Shown here: in pieces, positions 1 to 64,000 of the stretch
Position numbering within the stretch: position 1 is the first letter of the stretch
How the letters are laid out: each line of letters starts with the position of its first letter
DNA from: Desulfobacterales bacterium
GTDB lineage: Bacteria; Desulfobacterota; Desulfobacteria; Desulfobacterales; JAHDSC01
Direction of reading: 5' to 3'
DNA length: 64,000 nt
Assembly: GCA_016931455.1 (NCBI GenBank)
Contig: JAFGES010000128.1
Coordinates: 1 to 64,000 of the forward strand
Notes under the pieces: model-generated
What the model was told of the DNA's origin: nothing
Databases searched by the model: none
What the model saw: the letters and a program-made list of their open reading frames with translations, nothing else
Position numbers and translations under genes: made by a program

Positions 1-716
1 AAAAAAATCATAAAAATTAAAATTTTAGTTTAAAACCCTGTCAAGTCTTTTTTACTACTTTTTTCATTTTTCGCTGAATAGTTACAAAAATACATACTTA
101 CAAACGGGATCTTGTGTCACCAATATCACAATCGCCAAGATCTTAGGGCCAAGCTTTTTAACGAGCACGAAGCATCATTGTCGTTCCGGCATCTTGCCTG
201 ATGCGATCAGGCAAACAATATATAAAAATGTCATGGATGTTGACAAGTTATTTGCTCCAACAGGGGCGCGAAGCGCCTTTAATTAGCTTTTTACGAGTCC
301 ATCAAAAAATGAAGGTTAAAATGAGTACTGGCGCTGATAAGGGTTCTAAGCTTTATCTTATTGTAGATAATTCGTGAGAATTAGGTAATGCTCCTGATCT
401 TATAGCCTATCGAAAAAACTCACCTATTTTTCTGATATAAATATCCCATCAAACATAGGCTATTGACCTACGGAAATGAGATTTAGCCCCTATTGTGAAC
501 AAAACTAAACTGTAATATGAATAAAAAATAATTTCGGCCGCAAAACGGGCAGCCACAAAGACTGCCCTTACGGCAGACCTAAATTCCCTATCTTCATGCA
601 AATCGGCTACCTTTTAATAAAAAGGCTTTAACCACCATCATGGTTTATATAAGGAGCACATAGATTGCTTCCTAAATTAACCAAAGGAATAAACTAAAGT
701 TTAATGGGAGGAAAAA
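1..716. other. Gene-free, AT-rich upstream region
   Basis: No open frame in this stretch has a recognisable product or a convincing ribosome-binding site. It holds a perfect 9-bp inverted repeat with a 3-nt loop (194-214) and a 6-bp GC-rich inverted repeat (547-552 with 562-567, 9-nt loop). Neither is followed by a T-tract, so neither looks like a Rho-independent terminator. The last part, about 600-716, presumably carries the promoter of the downstream cytochrome gene, but I see no clear -35/-10 pair. Confidence 0.5.
194..214. repeat. Short perfect inverted repeat (9-bp arms, 3-nt loop)
   Basis: TTGCCTGAT (194-202) is followed by GCG and its exact complement ATCAGGCAA (206-214). There is no downstream T-run, and the nearest recognised gene starts 500 bp away. 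It could be a protein-binding site or a remnant of a dispersed palindromic repeat. No second copy was noticed in the window. Confidence 0.45.
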
Positions 717-2120
717 ATGCGCGGGAAAAAGATCAAAAGTCGACTAACAATTCTCGGGGTGCTTTGTTTGTTGCTTATGTTCTTTGGGATTGCAGTTGCC
801 GAAGAGATGACGAAAAGCAGCTACAGCCCCGTTGTAATCAAAGAATCCTTTGGAAAGACAATGAAGCGAATGACCAAAGACAAAGATGAAGTGATGCAGC
901 GACAGATGGACTTGCTCAATGAACGGTACGATTTAAGCAACCAGCCGGCAAAGGGCGTGATGATGTCCGCCGGTAGAAAGTCCATTCAGGAAGGTGTTCG
1001 GGTCAAACTTCCAAGTGGTGTGACATGGGAAAAGTTGGCTGACATGATCCCTGAAGAAATTCGGGAAGAGGATTTATGGCCAAAAGGATTTTTACCCCTT
1101 CCCCATCCGAATCACATGGAAGGGGGTATGGTGTTTCCAAAAATTCACATCAAAGAAATCAATAAGCAGGAAGGGCGGGATCTCACCCGATTCGATCTTG
1201 ATTACGATCTGCCGGACCATTTCTTGCCGGAATTTCCAGCGCCGATCTATTTGACGACGCGACCGGATCTCGGAGACGTGTCTCAGGGCAAGGTGGTTAC
1301 CATCATGAATTACTATGAATTATTTAACGGAATTCTAAATCCCAAACAGCTTGAAGGTCTCAGATTGCTGGTTACGCCTTTTCCGCAACAGCAGTTTAAT
1401 CAAACTGAGGACCGGCGCTCGGAATTTCCCAGCAGGGGTGTTACCTGTTTTGACTGTCATTTGAATGGGCATACCAATGGCGCAACTCATTTGGTGGGAG
1501 ACATTCGGCCTCAAGAGTTCAGACATCGTCTGGATACGCCGCCGCTTCGAGGAGTGAATATCCAGCGCTTGTTTGGGTCGCAGAGGGGCTTAAAGTCAGT
1601 CGAGGATTTTACCGAATTTGAGCAGCGAGCAGCTTATTTCGATGGTGATCCGGTGATTGCAACTAAAAAGGGGGTCAATATTTTGGATCGTGGCAGTCAA
1701 GTCCACTTTATGGCGGAATTCCAGGCGATTTTAGATTTTCCGCCGGCTCCCAAACTAAATATTTACGGAAAATTAGACCTCAAAAAGGCCTCTGAATCCG
1801 AGCTTCGCGGTCAAGAGACTTTTTTTGGAAAAGCCAAATGCGCCGTATGTCATACCGCTCCGTACTACACGGATAATTTGATGCACAACCTCAAGGCGGA
1901 ACGTTTTTACAAACCGCAAATGATAAACGGTCGAATGGCCGCATGCGACGGCCCGATCAAAACCTTTCCGCTTCGGGGTATCAAGGATTCTCCGCCTTAT
2001 CTGCATGATGGGCGTTTGTTGACCCTGGAGGATACTATAGAATTTTTTAACCTGATACAAGAGCTGAAGCTTACGGGGCAAGAGAAGAAGGATCTTGTGA
2101 ATTTCATGAGAGCTCTTTAA
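717..2120 (+). CDS. Di-heme cytochrome c, cytochrome c peroxidase/MauG-like
   Basis: A 467-residue exported protein. Residues 1-28 form a signal peptide ending near AVAEE. Two c-type heme sites are visible, CFDCH (244-248) and CAVCH (375-379). After the second heme, TFPLRGIKDSPPYLHDG and TLEDTIEFFN match the conserved C-terminal part of the bacterial cytochrome c peroxidase/MauG superfamily. The protein should sit in the periplasm and carry two covalent hemes, acting in peroxide reduction or another electron-transfer oxidation. It is longer than classical peroxidases (about 320-350 residues) because of about 200 extra residues before the first heme. GGAGG lies 8 nt before the ATG. A small periplasmic OB-fold gene follows 15 bp downstream and is probably co-transcribed. 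The peroxidase reaction itself is not established. Confidence 0.82.
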   Translation: MRGKKIKSRLTILGVLCLLLMFFGIAVAEEMTKSSYSPVVIKESFGKTMKRMTKDKDEVMQRQMDLLNERYDLSNQPAKGVMMSAGRKSIQEGVRVKLPSGVTWEKLADMIPEEIREEDLWPKGFLPLPHPNHMEGGMVFPKIHIKEINKQEGRDLTRFDLDYDLPDHFLPEFPAPIYLTTRPDLGDVSQGKVVTIMNYYELFNGILNPKQLEGLRLLVTPFPQQQFNQTEDRRSEFPSRGVTCFDCHLNGHTNGATHLVGDIRPQEFRHRLDTPPLRGVNIQRLFGSQRGLKSVEDFTEFEQRAAYFDGDPVIATKKGVNILDRGSQVHFMAEFQAILDFPPAPKLNIYGKLDLKKASESELRGQETFFGKAKCAVCHTAPYYTDNLMHNLKAERFYKPQMINGRMAACDGPIKTFPLRGIKDSPPYLHDGRLLTLEDTIEFFNLIQELKLTGQEKKDLVNFMRAL

Positions 2121-2135
2121 ACAAAGGGGGATCAT

Positions 2136-2597
2136 ATGAAAAAGATAGTAAAATTAATCTTATTGGTTTTCGTTATCAGTCAATTTTTCATTTTCAACTC
2201 GTTTGCATACAAAGGGATGAAGTGGCAAGGAAGCGGCGGTTGGGGTCCTGAATTCGGATATCATAAAATGTATGACCCGAAAACCGTCGAAACCATCACA
2301 GGCGAGGTGATCAGTCTGGATAAGATTACTCCTATAAAAGGGATGCACCATGGTCTTCATCTGATGCTGAAAACGGATAATGAAACCATATCCGTCCATT
2401 TGGGTCCCGTATGGTTTATTGAAAATCAGGACATCAAAATTGAACCCGGTGATAAAATCGAAGTCACGGGCTCACGAATCACTTTCCAGGGCGAGCCTGC
2501 GATCATTGCCGCCACAGTCAAAAAAGGAGACTTGATTTTAGAACTGCGGGATGAAAATGGATTTCCTTCATGGAGTCGTTGCCGCAGGCAAAAGTAG
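2136..2597 (+). CDS. Small periplasmic OB-fold-like protein
   Basis: 153 residues with an N-terminal signal peptide (residues 1-24, hydrophobic run ILLVFVISQFFIF). The mature part resembles the small beta-barrel domain in periplasmic proteins often annotated as DNA-binding: TITGEVISLDKI, a strand with histidines (GMHHGLHLMLKT), a strand ending ISVHLGP, then PGDKIEVTGSRI. The GEV...GDKIEVTGS pattern suits an OB-fold that binds a small ligand or a protein partner rather than DNA. AAAGGGGG precedes the ATG and the gene lies 15 bp after the di-heme cytochrome, so a shared role in the same periplasmic redox process is likely. The function is otherwise unknown. Confidence 0.6.
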   Translation: MKKIVKLILLVFVISQFFIFNSFAYKGMKWQGSGGWGPEFGYHKMYDPKTVETITGEVISLDKITPIKGMHHGLHLMLKTDNETISVHLGPVWFIENQDIKIEPGDKIEVTGSRITFQGEPAIIAATVKKGDLILELRDENGFPSWSRCRRQK

Positions 2598-2940
2598 GGC
2601 CTAACCTCCATCAAAGCCTCATTATTTGGTCCTTAATCAGGTAATCCTTGAAATAGAATAACTATTCCTGTGATTATCTGATTTTGGATCGATAAAATTC
2701 GACCTTGATCTGAAGATAATTGCACTTACAAATCTCATCGGTTCAAATTTCTTCAAATCTTCAATCGCTCCTTCAATCCCAACATATTTCAGCAGGATTT
2801 TCAGTTTGCAGCTGATGCTCTTGGCAATTCCGAACCACATTCCAACCGAATTGATATTTTAAAAATAAGATGCTAAATAGGAAATTGTTTTGTATACAAA
2901 AAGAGTTAGAAAAGATTTAAATTCGATTGACATAGAAAAA
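2598..2940. other. Intergenic region with no supported gene
   Basis: A gap of about 340 bp between the OB-fold gene and the EF-P-like gene. A 67-codon frame on the minus strand exists but has no family resemblance or ribosome-binding site that I can defend. No strong terminator hairpin follows the OB-fold gene, and no clear promoter is seen for efpL. Confidence 0.4.
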
Positions 2941-2947
2941 GAAGGAG
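2941..2947 (+). promoter_or_regulatory. Ribosome-binding site that fixes the GTG start of efpL
   Basis: GAAGGAG lies 8 nt before GTG at 2956. The open frame extends upstream to an ATG at 2890, but that start has no Shine-Dalgarno sequence and the extra 22 residues are absent from the family. The GTG is therefore the likely start. Confidence 0.8.
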
Positions 2948-2955
2948 TAAAAAAA

Positions 2956-3528
2956 GTGCCGAAAGCCTGCAATCTACAAAAAGGCAATGTTGTCAGTATC
3001 AACGACCTACCGTATCAGGTGAGAATGATCGAGGTTCATACCCCTACGGCGAGGGGTGCAAATACCCTTTACAAGGTTCGCTTTACCTGCGTTTCAACCG
3101 GACAAAAACTCGATCAAACCTACAAAGGTAACGATTATTTGGAAGATATCGACCTGGAAAGACGGCCGGCAAGCTTCCTTTACAGCGACCAGGATATGTA
3201 CACCTTTATGGATTCTGAAAATTACGAACAGTACACTCTGTCTGAAGACCGTTTAGAGGGACAGGTCCAATGGCTCACAGACGGTCTTGAAGGAATCACC
3301 GTTATGCTTCTAAACAACCGGCCCCAATGTATAGAACTTCCGAGTTCCATGGATCTTGAAATCATTGAAACCTCGCCGGCTATCAAAGGCGGATCGGTAA
3401 CAAACAGAAACAAACCGGCAACGTTATCCAATGGATTCACGGTTCAGGTTCCGGAATACATGGCCAACGGAGAGGTCATCCGGGTCAATACTGAAACCGG
3501 AAAATTCATGTGCCGCGTTAAGGCATAA
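2956..3528 (+). CDS. yeiP: Elongation factor P-like protein YeiP/EfpL
   Basis: A 190-residue member of the EF-P family, of the YeiP (EfpL) branch, which binds between the ribosomal P and E sites and relieves stalling at proline-rich and related motifs. All three beta-barrel domains are present: KOW-like N-terminal domain (about 1-65), middle domain (about 66-125), and the C-terminal OB domain with SVTNRNKPATLSNGFTVQVPEYM and GEVIRVNTETG. With the GTG start, the loop that carries the modified lysine in EF-P has arginine at residue 33 (PTARGANTLYK), as is typical of YeiP proteins, so no lysine modification is expected. The gene is monocistronic or followed by the hydrolase gene 30 bp downstream. 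Confidence 0.93.
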   Translation: MPKACNLQKGNVVSINDLPYQVRMIEVHTPTARGANTLYKVRFTCVSTGQKLDQTYKGNDYLEDIDLERRPASFLYSDQDMYTFMDSENYEQYTLSEDRLEGQVQWLTDGLEGITVMLLNNRPQCIELPSSMDLEIIETSPAIKGGSVTNRNKPATLSNGFTVQVPEYMANGEVIRVNTETGKFMCRVKA

Positions 3529-3558
3529 TATTGAGCTTATTTTTAAAGGGAGAGGGTA

Positions 3559-4365
3559 ATGCCGAAAATTCAAATTAACGGAGCTGAGATTTACTACGAA
3601 GAACACGGAAATGCTCCTGAGGCGATTGTCTTTGCACATGGCCTCCTTGCTAGTAGTCGTATGTTCGATAATCAGGTGAAAGTGCTCAAGAATCGATATC
3701 GATGTATATGCTTTGACTTTCGGGGCCAAGGTCGAAGCGAGATTACACAATCCGGTTACGATATGGAAAACCTCAGCAGGGATGCTGCTGCCCTGATTGA
3801 GGTACTTGAGTGCGCTCCGTGTCATTTTCTCGGTTTATCGATGGGGAGCTTTATTGGTATGCGTCTGGCTATTCATCGCCCTGAGCTTATCAAGTCGCTG
3901 ATGCTTTTGGGAACTTCAGCTGATCCGGAACCGAAGGAAAATTTAGGCCGGTATATTCTCTTAAACTTTATTGCTCGATGGTTTGGTTTAAAACTCGTCG
4001 CCGACCGGGTAATGAAGATTATATTCAGTAAAAAGTTTCTGTCCGATCCCGCGCGTGCAAAAATTAGGCAACAATGGAGAGATCAAATAATTGCCAATGA
4101 TCGTATCGGCATCACCCGGGCTGTAAAGGGTGTGATCAGGCGGGAGGGCGTTTACCACCGAATAGGTGAAATTACTGCTCCGACTTTAATCATCGTCGGC
4201 GATCAAGATGTGGCGACAGTGCCGGAAAAGGCTATGCGAATACACGACCGTATACAGGGTTCAAAAATGGTAATGATTCCCGGTGCAGGTCATACTTCAA
4301 CTGTCGAGGAGCCCGAGGCAGTAAATAATGCTTTAGAGGAGTTTCTCGGAAATATTGAAAAATAA
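3559..4365 (+). CDS. Alpha/beta-fold hydrolase
   Basis: 268 residues without a signal peptide; a cytosolic alpha/beta hydrolase. The nucleophile elbow is GLSMGS with Ser94. The acid is Asp217 in VGDQD and the base is His245 in GAGHTS, in the usual order and spacing. The oxyanion region AHGLLASSRMF (26-36) and FDFRGQGRS (52-60) are standard. The family covers esterases, C-C bond hydrolases such as MenH/BphD, haloperoxidase-like enzymes and lactonases, and the substrate cannot be read from the sequence. AGGGAGAGG precedes the ATG. It starts 30 bp after the EF-P-like gene on the same strand, though a functional link is not evident. Confidence 0.85.
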   Translation: MPKIQINGAEIYYEEHGNAPEAIVFAHGLLASSRMFDNQVKVLKNRYRCICFDFRGQGRSEITQSGYDMENLSRDAAALIEVLECAPCHFLGLSMGSFIGMRLAIHRPELIKSLMLLGTSADPEPKENLGRYILLNFIARWFGLKLVADRVMKIIFSKKFLSDPARAKIRQQWRDQIIANDRIGITRAVKGVIRREGVYHRIGEITAPTLIIVGDQDVATVPEKAMRIHDRIQGSKMVMIPGAGHTSTVEEPEAVNNALEEFLGNIEK

Positions 4366-4444
4366 TAAAAGAATAGAGATATCTTTATGTTTTGGGTTAT
4401 AAAGTTTGAAAAATATATTCCTATAAAAACGGACGGATTGCATT

Positions 4445-5236
4445 CTAAAATACAACTCCCCGTGCATAAACATTGCCGCTTTTCCTTACCTTCCAGCATT
4501 TGCCGTAGCGAGCGATCTCTACGGCAAGTACATCTCCGGATTTAATAACCCGAACCAGATCTTTTCCGAACAACACCGGCCCGAACCGACCCCCTTCCCG
4601 AGTTTGAAGAAAACCAAATTGGTTTTCAATCCGTATCACCTTCATATAGCCTTCATAAATTTCCAAAGGCTGTCTTTTGGTGTTAATAGAAACGACTTTA
4701 CCGATTTTTACATTATGCCGGATGCTGCGGCAGGGGGAGTGAAGTCGATAAAGCAGCTCCCCGGCTTTTAACAAACGTTTAATTTCTTCGCTCTTGCCTT
4801 TCGGCAGCGCGGATATGAAATTTTTGAAATGATTTTCATCAAAATATTTGTGCCTATGGCACCATTTGATCCATTTACGCAAAACACCGGGAACTTTGAT
4901 TTGAAAAGAATTATCTATTACATTGAGAGGTAGCCACCAGTCGATAAAACAAGAAATGACTCTGCCGTCATACGCATTCCAGTTACTGGTCAGCAGGCGT
5001 TTTCCATCTTGTGTTTCAATAACGGCATGGGGATTGGAACGGAGGTATTCGACAAATAAAAATAAGACATCCGCCGTCGTTTTGTTGGTTGTTTTCAAGT
5101 CCTTTATTCTTTGTAAATACTGAAAAGCGGATTCGGCATAAAGCCGACCTATTTTTTCAGATATTTTTAGGACTCTAAGGTACTTAACAGCAGATTGGGC
5201 AATATCGGATGGATGTTTGTTTAATTCGGACGGCAT
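4445..5236 (-). CDS. Hypothetical protein, unrecognised family
   Basis: 263 residues; no family recognised. The N-terminal two thirds is helical and basic with many aromatic residues (SCFIDWWLPLNVI, RKWIKWCHRHKYF). The C-terminal third looks beta-rich: IGKVVSINTKRQPLEIYEGYMKV, FGFLQTREGGRFGPVLFG, VIKSGDVLAVEIARYGKCWKV, suggesting a small barrel. There is no signal peptide or membrane segment. I prefer the ATG at 5236, preceded by GAGAG, over a TTG 30 bp further upstream that has no site. The gene is convergent with the hydrolase gene. Composition and position give no hint of function; it could be a nucleic-acid-binding protein. Confidence 0.5.
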   Translation of the reverse strand: MPSELNKHPSDIAQSAVKYLRVLKISEKIGRLYAESAFQYLQRIKDLKTTNKTTADVLFLFVEYLRSNPHAVIETQDGKRLLTSNWNAYDGRVISCFIDWWLPLNVIDNSFQIKVPGVLRKWIKWCHRHKYFDENHFKNFISALPKGKSEEIKRLLKAGELLYRLHSPCRSIRHNVKIGKVVSINTKRQPLEIYEGYMKVIRIENQFGFLQTREGGRFGPVLFGKDLVRVIKSGDVLAVEIARYGKCWKVRKSGNVYARGVVF

Positions 5237-5441
5237 TTTTGATGCTCTCTTTTCGAAACATTCCAATATTAATAATATTTACTTCAAATCCACTGTCGCT
5301 TTCAATAACTTTTTTTATAAGCGCTCGGCTTTTAAAATGATTCTTGAAATATGGGTTGAAGTGTTTTGAGATCGGGTTTGCCAATTTCTCATTATTTATG
5401 ATATCGATAGAGTTAAATCATAATAGAAAGGACATCGGATA

Positions 5442-6026
5442 ATGGATCAAAAAAACGACATGAAGGATCGGCAGGAAGCAAAAAAGAGGACGATTGAACT
5501 GGTTGACCGGTGGCATAAACAGGCTGAGAAGATAAAAAAGAAACATCCGAGTTGGAGTGAGGAAAAAGTTCAAAACAAGATGAAAAAAATCATTCGCAGA
5601 CAGGTTCAACAAGATATTCGGATCAAAGATTTTTCCGTAAAGGAAATGTTTGAAAAAAGAAAAAAGATTTTAGTGTATAGACAGGAAGCATTGGATAAAA
5701 CTCTGAATTATATTTTTTCGAAAAATCCGGACGCCATCGGGGCTGCAATCTTTGAACTTGACTGCGGTTGTATGCGAATTTGCGGCGTGGCTAAAACCGG
5801 AGAACCGGCCGGTGATATGATAATGGTTTTGGGCAACCCCAAAAATGAAAAAACAGGGATTCAGGAATGCGAAAAATGCAATCTCGATGGAGGTGCCGAT
5901 CCTGACCGATGCGTGAATAAAGCCATGGTTTGGCCGGGTGCGGAAAGTGAGATGCCGAGTAAAGACGTTCGACTTGCCATTGGTAAAAAAGTCTTTGGTG
6001 AAAAATATTCAATCAATGATATTTGA
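5442..6026 (+). CDS. Hypothetical protein with cysteine clusters
   Basis: 194 residues; no family recognised. Residues 1-90 are strongly charged and predicted helical (many Lys/Glu/Gln, for example KQAEKIKKKHPSWSEEKVQ), probably a coiled coil. The C-terminal half has six cysteines in three groups: LDCGCMRICG, ECEKCN and DRCVNKAM. This spacing suggests a zinc or iron-sulfur site. There is no signal peptide. AGAAAGGA lies upstream of the ATG. It stands alone between an orphan gene on the opposite strand and the MltF-like gene. Confidence 0.5.
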   Translation: MDQKNDMKDRQEAKKRTIELVDRWHKQAEKIKKKHPSWSEEKVQNKMKKIIRRQVQQDIRIKDFSVKEMFEKRKKILVYRQEALDKTLNYIFSKNPDAIGAAIFELDCGCMRICGVAKTGEPAGDMIMVLGNPKNEKTGIQECEKCNLDGGADPDRCVNKAMVWPGAESEMPSKDVRLAIGKKVFGEKYSINDI

Positions 6027-6103
6027 ACCGGCGACATGCCTTTTGCTTATCAAATCCTAATGAAACTAAATGGTAGAAACTATGTAACTCCCCAGGAAAA
6101 ATC

Positions 6104-7555
6104 ATGAGGGTTGATCTAAAAGGATTGAAAAAAATTAAAATGGGAAATATCCAACGGGCAAGTTTTGTTTTTTATTTGCTTATGTTGATTACCTTAGGAT
6201 ATTTTTTAATAAAAAGTACTGTTTCTGCATACTTAAACCAAGGGGTTTTAGCCGATATCCTGACAAAAGGAAAACTGACCGTACTGACCCGCAATGCCCC
6301 GACAACTTACTACGAAGGTCCGAGTGGCCCGCTGGGTTTCGAATATGACTTGGTTGCGGCGTTTGCAAAATATTTGGGAGTAAAGCTTGAACTGAAAGTG
6401 TTGGAGAGTATTTCAGAAATTATTGAAGCATCGATCCAAGGAAAGTGCGATATTGCTGCTGCGGGGTTGACCCGAACCGAAGAACGCGAAGAAAAGCTTT
6501 TATTCGGGCCTGATAATTATATCGTTCAACAGGTGGTTGTCTGCCGCCGCGATGCTAAAATTCCAAAAAAAATCGAAGATCTCATTGGTTTAAAAATTAT
6601 GATTATCGGCGGAAGCAGTTATGACGAAAGACTCAGGGAACTTCAAGCCGGCCTGCCGTCTTTAAAATGGGAAACCACGGACGATTTATCCACGGAACAA
6701 ATTCTTGAGAAAGTATGGTTGGGAGAATTGGACTGCACCATAGCGGATTCCAATATCGTAGCCATCAACAAACGATATTATCCGGAACTTATCGTTGCAT
6801 TGCCGCTTAGTGAAGAACAGCCGCTGGCATGGATATTGAGAAGCGGAGCAAAAGATCTTCAGGCCGAATTAGAAAAATGGTTTGAAAACTTTAAAAAAGC
6901 CGGGCGTCTTTCCGAACTTCGCGATAGGTACTACGGCCACCTTGAAACATTTGACTACGTAGATATCAAGATATTTTACAAACGGATCAAGAAAAGACTG
7001 CCCCGCTTAAAACCCATCTTTATCAAAGCCGCCCAAAAATATGATCTACCTTGGACCCTCTTGGCAGGTCAGGCTTATCAGGAATCACACTGGAACGAAA
7101 AGTCGGAAAGCTTTACCGGTGTCAGAGGAATTATGATGTTGACATTACCGACGGCAGAGGCGGTAGGGATTAAAAATCGTCTGGATGCGCATCAAAGTAT
7201 CATGGGAGGTGCTAAATACTTATCGCGGTTAATCAAGCGAGTTCCGGAATCCGTTAAAGGTGAAAATCGTTTGCGGTTTGCGCTGGCTGCTTATAATGTC
7301 GGTATGGGGCATATCTATGATGCTCGCAAGCTGGCGCAACAACTCGGTAAGAATCCGAATTCATGGCAAGATTTAAAGACCGTATTACCTTTATTGTCGC
7401 AGAAAAAATATTATAAAAAATTAAAGCACGGTTATGCCCGAGGTTCAGAGCCCGTAAAATATGTTGATGCCATCTATAACTATAAAGATATCCTTAAAAA
7501 AAATTTTTTAACTTCTGTTTCGTCCGTCAATAGAAAAAAATCTCATGATCGGTAA
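6104..7555 (+). CDS. mltF: Membrane-bound lytic murein transglycosylase MltF-like
   Basis: 483 residues. An N-terminal membrane anchor (about 20-42) is followed by a periplasmic solute-binding-protein family 3 domain (about 55-280; GKLTVLTRNAPTTYY, GFEYDLVAAFAKYLGV, DIAAAGLTRTEER). A C-terminal SLT lysozyme-like domain (about 300-470) follows. The catalytic glutamate is Glu327 in AGQAYQESHW, and downstream TGVRGIMMLTLPTA and FALAAYNVGMGHIYDAR are the conserved SLT motifs. This is the domain order of MltF, which cleaves the MurNAc-GlcNAc bond to form anhydro-muropeptides and whose binding domain senses muropeptides. GIMMLT replaces the commoner GLMQLT. It is convergent with the DUF401 gene, with 15 bp between stops. 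Confidence 0.88.
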   Translation: MRVDLKGLKKIKMGNIQRASFVFYLLMLITLGYFLIKSTVSAYLNQGVLADILTKGKLTVLTRNAPTTYYEGPSGPLGFEYDLVAAFAKYLGVKLELKVLESISEIIEASIQGKCDIAAAGLTRTEEREEKLLFGPDNYIVQQVVVCRRDAKIPKKIEDLIGLKIMIIGGSSYDERLRELQAGLPSLKWETTDDLSTEQILEKVWLGELDCTIADSNIVAINKRYYPELIVALPLSEEQPLAWILRSGAKDLQAELEKWFENFKKAGRLSELRDRYYGHLETFDYVDIKIFYKRIKKRLPRLKPIFIKAAQKYDLPWTLLAGQAYQESHWNEKSESFTGVRGIMMLTLPTAEAVGIKNRLDAHQSIMGGAKYLSRLIKRVPESVKGENRLRFALAAYNVGMGHIYDARKLAQQLGKNPNSWQDLKTVLPLLSQKKYYKKLKHGYARGSEPVKYVDAIYNYKDILKKNFLTSVSSVNRKKSHDR

Positions 7556-7570
7556 AATTTTCGGCAAAAA

Positions 7571-8860
7571 TTATAAAATTAGATGCAAGACATAGTAATA
7601 AATAATGGCGATGAAAACAAGACAGCTGCTCGGAAGCCAAAGCCGCCGGTAAACCGCGCTCATCGTTGTAGCAAAGTATTCATTGGAGAGAATAAAACAC
7701 AGATGGACGGGAGAAAGCAGTACGCCCGTAAAACCGGCTACCAGTCCCAGCATTGCATAGGGTAACATGGGGCCGCTGGGATCAATGGAATGAATCAAGG
7801 GTATCAGGATCGGAAACGTGCTGCCGACAAAAGCGATGGTGATACCGGTAACCATCCCGGTTAAAAACGGCAGCACGGCAACAATCAGTACCAGCGGAAC
7901 ATGCAGCAAGCCTAATTCATGACTGATGCCGTTTACCGCATGGCTGTCTTCCAGTATACCTTTAAAAACCAGGATGGTAAGTACCATATAGAACATTTTA
8001 AGCAGTTGAGGGCTTGTCAGCATTTTCAGTATGAGTGAGAAAGATATTTTATTTTCATACCAAACCCACCCAATGGATAGTAAAAGCGATAAGATAAGTC
8101 CGATTTCTTTGGAAATCGAAAGATCCGGGTAAAGAAAAGAAAAAAACGCTCCCATTCCAAGACCAAGAAAGATCACCATCAAAATCGGAGTCATTTCTTT
8201 TAAAAACGGATAGACGGCAGGTCGTTTTCTAAAAATTGAATTATTTTTTTGAAGCATTTCATTTTTTTTTAGTGTACTGTAACCCAATCCCAATGCTATA
8301 ATGGTAATTGGACTCATAAATAGGATAAACGTGATTAAATTAATCTCCGCTAAAAGGGTGATGAGAAGCACACCCGGATACAGCGGCCAGAAATATTCCC
8401 AAATATGTCGAAACCAGTAATTAATAAAACTGAGCAGGTCAGGTGGAATTTTGGAATCCGTACCCAGTTGTTTGACCATAGGAGCTGAAAAAATAGCTCC
8501 CCCGGGCATGGGCAAAAGTCCTATCAGTGCCGGAAAGATAATGATATTTAATTTCGGATTACGGATCAATCCCTGAAACGTATTTAAAAGCGCTTTCATT
8601 CGACCGGCCATTTCCATGCTGTTGCTGAGAATCAGAATTAGGGAAACAATAACAGCCAGTGACAAAGTTTTCGGGTAAATGATGGAAGCTCCCATAGACT
8701 TTAGTGTCGCCTGAGGGGAAAGTCCGAATAAAATACTTAAGGCAACCGCACCTAAAAGGAAGGTATTGCCGAGAGAAAGATTTTTCTTGATCAAAAAAAT
8801 AACAAATACAAAGACAACAAGAACTCTTATAATGGCTGGAATATGTTGAAAAAAAAGCAT
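7571..8860 (-). CDS. DUF401 family integral membrane protein
   Basis: 429 residues, almost wholly hydrophobic, with about 10-12 transmembrane helices. It resembles the DUF401 family of archaeal and delta-proteobacterial permeases, distantly related to CitMHS/GntP-type ion transporters. Recognisable pieces are FPALIGLLPMPGGAIFSAPMV, NYWFRHIWEYFWPLYPG, FLTGMVTGITIAFVGSTFP and LSPVHLCFILSNEYF. The substrate is unknown; the duplicated topology with re-entrant glycine-rich loops suggests an organic anion. The ATG at 8860 is the first in frame. No regulator or partner gene adjoins it. Confidence 0.75.
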   Translation of the reverse strand: MLFFQHIPAIIRVLVVFVFVIFLIKKNLSLGNTFLLGAVALSILFGLSPQATLKSMGASIIYPKTLSLAVIVSLILILSNSMEMAGRMKALLNTFQGLIRNPKLNIIIFPALIGLLPMPGGAIFSAPMVKQLGTDSKIPPDLLSFINYWFRHIWEYFWPLYPGVLLITLLAEINLITFILFMSPITIIALGLGYSTLKKNEMLQKNNSIFRKRPAVYPFLKEMTPILMVIFLGLGMGAFFSFLYPDLSISKEIGLILSLLLSIGWVWYENKISFSLILKMLTSPQLLKMFYMVLTILVFKGILEDSHAVNGISHELGLLHVPLVLIVAVLPFLTGMVTGITIAFVGSTFPILIPLIHSIDPSGPMLPYAMLGLVAGFTGVLLSPVHLCFILSNEYFATTMSAVYRRLWLPSSCLVFIAIIYYYVLHLIL

Positions 8861-9260
8861 GATTTTCCTACAGTATAATTTATATGTAAAATATTTTCTT
8901 TGAGGTCGAAAACATCTATCATCTACCAGGATGAGCTTATTTGATCAATACCAAAGCATTTCCAATTCAATTGTCGATTTGAATTAAAGTTTCTACAATA
9001 ATTTTTTGGTTATAAAATAGAAATACAGCGCATTCTATTGAAAAATAAATATCTTACCCTATTTTATTTCTTAATTTTTTAAATTATTTTTATTATATTA
9101 ACCCGGCAATTAAATACCATATCAAAAATTGGCCGGCAACAACCGCAACACCGATAATCAGTGGATATAAGAAAAAAACTGTTTTTTAGTGCTCCCCTAT
9201 TTAATCGTCAGTTTAATATATACGAACTCATTACCATTAGTTTATTTATTTTTCAAAACA
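8861..9260. other. AT-rich divergent intergenic region
   Basis: A gap of about 400 bp of very AT-rich sequence between divergently transcribed genes (DUF401 permease on minus, PEP-CTERM protein on plus). It should contain both promoters, but no pair of boxes stands out. A frame that extends the PEP-CTERM gene upstream to a GTG at 9161 has no ribosome-binding site and is not used. Confidence 0.4.
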
Positions 9261-9267
9261 AGGAGGG
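9261..9267 (+). promoter_or_regulatory. Ribosome-binding site fixing the start of the PEP-CTERM gene
   Basis: AGGAGGG lies 7 nt before ATG at 9275 and directly before a good signal peptide. The upstream GTG start at 9161 would add 38 residues ahead of the signal sequence and has no such site. Confidence 0.8.
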
Positions 9268-9274
9268 AAAAAAG

Positions 9275-10243
9275 ATGAAAAGAAAACATTATTCAGTATT
9301 AAAAGGATTAGGTGTAACATCCATTTTTGTGTTTATGCTTTTTTCCATAAGCTGGGCGATTCCCTTATCTTATTTGGATTCTGTGAGTGAGGATCGATAT
9401 GAATATGCTTATATAGATTCGTATTCTACTATTAATTTCAGTAGTGTAAAAAGCCTTCAGGTTTTGCCTGCCTTCAATGAAGATGGCACCTATTATTCAG
9501 AAATTGATAATGGAATTGTTGGAAATATTGATGAAAATACTGGTGAGGGCATAATAACCTTCATAACACCCGGGCCCTATTTTGTAATGGCCACATATTT
9601 GGATGATTCAACAAATGTGTTTGCTTATGGTGTTGAATTTATTATGCGTAACGGCGAAACACCAGTAACTTATGAATGGCATAAAATTGAAACTCCAAAA
9701 CCAAATATTGTTATCACCGACCCGAATCCCTACGCAGTGAAGAACCCGAATCCGCCGCCTGCTACTATTAATGAAACTCTACCCCCTAGTAATCCGGATT
9801 TTCCTGCAGGTACCACTGAGGTTAACGATAAGCAAAAGTGGAATGATGTCGTAACTTATATGAAAACACTTACAAATGCACACGTTGAACTTGGCGGTCA
9901 TGGTAGTTCCGGTAAATTTTATTGGGATGGGCAGGAGGTTTTAAATACGACCAATGCATCAAAGGTTCTCAACGAATTAAAAGGCCATGTTAATTATCTT
10001 ACATTTATGTCATGTTTGACGGGGTCCGATATGAACTTCCTTCAAGAAGTTGCTAATACACTGGGGCGTGCCTCTGGTTACACTGATTGTGTAGGTGGTA
10101 ACGGCACAGATTGGTTTATTAACGATAAGGGAACGTTAAAAACAGCTGTACCGGAACCTTCAACGCTTATTATATTTGCTTTTGGACTTGTTGGATTGGC
10201 AAGTTTTATGAAAAATCAGAAGAGGAAAACTATCTTGAATTAA
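9275..10243 (+). CDS. Secreted PEP-CTERM protein with possible caspase-like fold
   Basis: 322 residues. A signal peptide covers 1-28 (hydrophobic core SIFVFMLFSISWA). The C-terminus is a PEP-CTERM sorting signal: VPEPSTL (292-298), a hydrophobic helix, then basic KNQKRK. Such proteins are recognised by an exosortase (none in this window) and exported to the cell surface or extracellular matrix. Residues about 185-275 contain HVELGGHGSSG with His209 and YLTFMSCLTG with Cys247, separated by 38 residues. Both follow hydrophobic strands, which is how the His/Cys dyad of clan CD (caspase/gingipain-like) peptidases is arranged. Between signal peptide and this region lie a beta-rich part and a proline-rich linker (about 141-177). 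Peptidase activity is inference; the fold could be a non-catalytic relative. Confidence 0.7.
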   Translation: MKRKHYSVLKGLGVTSIFVFMLFSISWAIPLSYLDSVSEDRYEYAYIDSYSTINFSSVKSLQVLPAFNEDGTYYSEIDNGIVGNIDENTGEGIITFITPGPYFVMATYLDDSTNVFAYGVEFIMRNGETPVTYEWHKIETPKPNIVITDPNPYAVKNPNPPPATINETLPPSNPDFPAGTTEVNDKQKWNDVVTYMKTLTNAHVELGGHGSSGKFYWDGQEVLNTTNASKVLNELKGHVNYLTFMSCLTGSDMNFLQEVANTLGRASGYTDCVGGNGTDWFINDKGTLKTAVPEPSTLIIFAFGLVGLASFMKNQKRKTILN

Positions 10244-10273
10244 TACGATAAAATTAAAACGGAAGGGGAAAAA

Positions 10274-10519
10274 ATGCAGAAAAAAATCATACTAATGCTA
10301 ATGCTGATGACATTATTAGCAATGTCAGGCTGCAGTAGTAAATTGGGCAGTGCCGGGCTTGGTGCTGTGGGCGGTGCGGCAATAGGGGCGGGCGGTTATG
10401 AGTATCACTTAAAACGCCAAATGGATATAGTTGAAAAAGACTATAAAGACGGTAAGATAGACAAAAAAGAATATGAAATTCGTAAGAACCAAATTGAAAG
10501 AGATTCGCTTTTAAAATAA
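10274..10519 (+). CDS. Small lipoprotein with glycine-zipper segment
   Basis: 81 residues. The signal peptide ends in a lipobox, LLAMSGC, so Cys20 should be lipidated. The mature part has a glycine/alanine zipper (GSAGLGAVGGAAIGAGG), a motif that inserts in or associates with the outer membrane. A charged tail with short-domain character follows (VEKDYKDGKIDKKEYEIRKNQIE). GGAAGGGG precedes the ATG. It lies 30 bp after the PEP-CTERM gene and is probably co-transcribed with it. Its role is unknown. Confidence 0.75.
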   Translation: MQKKIILMLMLMTLLAMSGCSSKLGSAGLGAVGGAAIGAGGYEYHLKRQMDIVEKDYKDGKIDKKEYEIRKNQIERDSLLK

Positions 10520-10576
10520 TAACCATCTGAAAATAATTTGCGGCTATTTTGTCTGAGCCGATCGGTTAATTTTTAT

Positions 10577-10605
10577 TTGACACACCGGTTTCATTTTTCT
10601 ATATT
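10577..10605 (+). promoter_or_regulatory. Sigma70-type promoter of the thiamine operon
   Basis: TTGACA (10577-10582), 17 bp, TATATT (10600-10605). Transcription would start near 10612, about 30 nt before the TPP riboswitch, which fits a riboswitch-controlled leader. Confidence 0.75.
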
Positions 10606-10642
10606 CCAGCAAATAAAAGGAAATTCTTACTAGTTCAATTAA

Positions 10643-10712
10643 ATTCAGGGGTGCCGTTGAGGCTGAGAAAATACCCTTTGAACCTGATCTGGGTAATGCC
10701 GGCGAAGGGAAA
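10643..10712 (+). promoter_or_regulatory. TPP riboswitch (THI element)
   Basis: The conserved THI-element core is present: GGGGTGCC, then GGCTGAGAAAATACCC, then GAACCTGATCTGGGTAATGCC, and GGCGAAGGGAA closing the structure. CUGAGA and the ACCUGAUCUGG block are the signature thiamine-pyrophosphate-binding loops. It precedes a terminator hairpin and then thiD plus the ABC transporter genes. High TPP should therefore shut down synthesis and uptake of the HMP moiety. Confidence 0.95.
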
Positions 10713-10732
10713 TATAAGACAATTTTTCAAGG

Positions 10733-10766
10733 GGCATAACCAAGAAGTGGGTTATGCCTTTTTTTT
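10733..10766 (+). terminator. Rho-independent terminator, riboswitch expression platform
   Basis: GGCATAACC (10733-10741) pairs with GGTTATGCC (10750-10758) across an 8-nt loop, followed by eight T residues (10759-10766). It is 20 bp after the TPP aptamer and 80 bp before thiD. Regulation by transcription termination is therefore the likely mode. Confidence 0.88.
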
Positions 10767-10846
10767 GCAGCTCTTTTTTTTTAAGCCGGTCTGCTTGCTT
10801 GTCAGCCGGTTTTCAGATACGTATGTGAAGGAGAAAAAAATAAGGT

Positions 10847-11656
10847 ATGAAACTAAGTAGAGTATTGACCATTGCGGGATCGGATTCCGGCGGCGGCGCG
10901 GGTATCCAGGCGGATTTAAAAACCATAACGGCATTGGGTGGTTTTGGTATGAGTGTTATTACCGCCCTAACGGCCCAAAATACCTTGGGTGTTCAAGGTA
11001 TACATGAAATTCCGATTGATTTTGTGGAAAAGCAGTTTGATTCGGTTGCCGCGGATATCGGGATCGATGCCGCAAAAACCGGCATGCTTTCCAGTTCGGA
11101 AATCATGCGAAGCGTGGCCAAAAAAATTCGAGAATATAAGGTTGAAAAGCTTGTCGTCGATCCGGTGATGGTGGCCAAGGGCGGAGCAATGCTGATACGG
11201 GAGGAGGCTAAAAAGACTCTGATTGAAACCCTTTTGCCTCTTGCACTGATCATTACACCTAATGTTCCTGAAGCTGAAGAGTTGTCGGGGATTAAGATCA
11301 CAACGATTGCGGAGATGAAAAAGTCCGCTGAAATCATCCACCGCATGGGTGCTGAAAATGTTTTTGTCAAAGGCGGGCACTTATCCGGCGATGCTCTGGA
11401 TATCCTTTATGATGGTAAAAATTTTTATGAATTTGTATCCGAGAGGATAAAAACAAAAGATACTCATGGGACCGGCTGTACCACTTCAGCGGCAATTGCC
11501 ACCGGCCTTGCCCAGGGGATGAATGTCTATGATGCCGTAAAACGGGCCAAGGAATATATTACAACGGCGATACGGTTTGCGCTGCGCATCGGCGGCGGAC
11601 ACGGGCCGACGAATCATATGGCCTATGTCTTGCAGAAAAACGTATCATGCGGTTAA
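10847..11656 (+). CDS. thiD: Hydroxymethylpyrimidine/phosphomethylpyrimidine kinase
   Basis: 269 residues, standard length. It phosphorylates 4-amino-5-hydroxymethyl-2-methylpyrimidine (HMP) to HMP-P and HMP-PP for thiamine synthesis in the cytosol. Ribokinase-fold motifs: [19 protein letters not shown] near the N-terminus (substrate binding), [21 protein letters not shown], and the anion-hole/catalytic motif [18 protein letters not shown] near residue 205. GAAGGAG lies upstream of the ATG. It is the first gene after the TPP riboswitch and is followed, about 30 bp later, by an ABC importer that probably brings in the pyrimidine. Confidence 0.95.
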
Positions 11657-11685
11657 AATTTTTATAAAGATTCTGGAAAAGTTTT

Positions 11686-12429
11686 GTGCTTTTCGTTTCA
11701 AACTTAACAAAAAAATTCGGCGACCTAACTGTTTTTGATGGATTTAACTTAGACTTGCCCAGAAACGGTTTTACGGTTTTAGTCGGTCCTTCGGGTTGCG
11801 GCAAGAGCACTTTTTTTGATGTCCTGACAGGGGTTGTACCCAAGGCAAACGGGGAGATCATATGGCTGGAAGAAAAACTGTCTCATCTGCGAGGCAAAGC
11901 AGCCTATATGCAACAGAAGGATTTGCTGCTTCCCTGGTTGACTCTAATTGAAAATGCCCTGTTGCCGATAAAAGTTACAAAGCGCAGCGGCAATGCCGAA
12001 AAAAAAGCGCGATTTCTATTCAAGCGGCTGGGACTAGACGGATTTGAAAATTATCCGCCGCAAAAGGTATCCGGCGGAATGCGCCAGCGTTGTGCCCTAG
12101 TGCGCACCCTAATGTTTGAACATGAATTGGTTCTTCTGGATGAACCGCTTTCGGCTTTAGATGCGATTACCCGAAGGAGTCTTCAGTCGATATTACTTTT
12201 ATTGCAGAGCGAATTCAATAAAACCCTGTTGATGATCACACACGATGTTGAAGAGGCTCTGCTGCTGGCTGACGAAGTATTGGTTTTAAGCTCGCAACCG
12301 ATGCAAATCAGAGAACGTTTTGTTTTAAATACCCTCAAGCCCAGGCAAGGTGATGAAGCGCAGCTGTTGAAAATAAAATTACACATTTTACAAGAGCTGC
12401 AGGCGGAGGTAGCCCATGAAATGGTCTAG
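11686..12429 (+). CDS. thiZ: ABC transporter ATP-binding protein, ThiZ-like (HMP precursor uptake)
   Basis: 247 residues of the nitrate/sulfonate/taurine/HMP-precursor ABC ATPase family. Walker A is GPSGCGKST, the signature is VSGGMRQRCALVRTL, Walker B is LVLLDEPLSALD, and the H-loop is ITHDVEEAL. The start is GTG at 11686. Its stop overlaps the permease gene by 14 bp, so the two are translationally coupled. Riboswitch control and the following NMT1/THI5-type binding protein point to uptake of a thiamine pyrimidine precursor such as formylaminopyrimidine or HMP. The ThiXYZ assignment rests on this context, not on ATPase residues. Confidence 0.85.
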   Translation: MLFVSNLTKKFGDLTVFDGFNLDLPRNGFTVLVGPSGCGKSTFFDVLTGVVPKANGEIIWLEEKLSHLRGKAAYMQQKDLLLPWLTLIENALLPIKVTKRSGNAEKKARFLFKRLGLDGFENYPPQKVSGGMRQRCALVRTLMFEHELVLLDEPLSALDAITRRSLQSILLLLQSEFNKTLLMITHDVEEALLLADEVLVLSSQPMQIRERFVLNTLKPRQGDEAQLLKIKLHILQELQAEVAHEMV

Positions 12430-13153
12430 CTGCATTGCCTTGGCAGTGGTTCTATTGATTCTTGCGATTTGGGAGACGGCATGCAGGGGATTTTCCATAC
12501 CCGACTTTATCCTGCCCACCCCTAGTCGAATAATGGTGGTTGCTGTTTTACAGGCACCGCTTTTGTTGCGCCATGGCGCAATCACGGGTCTTGAAATTTT
12601 GATTGGGATAGGTTTATCGCTTCTCATGGCCGTACCTTTGGCAACGCTCATGTTTGCCCATCGATCGCTGGAAAAGGCCTTGGCCCCTTTTCTTGTGGTT
12701 TCACAGGCGGTTCCGGTCTTTGCACTCGCACCGCTTTTGGTCATATGGCTGGGATACGGGATCGCAAGCAAGGTTCTGATGGCTGCCATTATTATTTTTT
12801 TCCCGATAACAGTCAGTCTGCTGGAAGGTTATAAAAGCTGCGGAAATGACTATATCATGCTTTTTAGGCTGATGGGTGCTGGTTTTTGGCGAACATGGCG
12901 CCTGTTATACTGGCCGTGGGCCCTGCCTTATTTTTTTGCGGGGCTGAAAGTCGGAGTCACCGTCGCAACCATCGGTGCCGTCATCGGTGAATGGGTCGGA
13001 GCGCAGGGTGGCTTGGGCTATTTAATGATTCAGGCGAATGCCCGATTAAACGTCGAAATGGTATTTGCAGCTATCTTGTGGTTGTCGCTAATGGGCCTTT
13101 CCATGTGGGCACTGGTAGGCATTTTAGAAAGAAAAATTATTCGCTGGAGATAG
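12416..13153 (+). CDS. thiX: ABC transporter permease, ThiX-like
   Basis: 245 residues with about six transmembrane helices. It belongs to the binding-protein-dependent permease family used by SsuC, TauC and ThiX. The cytoplasmic coupling loop (EAA-type) is around MLFRLMGAGFWRTWRLLYWPWALPYFFAGLKVG. The start overlaps the end of the ATPase gene, and the binding-protein gene follows 26 bp after its stop. It forms the membrane channel of the pyrimidine-precursor importer in the inner membrane. Confidence 0.85.
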   Translation: MKWSSCIALAVVLLILAIWETACRGFSIPDFILPTPSRIMVVAVLQAPLLLRHGAITGLEILIGIGLSLLMAVPLATLMFAHRSLEKALAPFLVVSQAVPVFALAPLLVIWLGYGIASKVLMAAIIIFFPITVSLLEGYKSCGNDYIMLFRLMGAGFWRTWRLLYWPWALPYFFAGLKVGVTVATIGAVIGEWVGAQGGLGYLMIQANARLNVEMVFAAILWLSLMGLSMWALVGILERKIIRWR

Positions 13154-13179
13154 GAAATAAAAGGAAGGAGAACGAGTTA

Positions 13180-14133
13180 ATGAAAAAAATTTTTAAAAAA
13201 CATATTATTGCAACGGTTGTTTTGTTTATGCTGCTGACGGTGTTGCCGGTGGGTGCTGCTGAAAAGATTACCCTTATGCTGGATTGGTTTCCTAATATTG
13301 ATCATCTACCCTTATATGTTGCACAGCAAGAAGATTACTTTAAGGATGCGGGACTGACGGTTCAAATTCTCAGCCCTTCAGACACTACCGATGCCCTGAA
13401 GCTGGCGGCTTCAAACAATGTGGATCTTGCGGTTTCATATGCTCCTCAGGCGATCATGGGCGCTTCCAGCGATCTGCCTGTAAAGGTGGTGGGCCGGTTG
13501 GTTGAACATCCTCTCAGTGTACTTTTGTTTTTAAAAGGAAAAGGCATTGAAAAACCATCGGATCTAAAGGGAAAAACCATCGGCTACACCGTGCCCGGGA
13601 TGATGGATATCCTGACGGAGGCGTTTACGAAGATCAACGGCATTGAAAATTATGTTCCCATCAATGTTGGGTTTTCCATTGTGCAGTCTTTGACGGCAGG
13701 GAAGGTGGATGCAATCATGGGGCCATACAAAAATTATGAAACCATTGCCTTGGAAGAAAAAGGGTATGCGGCCGGCTATTTCGAACTGACCCAATGGGGG
13801 ATTCCGGATTATGATGAACTTGTTTTTATTTGCGGAGCGGAGACTTTGAAGAAAAAAACACAAGCGGTTCAAAGTTTTGTACATGCGGTTGAGCGTGCGA
13901 TTTCCGAAACCCGACAAAATCCGCAAAAGGCGCTTGAAAGTTACTTTAAAGCGGTTCCTGAAGCCCCAAGAGGCATGGAGACCCAAGCCTTTGCCATTAC
14001 CCTGCCGCTGTATGCATCCCACCAGCGCCTTGAAAATCAACGGTGGCAAAAATTTGCCGATTTTGCGCTGAAATTCGGTTTGATTGAAAAAAAAGTGGAT
14101 GCTCAAGTACTGTTTGAGTCCCAGATGGAGTAA
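13180..14133 (+). CDS. thiY: ABC transporter substrate-binding protein, ThiY/NMT1-like
   Basis: 317 residues. A signal peptide (residues 1-24, LLTVLPVGA) is followed directly by ITLMLDWFPNIDHLPLYVAQQEDYFKDAGL, the hallmark start of the NMT1/THI5-like fold. The fold binds HMP-type pyrimidines or related small molecules. The DTTDALKLAASNNVDLAVSYAPQ and GKVDAIMGPYKNYE segments line the cleft. I chose ATG at 13180 because AAGGAG lies 9 nt before it. The open frame continues upstream inside the permease gene and is not real. It is the periplasmic receptor of the riboswitch-controlled importer. Confidence 0.88.
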   Translation: MKKIFKKHIIATVVLFMLLTVLPVGAAEKITLMLDWFPNIDHLPLYVAQQEDYFKDAGLTVQILSPSDTTDALKLAASNNVDLAVSYAPQAIMGASSDLPVKVVGRLVEHPLSVLLFLKGKGIEKPSDLKGKTIGYTVPGMMDILTEAFTKINGIENYVPINVGFSIVQSLTAGKVDAIMGPYKNYETIALEEKGYAAGYFELTQWGIPDYDELVFICGAETLKKKTQAVQSFVHAVERAISETRQNPQKALESYFKAVPEAPRGMETQAFAITLPLYASHQRLENQRWQKFADFALKFGLIEKKVDAQVLFESQME

Positions 14134-14139
14134 AAAAAT

Positions 14140-14736
14140 ATGCAAGATATGACCCCAAGCTTTCTTGAGGCACTAACATACAGTGCCATTCATTTCGGGG
14201 CGACGGATGCGCAAATCATCCCCATCGATATGATCCCGATTGAGGATCGAATCATCGAATTATGTAAAAAGCCTCTTTGCGGTTCTTACGGTAATTGCCG
14301 CAACTGTCCTCCGCGTGCCATGCCGCCTTCGGAATTTAGAAAATTCATTCGGAATTATGAGTACGCTTTAATATTTAAAGTGGATGTTGCACCGAAGGTA
14401 TTGCTCTTGGATGAAAACATAAATTCCTTTAAAATTATCTATGAAATTATCGCTGAGTTGGAAAAACTCGCGATTCAAGAGGGGCTTAAACGCTCTGTCG
14501 GCCTTGCCGCGGGCTCCTGTAAAGCGGTTTTTTGCAGCAAAGAGGACTGCTCGGCATTGATGGATCGAAATAAGTGTCGGTATCCGTTGCTTGCACGTCC
14601 TTCTATGGAAGCGGTCGGCATCAATGTGTTCAAATTAATTGAATACATAGGCTGGAAAATTTATAAAATTACCCGGGATAGTGATCCGGATTCAATCCCC
14701 AGCGGCATGCTTTCGGGTTTGGTTTTGGTCGGTTGA
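14140..14736 (+). CDS. DUF2284 family metal-binding protein
   Basis: 198 residues, cytosolic. It carries the DUF2284 cysteine pattern: LCKKPLCGSYGNCRNCPPRAMPP near residues 45-67, and AGSCKAVFCSKEDCSALMDRNKCRYPLLARPSMEAVGINVF near 126-166. The cysteines suggest an iron-sulfur or zinc site. Members are common in anaerobes, sometimes next to corrinoid or radical enzymes, and the reaction is unknown. The start is 6 bp after thiY, so it may belong to the TPP-regulated transcript, possibly with a role in the pyrimidine salvage route; that is inference. Confidence 0.8.
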   Translation: MQDMTPSFLEALTYSAIHFGATDAQIIPIDMIPIEDRIIELCKKPLCGSYGNCRNCPPRAMPPSEFRKFIRNYEYALIFKVDVAPKVLLLDENINSFKIIYEIIAELEKLAIQEGLKRSVGLAAGSCKAVFCSKEDCSALMDRNKCRYPLLARPSMEAVGINVFKLIEYIGWKIYKITRDSDPDSIPSGMLSGLVLVG

Positions 14737-14774
14737 GGGCGATTGATGATTAGTGGGGAATAACCGTAATCGTT

Positions 14775-15212
14775 ATGAAAAGATCAAAGACCTTCACTCC
14801 ACCTCTTTCGTTCATTGCTATAATGTTTATTATTTTTGCAGGGTTGCTATCTTATCTGATATATTCTTGGATAAAATCAGGAGGTTTATTTTATTTGCTA
14901 ATTTCAATTTTACCATTAATCAGTGTAGTGATATTTGCCCGACCTTTAATATTTTTTCCTCATGTGACCATAGATAACGGAAAAAGAATAACAATTCGCT
15001 ATTGGGTGGGGAAAGGGTACTCCGCCAATATCTCGAAAGCTTTATTCGAAATAGTTATAAAAAACGAGAGGATAAGAAGCTATAGATTCAGAATTCAAAA
15101 TAAATATTTTCAGGTTTCTCCGGCAGGATATATTCGAGGAGATGAATTAGCGGAGATTTTGGAATTATTTATACTGAAGAAAAAACCAATACTAAGTGTC
15201 GTAGCCTTATAA
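14775..15212 (+). CDS. Small membrane protein, PH-like domain
   Basis: 145 residues. Two hydrophobic helices (about 12-32 and 37-58) are followed by a soluble domain: VTIDNGKRITIRYWVGKGYSANISKALFEIVI, RIRSYRFRIQNKYFQVSPAGYIRGDELAEILELF. This looks like a bacterial PH-type module of the kind often found as two-helix membrane proteins. No specific family is recognised. It sits between the DUF2284 gene and the DUF4160/DUF2442 pair. Confidence 0.5.
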   Translation: MKRSKTFTPPLSFIAIMFIIFAGLLSYLIYSWIKSGGLFYLLISILPLISVVIFARPLIFFPHVTIDNGKRITIRYWVGKGYSANISKALFEIVIKNERIRSYRFRIQNKYFQVSPAGYIRGDELAEILELFILKKKPILSVVAL

Positions 15213-15237
15213 ATCAGTACAGAAAGGAGCACAGAAT

Positions 15238-15486
15238 ATGCCCATAATTGCAAGATTCTATGGTATTCTGATAAAGATGTATTTCCGTGAGCATGGTGTC
15301 CCGCATTTTCATGCTTTATATGGCGAATACAATGGCATTTTTGAGATTGAAAACCTTGAAATGATTGAAGGTGATTTGCCGAAAAGAGCCCAAAAGATGA
15401 TTAAAGAATGGGCGGATAGTTATAGAGATGACCTTTTAGAAATGTGGAAGACACAAAACTTTAAAAAACTCCCCGGGCTGGAATGA
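15238..15486 (+). CDS. DUF4160 domain protein
   Basis: 82 residues. The pattern MPIIARFYGILIKMYFREHGVPHFHALYGEYNGIFEIE is typical of DUF4160, whose members have a conserved PHFHA-type motif. They are nearly always encoded next to a DUF2442 protein, as here, 10 bp downstream. AAAGGAG lies before the ATG. The pair behaves genomically like a small two-gene module and has been suggested to be toxin-antitoxin-like, but its biochemical role is unproven. Confidence 0.85.
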   Translation: MPIIARFYGILIKMYFREHGVPHFHALYGEYNGIFEIENLEMIEGDLPKRAQKMIKEWADSYRDDLLEMWKTQNFKKLPGLE

Positions 15487-15496
15487 GGAGTGAGAA

Positions 15497-15778
15497 ATGA
15501 AGAATTTCCCTAAAATTAAAAATGTTGCACCTATGGCGAATAAGCGCCTTCTTGTAACGTTTAGTAATAATGTAACAAAAATATACGATTGTTCGTCCTT
15601 GATAGACGATGAGACATTTAAGCCGCTTCTAAATGATAGCTTATTCAAGACTGTAAAAGCCGATAAACACGGGTATGGTATAAGTTGGAATGATGAACTT
15701 GATTTAAGTGAATCTGAACTATGGCTCAATGGAATTATGGTTGAAAATCAAGCCGTTTCAGCTGGCAGCGAACGCTGA
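15497..15778 (+). CDS. DUF2442 domain protein
   Basis: 93 residues. LLVTFSNNVTKIYDCSSLID, LFKTVKADKHGYGISWNDELDLSESELWLNG is the standard DUF2442 fold (NADAR/peptidase-associated beta domain). It is the usual partner of DUF4160, encoded 10 bp upstream; GAGGAG overlaps the end of that gene. The two proteins probably form a complex or an antagonistic pair. Function unknown. Confidence 0.85.
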   Translation: MKNFPKIKNVAPMANKRLLVTFSNNVTKIYDCSSLIDDETFKPLLNDSLFKTVKADKHGYGISWNDELDLSESELWLNGIMVENQAVSAGSER

Positions 15779-15811
15779 GCCAATAAATTTTCTTAAATAA
15801 ATTGGATACGA

Positions 15812-17107
15812 TCAAACGCAAATTTTCAATTTTGGTTTTTCATGCTTAGCTGCGGAGAAATAATCCGATTTGACAAAAATTCCAAGAATAAGCACTGAAA
15901 GACCGGCCATGACGCTTCCAAAGACAAAAGGAGCGCTGGGAAAAAGTGCGAATAATAGGCCGGCAATGATTCCGGCCGGCAGCAAGGTGATTCCGACAAT
16001 CGTGTGATGAAAACCAAGAGCAGTAGCTCTTGATCCTGAAGGAGCCAGGCTGGAAACAAATGCTTTCTCAACGCCTTCGGTCATTGCATAGTAAATTCCA
16101 TACAGCGGCCAGAATACCCATAAGAGCCGATTGCAGGAGGGGGTGATGAATCCGAAAGCGGCATAGACCACGGCATATAATCCATAGCCGGTAACAAGCA
16201 ATTTTTTACGGCCGATTTTATCCGAAAGCTTGCCGAACGAATTGGATAACAAAGATGAAGAAAGATTGAAAACCATGTACATTCCAACCACGGCAGATAG
16301 GTTGTGCCCCAGATTCATACTGCGCAGAAGAAGAAACTGGTTGGAGGAATTGCCCAATGTGAAAAAAAATTGCACCAGAAAAAATAGTTTAAGATTGCGA
16401 TCATAAGACTGAATATTCAAGCTGGGTTTGAGTTTTTGATTGTTTATCCGGGCTGGGTGGGGATCAGTTTTCTCAAAGAGAAAAAACAGAAAAACAATGC
16501 CGACTATAGCGGGTACAATTGAGATTAAAAACAGCATATAAAAAGAAGCCGGATTTTTAAGATTTCCGCTGTTCGGATCTAAAAATTGTCGTACCAGAAA
16601 AAAACAAATCAGTGTTCCCAGAGTCGCCCCCGCAAAGTCCATACCCCTTTGAAAACCAAACGCACGACCCTGGATTGCTCTTGAAACCGACTCCGAGATC
16701 AAGGCATCCCGAGGTGCGGTGCGGATACCTTTACCCATTCGGTCAAAGAACCGGGCGAGAAAAACATAATACCATCCTCCGCCGGCTAAAAACAGCAGAA
16801 ATTTTGAAAGTGCGGAGGCCGAATAGCCGAATATAGTCAAAAATTTACGTCTTTGAATGCGATCCGAGTAATATCCTGAAAAGACTTTCAAAAGACTTGC
16901 ACCGGCTTCAGCGGTACCCTCGATAATTCCCAGTACCGGTCCGAGCAAAGCAGCTTGAGTGACCATTACCATTTGCAAAAATGCTTGCAGCAAAGGATAA
17001 ATCATTTCAGTGGAAACATCCGTGAAAAACGACGTGAATCCGGTTAGAATCACATTGCGATCCAGTCTATTTTTCTTCAATGCTATTTTCTTTTTGCCGT
17101 CGCCCAT
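15812..17107 (-). CDS. Major facilitator superfamily transporter
   Basis: 431 residues with about 12 transmembrane helices. MFS signatures include the loop 2-3 motif YYSDRIQRRKFLTIFGYSASALSKF and the loop 8-9 motif GKLSDKIGRKKLLVTGYGLYA. FTDVSTEMIYPLLQAFL at the start and AFVSSLAPSGSRATALGFHH near the end match the branch of permeases often annotated as fosmidomycin- or tetracycline-resistance-like. The substrate is unknown. Its start overlaps the end of the upstream CysZ-like gene by 25 bp, so the two form an operon. Confidence 0.85.
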   Translation of the reverse strand: MGDGKKKIALKKNRLDRNVILTGFTSFFTDVSTEMIYPLLQAFLQMVMVTQAALLGPVLGIIEGTAEAGASLLKVFSGYYSDRIQRRKFLTIFGYSASALSKFLLFLAGGGWYYVFLARFFDRMGKGIRTAPRDALISESVSRAIQGRAFGFQRGMDFAGATLGTLICFFLVRQFLDPNSGNLKNPASFYMLFLISIVPAIVGIVFLFFLFEKTDPHPARINNQKLKPSLNIQSYDRNLKLFFLVQFFFTLGNSSNQFLLLRSMNLGHNLSAVVGMYMVFNLSSSLLSNSFGKLSDKIGRKKLLVTGYGLYAVVYAAFGFITPSCNRLLWVFWPLYGIYYAMTEGVEKAFVSSLAPSGSRATALGFHHTIVGITLLPAGIIAGLLFALFPSAPFVFGSVMAGLSVLILGIFVKSDYFSAAKHEKPKLKICV

Positions 17108-17826
17108 TGCTCGACCCAGAAAGAAGTAGCACCTGCAACGGCTGCCGGCATAACAAAAAAATTGATCAAGGGTATCAATGTCGCCCCTAAAACAGAAAAG
17201 CCGAAGCTGATGCTATACAAGCGTTTTTGCGCCAAGTGCTCTCTAACCTGTTTCAGAACCAGACGATGATTTTCCATCGGATAACTCAGATATTCAAATG
17301 CCAGCATCCAGGCCGTAAAAATCAACCAGAAGAAAGGAGAAATAATGTTTAGCACCGGTATGAAAGATATAATCAGCACGAAACTGCCGATTAAGATAAA
17401 ATAAAAAAGTTTACGAAGTTCATTGAAAAATGACGAAACCATTTCGGCAAGTGATTGAATCAAACCGGCACTGCTGGGCTGAATCTTTCCGCCTGTCAGA
17501 TAGGCTTCCACCTTTTCAGATAGAAGACCGTTAAACGGTGAACCGATTAGATTTGCTGCCACGGTAAATGAGAAAAACAAGAACAGCACTTCAGCAGCGG
17601 CAAACAGTACCCACAAAATAGGACGCAGAATTTCAAGCCACCAGCTTTCACCCTTTGGAAGAATCCATTCGAGTAAGTTTCCGTAATGTCCGATGGAAAA
17701 CCAGATAAGTAGCGTAAAAATAATGATATTTATAAATAGCGGTATCATAACAAAACGCCGCAAGCCCGGCTTAAAAATTAAACGAAAACCTAAAATCAAG
17801 TGTTTAGGCCCTATGAAGACATTCAT
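17083..17826 (-). CDS. cysZ: EI24/CysZ-family membrane protein
   Basis: 247 residues with about four to six membrane segments. FIGPKHLILGFRLIFKPGLRRFVMIPLFINIIIF at the N-terminus, NLIGSPFNGLLSEKVEAYLTG in the middle and the FSFGVLGATLIPLINFFVMPAAVAGAT-like end (here SFGFSVLGATL) match the CysZ family. CysZ proteins are sodium- or proton-linked sulfate permeases feeding assimilation; in a sulfate reducer such a gene could feed either assimilation or respiration. The physiological substrate here is inference. The gene is first in a two-gene operon with the MFS transporter. Confidence 0.8.
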   Translation of the reverse strand: MNVFIGPKHLILGFRLIFKPGLRRFVMIPLFINIIIFTLLIWFSIGHYGNLLEWILPKGESWWLEILRPILWVLFAAAEVLFLFFSFTVAANLIGSPFNGLLSEKVEAYLTGGKIQPSSAGLIQSLAEMVSSFFNELRKLFYFILIGSFVLIISFIPVLNIISPFFWLIFTAWMLAFEYLSYPMENHRLVLKQVREHLAQKRLYSISFGFSVLGATLIPLINFFVMPAAVAGATSFWVEQWATAKRK

Positions 17827-18096
17827 GTATTTCTCCCGTTGTTTTCAATCGACCGGCTCAATCGATGGCATAGTCCATCCGTATGGTTTACAAAATTTTT
17901 GCTTAAAACTTAACTAAGCCATAAAAAATTCTTAAAAGCAAGTAATTGAGTGAAATGCCGGCAAGGTTGGTATGTGTTTGACATTACCTGAATTTAAATT
18001 ACGATGTTGAGAATATGTTATGGGAATGAAGGTGAGAGAGAAAGTTGTGTGAGGATAAATTGAAAGAACTGATTTGAGATTGATTGTTTGATCAGA

Positions 18097-18450
18097 TTAA
18101 CCGACTATGTCCAGGACGGAATCTAACATTTCGTCCTGGGTTCTGATTGTTTTCAGATTCGCATCATAACCCCTTTGTGCAACGATAGATTGAGAAAATT
18201 CTTCTGTAAGATCCACATTAGACATTTCTTTTTCCATAATTTGACCATCTTTTTCTTCAACAACAGTGGGACCTGGGTATTTCGGCTGTGAGATCTCCAC
18301 TTTAACACTACTTTCAGGACCTTCAACCAATGTCGCTCGGCTCTTTTTAAATTCTTGCGATTCAACATTTGCTATATTATTGGTGATTACATTCATTTTT
18401 TTATCAAAAGATTTTAATGCGGATAACGTGTTTCCAACGGAAGAAATCAT
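18097..18450 (-). CDS. Flagellar basal-body rod-like protein (FlgC/FlgF type), isolated
   Basis: 117 residues. The N-terminus, ALKSFDKKMNVITNNIANVESQEFKKSR, is the rod-protein helix motif (NNIAN.....F). The C-terminus, TEEFSQSIVAQRGYDANLKTIRTQDEMLDSVLDIVG, is the Flg_bbr_C helix. These two helices pair in rod, hook and hook-filament proteins of the flagellum. The middle is very short, so it resembles FlgC/FlgB-like minimal rod proteins rather than FlgG. No other flagellar gene is nearby, so it is either an outlying gene of a flagellar regulon or a stand-alone relative. GGAGAAAAA precedes the ATG. Confidence 0.72.
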   Translation of the reverse strand: MISSVGNTLSALKSFDKKMNVITNNIANVESQEFKKSRATLVEGPESSVKVEISQPKYPGPTVVEEKDGQIMEKEMSNVDLTEEFSQSIVAQRGYDANLKTIRTQDEMLDSVLDIVG

Positions 18451-18609
18451 GATTTTTTCTCCATTTTAACCGGTATGCTGCAACTTTTGGAATTGAAGAT
18501 TTTGGAGACGGATTTGTTCCACTCTCTCAAATGTTTTGCCTTAATTTCGCCGATCAATTATATATCGGACATTTAACGTATGAACTTGAATAGAAAATAA
18601 CTCAGTTTC

Positions 18610-18828
18610 CTATGACTTACCGAAAAAGTTTGCCTTTATCCAATTCCAGTTAAGGATTACGTGCAATATGGCCATGAAGGCAAAAACAAAACCACCTCCC
18701 TCGTGTAAAACTTCAAATACTTCGAGGGGCAAAATGTCGTGCAAGAGTCCCATCAGGACCTGATTGAGCAAAAGTATCCCCAAAATCGGATTGAGGATTT
18801 TCAGAATTGTATTCTTATTCATGTTCAT
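18610..18828 (-). CDS. Small membrane protein, DUF4405-like
   Basis: 72 residues with two predicted membrane helices. ILLLNQVLMGLLHDILP, EVFEVLHEGGGFVFAFMAILHVILNWNWIKANFF matches the DUF4405 pattern, a half-cytochrome b561-like fold. The two histidines LHEGGG and LHVILNWNW are candidate heme b ligands. It may be a membrane heme protein or a remnant of one. The second ATG at 18822 is an equally possible start. Confidence 0.65.
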   Translation of the reverse strand: MNMNKNTILKILNPILGILLLNQVLMGLLHDILPLEVFEVLHEGGGFVFAFMAILHVILNWNWIKANFFGKS

Positions 18829-18896
18829 GACTTTTCTTTCGTATTGTTAATTGTCGAACCTGAGCATCAGCGGTAGTCGGCTTTGATAATAAAGAA

Positions 18897-19532
18897 TTAT
18901 ATTTCTATTACTTTTCCCACTCCTCCTGAAACAAACTTATCGGGATATCGATATTTTATTTCCTCGATCAATCGAGTGCAATGAGTGGGACATACCATCT
19001 GCAAATCATTAATTAAATTAAAGTCCTTGAATCCATGCAGGCCACCAATCAAGGCATAGGGCTTTCCCCATTGCGAAGCAGCCTTTAAGATGGTTTTGAC
19101 GGTAGGATGGGAGCATCCCGTTATCACAACCGATCCCGATTCCGTTTGAATCACGAGAGATTGTTCTATCTCGTTGAGTTCACCGGTTGAAAAGATATTT
19201 TCATAAATTTTTAAAGATCCTTTGACTTGAATCACTTTTGAAGCATATATCGGCGGCTGACATGAAAACGGGATATAGACTTCAGCCGGACGTATTTTTA
19301 TAAAATCTGAAAGTCCGCCGGTATGGTCCCAATGAGCGTGAGAAATAAAAACATCTTTGATTTCAGCTGGGTTTATATTCAATTTATTCATATTATCCAG
19401 TAGAATAGATCCGTTTGCACCGGTATCAAAAAGTATTTTTTTGTCATATACTTCTACCAGACATGAAAAACCCCAGTCGGATCGAAGATCTTTTCTAAAA
19501 GCAGTATTGTCATAAATAATGGTGAGTTTCAT
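18897..19532 (-). CDS. MBL-fold metallohydrolase, dihydropterin/RFA-P synthase-like
   Basis: 211 residues. The metallo-beta-lactamase metal motif is ISHAHWDHTGG (HxHxDH), followed by CPTHC, VITGCSHP and GGLHGF motifs found in the subfamily related to archaeal 7,8-dihydropterin-6-methyl-beta-ribofuranosylaminobenzene phosphate synthase. It is common in anaerobes as a hydrolase of unknown substrate. I prefer the ATG at 19532 (KLTIIYDNTAF is the family N-terminus). The upstream TTG at 19565 adds 11 residues with no support. Confidence 0.82.
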   Translation of the reverse strand: MKLTIIYDNTAFRKDLRSDWGFSCLVEVYDKKILFDTGANGSILLDNMNKLNINPAEIKDVFISHAHWDHTGGLSDFIKIRPAEVYIPFSCQPPIYASKVIQVKGSLKIYENIFSTGELNEIEQSLVIQTESGSVVITGCSHPTVKTILKAASQWGKPYALIGGLHGFKDFNLINDLQMVCPTHCTRLIEEIKYRYPDKFVSGGVGKVIEI

Positions 19533-19588
19533 CTTACAAGCCCTTTTAGGCAATCTTTCATCCAAAGTTTCATCACTCCAATATTTTG

Positions 19589-20707
19589 TTAAGTACGATG
19601 TTTCTTTTGCAAACGAATTTCAATTTTTTCCAACTTTTCCCGAATATCAGGATCAAAGTGAGCTTTTCGCCAATTATAAGCTTTCACGATGCTTGTCATT
19701 GAAGTTATATCTAATTCGGCACCAACAAAAAACACGTTATTTAAATTCGCTTGTTCGAAATGGGCACCAGTGAGCACTGAATTTTCCAGATGAGCCCCTT
19801 GGAGTAGTGAATGCTCAAACTTACAATTAGAAAGATTCGCTTCTTCAAGATGCACCCATTTGAGGTTTGCGTCGCGAAATACGGCACCGGATAAATTAGC
19901 GCCCTTTAGTCGCGCTTTTTCAAGATCGACTCCTGTTCCTTTTAAACACTCAAGATTAGCTCCATCCGCTCTGACTCGAATAAGACAAGATTCTTTTAAA
20001 TTTGCATGTTGGAGCGACGCACCGCGTAAATTTGCCCATCCCAAATTGATCTTAGACATATCAGCATGATCTAGAATACATCCGGATAAGTCTAAAATAA
20101 TTTTTTCGTCCTTTTCTTCGATTTTTTCATTTTCAGATGCTATAAGCTCGGATTTCACTCTTATAGCCTTTTCAAATCCGGCAGTTAGGAGTTGCCGAAT
20201 GACGTCACTATGCTGAACCTTTAGATTCGCCATTAGAATCATGAAAACTTGATCATGAAACTCGAGATATTCGGGTTTTAGAAAAGTTTGGATAGAGACG
20301 GCCGCGCTTGCCTGAATGGCCGGACTGTCCGAACCCAAATTCTCGACGATTGAATTAAATTTATCATTAAATCTTCGTATTCGATCATCTTCCAAATTCT
20401 TGCGATCAAGATCACGCTGGCGACTTTGTTCCGATAAATGTTTCCATAAGGTGATAAAGACACCGAATAAAGCTACAACCGATGTCAAGAAAGGGGCAAG
20501 GCCGATGATTGTGCTCCAATTATTTCCGAGTTTTTGATTTTCTATCTCAAGTTTTTTAATCTCTTGTCGCAGCTTCGCCGACTCCAACTGCTTAAGGCTT
20601 TCAGAATTGGGGCCTGAGGAGCCTTCCCCAGCCAAAACCATCGTTTGTGCGGCCGCGAAAACAATTAATACCCATAAAATTATCTTAATAAGATTTCGGG
20701 TCATCAT
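19589..20707 (-). CDS. Membrane-anchored pentapeptide-repeat protein
   Basis: 372 residues. A hydrophobic signal or anchor (about 5-25) is followed by a coiled-coil stretch (SLKQLESAKLRQEIKKLEIENQKL). A second membrane helix (about 65-88, IIGLAPFLTSVVALFGVFITLW) comes next, then a helical linker. The C-terminal region (about 215-345) is made of pentapeptide repeats, A(D/N)LxX, for example ANLRGASLQHANLKESC, ARLKGANLSGAVFRDANLKW, EANLSNCKFEHSLLQGAHL, and forms a right-handed quadrilateral helix used for protein contacts. The gene lies 101 bp downstream of the NACHT target of the retroelement on the same strand, so it may belong to the same system; that link is only positional. Confidence 0.75.
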   Translation of the reverse strand: MMTRNLIKIILWVLIVFAAAQTMVLAGEGSSGPNSESLKQLESAKLRQEIKKLEIENQKLGNNWSTIIGLAPFLTSVVALFGVFITLWKHLSEQSRQRDLDRKNLEDDRIRRFNDKFNSIVENLGSDSPAIQASAAVSIQTFLKPEYLEFHDQVFMILMANLKVQHSDVIRQLLTAGFEKAIRVKSELIASENEKIEEKDEKIILDLSGCILDHADMSKINLGWANLRGASLQHANLKESCLIRVRADGANLECLKGTGVDLEKARLKGANLSGAVFRDANLKWVHLEEANLSNCKFEHSLLQGAHLENSVLTGAHFEQANLNNVFFVGAELDITSMTSIVKAYNWRKAHFDPDIREKLEKIEIRLQKKHRT

Positions 20708-20756
20708 AAGCCCTTTGGGTCGGGTTTAATTATTGTCTTTATAAGTTTTGTAGCAG

Positions 20757-20816
20757 AAAAAAGAACAGAGAAACAGAGTCCAAAGTATCAGAGATCAGAG
20801 TAAAAAAATTATGGGG
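20757..20816 (-). promoter_or_regulatory. Conserved 3' flank of target 1, next to the variable repeat
   Basis: This 60-bp segment covers the stop codon and 3' untranslated region of target 1 and matches 25528-25587 beside target 2 at 57 of 60 positions. The TR shares no similarity beyond its first few bases here. It follows the expected IMH-like (initiation of mutagenic homing) end of the variable repeat. It contains three copies of the pentamer CAGAG but no obvious hairpin. A role in retrohoming target recognition is inference. Confidence 0.55.
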
Positions 20817-23800
20817 AAAGCACCACCCGAAAACCGATGAGGTCGAACCGGAGGACAGGGTAGCCCCCGTTGCGGCAAGCGCAGCGAACGTCCGCAGCAT
20901 TGAGGTAGAACGAGCCACCCCGCAGCACACGGCGCATCTCATTTCCCGCCTTCGGGTTCTCTCGTCCATCATCCGGATTATATGGGTAATGATAAGCGGG
21001 TCTTATCCAGTCCTTGCCCCACAAACTCCTCGTCCACTCCCACACATTACCTGCCATGTCCAGGCAACCGTACGGACTCTGTCCGTGCGGAAAACACCCG
21101 ACTGCACTGGTATTTCCAATCCCGGTATTCAAATAGTTGGCAAAATCCGTATTCGGCTTTTCACCCCAGGGATAAACCCGTCCGTCTTTTCCCCTGGCTG
21201 CCTTTTCCCACTGCGCCTCACTGGGCAAAGTGATCCGCCATGGCCCGTTTTTCTCATCACCCGCTTTGAGCAGTGTTGCCAGAGGCTCCGGAGTATTTTC
21301 CCAGTTCCGCAATGTTTCCGTCAACCATTCACAATACCTGAGGGCGTCGTACCAGGTTACATCCACGACAGGGTGATTATCCACACCCTTGAGACAATCC
21401 GGATTTTCCGGCTCGTAGTTGGTAGCATCGACAAAGGCCCTATACTGCGCGACTGTAGCCGGATATTTCCCTATGTAAAAGGTTGGAAGTATAACGGTAT
21501 GTTGCGGCCGTTCATTTTCCCTTGCATCCTTATCGTCTTTCTCGTCGCTCCCCATTTTGAAGGGTCCTTCCGGAATCTCAACAAAACCGAGTAGATTATC
21601 GGTGCACAAATACCAGGCATCTGCACGAAAGATAGGATCGCCCAGCATGGACAGAGCCCGGCCGGCCTCGGCTCTTTCAAGCGGGGTAAGGTCGCTCGCC
21701 ATCAGATCCCGCAAGCGGGGAATCAGCCGCTTGAGGTAAGACTCTCCACCATCCGGGCTTTCAGTGTCCCTTTCAACCGTATCCCGCCCGGACAGAGCCG
21801 CCATCTGACCGGACCAGAGGCTTGTCCTCCATTCAACCTCGTTTGACGGCAATGCATTTGGACACAGTCCGTAAGCCAAATCCAAAAATGTTTCTTCACT
21901 CCTGCGGTTGAATAGAAGTTCTTCAGCTCCGAGTTGGGCAGCCACCTGCCAATAATCTCCTTCCGCGGCCTTTCGTCGATATTCCCGATCGATGTTTCTA
22001 CCACGGACCATATGACATCCTGCCAGGTATTCCTGAAAAGTGCGATGGGGGAAACCATAGATTTGAGGATGACCTTCTTCAGATCCTCCACCATGGCCGA
22101 CAATAAGCCCCGTCCTTTTGTCTATATAATCGATGAATTCTGCAGCACAACCGGCATTCTCAAGATATTGCCGGTCTTCTAAGATCGTCAGAAGATCACC
22201 ACGTGAAAGAAGCCCGACCTCTCTTCCTTTTGACTGTTCCTGATGGGCTTTGTAGGCTAGACGCTCCACTATAGGTCTGAGTCGCAAGTCATCCCCAAGA
22301 ATTTCAGCCAAAGCATCGGAAACAGGGAAACCCTTCCGTTTCTGCCAGCGGTTGAGAAGCACCTGTACCGCTATATCATACAAACGTACCCTTTCTTTAG
22401 GGAGTCCGACCTCTCTTTGATGGATAATGGCCATGGTCGTCATAAGCATGGGATTGGATGCCAAATCTATAAGCCCTTTAGAAAATGCAGCGCGCTGCAG
22501 ATCTTCCGTCAAGTCGGCGACCTTACTGCAATCTATCCGTTCCTGGACCGCTTGGGCCTCGTACCACGCATCTATGAATCGGGAGATCTTGCTTCGGTCA
22601 AAAGGCGCCAGGACGTGAGTTGGAAAACCGCTGAGGACCGTTTTTCCAATATAAGAACGAATGCGACAGGTCACAATTACATGCCCCACGGACCCATACT
22701 CATCCGATAGGGCTTCAACCGCCTCCCGTGCCAAGACACGTAGTTCCACGGGAACTTCGTCCATGCCATCGAAAACCATCAACACGCTCCCATCATCCAA
22801 TGCCTTATCAATTGCCTGATTCAGGCCATCGGCTCTGTGTTCGGTCTGATCTCTAACCCACTGTTCTCGGACAATTTTCAATAATTTTCTGCGCCTTTGG
22901 TCTTTCGATATCTTTTCACGCCTTAAATCTTGCAGGACCGGCGATAACTCGCTCAAGGAAATGAAAAGGGGCAGCGTGTTCCCCGGCCATTTTGGGGGAG
23001 CAGGTTCCAGATCGAGACCTGAAGAAGCGAGCATTGCCGAAAGCTGTTTCACAAAGGTACTCTTACCACTACCCGGATCGCCCAAAAGAACCAGTCTGGA
23101 ATTTTTTGTTGCTGCATCCAGGGCACTCAAGGGTCTTTCTTGGGAATTTTTATCAAAGACGTCCTCCGAAAATTTTTCTTTCCTCTCCCGCCTCTCTTCT
23201 TTTGAAAGCGGTACACGGCTCTTGGTATCCAGTTCTATGTATAATTGTCTAAGACTGATTTCATTGCAACCATCTTCGTCGCCGCCCAGGGCTGCAAGGG
23301 GGAGAACATCGCATCGACGAATAAGGCGCTTAAGATAACTTTTGCGGGCCTGAGTGATATTTTTATCATTTTCTCTATTTTCTCCTGATATTATAAAAAC
23401 AGGTTTATCGCCGGTGTTAATTACGCTGCCGTTACCTATGGTTTCGGCATTTACACCTCCATCGGTTGCGACCTTGGATTTTTCTCCGGTAACAACGATA
23501 TTTCGGGCTTTGATCTGGGAACGAAATTTTTCTAGATTTCCAAACTTTTCCAGCTCTTCCCGTAAAGTAGAGACAAACCAATCGTTTTGAGACTGTTCCA
23601 ATCTTTCCCGAGCTTGGGAAAAAGATTCCAGTTTTTCCAGAATGATATCCAATGGCTCTTGCAGGACGTGTCCCTTTTCCATCTCTGTTTCAATTTTCCT
23701 GGCGGCATCCGCTTCATCTTTCCAGGACTGAATGCGGTTTGCAACAAGGTTGGTACCCACTCCGGCCAGTATGGTGCCCAATGCTGCTCCGGAAGCAAGG

Positions 23801-23952
23801 GGGTCGGTTTTGGCTGCTTCAACAAAGGGCCACAGCGTGGCGGCTGAGACAAAGGCATAGATGGACTTCACACCGGCATTATGCATACGGGTTTTCCAGT
23901 TGACTAAACGTGATGCAAGTTTCTCCTTCCAGGTCTTTTCATCAAATGCCAT
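20809..23952 (-). CDS. NACHT-type STAND NTPase with C-terminal FGE/C-type-lectin domain; DGR target 1
   Basis: 1047 residues. The N-terminal region (1-285) has a weakly hydrophobic stretch (30-72) and coiled-coil-like helices. The NACHT NTPase domain starts near 286: Walker A GDPGSGKST (291-299), Walker B LMVFDGMDE (391-399), sensor-like VTCRIRSY. A helical region follows to about 780. The C-terminal domain (787-1047) is of the formylglycine-generating-enzyme/sulfatase-modifying fold ([52 protein letters not shown]), a C-type-lectin-like fold. Residues 1006-1046 are the variable repeat. The cysteines of catalytic FGE in the GGS...C...C loop are replaced by variable positions, so it is probably a ligand-binding domain. 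STAND NTPases with such sensors act as signal-triggered switches in prokaryotic defence; that role is inferred. The gene starts 3 bp after the RT stop. Confidence 0.92.
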   Translation of the reverse strand: MAFDEKTWKEKLASRLVNWKTRMHNAGVKSIYAFVSAATLWPFVEAAKTDPLASGAALGTILAGVGTNLVANRIQSWKDEADAARKIETEMEKGHVLQEPLDIILEKLESFSQARERLEQSQNDWFVSTLREELEKFGNLEKFRSQIKARNIVVTGEKSKVATDGGVNAETIGNGSVINTGDKPVFIISGENRENDKNITQARKSYLKRLIRRCDVLPLAALGGDEDGCNEISLRQLYIELDTKSRVPLSKEERRERKEKFSEDVFDKNSQERPLSALDAATKNSRLVLLGDPGSGKSTFVKQLSAMLASSGLDLEPAPPKWPGNTLPLFISLSELSPVLQDLRREKISKDQRRRKLLKIVREQWVRDQTEHRADGLNQAIDKALDDGSVLMVFDGMDEVPVELRVLAREAVEALSDEYGSVGHVIVTCRIRSYIGKTVLSGFPTHVLAPFDRSKISRFIDAWYEAQAVQERIDCSKVADLTEDLQRAAFSKGLIDLASNPMLMTTMAIIHQREVGLPKERVRLYDIAVQVLLNRWQKRKGFPVSDALAEILGDDLRLRPIVERLAYKAHQEQSKGREVGLLSRGDLLTILEDRQYLENAGCAAEFIDYIDKRTGLIVGHGGGSEEGHPQIYGFPHRTFQEYLAGCHMVRGRNIDREYRRKAAEGDYWQVAAQLGAEELLFNRRSEETFLDLAYGLCPNALPSNEVEWRTSLWSGQMAALSGRDTVERDTESPDGGESYLKRLIPRLRDLMASDLTPLERAEAGRALSMLGDPIFRADAWYLCTDNLLGFVEIPEGPFKMGSDEKDDKDARENERPQHTVILPTFYIGKYPATVAQYRAFVDATNYEPENPDCLKGVDNHPVVDVTWYDALRYCEWLTETLRNWENTPEPLATLLKAGDEKNGPWRITLPSEAQWEKAARGKDGRVYPWGEKPNTDFANYLNTGIGNTSAVGCFPHGQSPYGCLDMAGNVWEWTRSLWGKDWIRPAYHYPYNPDDGRENPKAGNEMRRVLRGGSFYLNAADVRCACRNGGYPVLRFDLIGFRVVLSP
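20815..20937 (-). repeat. DGR variable repeat 1 (VR1)
   Basis: 123 bp aligned without gaps to the TR. In coding orientation 18 of 19 differences are at TR adenines. The single exception is a T-to-C change at 20850 (coding strand), which turns Trp into Arg. Of 11 TR Asn codons, 9 are changed here (to Tyr, Leu, Asp, Gly, Tyr, Leu, Phe, Asp, Leu). Invariant blocks [14 protein letters not shown] and IGFRVVLS are kept. Confidence 0.95.
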
Positions 23953-23955
23953 CTT

Positions 23956-24720
23956 TTATGCCTTTCGCTGAAATGATTTGGTAAGTATTGCTTTTCTGAG
24001 CCCAACCGTGTTGCCGTAACGGACATGATTTACCCAACCTAACACACTTGCACTGATTCTTTCAATGGGCAATTGACCTGCCCTGTAGCTCTTGATCATC
24101 CCATTGAGCTTGCGGCGGTAATAGATGCCTTTTCGTCGTTTGAGTCTGCGTCTATGGGGAAAGACGATGAAACCGAGAAATGGGATTCCTTCCATATCGT
24201 AGGCATCAGCAAGCACTCCTTTTCCGCTCTCGAGAATACGATCGATCAGCCGGAGGACATCCGGATCATCGATTTTGGCCTCAATGAGATCACGCATGAT
24301 GCTATGATCTATGGATGGAAAGAACTGACGAATATCGCACTGAAGCAGAAAAGAGTATTTTCTGGAAAATTTCTGCACTTGGTTTAACGCTCGATGGGTC
24401 CCCTTACCCAGTCGGTTGGCATAGGATTCGTTTATGAAACTATTCTCGAAGATGGGTTCGATCAAGTTGCACAAAGCGTGATGAACGACACGGTCGAAAA
24501 ATGGTGCTGCTGAAATCAAGCGTTTCTTCGGCTCATGGATATAGAAATGGTTGTATGCGCCCGGCCGGTAGCTTTTATCCAGAAGGGTCCTCTGCAATAG
24601 GAGCAGGCTCTCTTCCAGACGGTGCTCAAAGGCTGCCACATTGGGATGACCACGCTTTCCCTTGCTTGCGCGGCGAAATGCAATCAGTAAGTTTTCCCAA
24701 GAACAAAGCGTTTCGAACAC
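23956..24720 (-). CDS. DGR-type reverse transcriptase with internal deletion of catalytic motifs
   Basis: 254 residues from the GTG at 24720 (GGAG 10 nt upstream); the DGR family is usually about 330-400. Present are the N-terminal ENLLIAFRRASKGKRG block (10-24), RPGAYNHFYIHEPKKRLISAAPF-type finger region (52-74), VVHHALCNLIEPIFENSF, YANRLGKGTHRAL (100-112), and motif A QCDIRQFFPSIDHSIM (127-142) with one catalytic Asp. The protein then passes from RILESGKGVLAD (161-172) directly to EGIPFLGFIVFPHRRRLK (177-194). The GxxxSQ motif and the YxDD box that carries the other two catalytic aspartates are absent, with the frame intact. The thumb region follows (LGWVNHVRYGNTVG). The gene lies between the TR and target 1, as expected for a DGR RT. 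It should be catalytically dead unless complemented in trans, or the deletion is an assembly artefact. Confidence 0.88.
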   Translation of the reverse strand: MFETLCSWENLLIAFRRASKGKRGHPNVAAFEHRLEESLLLLQRTLLDKSYRPGAYNHFYIHEPKKRLISAAPFFDRVVHHALCNLIEPIFENSFINESYANRLGKGTHRALNQVQKFSRKYSFLLQCDIRQFFPSIDHSIMRDLIEAKIDDPDVLRLIDRILESGKGVLADAYDMEGIPFLGFIVFPHRRRLKRRKGIYYRRKLNGMIKSYRAGQLPIERISASVLGWVNHVRYGNTVGLRKAILTKSFQRKA

Positions 24721-24916
24721 CAGCCAAGCACTCCATAGAGAAGGAAGAAAGGTCCTGCACCAGGGTTTGAACCTAGGGTGCAGGACCGTTGATATTTGCC
24801 CGGTCCGTCGGATCAAACCAACCGAACGCGGCCGGAAACAGGCTCCGCCATTTTTCGCCTCGGTCCGAAAGCCTCTGAATCAGGCCGTCGAGCATTTCCG
24901 ACGATTCGAAAAGCGT

Positions 24917-25039
24917 GGAAAGCACCACCCGAAAACCGATGTTGTTGTTCCAGTTGTCAGGGTTGTTCCTGTTGCGGCAAGCGCAGCGAACGTTCGCAGT
25001 ATTGTTGTTGAACGAGCCACCCCGCAGCACACGGTGCAT
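24917..25039 (-). repeat. DGR template repeat (TR)
   Basis: Non-coding 123-bp template between avd and the RT gene. In coding orientation it reads as a lectin-end sequence with 11 Asn codons (ten AAC, one AAT) exactly where VR1 and VR2 vary. AAC codons are the usual DGR design because adenine mutation gives many residues but never a stop. The invariant 3' end (24917-24940) is identical to VR1 and differs by one base from VR2; it is the IMH*-like part. The open frame that runs through it is not a gene. Confidence 0.95.
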
Positions 25040-25061
25040 GTGAGCCTGCCCCTCCAAAACA

Positions 25062-25080
25062 ACAGTCCCAATCGGACTGT
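25062..25080 (-). other. Short hairpin between avd and the template repeat
   Basis: ACAGTCC (25062-25068) and GGACTGT (25074-25080) can form a 7-bp stem with a 5-nt loop, 9 bp after the avd stop and 22 bp before the TR. There is no T-tract, so it is unlikely to be a terminator. It could be a structural element of the template RNA. Confidence 0.4.
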
Positions 25081-25088
25081 GGTTTCAA

Positions 25089-25436
25089 CTACTTAGAAGT
25101 TGCCTTATGCCAGCCACCCAGAAGACGACCTATTTCTGCCACCATGACCGATACGTGATTGTATTGACCGTTCGTGAGCCACCCCCACCGGGCCGCCAGA
25201 CGCAAGTAAACCTTCATTCTAGCCAGTGCCTCGTCTGTCTGGATCAGACGTTCAAGCCTTTCACGGCCTCTCCGAAGATTGGCCTCCTCCATCTTTTCCC
25301 TCAAATCAAAAGCGGCATCCAGGAGCCGCTTGGTAAATGTATGGCGGTGGGCCTTAGGAAAATTGTTGGTAACCGGCAGAAGCCATGTCAAAAGATCGAA
25401 ACTTCTTGTGAAGATCACCATTTCCTGGCCGGCCAT
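25089..25436 (-). CDS. avd: Avd accessory variability determinant (four-helix bundle)
   Basis: 115 residues, all-helical and basic, the usual length for Avd. Motifs: FTRSFDLLTWLLPVTNNFPKAHRHTFTKRLLDAAFDL (N-terminal helices, the FPK.....L pattern of the S23/Avd four-helix-bundle family) and ARMKVYLRLAARWGWLTNGQYNHVSVMVAEIGRLLGGW at the C-terminus. Avd forms a pentameric barrel that binds the DGR RT and the template RNA and is needed for cDNA synthesis. AAGGAG lies 5 nt before the ATG. It sits directly upstream of the TR, as in the Bordetella phage DGR. Confidence 0.92.
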   Translation of the reverse strand: MAGQEMVIFTRSFDLLTWLLPVTNNFPKAHRHTFTKRLLDAAFDLREKMEEANLRRGRERLERLIQTDEALARMKVYLRLAARWGWLTNGQYNHVSVMVAEIGRLLGGWHKATSK

Positions 25437-25527
25437 TTAAACTCCTTTCGCATACCCATTTCCTCCATTATTGCAATGATCATTTCATCGCCATATTTCC
25501 TATGGGCCTCAAATTACAAAAATCGTA

Positions 25528-25587
25528 AAAAAAGAACAGAGAGACAGAGTCCAAAGTATCAGAGATCAGAATAGAAAAATTATGGGG
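25528..25587 (-). promoter_or_regulatory. Conserved 3' flank of target 2, next to the variable repeat
   Basis: The counterpart of 20757-20816, with three mismatches in 60 bp, covering the stop codon and 3' untranslated region of target 2. Outside the variable repeats the two target genes differ much more in their coding sequence, so this short non-coding stretch is unusually conserved. Confidence 0.55.
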
Positions 25588-27751
25588 CAAGCACCACCCG
25601 AAAACCGATGTGGTGGTGCCAGTAGTCAGGGAGGTCCCTGCCACGGCAAGCGCAGCGAACGTACGCAGCACTGCTGCCGAACGAGCCACCCCGCAGCACA
25701 CGGAGCATCTGATTTCCTGCCTCCAGATCCTCTCGCCCATCATCGGGATTATATGGATAATGATACGCGGGGTTTTTCCAGTCCTTGCCCCACAGACTCC
25801 TCGTCCACTCCCATACATTGCCCGCCATGTCGCTTGCGCCAAAGGGACTGTCTCCTTTTGGAGAATACCGACCGACCGGTGAGGTGCCTCCTGTGCCACT
25901 TTCCGAACTGTTGAGTCTCGATGGGTCCCAGGTATTTCCCCAGGGAAAAATCCTTCCGTCCGTTCCCCTGGCCGCCTTTTCCCATTGGGCCTCAGTCGGC
26001 AGACGGTACTGCTTGCCGGTTTTTTTACGCAGCCACTCACAGTAGGCCACGGCATCATGCCAGGATACGTTCACTACGGGATGGTCACCCCTGTCTTCAG
26101 GATAATCCGAGCCTTCCCAACCCGAAGGGGGTTGATGGCCCGTGTCTTTCACAAAGGCCTGGTACTCGGCGTTGGTTACAGGATATTTGCCGATGGTGTA
26201 TTCAGGGAGTTCAATTTTATGTTGGGGTTTCTCATTGTCATTCGCATTTTTGTCGTCTTCATTTGAACCCATAAGAAATGTTCCCGCAGGTATGGAAACC
26301 AGTTGAGGTTCCATTACACCAACGTTGGCTGTTGATGGGGTCAATCCCGGAACCTCGGTTCTGCGGGTCAGGGTGAAATACAAACGGATTTCATCAGGCT
26401 TAAGACCTGTGAAATTGAATTCAACCCTCTCGGGCGGGTGCAGGATAAGCAGGCGTCTTACTGAATCCTTACTTAGAAAGGGGACCAAGACCGACGGCGG
26501 TTCCAACTTCTCCTTTTGTGCATTGTCTCCTTTCTCTATACTGAGACGGGACTGGCTGAGGTAATATTTCTCCAGATCACTCAGAAGATGAGGGGTGGCT
26601 TGCAGCCGGTTATAGAGTTCCGGATAGATATGTTGAATTGCAACCACTTTGGCAAGGCGAACGGGTTTAATGTCTCCGATTTGCCTTTTCGTGACCAGGT
26701 GCCAGAGAAAAAGAAAAACATTGATGGTGCGTTTGACCTGCCGCGGGTTGTTGCCCAAGGCCTCGGCAAACACCCTTGGACATTCTTCGTGAGGCCATTG
26801 CTCTATAAGACGGCTTACAAACTCCGTCATTTTGCCCTTTTCAATGGGAGGAATTCGAAAGGGGAGCTGGATAATCTTTTCAAGATACCTGGCTCCGGAG
26901 ATCAGAAATTCAGCCTTGCCCTCATCCGGCACGCCGAGTGCTTTTCCCAGCTCACGGTATTTGTTTTCAACAGCCCGTGTGATCACATCCTGGTCCAGTC
27001 CAAGCAGGAACACGCACCCCGGCACATCCAAGAAAAGCTTGATGGATTCAAGAACCTCCACCGCTTTTTCAGGGAGGCATCGATCAAGATCGTCCACAAA
27101 AACAACCAGACAGCGATTCTTTTTGACAATATGCTCATTCACCAGGGAGCGGAATTTATCCTGAAACTGATCGAGAAACTGCACCTGTTCGATGTGTAAT
27201 TTAGATCGCTCTCGATGGATGGCGGATAAGAGATTTTCAGCCGCGGATTTTTCACCTTTATCTTTCAACGCTTTCAACAGATCGGCGAGCATCTTTGCTC
27301 CCGGAATGAAGGATAGCCCGATTTGAAGCCCGCTTTGCCCCGCGCCGGCGGCAAGCTTGCCCCAGTCGATCTGCACCCCTCCGACCTTCTCCCTCTCAAC
27401 GCTCCGGTAAAGGGAGGTTTCAAGATCCTCCATCTTGGAAAGCGCATCCTTTTCATCCTGCTCCTCGATGGCCGCCTTCAAGGAACCGAGCACCTTGAGC
27501 AGCAGCGCCCGCCACAGGCTCTCTTCCCCTCCGTAGCGCCAGGGATCGAACCAGACCCCCTGACAGTGTTCGGGAAGTTTATTTTGCACCATCATCATTA
27601 AGGATGTCTTCCCAGAACCCCAGGACCCGAATAATCCCATGGTCAGCGGAGTTCTCGTGGATGGGTCGGAAACCATCTCCGCTATTGCGGCAACATAGGG
27701 TTCAAAATCCAGGAGATCACGGCCGGCCGGCAGGTCATCAAGAATACGCAT
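25580..27751 (-). CDS. KAP-family P-loop NTPase with C-terminal FGE/C-type-lectin domain; DGR target 2
   Basis: 723 residues. A KAP-type P-loop domain fills the N-terminal part: LTMGLFGSWGSGKTSLM (Walker A 42-50), GVWFDPWRYGGEESLWRALL, Walker B LVVFVDDLDRC (215-225), LFLDVPGCVFLLGLDQDVI, and NNPRQVKRTINVF, a KAP hallmark. The FGE/lectin domain spans 481-723 ([67 protein letters not shown]). Residues 682-722 form the variable repeat, with all 11 template Asn positions changed. KAP NTPases are often membrane-associated and recur in phage-defence systems; no clear membrane helix is seen here, though 147-162 is hydrophobic. I chose ATG at 27751 (AGGA upstream) over a TTG 6 bp earlier. It is the first gene of the cassette. 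Confidence 0.92.
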   Translation of the reverse strand: MRILDDLPAGRDLLDFEPYVAAIAEMVSDPSTRTPLTMGLFGSWGSGKTSLMMMVQNKLPEHCQGVWFDPWRYGGEESLWRALLLKVLGSLKAAIEEQDEKDALSKMEDLETSLYRSVEREKVGGVQIDWGKLAAGAGQSGLQIGLSFIPGAKMLADLLKALKDKGEKSAAENLLSAIHRERSKLHIEQVQFLDQFQDKFRSLVNEHIVKKNRCLVVFVDDLDRCLPEKAVEVLESIKLFLDVPGCVFLLGLDQDVITRAVENKYRELGKALGVPDEGKAEFLISGARYLEKIIQLPFRIPPIEKGKMTEFVSRLIEQWPHEECPRVFAEALGNNPRQVKRTINVFLFLWHLVTKRQIGDIKPVRLAKVVAIQHIYPELYNRLQATPHLLSDLEKYYLSQSRLSIEKGDNAQKEKLEPPSVLVPFLSKDSVRRLLILHPPERVEFNFTGLKPDEIRLYFTLTRRTEVPGLTPSTANVGVMEPQLVSIPAGTFLMGSNEDDKNANDNEKPQHKIELPEYTIGKYPVTNAEYQAFVKDTGHQPPSGWEGSDYPEDRGDHPVVNVSWHDAVAYCEWLRKKTGKQYRLPTEAQWEKAARGTDGRIFPWGNTWDPSRLNSSESGTGGTSPVGRYSPKGDSPFGASDMAGNVWEWTRSLWGKDWKNPAYHYPYNPDDGREDLEAGNQMLRVLRGGSFGSSAAYVRCACRGRDLPDYWHHHIGFRVVLAP
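25586..25708 (-). repeat. DGR variable repeat 2 (VR2)
   Basis: 123 bp aligned without gaps to the TR. Within the variable core 16 of 17 differences are at TR adenines in coding orientation. The exception is a C-to-T change at 25643, silent in an Arg codon. A further non-adenine difference at 25588 is at the edge of the repeat. All 11 TR Asn codons are changed (Gly, Ser, Ser, Tyr, Gly, Asp, Leu, Tyr, His, His, His). VR2 and VR1 differ from each other at most of these sites, so they were mutated independently. Confidence 0.95.
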
Positions 27752-27916
27752 GCTCAATTCCTTAACTAAGCGAAGTTGTCAATTTTTTCGCGCTTTTCCA
27801 TCATTTTAGGTCAAAGAAAAACCCTTTTCAGCCTTACCACCGGATATTGCCTTTGACAATAAAAATGTCGATCGGTTAAAATTCTTGATTAGATATCATT
27901 CCAATTCCATTAATCA

Positions 27917-27943
27917 TTGACACCGGTTGTCTTTTCTTATAAA
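27917..27943 (+). promoter_or_regulatory. Candidate promoter upstream of fabH
   Basis: TTGACA (27917-27922), 15 bp, TATAAA (27938-27943), about 80 bp before the fabH start. The spacing is short but both boxes are good. A second TTGACA at 27853-27858 has no convincing -10. Confidence 0.5.
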
Positions 27944-28025
27944 TATTTTCGGATAAGGAATAGGAAAGACAGCTATATTTTATTTTCATTTTTCAAATGA
28001 TAAAAATTTATAGGTGATTAGATTT

Positions 28026-29024
28026 ATGTTCCATTCACATATCATTGGTACGGGTTCAGCAATACCCAAAAGAATTCTATCGAATAAAGAGCTCGAAAGT
28101 TTAATCAATACTTCCGATGAATGGATTGTCCGGCGCACCGGCATTAAAACACGGCATATCTGTTCAAAAGATGAAAATGAAAGTTCTACCGATTTAGCCT
28201 TGCAAGCATCCTTGAAAGCTATTGAAATGGCGGGGATTTCCGCAGACAAATTGGATATGATCGTTATGGGTACCGTAACGCCGGACTACCAGTTCCCATC
28301 CACAGGATGCATGGTTCAAAATGCTCTTAAAGCGAATAAGGCAGCTGCTTTTGATGTGTCGGCCGGATGTTCGGGTTTTCTATATGCTCTATCCATGGTA
28401 GATAACGCAATTCGATCCGGCAATTGCAAAACCGCACTCGTTGCAGGTGTCGAGCGGCTTTCAAGCATCATCAACTGGCAGGATCGAAGCACGTGTGTTT
28501 TACTGGCGGACGGCGCCGGCGCCGTGGTAGTCAATGCAACGGAAGAAAACAGAGGAATTTTGTCTACCCATATAAGATCGGACGGAAAATACTGGGATCT
28601 CCTTTATTCCTCATATGTATATGGAAAATCCTATAGGCCCGAGTTGCTGGAAAGTATCGACATGAAGCCTTTTTACTTGAAGATGGAGGGCAACCGGCTT
28701 TTCAAAAAGGCGATCCGGTGCCTGTCTCTAATTGCTCAGGAAGCAATGGAAACCAACTCCATTTGCAGTGAAGATATCAGTCTTGTCATTCCGCATCAGG
28801 CAAACATTCGAATTATCGAGGGGCTTGCCAATAACTTGAACATTCCCATGGAGAAAGTGTATATCAATATTCAAAAATACGGCAATACCTCTTCGGCCTC
28901 GATACCGATCGCATTGGATGAAGCCAACCGGGAAGGTCGGCTAAAGAAAGGCGACTATGTGCTTATCGTCAGTTTTGGGGCAGGTTTGACATGGGCATCT
29001 TCTATATTTCAATGGTCCATATAG
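28026..29024 (+). CDS. fabH: 3-oxoacyl-ACP synthase III
   Basis: 332 residues. It condenses an acyl-CoA starter with malonyl-ACP to start fatty acid synthesis in the cytosol. The catalytic triad is Cys115 (DVSAGCSGFLY), His257 (IPHQAN) and Asn287 (YGNTSSAS). TSDEWIVRRTGIKTRH and the glycine-rich end (GDYVLIVSFGAGLTWAS) are also typical. I prefer the ATG at 28026, with AGGTGA 7 nt upstream, over the GTG at 28014, which overlaps that site. It heads a cluster with ispF, cysS, uvrB and uvrC, all on the same strand. KAS III paralogs in secondary pathways look alike, but the ordinary length and context favour the housekeeping role. Confidence 0.92.
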   Translation: MFHSHIIGTGSAIPKRILSNKELESLINTSDEWIVRRTGIKTRHICSKDENESSTDLALQASLKAIEMAGISADKLDMIVMGTVTPDYQFPSTGCMVQNALKANKAAAFDVSAGCSGFLYALSMVDNAIRSGNCKTALVAGVERLSSIINWQDRSTCVLLADGAGAVVVNATEENRGILSTHIRSDGKYWDLLYSSYVYGKSYRPELLESIDMKPFYLKMEGNRLFKKAIRCLSLIAQEAMETNSICSEDISLVIPHQANIRIIEGLANNLNIPMEKVYINIQKYGNTSSASIPIALDEANREGRLKKGDYVLIVSFGAGLTWASSIFQWSI

Positions 29025-29039
29025 TTCATAATTATTGAA

Positions 29040-29507
29040 ATGCAAATCGGTCTTGGATATGATGTTCATCAATTGGTTGCGGGACGAAATCTCGTATTGG
29101 GGGGCATAACGATTCCTTTTGAAAAGGGATTGCTGGGGCATTCAGATGCCGACGTACTCGTTCATGCCATCTGTGATGCACTTTTAGGCGCTGCGGGACT
29201 CGGCGATATCGGCATTCATTTTCCGGATAGCGATCCTAAATTTAAAGATATCTGCAGCATGAAACTTCTGGCCGACACTTATGAAATGACCCGCGGGAAA
29301 GGATTTAAAATTATAAATCTGGATTCAACCGTTTTTGCCGAAGCCCCGAAACTTGCTCCGTATAAAAAGGCGATGCAAGAAAATATTGCCCGCACCCTTG
29401 GAATTGAACCGACTTATGTGAATATTAAAGCCACAACCACTGAAGGACTCGGTATAATTGGAAGAGGGGAGGGTATTGCGGCCATGTGCATTGTTCTAAT
29501 TGATTAA
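29040..29507 (+). CDS. ispF: 2-C-methyl-D-erythritol 2,4-cyclodiphosphate synthase
   Basis: 155 residues, standard length. It converts CDP-ME 2-phosphate to MEcPP in the non-mevalonate isoprenoid pathway, matching the dxs and ispA genes later in the window. The metal ligands are in GYDVHQL (Asp8, His10) and LLGHSDADVLVHAICDALLGA (His42). DIGIHFPDSDPKFK and TTTEGLGIIGRGEGIAA complete the signature. The start lies 15 bp after fabH. Confidence 0.96.
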   Translation: MQIGLGYDVHQLVAGRNLVLGGITIPFEKGLLGHSDADVLVHAICDALLGAAGLGDIGIHFPDSDPKFKDICSMKLLADTYEMTRGKGFKIINLDSTVFAEAPKLAPYKKAMQENIARTLGIEPTYVNIKATTTEGLGIIGRGEGIAAMCIVLID

Positions 29508-29570
29508 ATCCTCATGGTCGTAACCTGGAGAGAAACCTTATTTTAATTTTTTAATTTAAAGAAAAGATTT

Positions 29571-31019
29571 ATGCCAATCCGAATATACAATACGCTAAGC
29601 AAAAAGAAAGAAATCTTTGAACCCAAGGACCCCGGTAAAGTCAGCATGTATGTATGCGGCCCGACGGTTTACGACTCTTGTCATATCGGTCATGCAAGGT
29701 CCGTTATTGTTTTTGATGTTATCGCCCGGTATTTTAAAGCAAAAGGTTATGCGTTGACCTATGTTCGGAATTTCACGGATGTCGATGATAAAATCATTAA
29801 CCGCGCAAACGAACTGGGCCTTGATATCAAAGAAATTGCTGAAAAATATATTCAGGAATTTTATGAGGATATGGATGCTATCAATGTGGAGAGAGCTACG
29901 ATTGAACCCCGTGCGACGGAACATATTGACGCAATTATACGTGTCATTGAAAAGTTGATCGAAAAGAAAATTGCATACTCGATAGATGGTGATGTTTATT
30001 TTGCTGTTGAGAAATTCAAGAACTACGGCAAATTGTCCGGACGCAGACTGGAAGATATGGAAGCCGGCGCACGCGTGGATATTGACAAAAGAAAACATAA
30101 TTTTTTTGATTTTGCTTTATGGAAATCAGCCAAACCCGGCGAACCGGCCTGGGACAGTCCGTGGGGGCAGGGGAGGCCGGGATGGCATATTGAGTGTTCG
30201 GCGATGAGTACTCAATATCTGGGTGAATCTTTTGATATCCATGGCGGTGGAAAAGACCTGATTTTTCCGCATCATGAAAACGAAATCGCCCAATCGGAAG
30301 CAGCCTTTGAAAAACCTTTTGCCAAATATTGGATTCATAATGGTTTTGTTAATATTAATCAGGAAAAAATGTCGAAATCACTCGGTAATTTTATGATGAT
30401 CAAAGATGTTTTAAAACTTTATCATCCTGAAGCAGTACGCCTTTTTCTACTATCCAACCATTACCGTAGCCCGATTGATTTTACGGATAAAGCGCTCAGT
30501 GAAGCCGGTGCGGGTCTTGATAAAATCTATGCCCTGCTTGAACGTATTGAAAAAACCTTCGGCCCAACATCGGATAATGATTTTGAACAGGCCGGTAATG
30601 AAAAATATTGGAAAAAATTCTGCGCAGCAATGGACAATGATTTTAATACCGCCTTGGGTATCGGCAACCTTTTTGATGCCGTCCGCAATGCCAATCGACT
30701 GTTGGACAAGCACGAAGGCGACCTTTCTTCACAGACCGCTGAAGCGATCCGATCCGAAAGAACACAAATCATTAAAATGGGCAAAATACTCGGTATCCTT
30801 CTGGAGTCACCGCTTGAGTATTTTGATAAAAAGAAATCCCAAAGCATCGAAAAACAATCAATTGATTCAGCTGAAATTGAAAAAATGGTTCACGAACGCG
30901 AAGAGGCCAGAAAGTCAAAGCAATGGGCAAAGGCGGATCAAATCAGAAAGCAGCTTGCCGACATGAATATTCTTCTTGAAGATCGTCCGGAAGGCACGGT
31001 TTGGAAAATCGGTGATTGA
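29571..31019 (+). CDS. cysS: Cysteinyl-tRNA synthetase
   Basis: 482 residues. Class I aminoacyl-tRNA synthetase that charges tRNA-Cys. Motifs: [19 protein letters not shown] (HIGH motif with a zinc-binding Cys), [13 protein letters not shown] (second zinc Cys), [19 protein letters not shown] (zinc His), and KMSKSLGNF (KMSKS loop). The C-terminal helical anticodon region ends [34 protein letters not shown]. It follows ispF by 63 bp and is followed at once by uvrB. Confidence 0.97.
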
Positions 31020-31039
31020 TTCATTCTAATCGTTTAATT

Positions 31040-33037
31040 ATGTCTTCCTTCAATTTAGTTTCAAGTTTTACCCCGCAAGGCGATCAGCCCACCGCCATTA
31101 AAGCGCTATCTGCCGCCGTCTTATCCGGAAAAAAACATAATTTGCTAATTGGAGTCACCGGTTCCGGGAAAACATTTACCATGGCCCATGTTATCGGCCG
31201 AGTGAATAAACCGACTTTGGTTATTGCACCGAACAAAACGCTTGCGGCTCAATTGTACAATGAGTTCAAAAATCTTTTTCCGGAAAATGCCGTTGAATAT
31301 TTTGTAAGCTATTATGATTATTATCAGCCCGAAGCTTATATTCCTTCCAGCGACACGTATATCCAGAAAGATTCTTCCATCAATGAAATAATTGACAAAC
31401 TTCGCCATTCAGCCACAAGATCGGTATTATCACGCAGGGATGTCATTGTTGTCGCCAGTGTATCCTGCATATTCGGACTTGGAGCACCTGAAGATTATCT
31501 GGCAATGCGGATCAATATTGAAAAAAATATGGAACTGGATGGTGAAGCGTTACTCCGCGATCTCGTCACCCTGCACTATGAACGCAGTGATATTGATTTT
31601 TATCGGGGTGTCTTTCGGGTCAGAGGTGATCGGGTTGAAATCTTTCCGGCCTACGAAGAAAATATGGGGGTTCGAATCGAATTTTTTGGTGATCAAGTTG
31701 AATCTATTTCCGAATTCGATCCCCTAAAAGGCCATATGAAAAAATCATTGGAAAATATTTCAATTTATCCGGCAAGTCACTATGTCACACAAAAAACGAC
31801 ATTAAAAAAGACTGTTGAATCCGTTTCACTGGAGCTAAAGGAAAGAATTCAATATTTTCGAAATGAAAATAAGCTCATTGAAGCGCAGCGAATCGAAGAA
31901 CGCACCCATTTTGATTTAGAAATGCTACAGGAACTGGGGTATTGTAATGGTATTGAAAATTACTCACGCCACTTGACGGGAAGGGCACCCGGAGAACCTC
32001 CTCCGACCCTTTTGGATTACTTTCCAAACGATTTTTTGATGTTTATTGATGAAAGCCACATTACGGTACCTCAGCTGCATGCCATGTATGCCGGCGATCG
32101 ATCCCGTAAGCAAACATTGGTTCAATATGGTTTTAGGCTCCCCTCGGCATTGGATAACCGACCGCTTAAATTTGAAGAATTCGAGTTAAGAGTGAACCAG
32201 GTCGTTTATGTCTCCGCAACCCCTTCTCACTATGAATCGGAAAAGTCTATCGGCGCAATTGTGGAACAAATCGTACGACCGACAGGACTGATGGATCCTC
32301 AAATCAATGTGCGCAAGGCCGAGAATCAGGTGGATAATCTTTATGAAGAGATTTTGATTCGAAAACAAAGGAACGAAAGAGTACTGGTATGCACGTTGAC
32401 AAAGCGAATGGCGGAAGATCTGACCGAATATTATTCCGATTTAGGCATTAAAGTCCGTTATCTCCATTCGGATATCAGTACTTTAGAAAGAATGGACATC
32501 ATTCGGGACCTTCGATTGGGCAAATTTGATGTTCTTATCGGCATCAACCTTTTGCGTGAAGGTCTTGACATACCCGAAGTCTCATTAGTGGCGATCCTTG
32601 ATGCCGATAAAGAAGGTTTTCTGCGTTCGGAACGATCACTTGTTCAAACATCGGGTCGAGCGGCCAGAAACGTCAAAGGAACCGTAATCATGTATGCGGA
32701 TCAAATGACAAATTCAATGCAGCTGGCAATTCAAGAGACCTGTCGGCGCCGAAAGATTCAGGAATCCTACAATAAAAAACACCATATTACTCCGGAAACC
32801 ATCAAAAAAGATATTACTTCCGTTTTTGATTCCGTCTATGAATCAGACTACGTGACCGTGGACAAGGTTTCGGAAACCTTGGCGGAATACGGTAGTTCCG
32901 ACAATCTGGATGACATTATTCACACCCTGGAAAGTGAAATGAATCAAGCGGCTAAGAATCTCGAATTCGAAAAAGCAGCTGAGCTTCGTGACCGGATTAA
33001 AGCACTGAAAAAAACAATGGTATTTGAGTGCTTATGA
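31040..33037 (+). CDS. uvrB: Excinuclease ABC subunit B
   Basis: 665 residues. The helicase-like damage-verifying subunit of nucleotide excision repair; it receives DNA from UvrA and recruits UvrC. Walker A is [10 protein letters not shown]. The beta-hairpin region is [29 protein letters not shown]. The DEAD-like box is MFIDESH, and [30 protein letters not shown]-type motif V/VI follows (here [10 protein letters not shown]). A C-terminal UVR motif pairs with UvrC. I prefer ATG at 31040; a TTG at 31016 overlaps the cysS stop. Its stop overlaps uvrC by 4 bp. Confidence 0.97.
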
Positions 33038-34845
33038 TTTTAATTGAAAAATTATCCCGGGTTTCTTCCGAACCCGGTGTATATTTAATGAAAGATGCAG
33101 CCGATAATATTATTTACGTCGGCAAGGCGAGAAATCTGAAAAAGCGGCTGACCTCCTATTTTGGGATATCGGGGCAATTTGACGGTAAAACAGTCGCTCT
33201 AATAAAACAAGTATCTGATTTTGAAACGATTATAACCGGAACCGAAAAGGAAGCATTGATTCTCGAATCGAATCTTATTAAACATCATCGACCCAGATAC
33301 AATGTGATCCTCAAAGATGACAAACGGTATCCTTCACTACGATTAGACACCAAACAACCCTATCCTAATCTATCGATTGTTCGCAAAACGGAAAATAACG
33401 GCGCATTGTATTTTGGTCCCTTTTCATCTGCTCAAGCAGTCCGCGAGACACTGAGAATAATCAATAAAACTTTTAAACTTCGCAAATGCAAATCCCAAAC
33501 TTTTAAAAACCGGGTTCGCCCGTGTCTGAATTATCAGATGGGATTATGCCTGGCACCCTGTTGTCTGGATGTGGATAAAAGTCAATACAATGAGATCGTT
33601 AAAGAAGTCATTGCCTTTCTAAAAGGAAAAACACCTGAACTCATACGCAAAATAAAAGCCGATATGACGGCAGCGGCCGAAGCCCGGGATTATGAAGCGG
33701 CAGCAGTCTTGAGAGATAAAATGTATGCCCTTGGAAAAACCATTGAGAAACAGATTTCGGTGACAACGGATTTTAAGGACAGGGATGTCATCGGTCTGGC
33801 CAAATCCAATGAGTTTTCAATCATTACGATCCTTTTTGTTCGTGGCGGATTTATTCTGGGTAGCCGGCATTTTCGCTTTAAAGAGACGATGTCGACCGAT
33901 GCGGAAATGCTTGGAAGCTTCATCAAACAGTATTATGAAACATCTAATTTTGTCCCGAAAGAGATTATAGTTCCCATCTTACCGGAAGATTCCACCTTGA
34001 TCTCAGACTGGTTAAAAAGCATCAAAGGAACAAAAGTCAATATTCTGCAGCCCCAAAGAGGAGAAAAAGCTCTTCTTTTAAAAATGGCCGACCAGAACGC
34101 GGAAAATGAGCTCAAGGAAATGATCATTTCGATTGAATCGGATACGGATTTACTGTTTCGGCTTTCCAAGGTTCTTCAAATGGACAAAATCCCCAGGCAA
34201 ATTGAGTGCTTAGATAATTCCAATATTTCCGGCACCGAGGCGGTAGCCGGCATTGTGGTTTTTAAAGACGGAAAACCGGACAAGCGCTTCTATCGAAAAT
34301 ATAAGATTAAATCCGTTGTGAAGCAAAACGATTATGCTTACATGGCCGAGGTACTGAAACGTCGGTATAAAAAAGCTGAAAATTCTGAACATTTTCCTGA
34401 TCTTTTAATGGTCGATGGGGGTAAAGGTCAGCTCAATATTGCCGTTTCCGTTACAAAAAGTCTGGGGTTGGAGGATAAATTCGAAGTGATCGGAATCGCA
34501 AAGAAAGATGAAAAAAAGGGAGAAACTCAAGACAAAATTTATAAACCCGGTCGGACAAATCCTTTAAACTTCGGTAGGGAAGGGGAACTTCTTCTTTTTC
34601 TTCAAAGGGTGCGGGATGAGGCCCATCGTTTTGCAATTTCTTTTCACCGCAAACGCCGAGCCAAAAAATCAATGGCTTCTATCCTTGACACGATTCCGGG
34701 AGTAGGTAAAAAAAGAAAAGTAATGCTCTTGAAACATTTTGGAAGCATAAAAAAAATCCGGGCAGCAACACTCGATGAAATAAGCGCTGTGCCCGGAATA
34801 AATCGTACCGTGGCCCAAGCCGTGCAAAAAGCATTGAAAACTTAG
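33034..34845 (+). CDS. uvrC: Excinuclease ABC subunit C
   Basis: 603 residues. It makes both incisions in nucleotide excision repair. The N-terminal GIY-YIG nuclease domain ([26 protein letters not shown]) makes the 3' cut. A UVR motif near 195-230 ([15 protein letters not shown]) binds UvrB. The RNase H-like domain ([34 protein letters not shown]) makes the 5' cut, and tandem helix-hairpin-helices end the protein ([33 protein letters not shown]). The ATG overlaps the uvrB stop (ATGA), which is why it is chosen over the GTG 6 bp upstream. Confidence 0.97.
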
Positions 34846-34864
34846 GGCCTCATGTTAATTTTTT

Positions 34865-35797
34865 TTACAGTTTGGCCATAGCATCTACCAAATCTTGAAC
34901 TGCAGCTGCTGATTTTTTGAGGCCGGCTTCTTCTTCTGCAGTCAGTTTGATCTCGATGATTTCTTCAACACCGTTTAAGCCTAATTTTACAGGTACACCG
35001 ACAAAAAGGTTGTTGATCCCATACTCGCCTTCGAGATAGGTGGCGCAAGGAATAATCATCTTCTTGTCTTTCAGGATCGATTCGGCCATAACTACTGCAC
35101 CGGATGCAGTTGCATAGAATGCGCTACCGGTCTTGAGCAGTTTAACAATCTCCGCCCCACCGTTTGCGGTTCTGTCACACATCGCATCAATTTTCTCTTT
35201 TGATATCAATTCGGTAATTGGAATACCGGCAACGGTAGAATAGCGTGGCAGCGGAACCATTGTATCGCCATGTCCACCCAGAACAAATGCATTGATACAT
35301 TCTACTGAAACATTCAGCTCTTCCGCAATAAAACATCTGAAACGTGCTGAGTCGAGCGCACCTGCCATACCCATCACTCTGTTTTTGGGGAAACCACTGG
35401 TTTCAAATGCAACATGGCACATCGCATCCAGCGGATTGGCGACAACGATAATGATTGCATTCGGAGACAAGGGTGCAGTTTTGCTGACAACATCTTTCAT
35501 AATTTTTGAGTTGATACCCAAAAGATCGTCACGGCTCATACCCGGTTTTCTCGGTACACCTGAGGTGATAATGATGATATCGGATCCGGCAGTCGCCTCA
35601 TACCCTTTGGAGGAACCGGTAAGATGGGCGTCATGCCCTTCAATTGGTGCAGCTTCAGCAAGATCCAGAGCCTTTCCTTCGGGCAACCCGTCAATAATAT
35701 CAACCAAAACCACATCGCACAGCTCTTTTTCAGCCAGACGCTGGGCGCAAGTACCGCCAACCATACCGGCTCCGATTACGCTTACTTTTTTGTCCAT
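34865..35797 (-). CDS. mdh: Malate dehydrogenase
   Basis: 310 residues of the LDH-like MDH type. NAD-dependent interconversion of malate and oxaloacetate in the TCA cycle. Nucleotide-binding motif [16 protein letters not shown], substrate arginine region [31 protein letters not shown], and catalytic His in [16 protein letters not shown]. An MDH of this type is normal in sulfate reducers that run oxidative TCA reactions. GGAGAATG lies just before the start. It is convergent with uvrC (19 bp apart). Confidence 0.95.
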
Positions 35798-35872
35798 AAC
35801 ATTCTCCTCATCACTTAATTAATTAATGGGTTAACATTTAAAGCCATATGAGATTCAAAGAATTTCAAAATT

Positions 35873-35900
35873 TTGATAGCATAAATTAGATTATTGTCAA
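35873..35900 (-). promoter_or_regulatory. Candidate mdh promoter
   Basis: On the minus strand TTGACA (35895-35900), 16 bp, TATCAA (35873-35878), about 75 bp before the mdh start. The -35 box forms one arm of a perfect 10-bp inverted repeat with the divergent promoter at 35923. Confidence 0.45.
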
Positions 35901-35922
35901 CAATTTTTATGATCTTCCAATA

Positions 35923-35951
35923 TTGACAATAAATAATAGAAAGGATAAATT
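35923..35951 (+). promoter_or_regulatory. Candidate promoter of the TPR/MglA-like operon
   Basis: TTGACA (35923-35928), 17 bp, TAAATT (35946-35951), about 200 bp before the TPR-like gene. It is divergent from the candidate mdh promoter. The two -35 regions lie in an inverted repeat, TTATTGTCAA (35891-35900) and TTGACAATAA (35923-35932), 22 bp apart. Confidence 0.4.
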
Positions 35952-36150
35952 TATTGAGTTAATTTTACCCTTTTAAATTTTAATGAGAAAATATTAACAT
36001 TTTAAAAAAGAAAGAATTTATTTTTAAAAATTTAGGTGACGATTGCCGATCTATAACATATCATGTTGAATCCGGGAATAAATTGAACGATTCAACGTCT
36101 TAGAAGTGACGGTCTTAGGGAATTTTGCCCGAAGGGTTGAGAGGTTGCAT

Positions 36151-37077
36151 ATGGACATAAAGACGCAGTTAAAATCGCTATTACAGGAAGCGGAAATCTA
36201 TCGATCTCAGGGATTGCTGGACGAATCGAAAAACAGGTATAATGATGCGGTTGAATTAATTCAAAAGAATGCACAGATTAAAAACAAACAAAACTTGTTG
36301 GAAAATATCCAAAAAAAAATTAATTTAGTGAATAATATCTTGAGCAATATTGGAAAAGCGTCAACCTCTCCTCAACTGTCATCACAGGTTCAAAATGTAA
36401 TTAAAAATAAATTTTCTTTTTCCGATGATCAGGACTCCGCCTCATTAGAGGGAGCGATCGCTTTGGCCAAGTTCGGCCAGTTTGAAAGTGCGTTAAAAGA
36501 ATTTAATGAATTAGTAAAAAAAAAATCCGTCCAAATTATTGCCGCCAAAAATATTATTCGTTGCTATAATGCGCTAAATTTAATCGATGAGGCTGTTGTT
36601 CAGTATGAAAAGTGGCTGTCAAGCGGTCTTTTCCCCTCAGAACATCTTGAAAAAATACGCTTTTTTCTTGAAAATATTCTCGAAAGAAAAGGTAACAAGA
36701 AAATACTGCCGCATGCACCGAATGTAAAAGAATCACAAGATAGTATCGGTAATGAGAGTTATGATAGCCGGTTCGAGGATGAAGAATTTCTCGATATCAG
36801 TTCTATAACCATTTCATTGGATAAAGGTCCGTTAAAAGGAAAGTTGGTAGAGTTTGACGTCAGTTTTCAATCAGCGAATATCATTAGCGTAATAATTCCG
36901 GAAAAAGATAAAAAATTGATAGAAAATTTAGTGATTGGAGCAACACTTAATAATATTCAATTTTATTCTCCAATTGCTATCTTTAAAGGTAATGGTGTCA
37001 TTTCTGCTAAAACAAGAATCCAATCAGGGCCCAAAAAGGGAAATTACAGGATGGATATAAAGGTTGTGAGCACATAA
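36151..37077 (+). CDS. TPR-like hypothetical protein, first gene of an MglA-like cluster
   Basis: 308 residues. The N-terminal half is helical with repeat character (AEIYRSQGLLDESKNRYNDAVELIQK; LAKFGQFESALKEFNEL; RCYNALNLIDEAVVQYEKWLSSGLFP), typical of tetratricopeptide repeats. A linker with acidic residues leads to a beta-rich C-terminal domain (SSITISLDKGPLKGKLVEFDVSFQSANIISVIIP), somewhat like a PilZ barrel but without its motif. GAGAGG precedes the ATG at 36151; the longer frame from 36106 has none. It likely acts as a scaffold with the GTPase that follows. Confidence 0.6.
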   Translation: MDIKTQLKSLLQEAEIYRSQGLLDESKNRYNDAVELIQKNAQIKNKQNLLENIQKKINLVNNILSNIGKASTSPQLSSQVQNVIKNKFSFSDDQDSASLEGAIALAKFGQFESALKEFNELVKKKSVQIIAAKNIIRCYNALNLIDEAVVQYEKWLSSGLFPSEHLEKIRFFLENILERKGNKKILPHAPNVKESQDSIGNESYDSRFEDEEFLDISSITISLDKGPLKGKLVEFDVSFQSANIISVIIPEKDKKLIENLVIGATLNNIQFYSPIAIFKGNGVISAKTRIQSGPKKGNYRMDIKVVST

Positions 37078-37193
37078 AATGTTTTGAAATTATTTTATAA
37101 AATTAATTTCAGTAGGATATGTAAAAAATATATTCCGGTATCTGATCTTTGGTATGTGAACATCCTAAACTTTTTGAGGTGGAACGAATAATA

Positions 37194-37805
37194 ATGGCTA
37201 TCTTTAATTTAAAAAAAAGGGAAATCGACTGCAAAATCGTATATTACGGACCCGGCAGATGCGGAAAAACAACCAATCTTGAATATATTTATAAAGCCTT
37301 TAAAAAACAAGTGTCAGGCGAGATGGTTTCAATTAAAACCGAAGGTGATCGTACCCTTTTTTTTGATTTCCTTCCTATAGGCCTCGGAAAGTTAAAAGGT
37401 TGCGATGTTAGGGTTCAGTTGTACACGGTTCCAGGTCAAGTCCAGTATAAATCAACTCGAAAATTGGTTTTAAAAGGTGTTGATGGAGTTGTTTTTGTTG
37501 CCGATTCCCTTAAAATCAGATACGAAAAAAACATATTGTCATTAAAGGATCTTCAGCAGAATTTAAAAGATTACGATCTCAGTATTTTCAAAATTCCACT
37601 TGTAATGCAGTACAATAAGAGGGATCTTGCCGAGAAAAACATCCCACTGATGTCGATAGAAAAGATGGAAAGAGATTTAAATCAACAATTAAAAGTTCCC
37701 TTTTTTGAAGCAAGTGCAATTACAGGACAAGGTGTGGGAGCATGTTTAAAGAAGTGTCTGATGTTAACCCTGCAATCTCTTCATAAGCAATTGAAATGGG
37801 GATAA
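37194..37805 (+). CDS. MglA-like Ras-family GTPase
   Basis: 203 residues of the bacterial MglA/small Ras-like GTPase family. P-loop YYGPGRCGKTTNLEYIY, switch II region YTVPGQVQYKSTRKLVLKGVDGVVFVADS with the MglA-type TVPGQ, NKRD base-specificity motif (MQYNKRDL) and EASAITGQGV. In myxobacteria MglA sets cell polarity and motility with its GAP MglB; no MglB is encoded beside it. I chose ATG at 37194 with GAGGTGG upstream. It is 10 bp from the DUF4388 gene. The surrounding cNMP and PilZ proteins suggest second-messenger-linked control. Confidence 0.9.
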   Translation: MAIFNLKKREIDCKIVYYGPGRCGKTTNLEYIYKAFKKQVSGEMVSIKTEGDRTLFFDFLPIGLGKLKGCDVRVQLYTVPGQVQYKSTRKLVLKGVDGVVFVADSLKIRYEKNILSLKDLQQNLKDYDLSIFKIPLVMQYNKRDLAEKNIPLMSIEKMERDLNQQLKVPFFEASAITGQGVGACLKKCLMLTLQSLHKQLKWG

Positions 37806-37815
37806 TAAATAAATA

Positions 37816-39003
37816 ATGAACAATAAAGTCGTTTTTGCCGGCAACCTCAATTTTATAAACTTAGCAGAGTTATTTCAGATTCTTGGTACAAATGCAGGGA
37901 CGGGGATTTTACGCATATCCACTCAATACGCTCCGAATGAATGTTTTGTTTATTTTCTAAACGGCAATCTGATAAATGCCTCAATGGGCACTATAAACGG
38001 CATTGATGCCATTTATTCCCTCTTTGGCTGGATGGAAGGTGAATTTGAATTCACTGTAAAAACCGTCACTAATAAAAATATTATCCAAAAAAGCCGAATG
38101 GAAATTATTTTAGATGGATTAAGAATGTTAGATGACGGACTCATAGAAAAAATCGGACCTGCATCTCAAAAAAAAATGTCTTCCGATTCATTTGATCATA
38201 AGCTGTCCGGCGTGCCTTTATTAAAAGGGCCACTTGTAGATTATATGTATGTTGTCGATGAAGAAGAATTTTTTAATGGTGAGGAAATTGTTCAAGAAGG
38301 AAAACATGGGGGCTGGATTTGGGTTATATTAGAAGGAATTGTAGAAATTATTAAGGAAACTCCTAAAGGACCTTTAAAAATTCTTAGAATCACGGATGGA
38401 TCATTTATAGGCAGTATTGCTTCTTTTTTAATGCAAAGTAATGTCCGCAGTGCTTCAGTTAGGGCCGCAGGTACGGTTCAACTCGGTGTTCTTGATTCTC
38501 AGCGTCTTGCCAGAGAATTTGCACGGATTTCTTCCGAACTTAGAGGGATTGTAATAAGCCTAAACAAACGTTTGAAGAAAGTGACCGATTGTGCGGCTGA
38601 AACATGGCTAAAAAATAACGATACAAAAAAAATTATTAGAGATCGAAAACCAATTATTAAACAAGGAGAAAACATAGGAAAATTATTTACAATCACGCAA
38701 GGAGATGCTGCGATTGTTCGAAGCACAAACAATGGTCATGTCCCTCTAGGCATTTTGCATGAAGGCGATTTTTTCGGCAGTATTCCTTTTCTCGATATGG
38801 GTCATGAGCCTTATTCCGCCTCCATTTATGCATCCGACAACCTTCAAACAAGTTCCTTAGATTCAAACCGCCTTCTGAAAGAATATAAGCAGCTTTCCCC
38901 AACATTTAAAAATCTTATTGACAATATTACAACTTGCATCTCTGCGACCACGATGGTAGCATGCGATCTTAATAAGAAAAATAGTCCTAAAAAACAAGGT
39001 TGA
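37816..39003 (+). CDS. DUF4388 and tandem cyclic-nucleotide-binding domain protein
   Basis: 395 residues. An N-terminal DUF4388 domain (1-110: GNLNFINLAELFQILGTNAGTGILRISTQ, CFVYFLNGNLINASMGTINGIDAIYSLFGWMEGEFEF) is followed by two cNMP-binding-like beta barrels (about 145-250 and 270-375: GEEIVQEGKHGGWIWVILEGIVEI; RKPIIKQGENIGKLFTITQGDAAI, EGDFFGSIPFL). There is no HTH, so it is a sensor or adaptor rather than a CRP-type activator. The DUF4388/MglA pairing recurs in delta-proteobacteria in polarity and motility signalling. The barrels lack the full RxA phosphate-binding motif that I can recognise, so cAMP binding is uncertain. Confidence 0.78.
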   Translation: MNNKVVFAGNLNFINLAELFQILGTNAGTGILRISTQYAPNECFVYFLNGNLINASMGTINGIDAIYSLFGWMEGEFEFTVKTVTNKNIIQKSRMEIILDGLRMLDDGLIEKIGPASQKKMSSDSFDHKLSGVPLLKGPLVDYMYVVDEEEFFNGEEIVQEGKHGGWIWVILEGIVEIIKETPKGPLKILRITDGSFIGSIASFLMQSNVRSASVRAAGTVQLGVLDSQRLAREFARISSELRGIVISLNKRLKKVTDCAAETWLKNNDTKKIIRDRKPIIKQGENIGKLFTITQGDAAIVRSTNNGHVPLGILHEGDFFGSIPFLDMGHEPYSASIYASDNLQTSSLDSNRLLKEYKQLSPTFKNLIDNITTCISATTMVACDLNKKNSPKKQG

Positions 39004-39033
39004 AAAAAGTTTACCATTTGACTCCTGGAAATT

Positions 39034-39381
39034 ATGATGAAAGTCACAGAAAATAACCGAAAACACATTCGTTTCGATTCGCTTAATCTGTCCTATGTAT
39101 GTATAGACGAAAACAATGTCGTCCAAAAGCAGACCATGGGCAGGACTCTAAATATAGCTGAAAACGGTATCCTTTTAGAAACAAATACGCCTATTGATCT
39201 ACAACAAACCGTATTGCTGACCATTGGACTGGGAGATGATCTGGTCAACATAAGAGGAAAAGTTATTCATTATAGTAAAGAAAGCGATGGTAAATTTAAA
39301 ACCGGTATTCAATTTTTTGAATCCGATGAGAATACGACCCGGATTTTAAAAAAATTTATAAGTGATCTCCAAAAGAAATAG
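39034..39381 (+). CDS. PilZ domain protein
   Basis: 115 residues. The c-di-GMP motif is present as RKHIRFD (RxxxR-like N-terminal switch) and N-IAENGILLET (NxSxxG-like: NIAENG, with Ala in place of Ser). A C-terminal barrel FKTGIQFFE follows. It probably binds c-di-GMP, although the Ser-to-Ala change may weaken binding. It ends the TPR / MglA-like / DUF4388-cNMP cluster, 30 bp after the previous gene, which supports a second-messenger role for the cluster. Confidence 0.82.
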   Translation: MMKVTENNRKHIRFDSLNLSYVCIDENNVVQKQTMGRTLNIAENGILLETNTPIDLQQTVLLTIGLGDDLVNIRGKVIHYSKESDGKFKTGIQFFESDENTTRILKKFISDLQKK

Positions 39382-39473
39382 ATGATAATCAAAGGGGGTT
39401 TGAAAAGAATAAATCCACTATCCTAAGATGATTATCAAGGAGTAATATCTCTAACTTAAAGGATTAGAATTAA

Positions 39474-40370
39474 ATGACACCGGTGGTCTTTGAAACAAAT
39501 TTTCCTGAATTGAATTTAATAAAAAGGGGCAAGGTCAGGGATATATATGATCTTGGCGATATGCTTTTAATGGTAGCAACTGATCGAATATCGGCCTTTG
39601 ATGTAACGATGCCTAATCCGATACCTGGAAAAGGAAAGGTTTTAACTGAACTTTCCCTTTTTTGGTTTGAAATAATAAAATCCCTGATACCTAATCATGT
39701 AATTTCAAGTGACGTGGAAAAATATCCGACCGTGTGTAAACCTTACGCAGAAATATTACGCGGAAGAAGCATGTTGGTTAAAAAAGCAGAGCCCATTCCA
39801 ATCGAATGTGTTGTCAGAGGGTATATATCAGGGTCAGGATGGAAATCTTATTTGGAAAATAAAAGTATTTGCGGTATAAGCTTGCCTCTCGGCTTGAAAG
39901 AATGCGAGAAGCTTGCCGAACCTATTTTTACACCTTCAACAAAGGAAGAAATCGGGCTTCATGATATTAATATAGAGTTTGAAGAAGTTTCCAAAAGAAT
40001 CGGTAAAACACTTGCAGAAAAGTTAAAAAAATTTAGTTTGGCAATTTATCATGAAGGAGCTAAGATAGCAGATAAAAACGGAATAATTATTGCCGATACA
40101 AAATTTGAATTCGGTTTGCTCGGAAAAGAAATTATTTTAATCGATGAAATCTTAACACCGGATTCCTCTCGGTTCTGGCCAAAGGATTCTTACCAACCCG
40201 GCGGTTCACAGCAAAGCTTCGATAAACAATATATTCGTGACTACCTAATTTCCATAAAATGGAATAAAAAACCACCGGCACCTTCCCTGCCGGAAGAAGT
40301 CATCAAAAATACAAAAGAAAAATATATTAAAGCATTAAAATTAATTACTGCAAAAAGCCATGCATTTTAA
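39474..40370 (+). CDS. purC: SAICAR synthase
   Basis: 298 residues. It joins CAIR and aspartate with ATP in purine synthesis. Family motifs: [50 protein letters not shown] at the N-terminus, [27 protein letters not shown] and [11 protein letters not shown] near the C-terminus. This is the longer (about 300-residue) PurC type. AAGGAG lies some 30 bp upstream of the ATG, too far to serve; the site is weak. The stop overlaps the ParB-like gene by 11 bp. Confidence 0.95.
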
Positions 40371-41313
40371 ACTAAAAATCCTCCCATTGACCGGTATTGA
40401 TTGCAGTAATGATATTTATCGAATAACAACTCGGACATGCATTGATGATCTTGTTGATTCTATTAAAAACGTGGGACTGATAAACCCTCCACTTTTAAGA
40501 AAAGACAAAGCCGGATACATCATCGTATCCGGCTTTCGGCGTTTAGCGGCCTGCAGTTGTTTGGAGTGGTCAACTATTGAGGCAAGAATTATAGTCCCTG
40601 AAAAAACCGAACTTGACTATGTAAAATATGCGATTACCGATAACGCCCTGCAAAGACCACTCAACTTGATCGAACAGTCTCGAGCGCTTAAAATGCTTTC
40701 CAGCTTTTTTTCAGATGACGAAGGTCTCGTTGAGGTGTCAAATATTCTCGGCTTACCCGGCAATCCAACCATCATAAAAAAAACCGAGAGTATTTGTCAT
40801 CTCCCTTGGCCAATCCAGCAGGGAATACTTTCAAATATGATTTCTTTTTCTATGGCGCTTGAATTAGGCAAATTTGCAAGGGAAACCGGGATAAGCTTAG
40901 CAAAGTTATTTTGTGATTACAAATTAAGCTTAAACAAGCAAATGGAAGTCATCACGCTGATCAAAGAAATTAGTGCCCGTGAGCAAATCTCACCCCAGGA
41001 AATAATGCAGTCAGATCACTTTCAAGATATTATGAATGATAGCGATCTCGATAGGGTTCAAAAGGCTGAAAAAATAAAGTTTTATTTAAATCAACGGCGT
41101 TTTCCTGAAATAACAAAAGCAAAACAAAAATTACATAAAAATTTAAAAAATCTTAAGCTTGGGAGCGGCATAAAATTGATTTCTCCCAAAAATTTTGAAG
41201 ATACAACCTATACATTACAGCTATCTTTCAAAGATTTCGATGAATTAAAGGATCGCCGCACTAAACTTGATAATATTATCAAAAATCCCAACCTTAAAAC
41301 GATAATGAATTGA
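40360..41313 (+). CDS. ParB/Spo0J-type nuclease-domain protein without ParA
   Basis: 317 residues. The N-terminal domain resembles the ParB/sulfiredoxin fold: [40 protein letters not shown], where GFRRLAA stands for the usual [33 protein letters not shown] is a further ParB-like helix, and a helical region with an HTH-like stretch ([25 protein letters not shown]) follows. No parA or parS-like site adjoins. It overlaps purC by 11 bp. It may be a CTP-dependent clamp relative or a transcriptional regulator rather than the chromosome partitioning ParB. Confidence 0.75.
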
Positions 41314-41487
41314 TTCTTTTCTTTAGCTTCCGATTTAATCCACCTAGTCCATTTTTGCTTTCCCTCTCTTGATTTCTACTACTCAATTAATCTTTTTTTT
41401 TATAAAATAAAAAAATAATAGTTTATTTATCTATTTAAAGTTATAAATATTTTTTAATTTGATTAACATAATATGAAGATTTTTTAC

Positions 41488-41515
41488 TTGACAAATAATT
41501 AACATCAAATATAAT
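41488..41515 (+). promoter_or_regulatory. Sigma70-type promoter of the TetR gene
   Basis: TTGACA (41488-41493), 16 bp, TATAAT (41510-41515), both consensus boxes. Transcription would start near 41522, about 24 nt before the tetR ATG. The flanks are extremely AT-rich and no clear palindromic operator is seen. Confidence 0.75.
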
Positions 41516-41545
41516 TATGTATAACTAATAAATAGGATTCATTGT

Positions 41546-42175
41546 ATGGGGATACAAGAAAGGAAAGAAAGAGAAAAAGAAAGAAGACGACATCAAATAA
41601 TGGTTGCAGCAAAAAGGGTATTTTCCGGAAAAGGTTTTAACAAGACAACCATAGAAGATATCGCCCGCGAGGCGGAACTAAGCCCTGGAACACTCTACCT
41701 ATATTTCAAAAACAAAGACGATCTCTATGCTTCTCTTTCACTCAGCATCCTCCAATATCTTCTAATAAGATTGGAACATATTAAAAGTGAAAAAAAATTA
41801 AACCCCGAACAAAAACTGCAGGCATTGAAGGAAGCCATGTATGGTGTGTATGAGTTTGATCCTTTAATACTTATCAATATGTTCCATCTTCAATCAAGCG
41901 AAACCCTTAAAAATTTATCTCCGCAACTGCTCTCCGAGATTAAAAACTTATCTCAAAAATGTCTTGAAGGCATAGCAAATATATTTGAATATGGAATAAA
42001 GCATAAAGCTTTTATCAATAAAAATTCGCTCGCTCTTGCAAATATCATTTGGGCCTTATTTTCAGGCATTGTTCTGTGGATTGAAAGCAAAAGGATTATA
42101 CATAATGAAAACAATGATCTAAAACAAGCCCTAGAAACTGCATTTGAAATATTTTTCAAAGGCATACAAAAATAA
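41546..42175 (+). CDS. TetR/AcrR-family transcriptional regulator
   Basis: 209 residues. The N-terminal HTH is RRRHQIMVAAKRVFSGKGFNKTTIEDIAREAELSPGTLYLYFKNKDDLYASLS, a clear TetR DNA-binding domain. The C-terminal domain is a helical ligand-binding bundle (LKALKEAMYG, FEYGIKHKAFI, ALANIIWALFSGIVLWIE). It faces acs on the same strand 133 bp downstream. Control of acs or of itself is plausible; the ligand is unknown, but an acyl-CoA or lipid is common in this type. Confidence 0.9.
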   Translation: MGIQERKEREKERRRHQIMVAAKRVFSGKGFNKTTIEDIAREAELSPGTLYLYFKNKDDLYASLSLSILQYLLIRLEHIKSEKKLNPEQKLQALKEAMYGVYEFDPLILINMFHLQSSETLKNLSPQLLSEIKNLSQKCLEGIANIFEYGIKHKAFINKNSLALANIIWALFSGIVLWIESKRIIHNENNDLKQALETAFEIFFKGIQK

Positions 42176-42307
42176 AACAACCGCTCTCTTTATTTTCAAG
42201 CCTCTCCTATAATTTTCAATAATTCTATATTTTCTTGCAGAGATAGTTCAGCTTTGATATTTAGTACGTTAGTATAACCATACCTAAAACCTGAAGGAGG
42301 AGAGTCC

Positions 42308-44341
42308 ATGCCGAAAAATGAAGTTGTTGAAACATCTGAAGCGCAGATTGCCGTTCACTGGCAAGAGGAAAAATATTATTATCCTTCCTCAAAATTTATT
42401 GCACAAGCCAACCTGACGAACGAGGATGTTTATAAACGTTTCAGTCTGGATAACTTCCCTGAATGTTTCAAGGAATATGCAGATCTGATAGATTGGTATG
42501 AATACTGGCATACAACACTTGATACAAGTGACGCCCCTTGTTGGAAGTGGTTTGTTGGAGGAAAAATCAACGCATCTTATAATTGCATTGATCGACATCT
42601 TAAAAACAATAAAAATAAGACCGCCATACATTTTGTTCCTGAACTTGAAAATGAAAAAATCGAGCACATCACCTATCAAGAACTTTATGTGAAAGTCAAC
42701 GAATTCGCCGCTCTTCTGCAAAGTTTTGCCGGCTTAAAAACCGGAGACAGAGTAACGATTCACATGCCGATGGTACCTGAGCTCCCCATAGCCATGTTGG
42801 CTTGTGCCAGACTCGGTCTGATTCATTCCGTAGTATTCGGAGGATTCAGCGGAAAAGCCTGTGCCGATAGAATCGTAGACTCAGGCAGCAAGGTTCTGAT
42901 TACAATGGACGCATATTATCGCAATGGTGTACTGCTTGATCATAAGGAAAAAGCGAATATCGCTGTTGATCAAGTCGAAAAGGAGGGCCAGGGTATTGAT
43001 AAAGTTCTTATATGGCAGCGGTATCCGGATAAATATTCAAGCCGAACATCGATAATTGAGGGTCGTGATTTTATTGTCAACAATATACTTAAGGATTATC
43101 GCGGGAAGAAAATTGATCCCGTCAAAATATCGGCGGAAGCGCCTCTCTTTCTTATGTATACCAGTGGTACGACCGGTAAACCGAAAGGATGTCAACACAG
43201 CACGGGAGGTTATCTGGCATACGTGGCCGGCACTTCAAAATATATTCAAGATATTCATCCGGAGGATGTTTACTGGTGCATGGCGGATATTGGATGGATT
43301 ACAGGTCATTCGTATATTGTATATGGCCCCTTATCCCTGTGTGCATCGATTGTTCTTTATGAAGGTATACCGACTTACCCGGATGCCGGGCGTCCATGGC
43401 GGATCGCGGAAGAACTTGATGTCAATATATTTCATACCGCCCCTACAGCCATTAGAGGCCTCAGAAAAATCGGTCCCGAGGAACCCCTAAAATATAATTA
43501 TCATTTCAAGCACATGACCACTGTTGGAGAACCCATCGAACCCGAAGTTTGGAAATGGTATTATGAAGTTGTCGGCAAGAGTGAAGCTGTCATTGCCGAT
43601 ACCTGGTGGCAGACGGAAACCGGTGGTTTCTTATGTGCAACGGTACCGGCATTAAACCCGATGAAACCGGGCAGTACCGGCCCGGGCGTACCGGGTATCC
43701 ACCCCATCATCTATGATGATCACGGCAAAGAAATTGTCGCCGGTGAGGGCAGGGCAGGCAACATCTGCATAAAAAACCCTTGGCCCGGCTCATTCCAGAC
43801 CATCTGGGGAGATCGCGATCGTTATGTCGGCACCTATTATGCAAGGTATTGTAAAAATCAAAACAGCAAGGATTGGCGAGATTGGCCCTACCTGACCGGA
43901 GATGCCGCGATGGAAGCTGAGGATGGATACTTTCGCATTTTAGGCCGAATCGATGATGTTATCAATGTTTCCGGTCACCGGCTAGGAACCAAGGAGATAG
44001 AATCTGCGGCTCTTATTGTACCTGAAGTAGCGGAAGCGGCGGTCGTCCCGGTAGCGGATGATTTAAAAGGAACCGTACCCGATTTATATATTGCATTAAA
44101 ACCGGGAAATCCACCCAGCGAAGAAATTTCTTCAAGGATTTCTGAGGCAATCACCGAATCAATCGGAAAAATTGCAAAACCCAGAAAAGTATGGATTGTA
44201 TCTGATATGCCTAAAACCCGTTCGGGGAAAATTATGCGCAGGGTACTTGCAGCGCTCTCCAATAAAAAAGAAGTAGGGGATACAACGACACTAGCGAATC
44301 CTGATGTTGTTGACGAAATTCAAAAAATGACTTCGATTTAA
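42308..44341 (+). CDS. acs: Acetyl-CoA synthetase (AMP-forming)
   Basis: 677 residues, standard length. It activates acetate to acetyl-CoA via acetyl-AMP in the cytosol. Adenylation motifs: SLFLMYTSGTTGKPKGCQHSTGGYL-type P-loop (YTSGTTGKPKG), ADTWWQTETGG, YLTGDAA, GRIDDVINVSGHRLGTKEIESA, and the C-terminal KTRSGKIMRR, whose Lys is essential and is a known acetylation site. The N-terminal ACS motif YWHTTLDTSDAPCWKWF differs from the usual, but the rest is typical. AGGAGGAGAG lies before the ATG. It probably serves acetate uptake or reversal in an anaerobe; the following radical SAM gene is 13 bp downstream. Confidence 0.95.
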   Translation: MPKNEVVETSEAQIAVHWQEEKYYYPSSKFIAQANLTNEDVYKRFSLDNFPECFKEYADLIDWYEYWHTTLDTSDAPCWKWFVGGKINASYNCIDRHLKNNKNKTAIHFVPELENEKIEHITYQELYVKVNEFAALLQSFAGLKTGDRVTIHMPMVPELPIAMLACARLGLIHSVVFGGFSGKACADRIVDSGSKVLITMDAYYRNGVLLDHKEKANIAVDQVEKEGQGIDKVLIWQRYPDKYSSRTSIIEGRDFIVNNILKDYRGKKIDPVKISAEAPLFLMYTSGTTGKPKGCQHSTGGYLAYVAGTSKYIQDIHPEDVYWCMADIGWITGHSYIVYGPLSLCASIVLYEGIPTYPDAGRPWRIAEELDVNIFHTAPTAIRGLRKIGPEEPLKYNYHFKHMTTVGEPIEPEVWKWYYEVVGKSEAVIADTWWQTETGGFLCATVPALNPMKPGSTGPGVPGIHPIIYDDHGKEIVAGEGRAGNICIKNPWPGSFQTIWGDRDRYVGTYYARYCKNQNSKDWRDWPYLTGDAAMEAEDGYFRILGRIDDVINVSGHRLGTKEIESAALIVPEVAEAAVVPVADDLKGTVPDLYIALKPGNPPSEEISSRISEAITESIGKIAKPRKVWIVSDMPKTRSGKIMRRVLAALSNKKEVGDTTTLANPDVVDEIQKMTSI

Positions 44342-44354
44342 AGGTAACTTACAG

Positions 44355-45479
44355 ATGAAAAATGGACATTCATACGTTCCGATTTCAAAAATTTATATCG
44401 ATTCGCATATCGCTGATTATCAAGAGACTATTGCCATTCAATCGCGTCTGAATGTACCTGCCTCAACCATTCATAATATTCGCGAAGTGCTTGACTTGGT
44501 TTTGCACTCCGAAGATCCGATTCAAAAAGGGAAAGAGATCCTTTTTATAACGCGAAATAAGGGTAATTTTATCAAAAAATGTCCCGGCACTCGCCATTAT
44601 ACATGCTGTGGATATAGGATTTTGCACATTGGAACATTTTGTACGATGGATTGTACCTATTGTATTCTCCAGTCATATTTTCATCCGCCGGTGCTGCAGT
44701 ATTTCGTCAACCATCGTGAACTTTTAACAGAACTTGATCAAATATTTACCCAAAAGAAAGTATACAGAATCGGTACAGGCGAATTTACCGACAGTCTGAT
44801 CTGGGAATTGTGGACAAATCTATCTAACTTACTTGTTCCGAAGTTTGCCGAGCAATATCATTGCGTGCTCGAGTTAAAAACAAAAACAACAAACATTGAA
44901 TCATTAAAACCACTTCATCATAATCATAAAACAATCGTTGCCTGGTCACTCAATACTCCTCAAATAATTGATGAAGAGGAACACCAAACGATGTCACTTG
45001 CCGCCAGACTTAACGCTGCCGCACAATGTGAGTCATGGGGATACCCGCTTGCCTTTCATTTTGATCCCATAATTATCTATGATGGCTGCGAAGAAGATTA
45101 CAGGCAAGTTATCGAACAAGTTTTTTCCCATGTTTCTCCTGAAAATATCGTATGGATAAGCCTCGGCACCTTTCGCTTCATGCCTGATTTAAAGTCTATT
45201 ATTCAACGGCGTTTTCCGAACTCAAAAATAATTTATGGAGAATTCATTTCCGGACTTGACGGCAAGATGAGATATTTCAAACCCTTACGGATCAATCTGT
45301 ATCGCAAGATAGTTTCTTGGATCAAGGAAATTGCGCCTAATGTTCTCGTCTATTTTTGTATGGAAGATGACGAAGTGTGGCAAAAGTCGTTAGGATTTCT
45401 TCCATCTGAGCGCGGAGGCCTATCTCGTATGTTGGATGAAAGTGCCGTCCGGCATTGTGGACTGAATCTTGAATCGTAA
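44355..45479 (+). CDS. SplB-like radical SAM protein (spore photoproduct lyase family)
   Basis: 374 residues. The radical SAM cluster is CTMDCTYCIL (CxxxCxxC). Before it lies TRHYTCCGYRILHIGTF, and after it SYFHPPVLQYFVN, as in the spore photoproduct lyase-like family. These are [4Fe-4S]/SAM enzymes related to the DNA-repair enzyme SplB. In a non-sporulating anaerobe the substrate need not be a spore photoproduct; DNA photoproduct repair is the usual assumption. The stop overlaps the nuclease gene by 11 bp. The link to acs is only operonic. Confidence 0.82.
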   Translation: MKNGHSYVPISKIYIDSHIADYQETIAIQSRLNVPASTIHNIREVLDLVLHSEDPIQKGKEILFITRNKGNFIKKCPGTRHYTCCGYRILHIGTFCTMDCTYCILQSYFHPPVLQYFVNHRELLTELDQIFTQKKVYRIGTGEFTDSLIWELWTNLSNLLVPKFAEQYHCVLELKTKTTNIESLKPLHHNHKTIVAWSLNTPQIIDEEEHQTMSLAARLNAAAQCESWGYPLAFHFDPIIIYDGCEEDYRQVIEQVFSHVSPENIVWISLGTFRFMPDLKSIIQRRFPNSKIIYGEFISGLDGKMRYFKPLRINLYRKIVSWIKEIAPNVLVYFCMEDDEVWQKSLGFLPSERGGLSRMLDESAVRHCGLNLES

Positions 45480-46122
45480 TATTTTTTTCTTCTTATTTAT
45501 CATCGTTTTTATTTTTCTTTATAATAAAAGTTTATGTGCTGAGAACTGGTTTAATGTAAAATCAGTTATTGATGGCGATACGATTATTTTATCAGATGGC
45601 CGCCATATTCGATACATTGGAATCAATGCACCGGAAGTCGAACATAATGAGCAAAAAGCTCAGCCCTACGGAGAAGCTGCAAAGCAGTTTAATAAAAATA
45701 TGGTCTTTTCAGAAAAAGTCCACTTGGAATTTGATAAGGACCGGTTTGATCAATACGGAAGATTGCTTGCTTATATATTTTTGAAAGATGGTTCTTTGAT
45801 TAACGCAAAGATTATCGCGCAGGGATATGCTTACTTTTTAGGCCGTAGCCCAAATAAAAAATACGACTCCCTTTTATTGCAGTGTCAACGCAGGGCAATG
45901 TCCGGCCATAAAGGCATCTGGAGCCGTTGGAGGGAAAAAAAAGACCGCTATTTAGGAAATCAACATTCAAAACGATTCCATCTGATAAAGTGCTCATATG
46001 GTAGACAAACCAGCAAAAAAAGCAGAATCTTTTTTTCGAGTAAATGGGATGCGTTTTGGGAAGGATACGCTCCTTGCAAAAAATGTCTTCCGGAGTACTT
46101 TATTCCACAGAGTGTGGAGTGA
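45469..46122 (+). CDS. Secreted staphylococcal-nuclease-like protein with Ada-type zinc motif
   Basis: 217 residues. Signal peptide (1-23, FFFLFIIVFIFLYNKSLCA) then a thermonuclease/SNase OB-fold: VKSVIDGDTIILSDGRHIRYIGINAPEVEHNE, catalytic region KVHLEFDKDRFDQYGRLLAYIFLKDGSLINAKIIAQGYAYF, which holds the usual Asp, Arg and Glu sites. The C-terminus has FHLIKCSYGRQ, FFSSKWDAFWEGYAPCKKCLPE, the Cys-x-Cys-type motif of Ada-like zinc domains. The start is TTG at 45469, overlapping the upstream stop. It is likely exported and degrades nucleic acids in the periplasm or outside. It ends the acs/SplB-like run before a terminator. Confidence 0.82.
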   Translation: MNRNIFFFLFIIVFIFLYNKSLCAENWFNVKSVIDGDTIILSDGRHIRYIGINAPEVEHNEQKAQPYGEAAKQFNKNMVFSEKVHLEFDKDRFDQYGRLLAYIFLKDGSLINAKIIAQGYAYFLGRSPNKKYDSLLLQCQRRAMSGHKGIWSRWREKKDRYLGNQHSKRFHLIKCSYGRQTSKKSRIFFSSKWDAFWEGYAPCKKCLPEYFIPQSVE

Positions 46123-46151
46123 AAGTGAACAGTAAAAATGATTGAAGGGGA

Positions 46152-46190
46152 AATGCTATGAACAATATAGTTCATAGCATTCCTTTTTTT
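46152..46190 (+). terminator. Rho-independent terminator after the nuclease gene
   Basis: AATGCTATGAAC (46152-46163) pairs with GTTCATAGCATT (46170-46181), a perfect 12-bp stem with a 6-nt loop, then CC and seven T residues (46184-46190). It ends the plus-strand transcript and abuts the stop of the convergent EF-G-like gene. Confidence 0.88.
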
Positions 46191-46196
46191 ATATTC

Positions 46197-48269
46197 TTAT
46201 TCTTTATTCTTATTTATATCTTCAATAATCTTCTGTGATATCTGAGCCGGGACCTCATCATAGTGAGAAAACTCCATCGTAAACATTCCCCGGCCGCCTG
46301 TCATCGAATTGAGATCAGGTGCATAAGTTAAGAATTCAGACATCGGCACGTAAGCATTGATGACTTGATTCTTACCCTTGCTATCCATACCCAATACTCT
46401 GCCGCGACGGCTGTTCAAATCACCCATGATATCTCCCATAAATTCATCCGGAGCGACAATCGCAACCTTCATGATAGGCTCCAGCAGAACCGGATTTGCA
46501 TCTGCAACAGCTTTTTTAAAGGCAAGAGAACCTGCAACCTTAAACGCCATTTCAGAAGAATCAACCGCATGAAAAGATCCGTCATCAAGTGTCGCTCTAA
46601 AATCAATGCAAGGGAAGCCCGATAGGACTCCTTTCTGAGAAGCTTCGATAATGCCTTTTTCAACTGCCGGTATATATTGTCTCGGAATGGAACCGCCGAC
46701 GATTGCGTCAACAAATTCAAAGCCTTTTCCTCTAGGCAATGGTTCTAGTTGGACCCAGCAATCACCATACTGTCCGTGGCCTCCGGACTGTTTCTTGTGT
46801 TTTCCTTGGACTCTGACTTTCTTCTTGATAGTCTCTTTATAAGGTACCTTCGGGGTATTTAATTGAACTTCGACATTAAACTTTCTTTTGAGCTTCTCGA
46901 TCGTGGCTTCTATATGAACTTGTCCCATTCCGGATAAAAGAATCTCTTTTGTTTCCGAATTTCGTGCAATTTTCAGCGCAATATCCTCTTCGAGAAGTTT
47001 TGTAAGAGAGCTGTAGACCTTGTCTTCATCACCTTTTGTTTTGGCTGAAACGGCAAAAGAAATAAGGGTGGGAAGGGGCTCGGCACATATATATTTGATT
47101 TTGTTGCCGTCATCGCAAAGGGTATCACCGGTAGTAGTTTCCTTTAATTTCGCTACAGCAACGATTGAACCGGGTCCTGCATCTGTCACCGGTTTTTGTT
47201 CTTTACCGGCAATCCTCAGAAGCTGAGTAAAGCGTTCCTTTGAGCCTTTATTTACATTAAAAAAAGTTCCATCCGATCCTAGAGTGCCTGAAACGACTCT
47301 GAAAATAGAAAGACGACCGGCATATGGATCTGCAACGGTTTTAAAAACAAAAGCGGAAAAAGGGGCATTCGGATCAGGATTTCGTTCGATTTCGGCTTCA
47401 TCATCAGGATCAATACCCTTCTTAGCTCCCCGATCCATTGGTGACGGCATGATGTTTATGATTGAATCCATCAAAAAGTCCACACCGATATTTTTTGTGA
47501 CGGCTCCGCAAATAACAGGCACAAAAATTCTTGAAAGTGTTCCTTTTTTTAAAGCTGCGTTGATTTCGCTGTCGGAAAGAGTTTCTCCCTCTAAATACCG
47601 TTCCAGAAGTTGGTCGTCGGCCTCAGCAATATTTTCAACCAGGTTTTCCCTTTCACTTTCAGCCGTTTCAGCCATATCTGAAGGAATATCACCTTCCGTA
47701 TATTTACCTTCCGTATCGTAGGTATAAGCTCGCATACTAATAAGATCAATCACGCCTTTAAAATTTTCTTCAGATCCGATCGGAAGCTGCAGGATAATTG
47801 GTTTGGGTTCAAAACAATCGGTTGCATCCTTAAATGTTCGAAAAAAATCCGCTCGTTCTCGATCCAATTTATTGATGAAAATAATACACGGCAAGTCGAA
47901 TTCTTTCGCAAAATCCCATGCTTGTTCCGTCTGAACTTTCACTCCGTCTACACCATCGATCAGCAAAATAACACCATCGGCAGCCTGCATACAACTTTTT
48001 GTGTCGGAAAAGAAATTTTGATCGCCGGGCGTATCAATTAGGTTTACGGTATGTTTTTCCCAGCTGTATTGATGGAATCCACTGCTTAAACTTGCGCGCC
48101 GCTTAAGTTCTTCCGGTTCAAAATCCATCGCCGTATTACCGTCTTCAACCCGTCCCAGCCGATTGATAGCACCAGCATTGAAAAGCATGGCTTCGGCCAG
48201 TGAAGTTTTTCCCGCACCTCCATGGGCAACTAGAGCAATGTTTCTTAATTTTTGGACCATTTCAATCAT
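46197..48269 (-). CDS. Elongation factor G-like GTPase (EF-G2 type)
   Basis: 690 residues with the full EF-G layout: G domain (LRNIALVAHGGAGKTSLAEAMLF, LIDTPGDQNF, IIFINKLDRERADF), domain II, III and V (GQVHIEATIEKLKRKFNVEVQLNTPKVPYKETI; MKVAIVAPDEFMGDIMGDLNSRRGRVLGM). The usual RGITI switch I sequence is replaced by RRASLSSGF, as in the EF-G2/FusA2 branch rather than the main translocase. Such paralogs bind the ribosome and GTP, but their precise role, possibly under stress, is unsettled. GAGGAAC precedes the ATG. It stands alone on the minus strand. Confidence 0.9.
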   Translation of the reverse strand: MIEMVQKLRNIALVAHGGAGKTSLAEAMLFNAGAINRLGRVEDGNTAMDFEPEELKRRASLSSGFHQYSWEKHTVNLIDTPGDQNFFSDTKSCMQAADGVILLIDGVDGVKVQTEQAWDFAKEFDLPCIIFINKLDRERADFFRTFKDATDCFEPKPIILQLPIGSEENFKGVIDLISMRAYTYDTEGKYTEGDIPSDMAETAESERENLVENIAEADDQLLERYLEGETLSDSEINAALKKGTLSRIFVPVICGAVTKNIGVDFLMDSIINIMPSPMDRGAKKGIDPDDEAEIERNPDPNAPFSAFVFKTVADPYAGRLSIFRVVSGTLGSDGTFFNVNKGSKERFTQLLRIAGKEQKPVTDAGPGSIVAVAKLKETTTGDTLCDDGNKIKYICAEPLPTLISFAVSAKTKGDEDKVYSSLTKLLEEDIALKIARNSETKEILLSGMGQVHIEATIEKLKRKFNVEVQLNTPKVPYKETIKKKVRVQGKHKKQSGGHGQYGDCWVQLEPLPRGKGFEFVDAIVGGSIPRQYIPAVEKGIIEASQKGVLSGFPCIDFRATLDDGSFHAVDSSEMAFKVAGSLAFKKAVADANPVLLEPIMKVAIVAPDEFMGDIMGDLNSRRGRVLGMDSKGKNQVINAYVPMSEFLTYAPDLNSMTGGRGMFTMEFSHYDEVPAQISQKIIEDINKNKE

Positions 48270-48366
48270 CTAAGTTCCTCTCTATATTGGATTTTGAAAA
48301 CCTAAAAAGGGATAGTTTATACCTTAAATTTAAAATTTTTATCTGCTTCATAAAAAAAAATCAAGC

Positions 48367-49110
48367 TCAAAATCCCGCTCTTAAAGAAATAATAAATTCC
48401 TTGTTACCTTTGGATCCTAATATTGGGGATGGAATAACAGCCTCCGGCAACAAGCCTTTTTCAATAAAAAAATCTGATAGGTTTTCTATTACCAGAACAT
48501 GTTGAGCCGAATCTCGAACCACCCCTTTTTTTCCGACCTTACCTTTTCCAACCTCAAACTGGGGTTTGATCAAAGCAAGAATTCTTGCATTTTTATTCAT
48601 AAATTTTAAAACTGCAGGAACCACTATTTTTAAAGAAATAAACGAAACATCAATGGTAACGAGGTCAACAAGCTCGGAAATCGCTTCGGTAGACATATAG
48701 CGGATGTTAGTCCGTTCTATAACGATAACACGGGAATCCGTTCTCAGTTTCCATGCGAGTTGACCATAGCCGACATCAACAGCATAGACCTTTTTTACAC
48801 CATGCTGCAGTAAACAGTCTGTAAATCCGCCTGTAGAAGCCCCTACATCCATACAAATAAAATTTTCTATATTGATACCGGTGGCTTTCAGGGCCTTTTC
48901 GAGTTTAAGCCCCGCTCGGCTGACATAAGGGATCTCCCCGCCTCTAATCCCTATTATGTCATCAACTGATACCAGTGCCCCGGGTTTAGATATCGGTTGC
49001 TGATTAACCAAAACTTTACCCGCCATAATTAGAGCTTGAGCCTGCTGTCTACTTTTTGACAGGCCTTTACCCACAATCATCACGTCTAGTCTTTTTTTCT
49101 TTTCCGGCAT
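48367..49110 (-). CDS. tlyA: TlyA-family rRNA 2'-O-methyltransferase
   Basis: 247 residues. An S4 RNA-binding domain fills the N-terminus (LDVMIVGKGLSKSRQQAQALIMAGKVLVNQQPISKPG). An RrmJ-like SAM methyltransferase domain follows (CMDVGASTGGFTDCLLQHGVKKVYAVDVGYGQLAWKLR, VTIDVSFISLKIVVPAVL, LIKPQFEVGKGKVGKKGVVRD). Such proteins are annotated as hemolysin TlyA or 23S/16S rRNA cytidine-2'-O-methyltransferase. The start overlaps the end of dxs by 25 bp, the last gene of the xseA-xseB-ispA-dxs-tlyA operon, a conserved order in many Gram-negative bacteria. Confidence 0.93.
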   Translation of the reverse strand: MPEKKKRLDVMIVGKGLSKSRQQAQALIMAGKVLVNQQPISKPGALVSVDDIIGIRGGEIPYVSRAGLKLEKALKATGINIENFICMDVGASTGGFTDCLLQHGVKKVYAVDVGYGQLAWKLRTDSRVIVIERTNIRYMSTEAISELVDLVTIDVSFISLKIVVPAVLKFMNKNARILALIKPQFEVGKGKVGKKGVVRDSAQHVLVIENLSDFFIEKGLLPEAVIPSPILGSKGNKEFIISLRAGF

Positions 49111-50978
49111 TGTGTTAAAAGTCTTTCGGCAGCGCTTATGATGGCTGCTGCATCAATACCGTATCTCGATCGTATCAGAGTCTGGGGACCATGTTCGACA
49201 AATGTATCTTTTATACCGATACGTTCAATGAAAAACTCCGTAATTTTTTTATCACTTAAGCATTCTAAAACAGCACTGCCGAATCCTCCCTGGCGCACAT
49301 TTTCTTCGACGGTTATGATTCGAGGAATTTTTACGGCAAGTGAACATATCAAGTTGGAATCCAAAGGCTTTACAAAACGACAGTTGACCACCGTAGTCCC
49401 TATTCCCTGTTTGGAAAGCGTCAAATGCGCCGAAAGGGCTTCCGAAACGCAGCTGCCGATTGCCAAGATAAGGATATCATCTCCTTCTTTTAAAATTTCA
49501 CCTTTACCAATAGATAAAGGCTCGAATTTTTCATCGATTTTGACTCCCACAGCATTTCCCCGCGGGTATCGCAGCGCAATGGGCCCTTTATGGGAAATGG
49601 CGGTTAAAAGCATTCTGCACAGTTCGTTTTCATCCTTTGGAGCCATAACGACCATGTTGGGAAGACTTCTGAGGTAAGCGAAATCAAACAATCCATTATG
49701 TGTTACTCCGTCTTCACCGACAATGCCTCCCCTATCAATGGCAAAAACGACTGGAAGGGATTCAATACAAACATCATGTAATATCTGATCATAGGCACGC
49801 TGCAAAAAGGTAGAATATATGGCTACAACAGGCTTGAATCCTTCGGTTGCCATTCCGGCAGCGAATGTAACACCATGCTGTTCGGCAATTCCGACATCAA
49901 AAAAACGATCCGGATAAGTTTCTTCAAATTTCGCAAGTCCCGTACCTTCCGGCATAGCCGCCGTAACTGCAACGATACGCGGGTTATCTTTTGCCAACCG
50001 AACCATCATATTACCGAAAATTTCAGTATAAGTTGGAATGGAGTTTTTTTTGATGGAATTGCCCGTTTTGACCTCAAACGATCCTACCCCGTGAAAATAA
50101 ACCGGATTTTTCTCGGCAGGTAAATATCCTTTACCTTTTTTAGTTGTAACATGTAAAAGAACAGGCTCATTAAGCTTCTTAATATTATTTAATATATCGA
50201 TGAGATGGTTCAGGTTATGACCGTTTATCGGGCCGAAATAATCGAAACCGAAGGCTTCAAAAAGCATCCCCGGTGTTATAAAGGTTTTGAATGAGTCTTC
50301 GGAACGTTTTGCAAATTGGTAAATATCATCGCCAATTTTGGGGAGTGATTTAAGAAACTCTCCGAGTTCTTTTTTAAAGTTCTGAAGATATCTAGCGGAG
50401 AGCGTACGGCTTAAAAAACTTGATAGTGCTCCTACATTTCGGGCAATCGACATATCATTGTCGTTTAATACAACGATCAGGTCTTTATTGATATCTCCAG
50501 CTTGATTCAAACCTTCATAGGCTAACCCCGCAGTCATCGATCCATCTCCTATCACGGCGATAACTTTGGAAGATTCTTTTTTTAAACACTTGGCACAAGA
50601 AATTCCGAGACCCGCCGATATCGAAGTACTGCTGTGACCCGTTGTAAATGCGTCGTAGGGACTTTCGCTCATGCGGCTAAATCCGCAAATACCACCTATT
50701 TTACGAAGTGTATTAAATTGCTTTCTTCGCCCTGTAAGAAGTTTATGGGCATAAGACTGATGACCGACGTCCCATATAATTTTGTCATGCGGAGCATTAA
50801 AAACATAGTGTAGTGCAATCGCCAATTCAACAACCCCGAGGCTAGGTGCCAAATGACCACCGTTTTTCGATACGACTTCAACAATGATTTTTCGTATTTC
50901 TTCAGCAAGAACCGGAAGATCTGATCGCGAAAACTGCTTAAGGTCGCTTGGAGAATTAATTTTTGCCAAAAAACTCAA
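49086..50978 (-). CDS. dxs: 1-deoxy-D-xylulose-5-phosphate synthase
   Basis: 630 residues. The thiamine-diphosphate enzyme that makes DXP from pyruvate and glyceraldehyde 3-phosphate, first step of the MEP pathway. Motifs: GGHLAPSLGVVELAIALHYVF, TGHSSTSISAGLGIS, TPP/Mg motif VIGDGSMTAGLAYEGLN...NDNDMSI, transketolase-like GIAEQHGVTFAAGMA, and AIDRGGIVGEDGVTHNGLFD. The start is TTG at 50978 (MSFLAKINSP fits the family N-terminus exactly), with AAGGAG 11 nt upstream. It needs TPP, whose supply is controlled by the thiamine locus elsewhere in the window. Confidence 0.97.
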   Translation of the reverse strand: MSFLAKINSPSDLKQFSRSDLPVLAEEIRKIIVEVVSKNGGHLAPSLGVVELAIALHYVFNAPHDKIIWDVGHQSYAHKLLTGRRKQFNTLRKIGGICGFSRMSESPYDAFTTGHSSTSISAGLGISCAKCLKKESSKVIAVIGDGSMTAGLAYEGLNQAGDINKDLIVVLNDNDMSIARNVGALSSFLSRTLSARYLQNFKKELGEFLKSLPKIGDDIYQFAKRSEDSFKTFITPGMLFEAFGFDYFGPINGHNLNHLIDILNNIKKLNEPVLLHVTTKKGKGYLPAEKNPVYFHGVGSFEVKTGNSIKKNSIPTYTEIFGNMMVRLAKDNPRIVAVTAAMPEGTGLAKFEETYPDRFFDVGIAEQHGVTFAAGMATEGFKPVVAIYSTFLQRAYDQILHDVCIESLPVVFAIDRGGIVGEDGVTHNGLFDFAYLRSLPNMVVMAPKDENELCRMLLTAISHKGPIALRYPRGNAVGVKIDEKFEPLSIGKGEILKEGDDILILAIGSCVSEALSAHLTLSKQGIGTTVVNCRFVKPLDSNLICSLAVKIPRIITVEENVRQGGFGSAVLECLSDKKITEFFIERIGIKDTFVEHGPQTLIRSRYGIDAAAIISAAERLLTQCRKRKKD

Positions 50979-51016
50979 GTATAGTAGGACTCCTTTTTCA
51001 TTTTCCAGATGGAAAG

Positions 51017-51907
51017 TTACATTTTTCTTTCTATAATATAAGATGCAATCGCACGAAGCGGATCGGATTTATTATCAAAATAATCAAGTGCGTGCAAGGC
51101 GTTATGGATCAGTTTTTCGGCAAAGCTTTTGGATTCACCAATTCCCATTAGGGCAGGGTAGGTACTTTTTTTGCGTACGGCATCCGTGCCGGCGGCTTTA
51201 CCCATGAGAGTCGGATTTCCTACGACGTTAAGAATGTCGTCTATTACTTGAAAAGCAAGACCGATATTTTCGCCATAAATTCCGAGTTGTTCAATCTGCT
51301 TATCAGTTCCATTTCCGATGATCGCACCGGAGCATACGGATGCGTTAATCAGAGCACCGGTTTTTAAAGTATGTACCTGTTTAAGATCATCTAAACCTAG
51401 TGAGACATCCTCCGAGAGAATGTCCCGCATTTGTCCCTCAATCAACCCCTTGTAGCCGGCCGTCTGTGCAATTGTATGTGTTACCCTCAGCCATTTCAGA
51501 GCGTGATTTTTATTTTTGCAGTCGATCGAGGACAAGATCTGAAAAGCCAATGTCAGCAGGGCATCCCCGGCAAGAATTGCAGTTGCTTCATCAAAAGCAA
51601 CATGACATGTCGGTTTTCCTCTACGCAGATTATCATTGTCCATTGCCGGGAGATCATCATGGATTAAAGAATACGTATGGATCATCTCAAGTGCGCAGGC
51701 CGCCGGTATAGCATCCTCCGGTTTGCCTCCTACGGCTTCGACGGCAGATAGACATAGAATTGGTCGAATGCGCTTGCCCCCGGCCATTAAAGAATATTTC
51801 ATCGCCTCGATAAGCCGACCGGAATTCGATTCATTTGCCAAGGTTTTATCTAAAGCATGATTAATCTGGTCGATTTTTTTTTGAAGATATAAATTTAGCT
51901 CAAACAT
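51017..51907 (-). CDS. ispA: Farnesyl/geranylgeranyl diphosphate synthase (IspA type)
   Basis: 296 residues. Trans-isoprenyl diphosphate synthase that condenses IPP with allylic diphosphates. The first aspartate-rich motif is HDDLPAMDND, the second QVIDDILNVVG; KRIRPILCLSA and GKAAGTDAVRKKSTYP are also typical. The usual product is farnesyl-PP, although chain length cannot be read with certainty. It lies 38 bp upstream of dxs in the operon. Confidence 0.95.
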   Translation of the reverse strand: MFELNLYLQKKIDQINHALDKTLANESNSGRLIEAMKYSLMAGGKRIRPILCLSAVEAVGGKPEDAIPAACALEMIHTYSLIHDDLPAMDNDNLRRGKPTCHVAFDEATAILAGDALLTLAFQILSSIDCKNKNHALKWLRVTHTIAQTAGYKGLIEGQMRDILSEDVSLGLDDLKQVHTLKTGALINASVCSGAIIGNGTDKQIEQLGIYGENIGLAFQVIDDILNVVGNPTLMGKAAGTDAVRKKSTYPALMGIGESKSFAEKLIHNALHALDYFDNKSDPLRAIASYIIERKM

Positions 51908-51942
51908 TAAGTACCCATCAAAAATTTATATTCATAATATTT

Positions 51943-52170
51943 TCAGTTTTCAGCTATAAAAGGCTTTTCAAATACATGACCGGCCTGGTCCTTCAATAAA
52001 ATAGAGACCTTCTTTTCCGTTTCATCCAGTTTTTCAGCACATAATTTTGAAAGCTGGACGCCTTCTTCAAATTTTTTTATTGCTTTGTCAAGCGGCAAGT
52101 CTCCACATTCAAGTTCTTGAACAATTTCCTCAAGCTGTTTCATTGCCTGTTCAAAAGTTTTTTTCGCCAT
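51943..52170 (-). CDS. xseB: Exonuclease VII small subunit
   Basis: 75 residues, the normal size. FEQAMKQLEEIVQELECGDLPLDKAIKKFEEGVQLSKLCAEKLDETEKKV is the family signature: two helices, with the LE.G.L.L..A...FE.G..L motif. It coats the coiled-coil of XseA in the exonuclease VII complex that degrades single-stranded DNA. Its start overlaps the end of xseA by 20 bp. Confidence 0.95.
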   Translation of the reverse strand: MAKKTFEQAMKQLEEIVQELECGDLPLDKAIKKFEEGVQLSKLCAEKLDETEKKVSILLKDQAGHVFEKPFIAEN

Positions 52171-53518
52171 TATCTGATTTCCCTTCTACACGGCATATTA
52201 AAGTACCCTTTGCGAGCAGGACTTCAAGCTTCTGATCGATCCGGACTGAGGTGAAATCTTTGACGACTTTTGCACCCGGAAGGGTCCGTGTGATGCTATA
52301 GCCTCGAGATAAAACTGCAGTAGGGTTTAACGCATCAAGCCTTCCGGTTTGATCTTTCAGCATGGATCGCTTTTTTAATAAATATAACTTTAACATATTG
52401 ACCATGTTATCATTTTTTTGCTTTAATTTTTCATGGGTATTTTTTATTCGCATTAAAGGATTATTCGTATTAAGACTTTCGATTCGCCATTCAAGACGTT
52501 CGCGGCTTTGTCGAATAGTCTTGATAAACATCCTGATAAGGCGAAAAGTCAAATCGTCTATTCTAAGCCTTAAATCCTGTACTTTTTTTTGGGGATCAAT
52601 AAGCCGTTTTGAGGTATCCTTGAGAACATTTCTTAAGTATTCAATATATCTATATAAATTAGCTTTTAATGTCCTTGAAGTTTCTTCACATCGCTTCACA
52701 AGCTCGGTTTTTAAAGGAACCACAAGTTCTGCAGCCGCAGAGGGCGTAGGGGCGCGAAGGTCGGCAACAAAATCGGCAATCGTAAAATCGGTTTCATGTC
52801 CGACAGCAGAGACGATGGGAATTTTCGACATAAAAATCGCTCTAGCGACTTTTTCCGAATTAAATGCATAGAGATCTTCTAAAGAACCTCCACCTCTAGC
52901 CAAAACTGCAACATCTGAATTTTCACGAACATTTAATAGTTCAATTGCAGATGCGATTTCCTGTTCGGCTCCGTCTCCTTGGACTTTTACCGGTATAATT
53001 TCAAGATGAATATTCGGAAAGCGCCTGTTAATGATATTTAAGATATCGTGGACCACCGCACCGGTGGGTGATGTGATAATACTGATTTTATGGGGAAGAA
53101 AAGGTAAGGGTTGCTTGTATTTTTCATCAAACAAGCCTTCGGCGGCAAGATTGGCTTTCAGTTGTTCAAATGCGACCTGTAAAGCGCCCACCCCTTTGGG
53201 TTCCAGGTATTCAAAAATGATTTGATAGGAGCCACGCGGCGCGTATACGCTGATTCTTCCCAAGCCGGTTACGCTCATTCCATCGTTTGGGACAAATTTT
53301 AGATTCCGATTCTGATTACGAAACATGACCGCATTTAACTGGGCGGTCTCATCTTTCAACGTAAAATAATAATGCCCGGAAACCGGTTTGCTAAAGTTCG
53401 AAATTTCTCCCGTAATCCAAACAAAAGGAAATTTTTCTTCAAGTAAGTCCTTAATAACACCGGTTAACTCTGAGACGCTGAAAATTCGATGCTGCAGGGT
53501 GTTGAAATTTGATTTCAC
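52151..53518 (-). CDS. xseA: Exonuclease VII large subunit
   Basis: 455 residues. The OB-fold N-terminus is SVSELTGVIKDLLEEKFPFVWITGEISNFSKPVSGHYYFTLKDE. The catalytic domain carries ITSPTGAVVHDILNIINRRFP, VLARGGGSLEDLYAFNSEKVARAIF and SAVGHETDFTIADFVADLRAPTPSAAAEL. A long coiled-coil follows (about 275-400). It degrades single-stranded DNA from both ends with many XseB copies. The GTG start at 53518 is the first gene of the xseA-xseB-ispA-dxs-tlyA operon. Confidence 0.96.
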   Translation of the reverse strand: MKSNFNTLQHRIFSVSELTGVIKDLLEEKFPFVWITGEISNFSKPVSGHYYFTLKDETAQLNAVMFRNQNRNLKFVPNDGMSVTGLGRISVYAPRGSYQIIFEYLEPKGVGALQVAFEQLKANLAAEGLFDEKYKQPLPFLPHKISIITSPTGAVVHDILNIINRRFPNIHLEIIPVKVQGDGAEQEIASAIELLNVRENSDVAVLARGGGSLEDLYAFNSEKVARAIFMSKIPIVSAVGHETDFTIADFVADLRAPTPSAAAELVVPLKTELVKRCEETSRTLKANLYRYIEYLRNVLKDTSKRLIDPQKKVQDLRLRIDDLTFRLIRMFIKTIRQSRERLEWRIESLNTNNPLMRIKNTHEKLKQKNDNMVNMLKLYLLKKRSMLKDQTGRLDALNPTAVLSRGYSITRTLPGAKVVKDFTSVRIDQKLEVLLAKGTLICRVEGKSDNGEKNF

Positions 53519-53711
53519 AAATTTTAATCTTAAATTTTTTTAAAATAATGGTCGAACAAATAATTTTTAAAATTTAAACTAACACAGTTAAAAATCTCAT
53601 TCAATCCTTTTTGATAAGGGATGCATTATACCCTCTTTTGGTTTTTATTATAATGTCTGATAATATATATTATGTCAACTTTAATTAAAACTGGATATGT
53701 TCCGATACTTA

Positions 53712-53921
53712 TTATGAAATCTGATTCAGACAAGCGGCCAAAATTTTATTTTTTTTATGGACGGGTAAATTCTTATCAATAATGAAAAATTTTTTGCCTT
53801 TTATTTTACAAAATCCGCTCTTCACTTTTATATCGGCCCTGCGCAGATTTTGTTCCAATATCGTAATGTCGAGTTTTTCTGCAAGCGTTTTAAGATTTTG
53901 ATATATTTGTTCCGTTTTCAT
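53712..53921 (-). CDS. Short hypothetical protein
   Basis: 69 residues; not assigned to a named family. LAEKLDITILEQNLRRADIKVKSGFCKIKGKKFFIIDKNLPVHKKN looks like a small alpha/beta protein in which a single hydrophobic strand follows basic turns. Similar small proteins occur in delta-proteobacteria near housekeeping genes, without a known role. It is divergent from the Bax inhibitor-1 gene, 70 bp away. Confidence 0.55.
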   Translation of the reverse strand: MKTEQIYQNLKTLAEKLDITILEQNLRRADIKVKSGFCKIKGKKFFIIDKNLPVHKKNKILAACLNQIS

Positions 53922-53931
53922 TGCTTATATC

Positions 53932-53959
53932 TTGAAATAATTAAAAATGGTGTTATAGT
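53932..53959 (+). promoter_or_regulatory. Candidate promoter of the Bax inhibitor-1 gene
   Basis: TTGAAA (53932-53937), 16 bp, TATAGT (53954-53959), about 30 bp before the ATG, which is preceded by AGGAGG. Confidence 0.55.
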
Positions 53960-53990
53960 TTCTCAACAAATAAAACTTTAGGAGGTTATA

Positions 53991-54692
53991 ATGCAATCTG
54001 TTCCATTAAAAAGAACTCAAACTCAAGTTGTCGTTAACGAATTTATTCGCAGCGTCTATAATTGGATGGCGATCGGCCTAGCGCTAACGGGTTTTGTCGC
54101 TTTTTATACGGCTACCAGCGCTACCCTGCAAAACTTAATATTCGGCAATCAACTCGTATTTTTTAGCCTCATCATCGGCGAGCTGGCGCTTGTTTTTACT
54201 ATAAGTGCAAGAGTTCATAAAATGCAGGCTTCCACGGCAACGTTACTATTTGTCATTTATGCCGCCTTAAACGGCGCAACCCTTTCTTCAATTTTTCTGA
54301 TATATACAAGCGCATCCATTACATCAACATTTTTTGTCTGCGCGGCCACCTTTGTTGTCTGCAGCCTATACGGCATGACTACCCATCGTGATTTGACTTC
54401 TCTCGGCGGATTTATGATCATGGGGCTTATTGGAATTATCATCGCATCGCTTGTCAATATTTTCATACGCAGTTCGGCAATGAGCATGATTATCAGCTAT
54501 ATCGGCGTCCTGGTGTTTGTGGGATTGACCGCCTATGACACTCAAAAACTCAAAGCCATGGCACTTACCCAGCCGGCCGGCTTAGAGGCAGGTATTATCC
54601 GGAAAGGCGCAATCTTGGGAGCTCTTTCACTCTATTTGGATTTTATAAACCTTTTTCTGATGTTACTCAGAATTTTAGGCAATAGAGAATAA
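53991..54692 (+). CDS. Bax inhibitor-1/YccA family membrane protein
   Basis: 233 residues with seven predicted membrane helices. It is a member of the BI-1/YccA/YbhL family: VYNWMAIGLALTGFVAFY at the N-terminus and VGLTAYDTQKLKAM, GALSLYLDFINLFLMLLRILG near the end, where the paired aspartates of the family (YDTQ, LDFINLF) sit. Bacterial homologues are pH-sensitive calcium leak channels or FtsH modulators. AGGAGG lies 8 nt before the ATG. It ends at a strong terminator. Confidence 0.92.
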   Translation: MQSVPLKRTQTQVVVNEFIRSVYNWMAIGLALTGFVAFYTATSATLQNLIFGNQLVFFSLIIGELALVFTISARVHKMQASTATLLFVIYAALNGATLSSIFLIYTSASITSTFFVCAATFVVCSLYGMTTHRDLTSLGGFMIMGLIGIIIASLVNIFIRSSAMSMIISYIGVLVFVGLTAYDTQKLKAMALTQPAGLEAGIIRKGAILGALSLYLDFINLFLMLLRILGNRE

Positions 54693-54718
54693 TTGAATCC
54701 GTTTTAGACTTCTCAATG

Positions 54719-54759
54719 GTTTCGCCGGGATAAAGATAAATTCCGGCGAAACTTTTTTT
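54719..54759 (+). terminator. Rho-independent terminator after the BI-1 gene
   Basis: GTTTCGCCGG (54719-54728) pairs with CCGGCGAAAC (54743-54752), a perfect 10-bp stem with a 14-nt loop, followed by seven T residues (54753-54759). The T-tract runs into the stop codon of the convergent ComEA-like gene. Confidence 0.88.
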
Positions 54760-55294
54760 ACTGCGTACAAATATAGTAACGGATGGCATGATAAGTTGCC
54801 CGGCCGATTCCGTCGACCCTTTTTATATCCTCTATACTTTCAAAAAGGGAATTTTTCTCTCGATATTCCACAATTTTTACGGCAAGAACCGGTCCGATAT
54901 TCGGAAGCCTGACCAGTTCAGTCAATTTAGCCGCGTTAATATTGATCGAATTCTGCAGTCCATTCTTCATGATTTTTGATATGAATCGATCATAGTGGGC
55001 TTGAAGATGTTTTTCAGCTTGTTTTTTATTTTCCGGATCTAAAAATATCTCTTTTTCAAAACAGCCGATTTCGTATATTAATTGTTCCTCATCCAATTGA
55101 GCATTTACATCATGATGAGGGCAATGCCTTATTTTATTTCCACTTTCACTTACCTCTATAAAGGCGAAACTTTCATCAGGAAGTAGGCGAATTTTCAGAT
55201 CAGACCACCCTTGAGCGCCGGCGTTTTGGTGATTCCAAGAGAATAAGGTCAATATAAAAAAGAATAGTGTTTGCCGAAAGTGCAGTCTTTTCAT
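54758..55294 (-). CDS. ComEA-like helix-hairpin-helix protein
   Basis: 178 residues from the ATG at 55294, with GGAGA 7 nt upstream. The first 27 residues form a signal peptide (TLFFFILTLFSWNHQNAGA). The C-terminal part has tandem HhH motifs: INAAKLTELVRLPNIGPVLAVKIVEYREKN and SIEDIKRVDGIGRATYHAIRYYI, as in the DNA receptor ComEA. A mid-region with HCPHHDVNAQLDEEQLIYEIGC is unusual. It is probably a periplasmic DNA-binding protein; whether it works in DNA uptake is unknown because no comEC is nearby. It follows the glycosyltransferase gene by 29 bp. Confidence 0.78.
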   Translation of the reverse strand: MKRLHFRQTLFFFILTLFSWNHQNAGAQGWSDLKIRLLPDESFAFIEVSESGNKIRHCPHHDVNAQLDEEQLIYEIGCFEKEIFLDPENKKQAEKHLQAHYDRFISKIMKNGLQNSININAAKLTELVRLPNIGPVLAVKIVEYREKNSLFESIEDIKRVDGIGRATYHAIRYYICTQ

Positions 55295-55323
55295 AAATTT
55301 TCTCCGAATTTTATAACAATTCT

Positions 55324-56469
55324 TCATATAATAATTTCATCATTACTTGTTTGAATTTTTTCATAAAGCTTTAGCGTCCGATTAATCATAGTCTTTTTTG
55401 AAAAAAAATTATTCGCACGAATTTGACCGGCTTTACCATAAGACGACTTTACATCCGGATTGTGCATTAAAAATTGAATTGCTTTTGAAAGTGACAGACT
55501 GCAATTAGGCTTCACAATCAATCCCGTCTTTTTGTGTTGATTGATAAAAGAGGTTCCCGTCCCTATTTCAGTTGTAATTATGGGTTTCCCACATGCCATC
55601 GCCTCCAGTAAAACAATACCGAAAGCTTCACTTCTGTATATGGAAGGCAAAACCAATACATCACACGCATGAAGATGTTTGATCTTCTCGGTATCGGAAA
55701 CCTCGCCTAAAAACCGTACATTTTTATTAACCTGAAATTCAGAGACGCTGCGTCGCAAATGTTTTTCCATCGGTCCGGTGCCGATCAACAACAGTCTTGC
55801 CTCCTCTAAGTCTTTCATGGCTTTAATTAAAACATGCACGCCTTTATAATAACGAAATTTACCGATAAAAAGGATAATAAACGGCTTACCACGTTTGGTT
55901 CCGGCGAATTCTACGGGTAAATTGACGCAGGTATTTGAATTATATTCCGCCAAATCAATTCCCAATGGAATAACTTCACATTTAGCTTTAAATTTCGATA
56001 ATATTTTCGAACTACAAATATAGTGTGGAGATGTGGATATTATTTTATCCGCTTTTATCAAAAAATTATTCATAAAAGGATAATAAAATTTTTCCAAAAC
56101 CGTCTGCCTGACAATATCGCTGTGATAAGTTACCACTGTTTTCTTCTTAAGCCCCGAAAACAGAAATGACAACTCTCCCGTTGGATTTGGAAAGTGAAAA
56201 TGGAGAAGATCGGCGTTTTGCCCCAACTTTCTTAACCAGTACGGAAAATTCGGATTTAAGGGTGCGGATGAAACCCTGCCCAATTCAGGCACCTTAATAA
56301 CAGGAATGTCGTTTATCATGGCTTTTTCCAAGTTGGGTCGGATGTTTGAAATCAGAATTTTTACCTGTATCCCCTTTTCTTTCAGCCCATTTGCCAAAAT
56401 ATTGATGTGCCCCTCGATGCCTCCTTTGACCGGTGGATCATAATCTTTATAGATATGCAAGACATTCAT
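55324..56469 (-). CDS. Family 4 glycosyltransferase
   Basis: 381 residues, GT-B fold. The N-terminal half begins VLHIYKDYDPPVKGGIEGHINILANGL. The C-terminal half has the typical FIGKFRYYKGVHVLIKAM, LIGTGPMEKHLR, NVRFLGEVSDTEKIKHLHACDVLVLPSIYRSEAFGIVLLEAMACGKPIITTEIGTG (E...G...LEAM...PI). It transfers a nucleotide-sugar donor to an unknown acceptor, probably in polysaccharide or lipid glycan synthesis. No partner genes adjoin. Confidence 0.9.
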   Translation of the reverse strand: MNVLHIYKDYDPPVKGGIEGHINILANGLKEKGIQVKILISNIRPNLEKAMINDIPVIKVPELGRVSSAPLNPNFPYWLRKLGQNADLLHFHFPNPTGELSFLFSGLKKKTVVTYHSDIVRQTVLEKFYYPFMNNFLIKADKIISTSPHYICSSKILSKFKAKCEVIPLGIDLAEYNSNTCVNLPVEFAGTKRGKPFIILFIGKFRYYKGVHVLIKAMKDLEEARLLLIGTGPMEKHLRRSVSEFQVNKNVRFLGEVSDTEKIKHLHACDVLVLPSIYRSEAFGIVLLEAMACGKPIITTEIGTGTSFINQHKKTGLIVKPNCSLSLSKAIQFLMHNPDVKSSYGKAGQIRANNFFSKKTMINRTLKLYEKIQTSNDEIII

Positions 56470-56733
56470 GTTGATATCAGGTAGTATAAAATATATTGTG
56501 CAAAATTTAAAATCGAAGAAAAATCGGCTTGAACATAAAATTTTAATATATCGAAAGGAGTTGATATTTTCAAGGAGATTTAAAAACCACTCAACAAGCT
56601 TGACACTACCGTTACAACCCTATAAAACAATTTTCATCAAAGCTGCCAGAAAACAAATGCAGCCGCATCTATACTTACTTAAACTTAAACTTTGAGCATC
56701 GATAAATAATCATTAATCAACAGAGAGGAACAA

Positions 56734-57423
56734 ATGTTTAAAAAAATTGAAGCCCTAAGCAGCGTTACCCACCAAAATCTCAGATTAACTCGAATCAATT
56801 CATTTGATTTTGCAAAAACGGTTTTAAACGCTCCATTAAGCGCGTCGGAATTTTCCACGGCATCACGCTACTATCCCATTGTCTTTCCCGACAAAGGCGC
56901 ATCCCCGATGGTGCTCTTTGCCTTAAATCAAAAGACAAACTTTTATGTAAATGATGACGGAACTTGGAAGATTCCTTATGTGCCGGCACATATCAGGCGT
57001 TATCCCTTCATTCTGGCCGACTCCGGCAAGATTGAAGCAAAAAAAAACTTTGTTGTCTGTATCGACGTCGAGGCCCCCCACTTTGCCGCCGGCCAGGGAG
57101 ATCCTTTATTCACTGCAGATGGTGCTCCAGCCGATATCACACAAAATGCCATTGAGTTCCTGAAAAAGTTTCATCAAGAGCTGATAGCCACCCAAACGCT
57201 ATGCAGCGAACTGGAAGCCCATAAGGTGCTGGCTGAAAAGAATATTACTATTAAAAAAAACGGGAAAAAATCCGTAATTTCCGGGTTTAGATGCATTGAC
57301 ATGGAAAAGCTGAACAAACTTAAAGATGCCGTGCTTGCCAAATGGGTGCGTAACGGGCTGATCAGCCTGATTAACATCCATCTGCAATCCCTTGCCAATT
57401 TAAAAGCTATAGTTGGACCTTGA
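56734..57423 (+). CDS. SapC family protein
   Basis: 229 residues. SapC-family hallmarks: FPIVFPDK-like RYYPIVFPDKGASPMVLFALNQKTNFYVNDDGTWKIPYVPAHIRRYPFILA near 42-95, and LINIHLQSLANLKAI at the C-terminus. SapC was first found with the Campylobacter S-layer-protein secretion genes. No signal peptide, so it likely works in the cytosol. GAGAGGAAC lies before the ATG. It is the first gene of a locus with three type I secretion ABC exporters and an adaptor, which suggests a helper role for their substrate. Confidence 0.85.
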   Translation: MFKKIEALSSVTHQNLRLTRINSFDFAKTVLNAPLSASEFSTASRYYPIVFPDKGASPMVLFALNQKTNFYVNDDGTWKIPYVPAHIRRYPFILADSGKIEAKKNFVVCIDVEAPHFAAGQGDPLFTADGAPADITQNAIEFLKKFHQELIATQTLCSELEAHKVLAEKNITIKKNGKKSVISGFRCIDMEKLNKLKDAVLAKWVRNGLISLINIHLQSLANLKAIVGP

Positions 57424-57487
57424 CCTTAGCTGGAAATATCAATATTATGAATGGGTTTGAATTAATTGATAAAAAAAGGTTTGTCTG

Positions 57488-57679
57488 ATGTTAAGTCCCG
57501 GCATTTTAATAGCGATCGATGTAACACTGTTGTATCTGATCATGGCGCCTTTGGTTTTATATGCGCTGTATGTGGTATTTGATTCTCTGGGTCGGAGAAA
57601 AAATGGAAATTTAAAACCAACGGGCAACATTGCCGGAAAAGATCCTGCCCTGTGGTCTGATGAAGATATCCTTTTATGA
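57488..57679 (+). CDS. Small membrane protein in the type I secretion locus
   Basis: 63 residues with a single long hydrophobic segment (about 5-32, ILIAIDVTLLYLIMAPLVLYALYVVF) and a polar tail ending DPALWSDEDILL. Its ATG has GTCTG nearby but a clear ribosome-binding site is not seen. The stop overlaps the start of the first ABC exporter gene (ATGA at 57676-57679), so it is coupled to it. Function unknown; it may be an accessory subunit of the exporter. Confidence 0.55.
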   Translation: MLSPGILIAIDVTLLYLIMAPLVLYALYVVFDSLGRRKNGNLKPTGNIAGKDPALWSDEDILL

Positions 57680-59373
57680 ACAGATTTATAGACGACTGGA
57701 AAAGACACTTTACGTTTGCCGCTCTTTTAAGCTGTTTTGTCAATATACTCCAACTTACATTTCCTTTTTACATGTTTGTCATTTACGGCAATGTCTGTAC
57801 AAGCAACAGTATGAACTCTCTGGTCACCTTTACCGTGGCGGCTGTTTACGCATTAATAATCCTTGCTTTTTTTAATTATGTCCGGTCACGGCTGCTGACA
57901 ACGGCCGGCATTGATCTGAACTCAAGATTTCGCAACAAGATTTATGCCGGCATGCTGAACAACCAGGCCGGCATTCAAAAGCCACCCTCTCTGCAGGTAT
58001 TAAACGACCTTGAAACGGTTAAGAACTTTTTTACAAATCCCGGCATTTATGCCTTGTTCGATGCGCCTTGGGCTCCCTTTTATCTTGCTTTGGTATTTCT
58101 TTTTCATCCGGTTCTAGGCGCCATTGCAACGTCAGGAGCTCTGATCATGCTTGGGCTCAGCATTCTTCAAGAATTTCTGGTTCGCGACAGCATGAAAAAA
58201 GCCAATATAAAACACATCCATAACCAGCGTTTTATCGATTCTTTTTTGCGCAATGCCGAAGTCGTCAACGGCATGGGCATGGTCGGGGCAATCAGTGACC
58301 GATGGGAAAAAGGCAATAATGAAGTCATCATGAACCAGACGGTCAGCAGCCAACAGGCCGGGTTGATACAATCCATCATTAAACCGTTGCAAATACTTCT
58401 CCAAATTGTGATCTATTTTTTCGGTGCCTACTACGCATTGACCCAGGGCTTTGATGTGGGGCTCATGGTGGCCGGTTCCATTATCATGGGCAGAGCCTTG
58501 GCTCCTTTGATGCAGATCATGTCTACATGGAAATTCACTCTCCAGGCAAGGGAGGCATACAAAAGATTGGATACCTTTATAACCTTTCTTGATCAGCGTC
58601 AGGATCAGATGGTCTTGCCCGCCCCCCGGGGAAATCTGAATGTGATGCAGGCAACCCTCAGAATAGGAGAACGCTTTATTCTCCAAGGAGTCTCTTTTGA
58701 ACTTGCCCGTGGTGACTTCATGGGCATCATCGGAGCGAATGGGGCCGGCAAATCAACACTGTGCCGGGTTATTCTCGGGCTCTGGCCTGTCATGGCGGGA
58801 AAAGTCAACCTGGATGGAATGGATCTTTTTTTATGGGATCAGGAACGTGTGGGCAAACACATCGGGTATCTGCCGCAGGAGGTAGATCTGTTTCCTGCAT
58901 CTGTTGCAGAAAACATAGCAAGGCTTGGAGAGATCGACTCTAAGAAAGTTGAAAAGGCAGCCAAAATATGCGGGCTTCACACCGTGGTTGAAACCCTTCC
59001 CGATGGATACCAAACCCTGCTTAACAGCCGGGATGGAATACAGCTTTCCGGCGGACAAAAGCAGAGATTGGGACTGGCACGAGCGATCTATGGCGACCCT
59101 TGTTTGCTTGTTCTAGACGAGCCCACCTCGAATCTGGACGAGCAGGGAGAACAGGAGCTTTTAAATACCCTCAGGGCCATCAAAGAGACAAAGGAATGCA
59201 CCTGTATCATGGTAACACACAAGCCAGAACTGCTTCAGTCTATGGACAAAATCCTTGTGCTGCAAAACGGCATAATTTCTCTTTTCGGTCCCAAAGATCA
59301 GGTCTTTGCCAAACTTGCAGGCGCACAGCAGCCTAAACCGGCAGCAGCACCGGAAGCGGTCAGGTCGATATAA
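57676..59373 (+). CDS. Type I secretion ABC exporter, PrtD family (first of three)
   Basis: 565 residues. Six-helix ABC membrane domain (about 15-290) and nucleotide-binding domain (about 320-545). Walker A GANGAGKSTL, Q-loop GYLPQEVDLF, signature LSGGQKQRLG, Walker B LLVLDEPTSNLD, H-loop MVTHKPE: all canonical. It exports an unfolded protein with a C-terminal signal, in complex with a HlyD-type adaptor and an outer-membrane TolC. Part of a locus with two paralogs immediately downstream. Its C-terminal tail is alanine/proline-rich. Confidence 0.92.
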   Translation: MNRFIDDWKRHFTFAALLSCFVNILQLTFPFYMFVIYGNVCTSNSMNSLVTFTVAAVYALIILAFFNYVRSRLLTTAGIDLNSRFRNKIYAGMLNNQAGIQKPPSLQVLNDLETVKNFFTNPGIYALFDAPWAPFYLALVFLFHPVLGAIATSGALIMLGLSILQEFLVRDSMKKANIKHIHNQRFIDSFLRNAEVVNGMGMVGAISDRWEKGNNEVIMNQTVSSQQAGLIQSIIKPLQILLQIVIYFFGAYYALTQGFDVGLMVAGSIIMGRALAPLMQIMSTWKFTLQAREAYKRLDTFITFLDQRQDQMVLPAPRGNLNVMQATLRIGERFILQGVSFELARGDFMGIIGANGAGKSTLCRVILGLWPVMAGKVNLDGMDLFLWDQERVGKHIGYLPQEVDLFPASVAENIARLGEIDSKKVEKAAKICGLHTVVETLPDGYQTLLNSRDGIQLSGGQKQRLGLARAIYGDPCLLVLDEPTSNLDEQGEQELLNTLRAIKETKECTCIMVTHKPELLQSMDKILVLQNGIISLFGPKDQVFAKLAGAQQPKPAAAPEAVRSI

Positions 59374-59376
59374 TCT

Positions 59377-61026
59377 ATGGTACACTTTTTACGCAAATGT
59401 TTGAAGTATTTTGTTTTTGCCGGTATCTTCAGTCTCTTCATCAATTCGCTTTACCTGACATTTCCCATCTATATGGAGGCCATCTATGTCAGGGTCCTTG
59501 CAAGCGCCAGTTTTTCAACGCTTTATGCGATAACCGTCGGGGCGGTGATCGCTCTGCTCGTTCTAGGAATTCTCGATTTTCTGCGTTCCAGGATTCTCGT
59601 CAAAGCCGGAATCCGGATGGATAGACTCCTCGGGCGCCGAGTCTTAAAGGATATGCTGAAGGATTCCTCCAGGATAGACACACCTCAATACAATCAAGGT
59701 CTTACGGATATAAACGTCCTTAGAAACTATTTTGCAGGCAATGCAATTTTTGCTTTTTTTGATGTTCCCTGGATACCGGTCTACCTGGGCGTCATCTACT
59801 TGATGCATCCCATCTTGGGATATACGGCAACAGGAGGTGCTGCAGTTATTTTAGTTATGGGACTATTGCAGAATGTCTTGACAAAAAACGACCTTGAAAA
59901 AGTGAATGATTTGAAAGACGGGGAGAGAAAATTCATCCTGAAAAGCCTGCACAACGCCGAAATGCTCAAGAGCATGGGAATGCTGGGAAATACAGCCCGA
60001 CACTGGAACAAAATCAACGACCGCAAAATGGGGGGCCAGGAAAAATCCGACAAAAAAGGACAGGTATTAAATTCGGTCAGCACAAGTTTCAGGGCCTTTA
60101 TGCAGGTTCTGATCTATTGCGTCGGCGCACTGCTTGTCATAAAAAATGAAGTCAATATAGGATCGATCATTGCCGCATCCATCATCATGGGTCGGGCCCT
60201 TGCGCCGGTTCAGCAAGGTATCGCTGCCTGGAGGCAGACCATCGGAGCGAAGGCTTCCTACAAACGCCTCAACGGACTGCTGAAGACTTCCAAAGCGGAT
60301 AAACTGATTAAGATTGAAAGCCTTAAGGGAGAACTTGAGGTTAAAAACGTTGGACTTGAAATCAAAAAAAAAACGATCATCGAAGACCTCTCCTTCAGCC
60401 TGAAAGCAGGTGAAAGCCTTGGGTTGATCGGCCGGAATGGAGCCGGCAAAACCTCCTTGTGCAGGATGCTGCTGGGAATCTGGGAACCGAGTACAGGCGA
60501 AATCCTCCTGGACGGGCACGAGGTCGGAAAGCTTGATCCCGATTCCCTCGGACCTTTTGTCGGTTACCTGCCTCAGGATATCGAACTTTTCACCGGTACC
60601 GTCAGCGAAAATATCGCCCGTATGGGCACGATCGATTCAAAAATGGTTGTCGAAGCTGCAGGGATGGCGGGAGCCCATGAAGTGATTCTCCGATTTATTC
60701 AGGGATATGAAACCGATATCGGAGAGGCGGGCGTGAGTCTTTCAGGGGGCCAGCGGCAACGGGTGGGGCTTGCAAGAGCCGTGTATGGAAATCCTGCTCT
60801 GGTTATACTGGATGAACCCAATTCAAATCTGGATGAAGCCGGCGAGATGGATTTGGTTCATGCCCTTAAACGATTAAAAGCCCAGGGAACAACAGTTATC
60901 ATGATTACCCACAAACCGAGCCTCTTATCCGGAGTAGACAAGATTCTCGTTTTAAAACAGGGAGATAGACCGGACTTTGGAACCCGGGACGAGGTGTTTG
61001 CAAGGGCTTTGAAGAAAGATTTATAA
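59377..61026 (+). CDS. Type I secretion ABC exporter, PrtD family (second of three)
   Basis: 549 residues, colinear with the upstream exporter (FLRKCLKYFVFAGIFSLFINSLYLTFPIYMEAIYVRVL at the start). The nucleotide-binding domain is canonical: GRNGAGKTSLC, GYLPQDIELF, LSGGQRQRVGLARAVYG, LVILDEPNSNLD, MITHKPS. The gene starts 4 bp after the first ABC gene. It may form a heterodimer with the third, degenerate exporter, or a homodimer. Confidence 0.92.
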   Translation: MVHFLRKCLKYFVFAGIFSLFINSLYLTFPIYMEAIYVRVLASASFSTLYAITVGAVIALLVLGILDFLRSRILVKAGIRMDRLLGRRVLKDMLKDSSRIDTPQYNQGLTDINVLRNYFAGNAIFAFFDVPWIPVYLGVIYLMHPILGYTATGGAAVILVMGLLQNVLTKNDLEKVNDLKDGERKFILKSLHNAEMLKSMGMLGNTARHWNKINDRKMGGQEKSDKKGQVLNSVSTSFRAFMQVLIYCVGALLVIKNEVNIGSIIAASIIMGRALAPVQQGIAAWRQTIGAKASYKRLNGLLKTSKADKLIKIESLKGELEVKNVGLEIKKKTIIEDLSFSLKAGESLGLIGRNGAGKTSLCRMLLGIWEPSTGEILLDGHEVGKLDPDSLGPFVGYLPQDIELFTGTVSENIARMGTIDSKMVVEAAGMAGAHEVILRFIQGYETDIGEAGVSLSGGQRQRVGLARAVYGNPALVILDEPNSNLDEAGEMDLVHALKRLKAQGTTVIMITHKPSLLSGVDKILVLKQGDRPDFGTRDEVFARALKKDL

Positions 61027-61041
61027 TGATGGAGAAAATGA

Positions 61042-62757
61042 ATGCGTGACTACTTGAAATCCTGTTTTAAATATTTTGTTTTCATCTCTTTTTTCGGGAT
61101 GTGCATCCACCTCATCTACCTAATTGTTCCCATATATATGATGGTTATTTGCGACCGCGTGCTCTACAGTTTCAGTACGGCTACACTGATGACCCTCAGC
61201 GCGCTTACACTTTTTTCGCTGATTATCATGGGCATTCTGGACTATATTCGCTCTAAAATGCTGTTGCAGGCAGGCTTTGCCTTGGAACAAAAAATGTTGC
61301 CCGCGGTTCTATCCACGCTCCACAACAGTGCGATTGCCATCAACACACCGAGGTATACCCGCGGATTACAGGACCTGATGCTTGTCGGAGAGGCCATTGC
61401 CGGATTTAAAATCATGAGATTTCTGGACCTTCCCTGGGTGGTGATCTATCTTGCTCTTCTTTATTTCATGCATCCGATCATCGGGCTTGTCGCAACGGCC
61501 GGCCTTGGGATGATCGCTCTGTTTCAGTTCCTGCTCAAAATCCTCAATACGAAACGGTATACGGCTTCCAGCGCCGCTGCTTCGGCAGCTTCCAACTTTC
61601 TATCGACGACGATCCGCAATGCAGAGCTTATCACCGGCATGGGTATGCTTACCGATGTAACAGATAAATACGGCAGAGCAGACAAACGGATGCGGACGGA
61701 CAAATATGCGGCTGAAAATCACACATGCACCATCGGTGGCGTCAAGGCAACCCTGCAGGGAATCTTTACCGCAGGTCTTTTCGGAACCGGTGCCTATCTG
61801 TTTTTTAACCATGAAATTACCATTGGAATCATTTTTGCCGGGGTTATCATCATGACCCGGCTGTTTTCTCCCCTTGATTTGAGTTTTGGATCTTTCAAAT
61901 CTTCGATTGAAGCCGTTGCTGCCTATAGGCGCCTGACCCATCGAATAGACCTGAAAGAGGGCAATAGCACCCTCTCTCTTCCCCGGCCCGAAGGAAAGCT
62001 TCAAGCGGAAAATGTCATCCTGGCCGTGCAAAATCGTACACTTCTTCGTAATATATCGTTTCAGCTTGAGCCCGGCGAGACCCTTGGAATCTTCGGGCCT
62101 TCAGCCGCCGGCAAGACGGCCCTGGTACGGGTGATTCTGGGAATATGGCTTCCTCAGGCTGGAAAGATGCGCCTTGACGGTGCGGAAATAACCCAGTGGA
62201 AACGGGAAGACCTGGGGAAATACCTTGGATATTTACCCCAGGAGACGGAATTTTTCCAGGGAACCGTTGGTGAAAACATAGCTAGGCTGAAAAAAGTCGA
62301 TTCCGATAAAGTGATCCTTGCCGCAAAAAAGGCTCACTGTCACGATATGATCTTAAAACTTCCCCAGGGATATGATTTCATGATTGACGGAACCGGGAAA
62401 AATCTTTCCTGCGGCCAGAGACAGCAGATCGCTCTGGCACGGGCACTGTACGATGATCCGCAAGTGATTGCCATGGATCAACCCCAGCAGAACCTGGACG
62501 ACATTGGATTCAAGGCGTTGTTTACGGCATTGCAGATATTGAGAAAAGAGAAAAAGAGTGTGGTTATTGTCACGGATAGACCGAATATCTTGATAAACAC
62601 GGACAAACTCTTAATGCTCAAAGACGGTCAGGTGGCCATGTTCGGTCCAAGCCGGGAGGTCCTTGCGAAACTGACTCATCAGCAGGCACAAACAAAAATT
62701 CAATCCCCGCAGCAGGCACAGGCGACTCCGGGCATCGAACAAATCAAGCAGAACTGA
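61042..62757 (+). CDS. Type I secretion ABC exporter, PrtD family (third, degenerate NBD)
   Basis: 571 residues with the same architecture as the two preceding genes. The nucleotide-binding domain departs from consensus: Walker A GPSAAGKTA (352-360) is intact, but the signature is LSCGQ (455-459) instead of LSGGQ, Walker B ends AMDQ (477-480) so the catalytic Glu is Gln, and the H-loop His is Asp (VTDRPN, 512). It probably can bind but poorly hydrolyse ATP, as in the non-catalytic half of asymmetric ABC exporters. GGAGAAAATGA lies upstream. The C-terminal tail is Gln-rich. Confidence 0.9.
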   Translation: MRDYLKSCFKYFVFISFFGMCIHLIYLIVPIYMMVICDRVLYSFSTATLMTLSALTLFSLIIMGILDYIRSKMLLQAGFALEQKMLPAVLSTLHNSAIAINTPRYTRGLQDLMLVGEAIAGFKIMRFLDLPWVVIYLALLYFMHPIIGLVATAGLGMIALFQFLLKILNTKRYTASSAAASAASNFLSTTIRNAELITGMGMLTDVTDKYGRADKRMRTDKYAAENHTCTIGGVKATLQGIFTAGLFGTGAYLFFNHEITIGIIFAGVIIMTRLFSPLDLSFGSFKSSIEAVAAYRRLTHRIDLKEGNSTLSLPRPEGKLQAENVILAVQNRTLLRNISFQLEPGETLGIFGPSAAGKTALVRVILGIWLPQAGKMRLDGAEITQWKREDLGKYLGYLPQETEFFQGTVGENIARLKKVDSDKVILAAKKAHCHDMILKLPQGYDFMIDGTGKNLSCGQRQQIALARALYDDPQVIAMDQPQQNLDDIGFKALFTALQILRKEKKSVVIVTDRPNILINTDKLLMLKDGQVAMFGPSREVLAKLTHQQAQTKIQSPQQAQATPGIEQIKQN

Positions 62758-62771
62758 TTAGGAGATAAACA

Positions 62772-64000
62772 ATGGATGAAAAGAACCCACTTTTAAATAC
62801 CAATCCAACCAAATTTATTATTGCCGGGCTATTGGTTATATTTTTCTTTTTCGGCGGTTTTGCCGCATGGTCTGTATTTTTTCCGTTTCAAGGCGCGGTG
62901 ATTGCGCCGGGTATAGTGAAGGTTTTCGGAGAACGAAAAATCGTGCAGCACCTGGAAGGTGGAATCATCGATGAAATTCTTGTCAAGGAAGGCGACGAGG
63001 TTGAAAAGGGTGATATTCTTATCAGACTGAAAAGCATTAGAGTCGAGGCCAACGTGGACCTTCTCAAGGGCAGGCTGTATACAAAACTGGCCGAATATGA
63101 CCGGCTCACCGCCGAAGTTGAGATGGCTTCACAAATCTCGTGGTCTCAAGAGCTTCTCAATCAGCAAGAGGATAAAAATGTGGTCAAGATCATGAATTCG
63201 GAAAAGGAAATATTTTTCTCCCGTCGTTCCGACATGGAAGGAAAAATCGCACTGTATCTCTCCCAGATAGAGCAGCTTGAGTTCAGAATCGATGGTGCCA
63301 ATGAAGAGTTTACCACCCAGAAAGAGATTATAGCCAACCTGGAAGAGGAAGTTGAAGTCAAAAAAGAGCTGTTCCGGGAAAACTACATGGGAAAGCCTGA
63401 AATTATGGAACTGCAAAGAAGGCTTTCAGAGCATAAGGGCCGTCGGGGTAAGTTAAAGCAGGACATGGCGGAGTATCGGCAGATGATCGAAGAGTACAAG
63501 CTCAGGATCATCGACATAAAGAATCAGTACCGCGAACAGGCCATTACGCAGCTCGGAGAAACAAAGGATGTCATATTTGAGATCAGAGAGCAGATCAAGC
63601 CGGCCAAGGATACGCAAACGCGTCTGACGGTCAGGGCACCGATCAGCGGTGAAGTGATCAACATGCGGGTTCATTCGGAAGAAAGCGGTGTCATCACCCC
63701 CGGAATGCCGCTGCTTGACATTGTTCCGGCCGAATCAAAGCTGATCATCAGTGCACGGGTAAGCCCCGCAGATATTACCCGGGTACAAAAAGGACAAACC
63801 ACAAAGGTTCAGCTTAGTGCATTCGACCGAAACTCAACCCCGCCGGTTCCCGGTACCGTAACCTATATTGCAGCGGATCTGGTCAGTGAACAGACCCCGA
63901 GAGGATTGTCCAGCTATTATATTGCCCATATTGAAGTGACTCAAAAGGATCTAAAGGAAAACAACGCCTATCTGTCTCCCGGAATGCCGGCCGCATGCTA
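62772..64000 (+). CDS. HlyD/PrtE-type periplasmic adaptor (partial, cut by window end)
   Basis: 409 codons are visible, with no stop before the window ends. A membrane helix (about 15-35, FIIAGLLVIFFFFGGFAAW) is followed by IAPGIVKVFGERKIVQHLEGGIIDEILVKEGDEVEKGDILIRL, the lipoyl-like half motif of the membrane fusion protein. Long coiled-coil helices (about 110-285) and the second half LTVRAPISGEVINMRVHSEESGVITPGMPLLDIVP follow. The end of the visible part (YLSPGMPAAC) matches the conserved C-terminus, so only about 20-30 residues are missing. It links the ABC exporters to an outer-membrane channel. GGAG lies 8 nt before the ATG. Confidence 0.92.
   Translation, partial: MDEKNPLLNTNPTKFIIAGLLVIFFFFGGFAAWSVFFPFQGAVIAPGIVKVFGERKIVQHLEGGIIDEILVKEGDEVEKGDILIRLKSIRVEANVDLLKGRLYTKLAEYDRLTAEVEMASQISWSQELLNQQEDKNVVKIMNSEKEIFFSRRSDMEGKIALYLSQIEQLEFRIDGANEEFTTQKEIIANLEEEVEVKKELFRENYMGKPEIMELQRRLSEHKGRRGKLKQDMAEYRQMIEEYKLRIIDIKNQYREQAITQLGETKDVIFEIREQIKPAKDTQTRLTVRAPISGEVINMRVHSEESGVITPGMPLLDIVPAESKLIISARVSPADITRVQKGQTTKVQLSAFDRNSTPPVPGTVTYIAADLVSEQTPRGLSSYYIAHIEVTQKDLKENNAYLSPGMPAAC

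Follow-up and report, generated by a model that had tools for sequence, protein, structure and literature searches.

The minus strand of the window, by which we mean the whole 64,000-nt stretch of DNA analysed, carries between positions 27757 and 20809 a diversity-generating retroelement (DGR) cassette in the order KAP-FGE gene, avd, template repeat (TR), reverse transcriptase (RT) gene and NACHT-like-FGE gene; all of its features given below lie on that strand. The first target gene (target 1, 25580..27757, with its start at 27751 or 27757) ends in a 127-nt variable repeat (VR2, 25586..25712) and is followed by avd, the accessory variability determinant (25089..25436), which is single-copy in the genome and was recognized by both NCBIfam (NF033474, 84.1 bits against a cut-off of 80) and Pfam (bAvd, 2.2e-20). 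Repeat alignment placed the non-coding TR in the avd/RT intergenic region, at about 24917..25043. The spacer between TR and RT (24722..24916), likely the 3' region of the DGR RNA, contains an 11-bp perfect hairpin (GGTCCTGCACC/GGTGCAGGACC), and the 369-nt fold of TR plus spacer gave a z of -3.3. An RT gene with a GTG start and ~254 aa (23956..24720) precedes the second target gene (target 2, 20809..23952), which ends in the 127-nt VR1 (20815..20941) and has homologues in many related DGR loci. A search of related genomes, as advised in the preliminary description of this locus, recovered the same target-avd-TR-RT-target order in four further loci (L029, L031, L050 and L062). Of the elements listed there, namely a single TR, avd, the RT gene and two VRs that each close a large gene on its 3' side, all are borne out by gene order, alignment and Pfam/NCBIfam matches, except that the RT is not intact, its catalytic block being gone. 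Immediately downstream of the cassette lies a pentapeptide-repeat gene (20707-19589) with a likely N-terminal membrane segment; we rejected it as a cassette member on its host-like GC content and its relatives in 0 of the 60 related loci.

Target 1 joins a KAP P-loop NTPase (aa 18-347; Pfam KAP_NTPase 7.8e-37, over cut-off) to an FGE/C-type-lectin domain (aa 483-722; FGE-sulfatase 2.2e-59), and target 2 joins a P-loop NTPase (~aa 276-430) to a domain of the same type (aa 790-1044; Pfam 9e-52), both FGE matches being far over cut-off. The NTPase of target 2 matched AAA_16 (2.8e-6) and NACHT (PF05729; 6.6e-5) under the Pfam cut-offs, and direct reading identified a P-loop (GDPGSGKST) and a Walker B-like stretch (MVFDGMDEV). 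Because its NACHT score falls under the Pfam curated cut-off (23.2 bits against a gathering score of 26.7), we name this protein NACHT/STAND-like; of the KAP and NACHT modules on a common FGE/C-type-lectin end proposed earlier, KAP and FGE are thus upheld by Pfam and NACHT is not. The C-type-lectin-like nature of the two ends was borne out by comparison with known proteins: the FGE domains of both targets match the Treponema DGR target TvpA (PDB 2y3c), and an AlphaFold model of the KAP-FGE tip, of moderate confidence (mean pLDDT 69.9), matched structures of formylglycine-generating enzymes (FGE) in foldseek with E values of 1e-18 to 1e-12.

The KAP domain of target 1 also aligns with QatA, the ATPase of the anti-phage Qat system (6e-55; 8.4e-46), but target 1 reaches only 187 bits against the curated cut-off of 600, its C-terminal half is FGE, and its neighbours are DGR genes, with no qat-like genes among them. 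Judged by their domains, the two targets look like switch proteins with the lectin tip as sensor. A function as sensors in conflict or antiviral responses has been proposed for NTPase-lectin proteins of this kind by Dore et al. (2024, PMC10907252) and by Kaur et al. (2020, PMC7159879), and by analogy the window's targets may have a sensing or defence role.

Over 127 aligned nucleotides, VR1 differs from the TR at 18 of 29 template adenines and at 3 of 98 other sites (Fisher p 1e-11), and VR2 at 16/29 and 3/98, respectively (p 6e-10); half (3/6) of the non-A differences sit at the extreme 5' edge of the aligned block. The differences are adenine-specific in both VRs, from which we infer that mutagenic homing occurred in this lineage, via the usual DGR route. 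Every TR adenine occupies a first or second codon position, and AAC accounts for 10 of the 18 codons with an adenine. Eleven adenine sites are mutated in both VRs and only 3 of these carry the identical base, implying that VR1 and VR2 were written separately. No further TR or VR copies were found across the whole genome. The 3' ends of the two target genes share 73-95% identity in their last 300 nt and 50-60% further upstream, a pattern that fits a common lectin end set on different NTPases, as described for PB-PSB1, where a shared lectin end is joined to different NTPases (Dore et al. 2024, PMC10907252).

Alignment of the RT reading frame with the RT of 8ub7, its best PDB match, is split into two blocks (10-177 and 255-313), and the part between them is missing. 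Comparison with an intact Chloroflexota RT (L027) located the loss precisely: L027 residues 2-176 match 24717-24193 and residues 270-339 match 24192-23983, the two segments directly adjoining at a junction at 24192..24193, such that the window's RT has no counterpart of residues 177-269, an in-frame loss of ~93 codons. The reading frame is kept and the C-terminal part is intact. An alignment with 14 relatives showed that motif 4 (LPIGNLTSQ) and the catalytic YxDD (YVDD in L027) are gone, whereas functional DGRs are recognized by an RT with both an (I/V/L)GxxxSQ motif 4 and YxDD, and most RTs among the 60 related loci have an in-frame YxDD. Because both motifs lie in the missing block, we file the cassette as a degenerate DGR and not as a working one.

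No other DGR RT was detected in the 97.35%-complete genome, either by RT profile search or with an intact DGR RT as query. The remaining RVT_1 matches, a stand-alone RT on contig C36 and a group II-type RT present in two pieces on contig C73, were rejected as a second DGR RT, neither being of DGR type. The two parts of the C73 RT, which is of the group II intron type (C73:38989-43152), lie ~3.5 kb apart with a recombinase ORF in between. With an RT devoid of its active site and no substitute RT in the assembly, the targets appear frozen in this genome and the DGR is presumably inactive at present. Another RT could lie in the ~2.7% of the genome that is possibly missing, and the deletion, seen in a single assembly, may be particular to one strain or reflect an error of assembly. 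The earlier proposal that a single TR diversifies two unrelated switch proteins accordingly stands for the shared template and for past homing, as the adenine-specific VRs attest, and is not supported for present activity.

The cassette has a GC content of 50.7%, compared with 41-42% in the surrounding contig. A genome of the same family is syntenic over a fabH-ispF-cysS-uvrB-uvrC block, with synteny stopping on the cassette side, and searching it for the RT gave no match. The closest relatives of the RT, at up to 68% identity, come chiefly from Chloroflexota metagenome-assembled genomes (MAGs), with further related RTs in Acidobacteria, Nitrospirales, Myxococcales and proteobacteria (Accumulibacter, gammaproteobacteria), while the best RT within the window's own order reaches 52% identity. 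These features suggest that the cassette was probably acquired horizontally. We rejected a phage origin, since two scans of viral contigs, with a reach limited to close relatives, returned no relatives.

Loss of the RT was also observed in other members of this group. A Chloroflexi MAG (L023:188-1012) encodes an RT with in-frame loss of nearly the same catalytic block at different breakpoints; in an Acidobacteria DGR (L050:1626-6884) the RT has an out-of-frame deletion while both NACHT-FGE targets, TR and avd are kept; and the L071 RT carries a larger deletion. A FastTree phylogeny of the N- and C-terminal RT parts (modest support) grouped L023 with the intact L035 and not with the window, and the window and L023 RTs are not sisters. 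We thus rejected a single ancestral deletion common to both, that is, a conserved dead RT, since the breakpoints differ and L023 groups with an intact RT; the intact RTs lying between the two argue for recurrent decay instead.

Non-A divergence between TR and VRs bears on when the window's RT was lost. In a long-dead cassette the non-coding TR would have drifted, and the low divergence found here (1/69 and 2/69, or 1-3%, a small number of sites) suggests that the loss was probably recent or that intact alleles still circulate. Related loci are variable in this measure: intact relatives mostly show 0-4.5% with a few at 8-14%, and values of about 10% were obtained for L050 and L072, both of which have a broken RT. 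The same reasoning has been applied to other inactivated DGRs (Schillinger et al. 2012, PMC3521204).

We consider it likely, reading from the sequence, that the locus is a degenerate and probably acquired DGR cassette. Horizontal transfer would have brought it in, and its single TR would until recently have diversified the C-type-lectin tips of a KAP and a NACHT/STAND-like switch protein. An in-frame deletion would then have taken out the RT catalytic core while avd, the TR, both VRs and both target genes stayed intact, most likely leaving the two sensors fixed at their last variants and still able to work as proteins. The low non-A divergence, which resembles that of active relatives, and the in-frame nature of the lesion are also what would be expected if the DGR were fully active and the deletion were an assembly error or a minority allele in a mixed population; intact and disrupted RT alleles have indeed been found to coexist in one aggregate (Dore et al. 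2024, PMC10907252). We regard this as unlikely, given a clean junction and the absence from the rest of the genome of any repeat of the RT gene by which assembly might have been misled.

Continued diversification of both targets in trans, with the DGR RT encoded at another site in the cell, has a precedent in Thiohalocapsa PB-PSB1, where trans action best explains some DGR loci (PMC10907252), but the assembly contains neither another DGR-type RT nor a second TR, and we give this alternative little credence. It is very improbable that the core-deleted RT has been retained in a different function, such as to bind Avd or the template RNA or to block homing, as a regulated off state. That at least two DGR RTs (the window's and that of L023) have lost the same catalytic block in frame, while what remains of the gene is readable, would be consistent with such a function; against it, the two deletions are not the same and intact RTs are interspersed in the tree, indicating independent events, the L023 contig has no detectable targets or avd, and the deleted RT gave only a poor model (pLDDT 62). 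If the cassette is indeed degenerate, it appears complete but has lost its engine, and it would illustrate how a pair of hypervariable sensors can become fixed in nature once diversified. The recurrence of RT loss with targets kept (the window and L050) further suggests that selection may tolerate or favour the freezing of a good variant.

Clade 5D cellular DGRs consist of one TR, avd, RT and two targets (Dore et al. 2024, PMC10907252), each target having an NTPase in its centre (NACHT, nSTAND1 or sometimes KAP) and one FGE/CLec domain at its C terminus, and degenerate loci with a missing or pseudogenised RT have been described in the same study. Our locus resembles them in architecture, carrying two single-CLec NTPase targets on one TR, and differs in pairing one KAP with one NACHT-like target and in having lost its RT core by a simple in-frame deletion and not through a transposon. 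The sharing of one template by a KAP and a NACHT target, singled out as notable in the preliminary description, is therefore not a new arrangement. DGRs with inactivated RTs and A-only VR differences were likewise reported by Schillinger et al. (2012, PMC3521204), who read them as very recently inactivated; these share the intact TR/VR and broken RT but arose by nonsense mutation, frameshift or insertion, in contrast to the in-frame internal deletion in the window. With published precedents both for one TR serving two NTPase-lectin targets of the NACHT or KAP type and for inactivated DGR RTs, the locus belongs to a kind already described, of which it is a degenerate example.

The DGR of Bordetella phage BPP-1 (Guo et al. 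2011, PMC3240598) shares with the window the avd-TR-RT order, adenine-specific TR-to-VR change and a VR at the 3' end of a CLec-type target, but the two differ in what follows the VR. BPP-1 has a GC-rich hairpin right after its VR and no word array; in the window, folding of the DNA after the two VRs gave no hairpin (z 1.15 and -0.16) and a simple scan found no GC-rich stem of at least 6 bp within 140 nt of either VR, and we therefore rejected a BPP-1-like hairpin here. The same scan found such a stem within 140 nt of 23 of 37 VRs, so the hairpin is not universal.

What stands directly 3' of both VRs, and not after the TR, is an array of five short words spaced by 7, 8, 7 and 8 nt, composed of CTCTG/CTTTG after VR1 (20764..20800) and of CTCTG/TTCTG/CTTTG after VR2 (25535..25571). 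The stretch around the arrays is 93-95% identical between the two targets, above most of the preceding coding sequence. Similar arrays follow VRs in L025, L028, L034, L042, L050, L055, L062, L072 and L080, and in related loci with a clear TR/VR pair we found 5.6 CTG per 90 nt downstream of VRs, compared with 1.9 after TRs (p 1.5e-11) and 1.7 after other ORFs (p 3e-22), the loci being related and the counts thus not independent. Gaps of 7, 8 or 9 nt dominate between successive CTGs. In cyanobacterial plasmid DGRs (L116-L118 and L120) a similar array is built of CCCTTTT/ACTTT words, as it is in several DGRs of the window's order. No earlier description of a post-VR array was found in a search of openly accessible papers.

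The array may have a role in homing, for example in target recognition. More specifically, and tentatively, it may be an undescribed target-side recognition element of cellular DGRs that marks the copy to be overwritten, instead of or together with a hairpin, with CTCTG used in the Chloroflexota-type lineage and CCCTTTT-like words in the cyanobacterial and some other lineages. Avd is a homopentamer, and the five array units could correspond to a five-fold partner such as Avd. There is a somewhat better chance, though still short of even, that the CTCTG array is unrelated to homing and represents either an intergenic repeat of a generic kind or an element of mRNA 3' ends, as a few similar heptad arrays occur at other gene ends in some of these contigs: four or more words were found at 10 of 636 non-FGE ORF ends, at least 3 of these being or overlapping target genes. 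Less easily reconciled with a generic repeat are the chain counts in related DGR loci, in which four or more words followed 31 of 37 VRs but only 1 TR and were reached in 0.4% of shuffles, with a word picked after inspection of the sequences. The strict pattern occurs once in the window's whole genome (20764-20800), the array is found on the sense strand only, and other DGR lineages place a different word at the same site.

Were the array confirmed as a homing signal, it would provide a handle on VR/TR discrimination in most cellular DGRs, so far understood only for the hairpin type of phages, and would let remote targets be found by sequence; the recognition reading, if true, predicts as such the KAP-FGE and other FGE genes of L101, L102 and L105. 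These three loci of the window's order carry NTPase-FGE genes (the KAP-FGE of L101 being 61% identical to the window's) that end in CTG arrays with no RT nearby, and may be remote or orphan targets of a DGR. In the L101 genome, the DGR RT adjoins a VR bearing the other array word (L107). Intergenic heptad arrays unrelated to VRs (GATTGG, ACTGATC and GGTAATT) were also seen on Chloroflexota contigs (L026:2325-2400 and 13400-13500, L042:15930-16000 and L079:3750-3830).

Elsewhere in the window, a TPP riboswitch (10637-10727) lies upstream of an NMT1/THI5-like substrate-binding protein gene (12991-14133), a combination with a probable role in thiamine precursor uptake.
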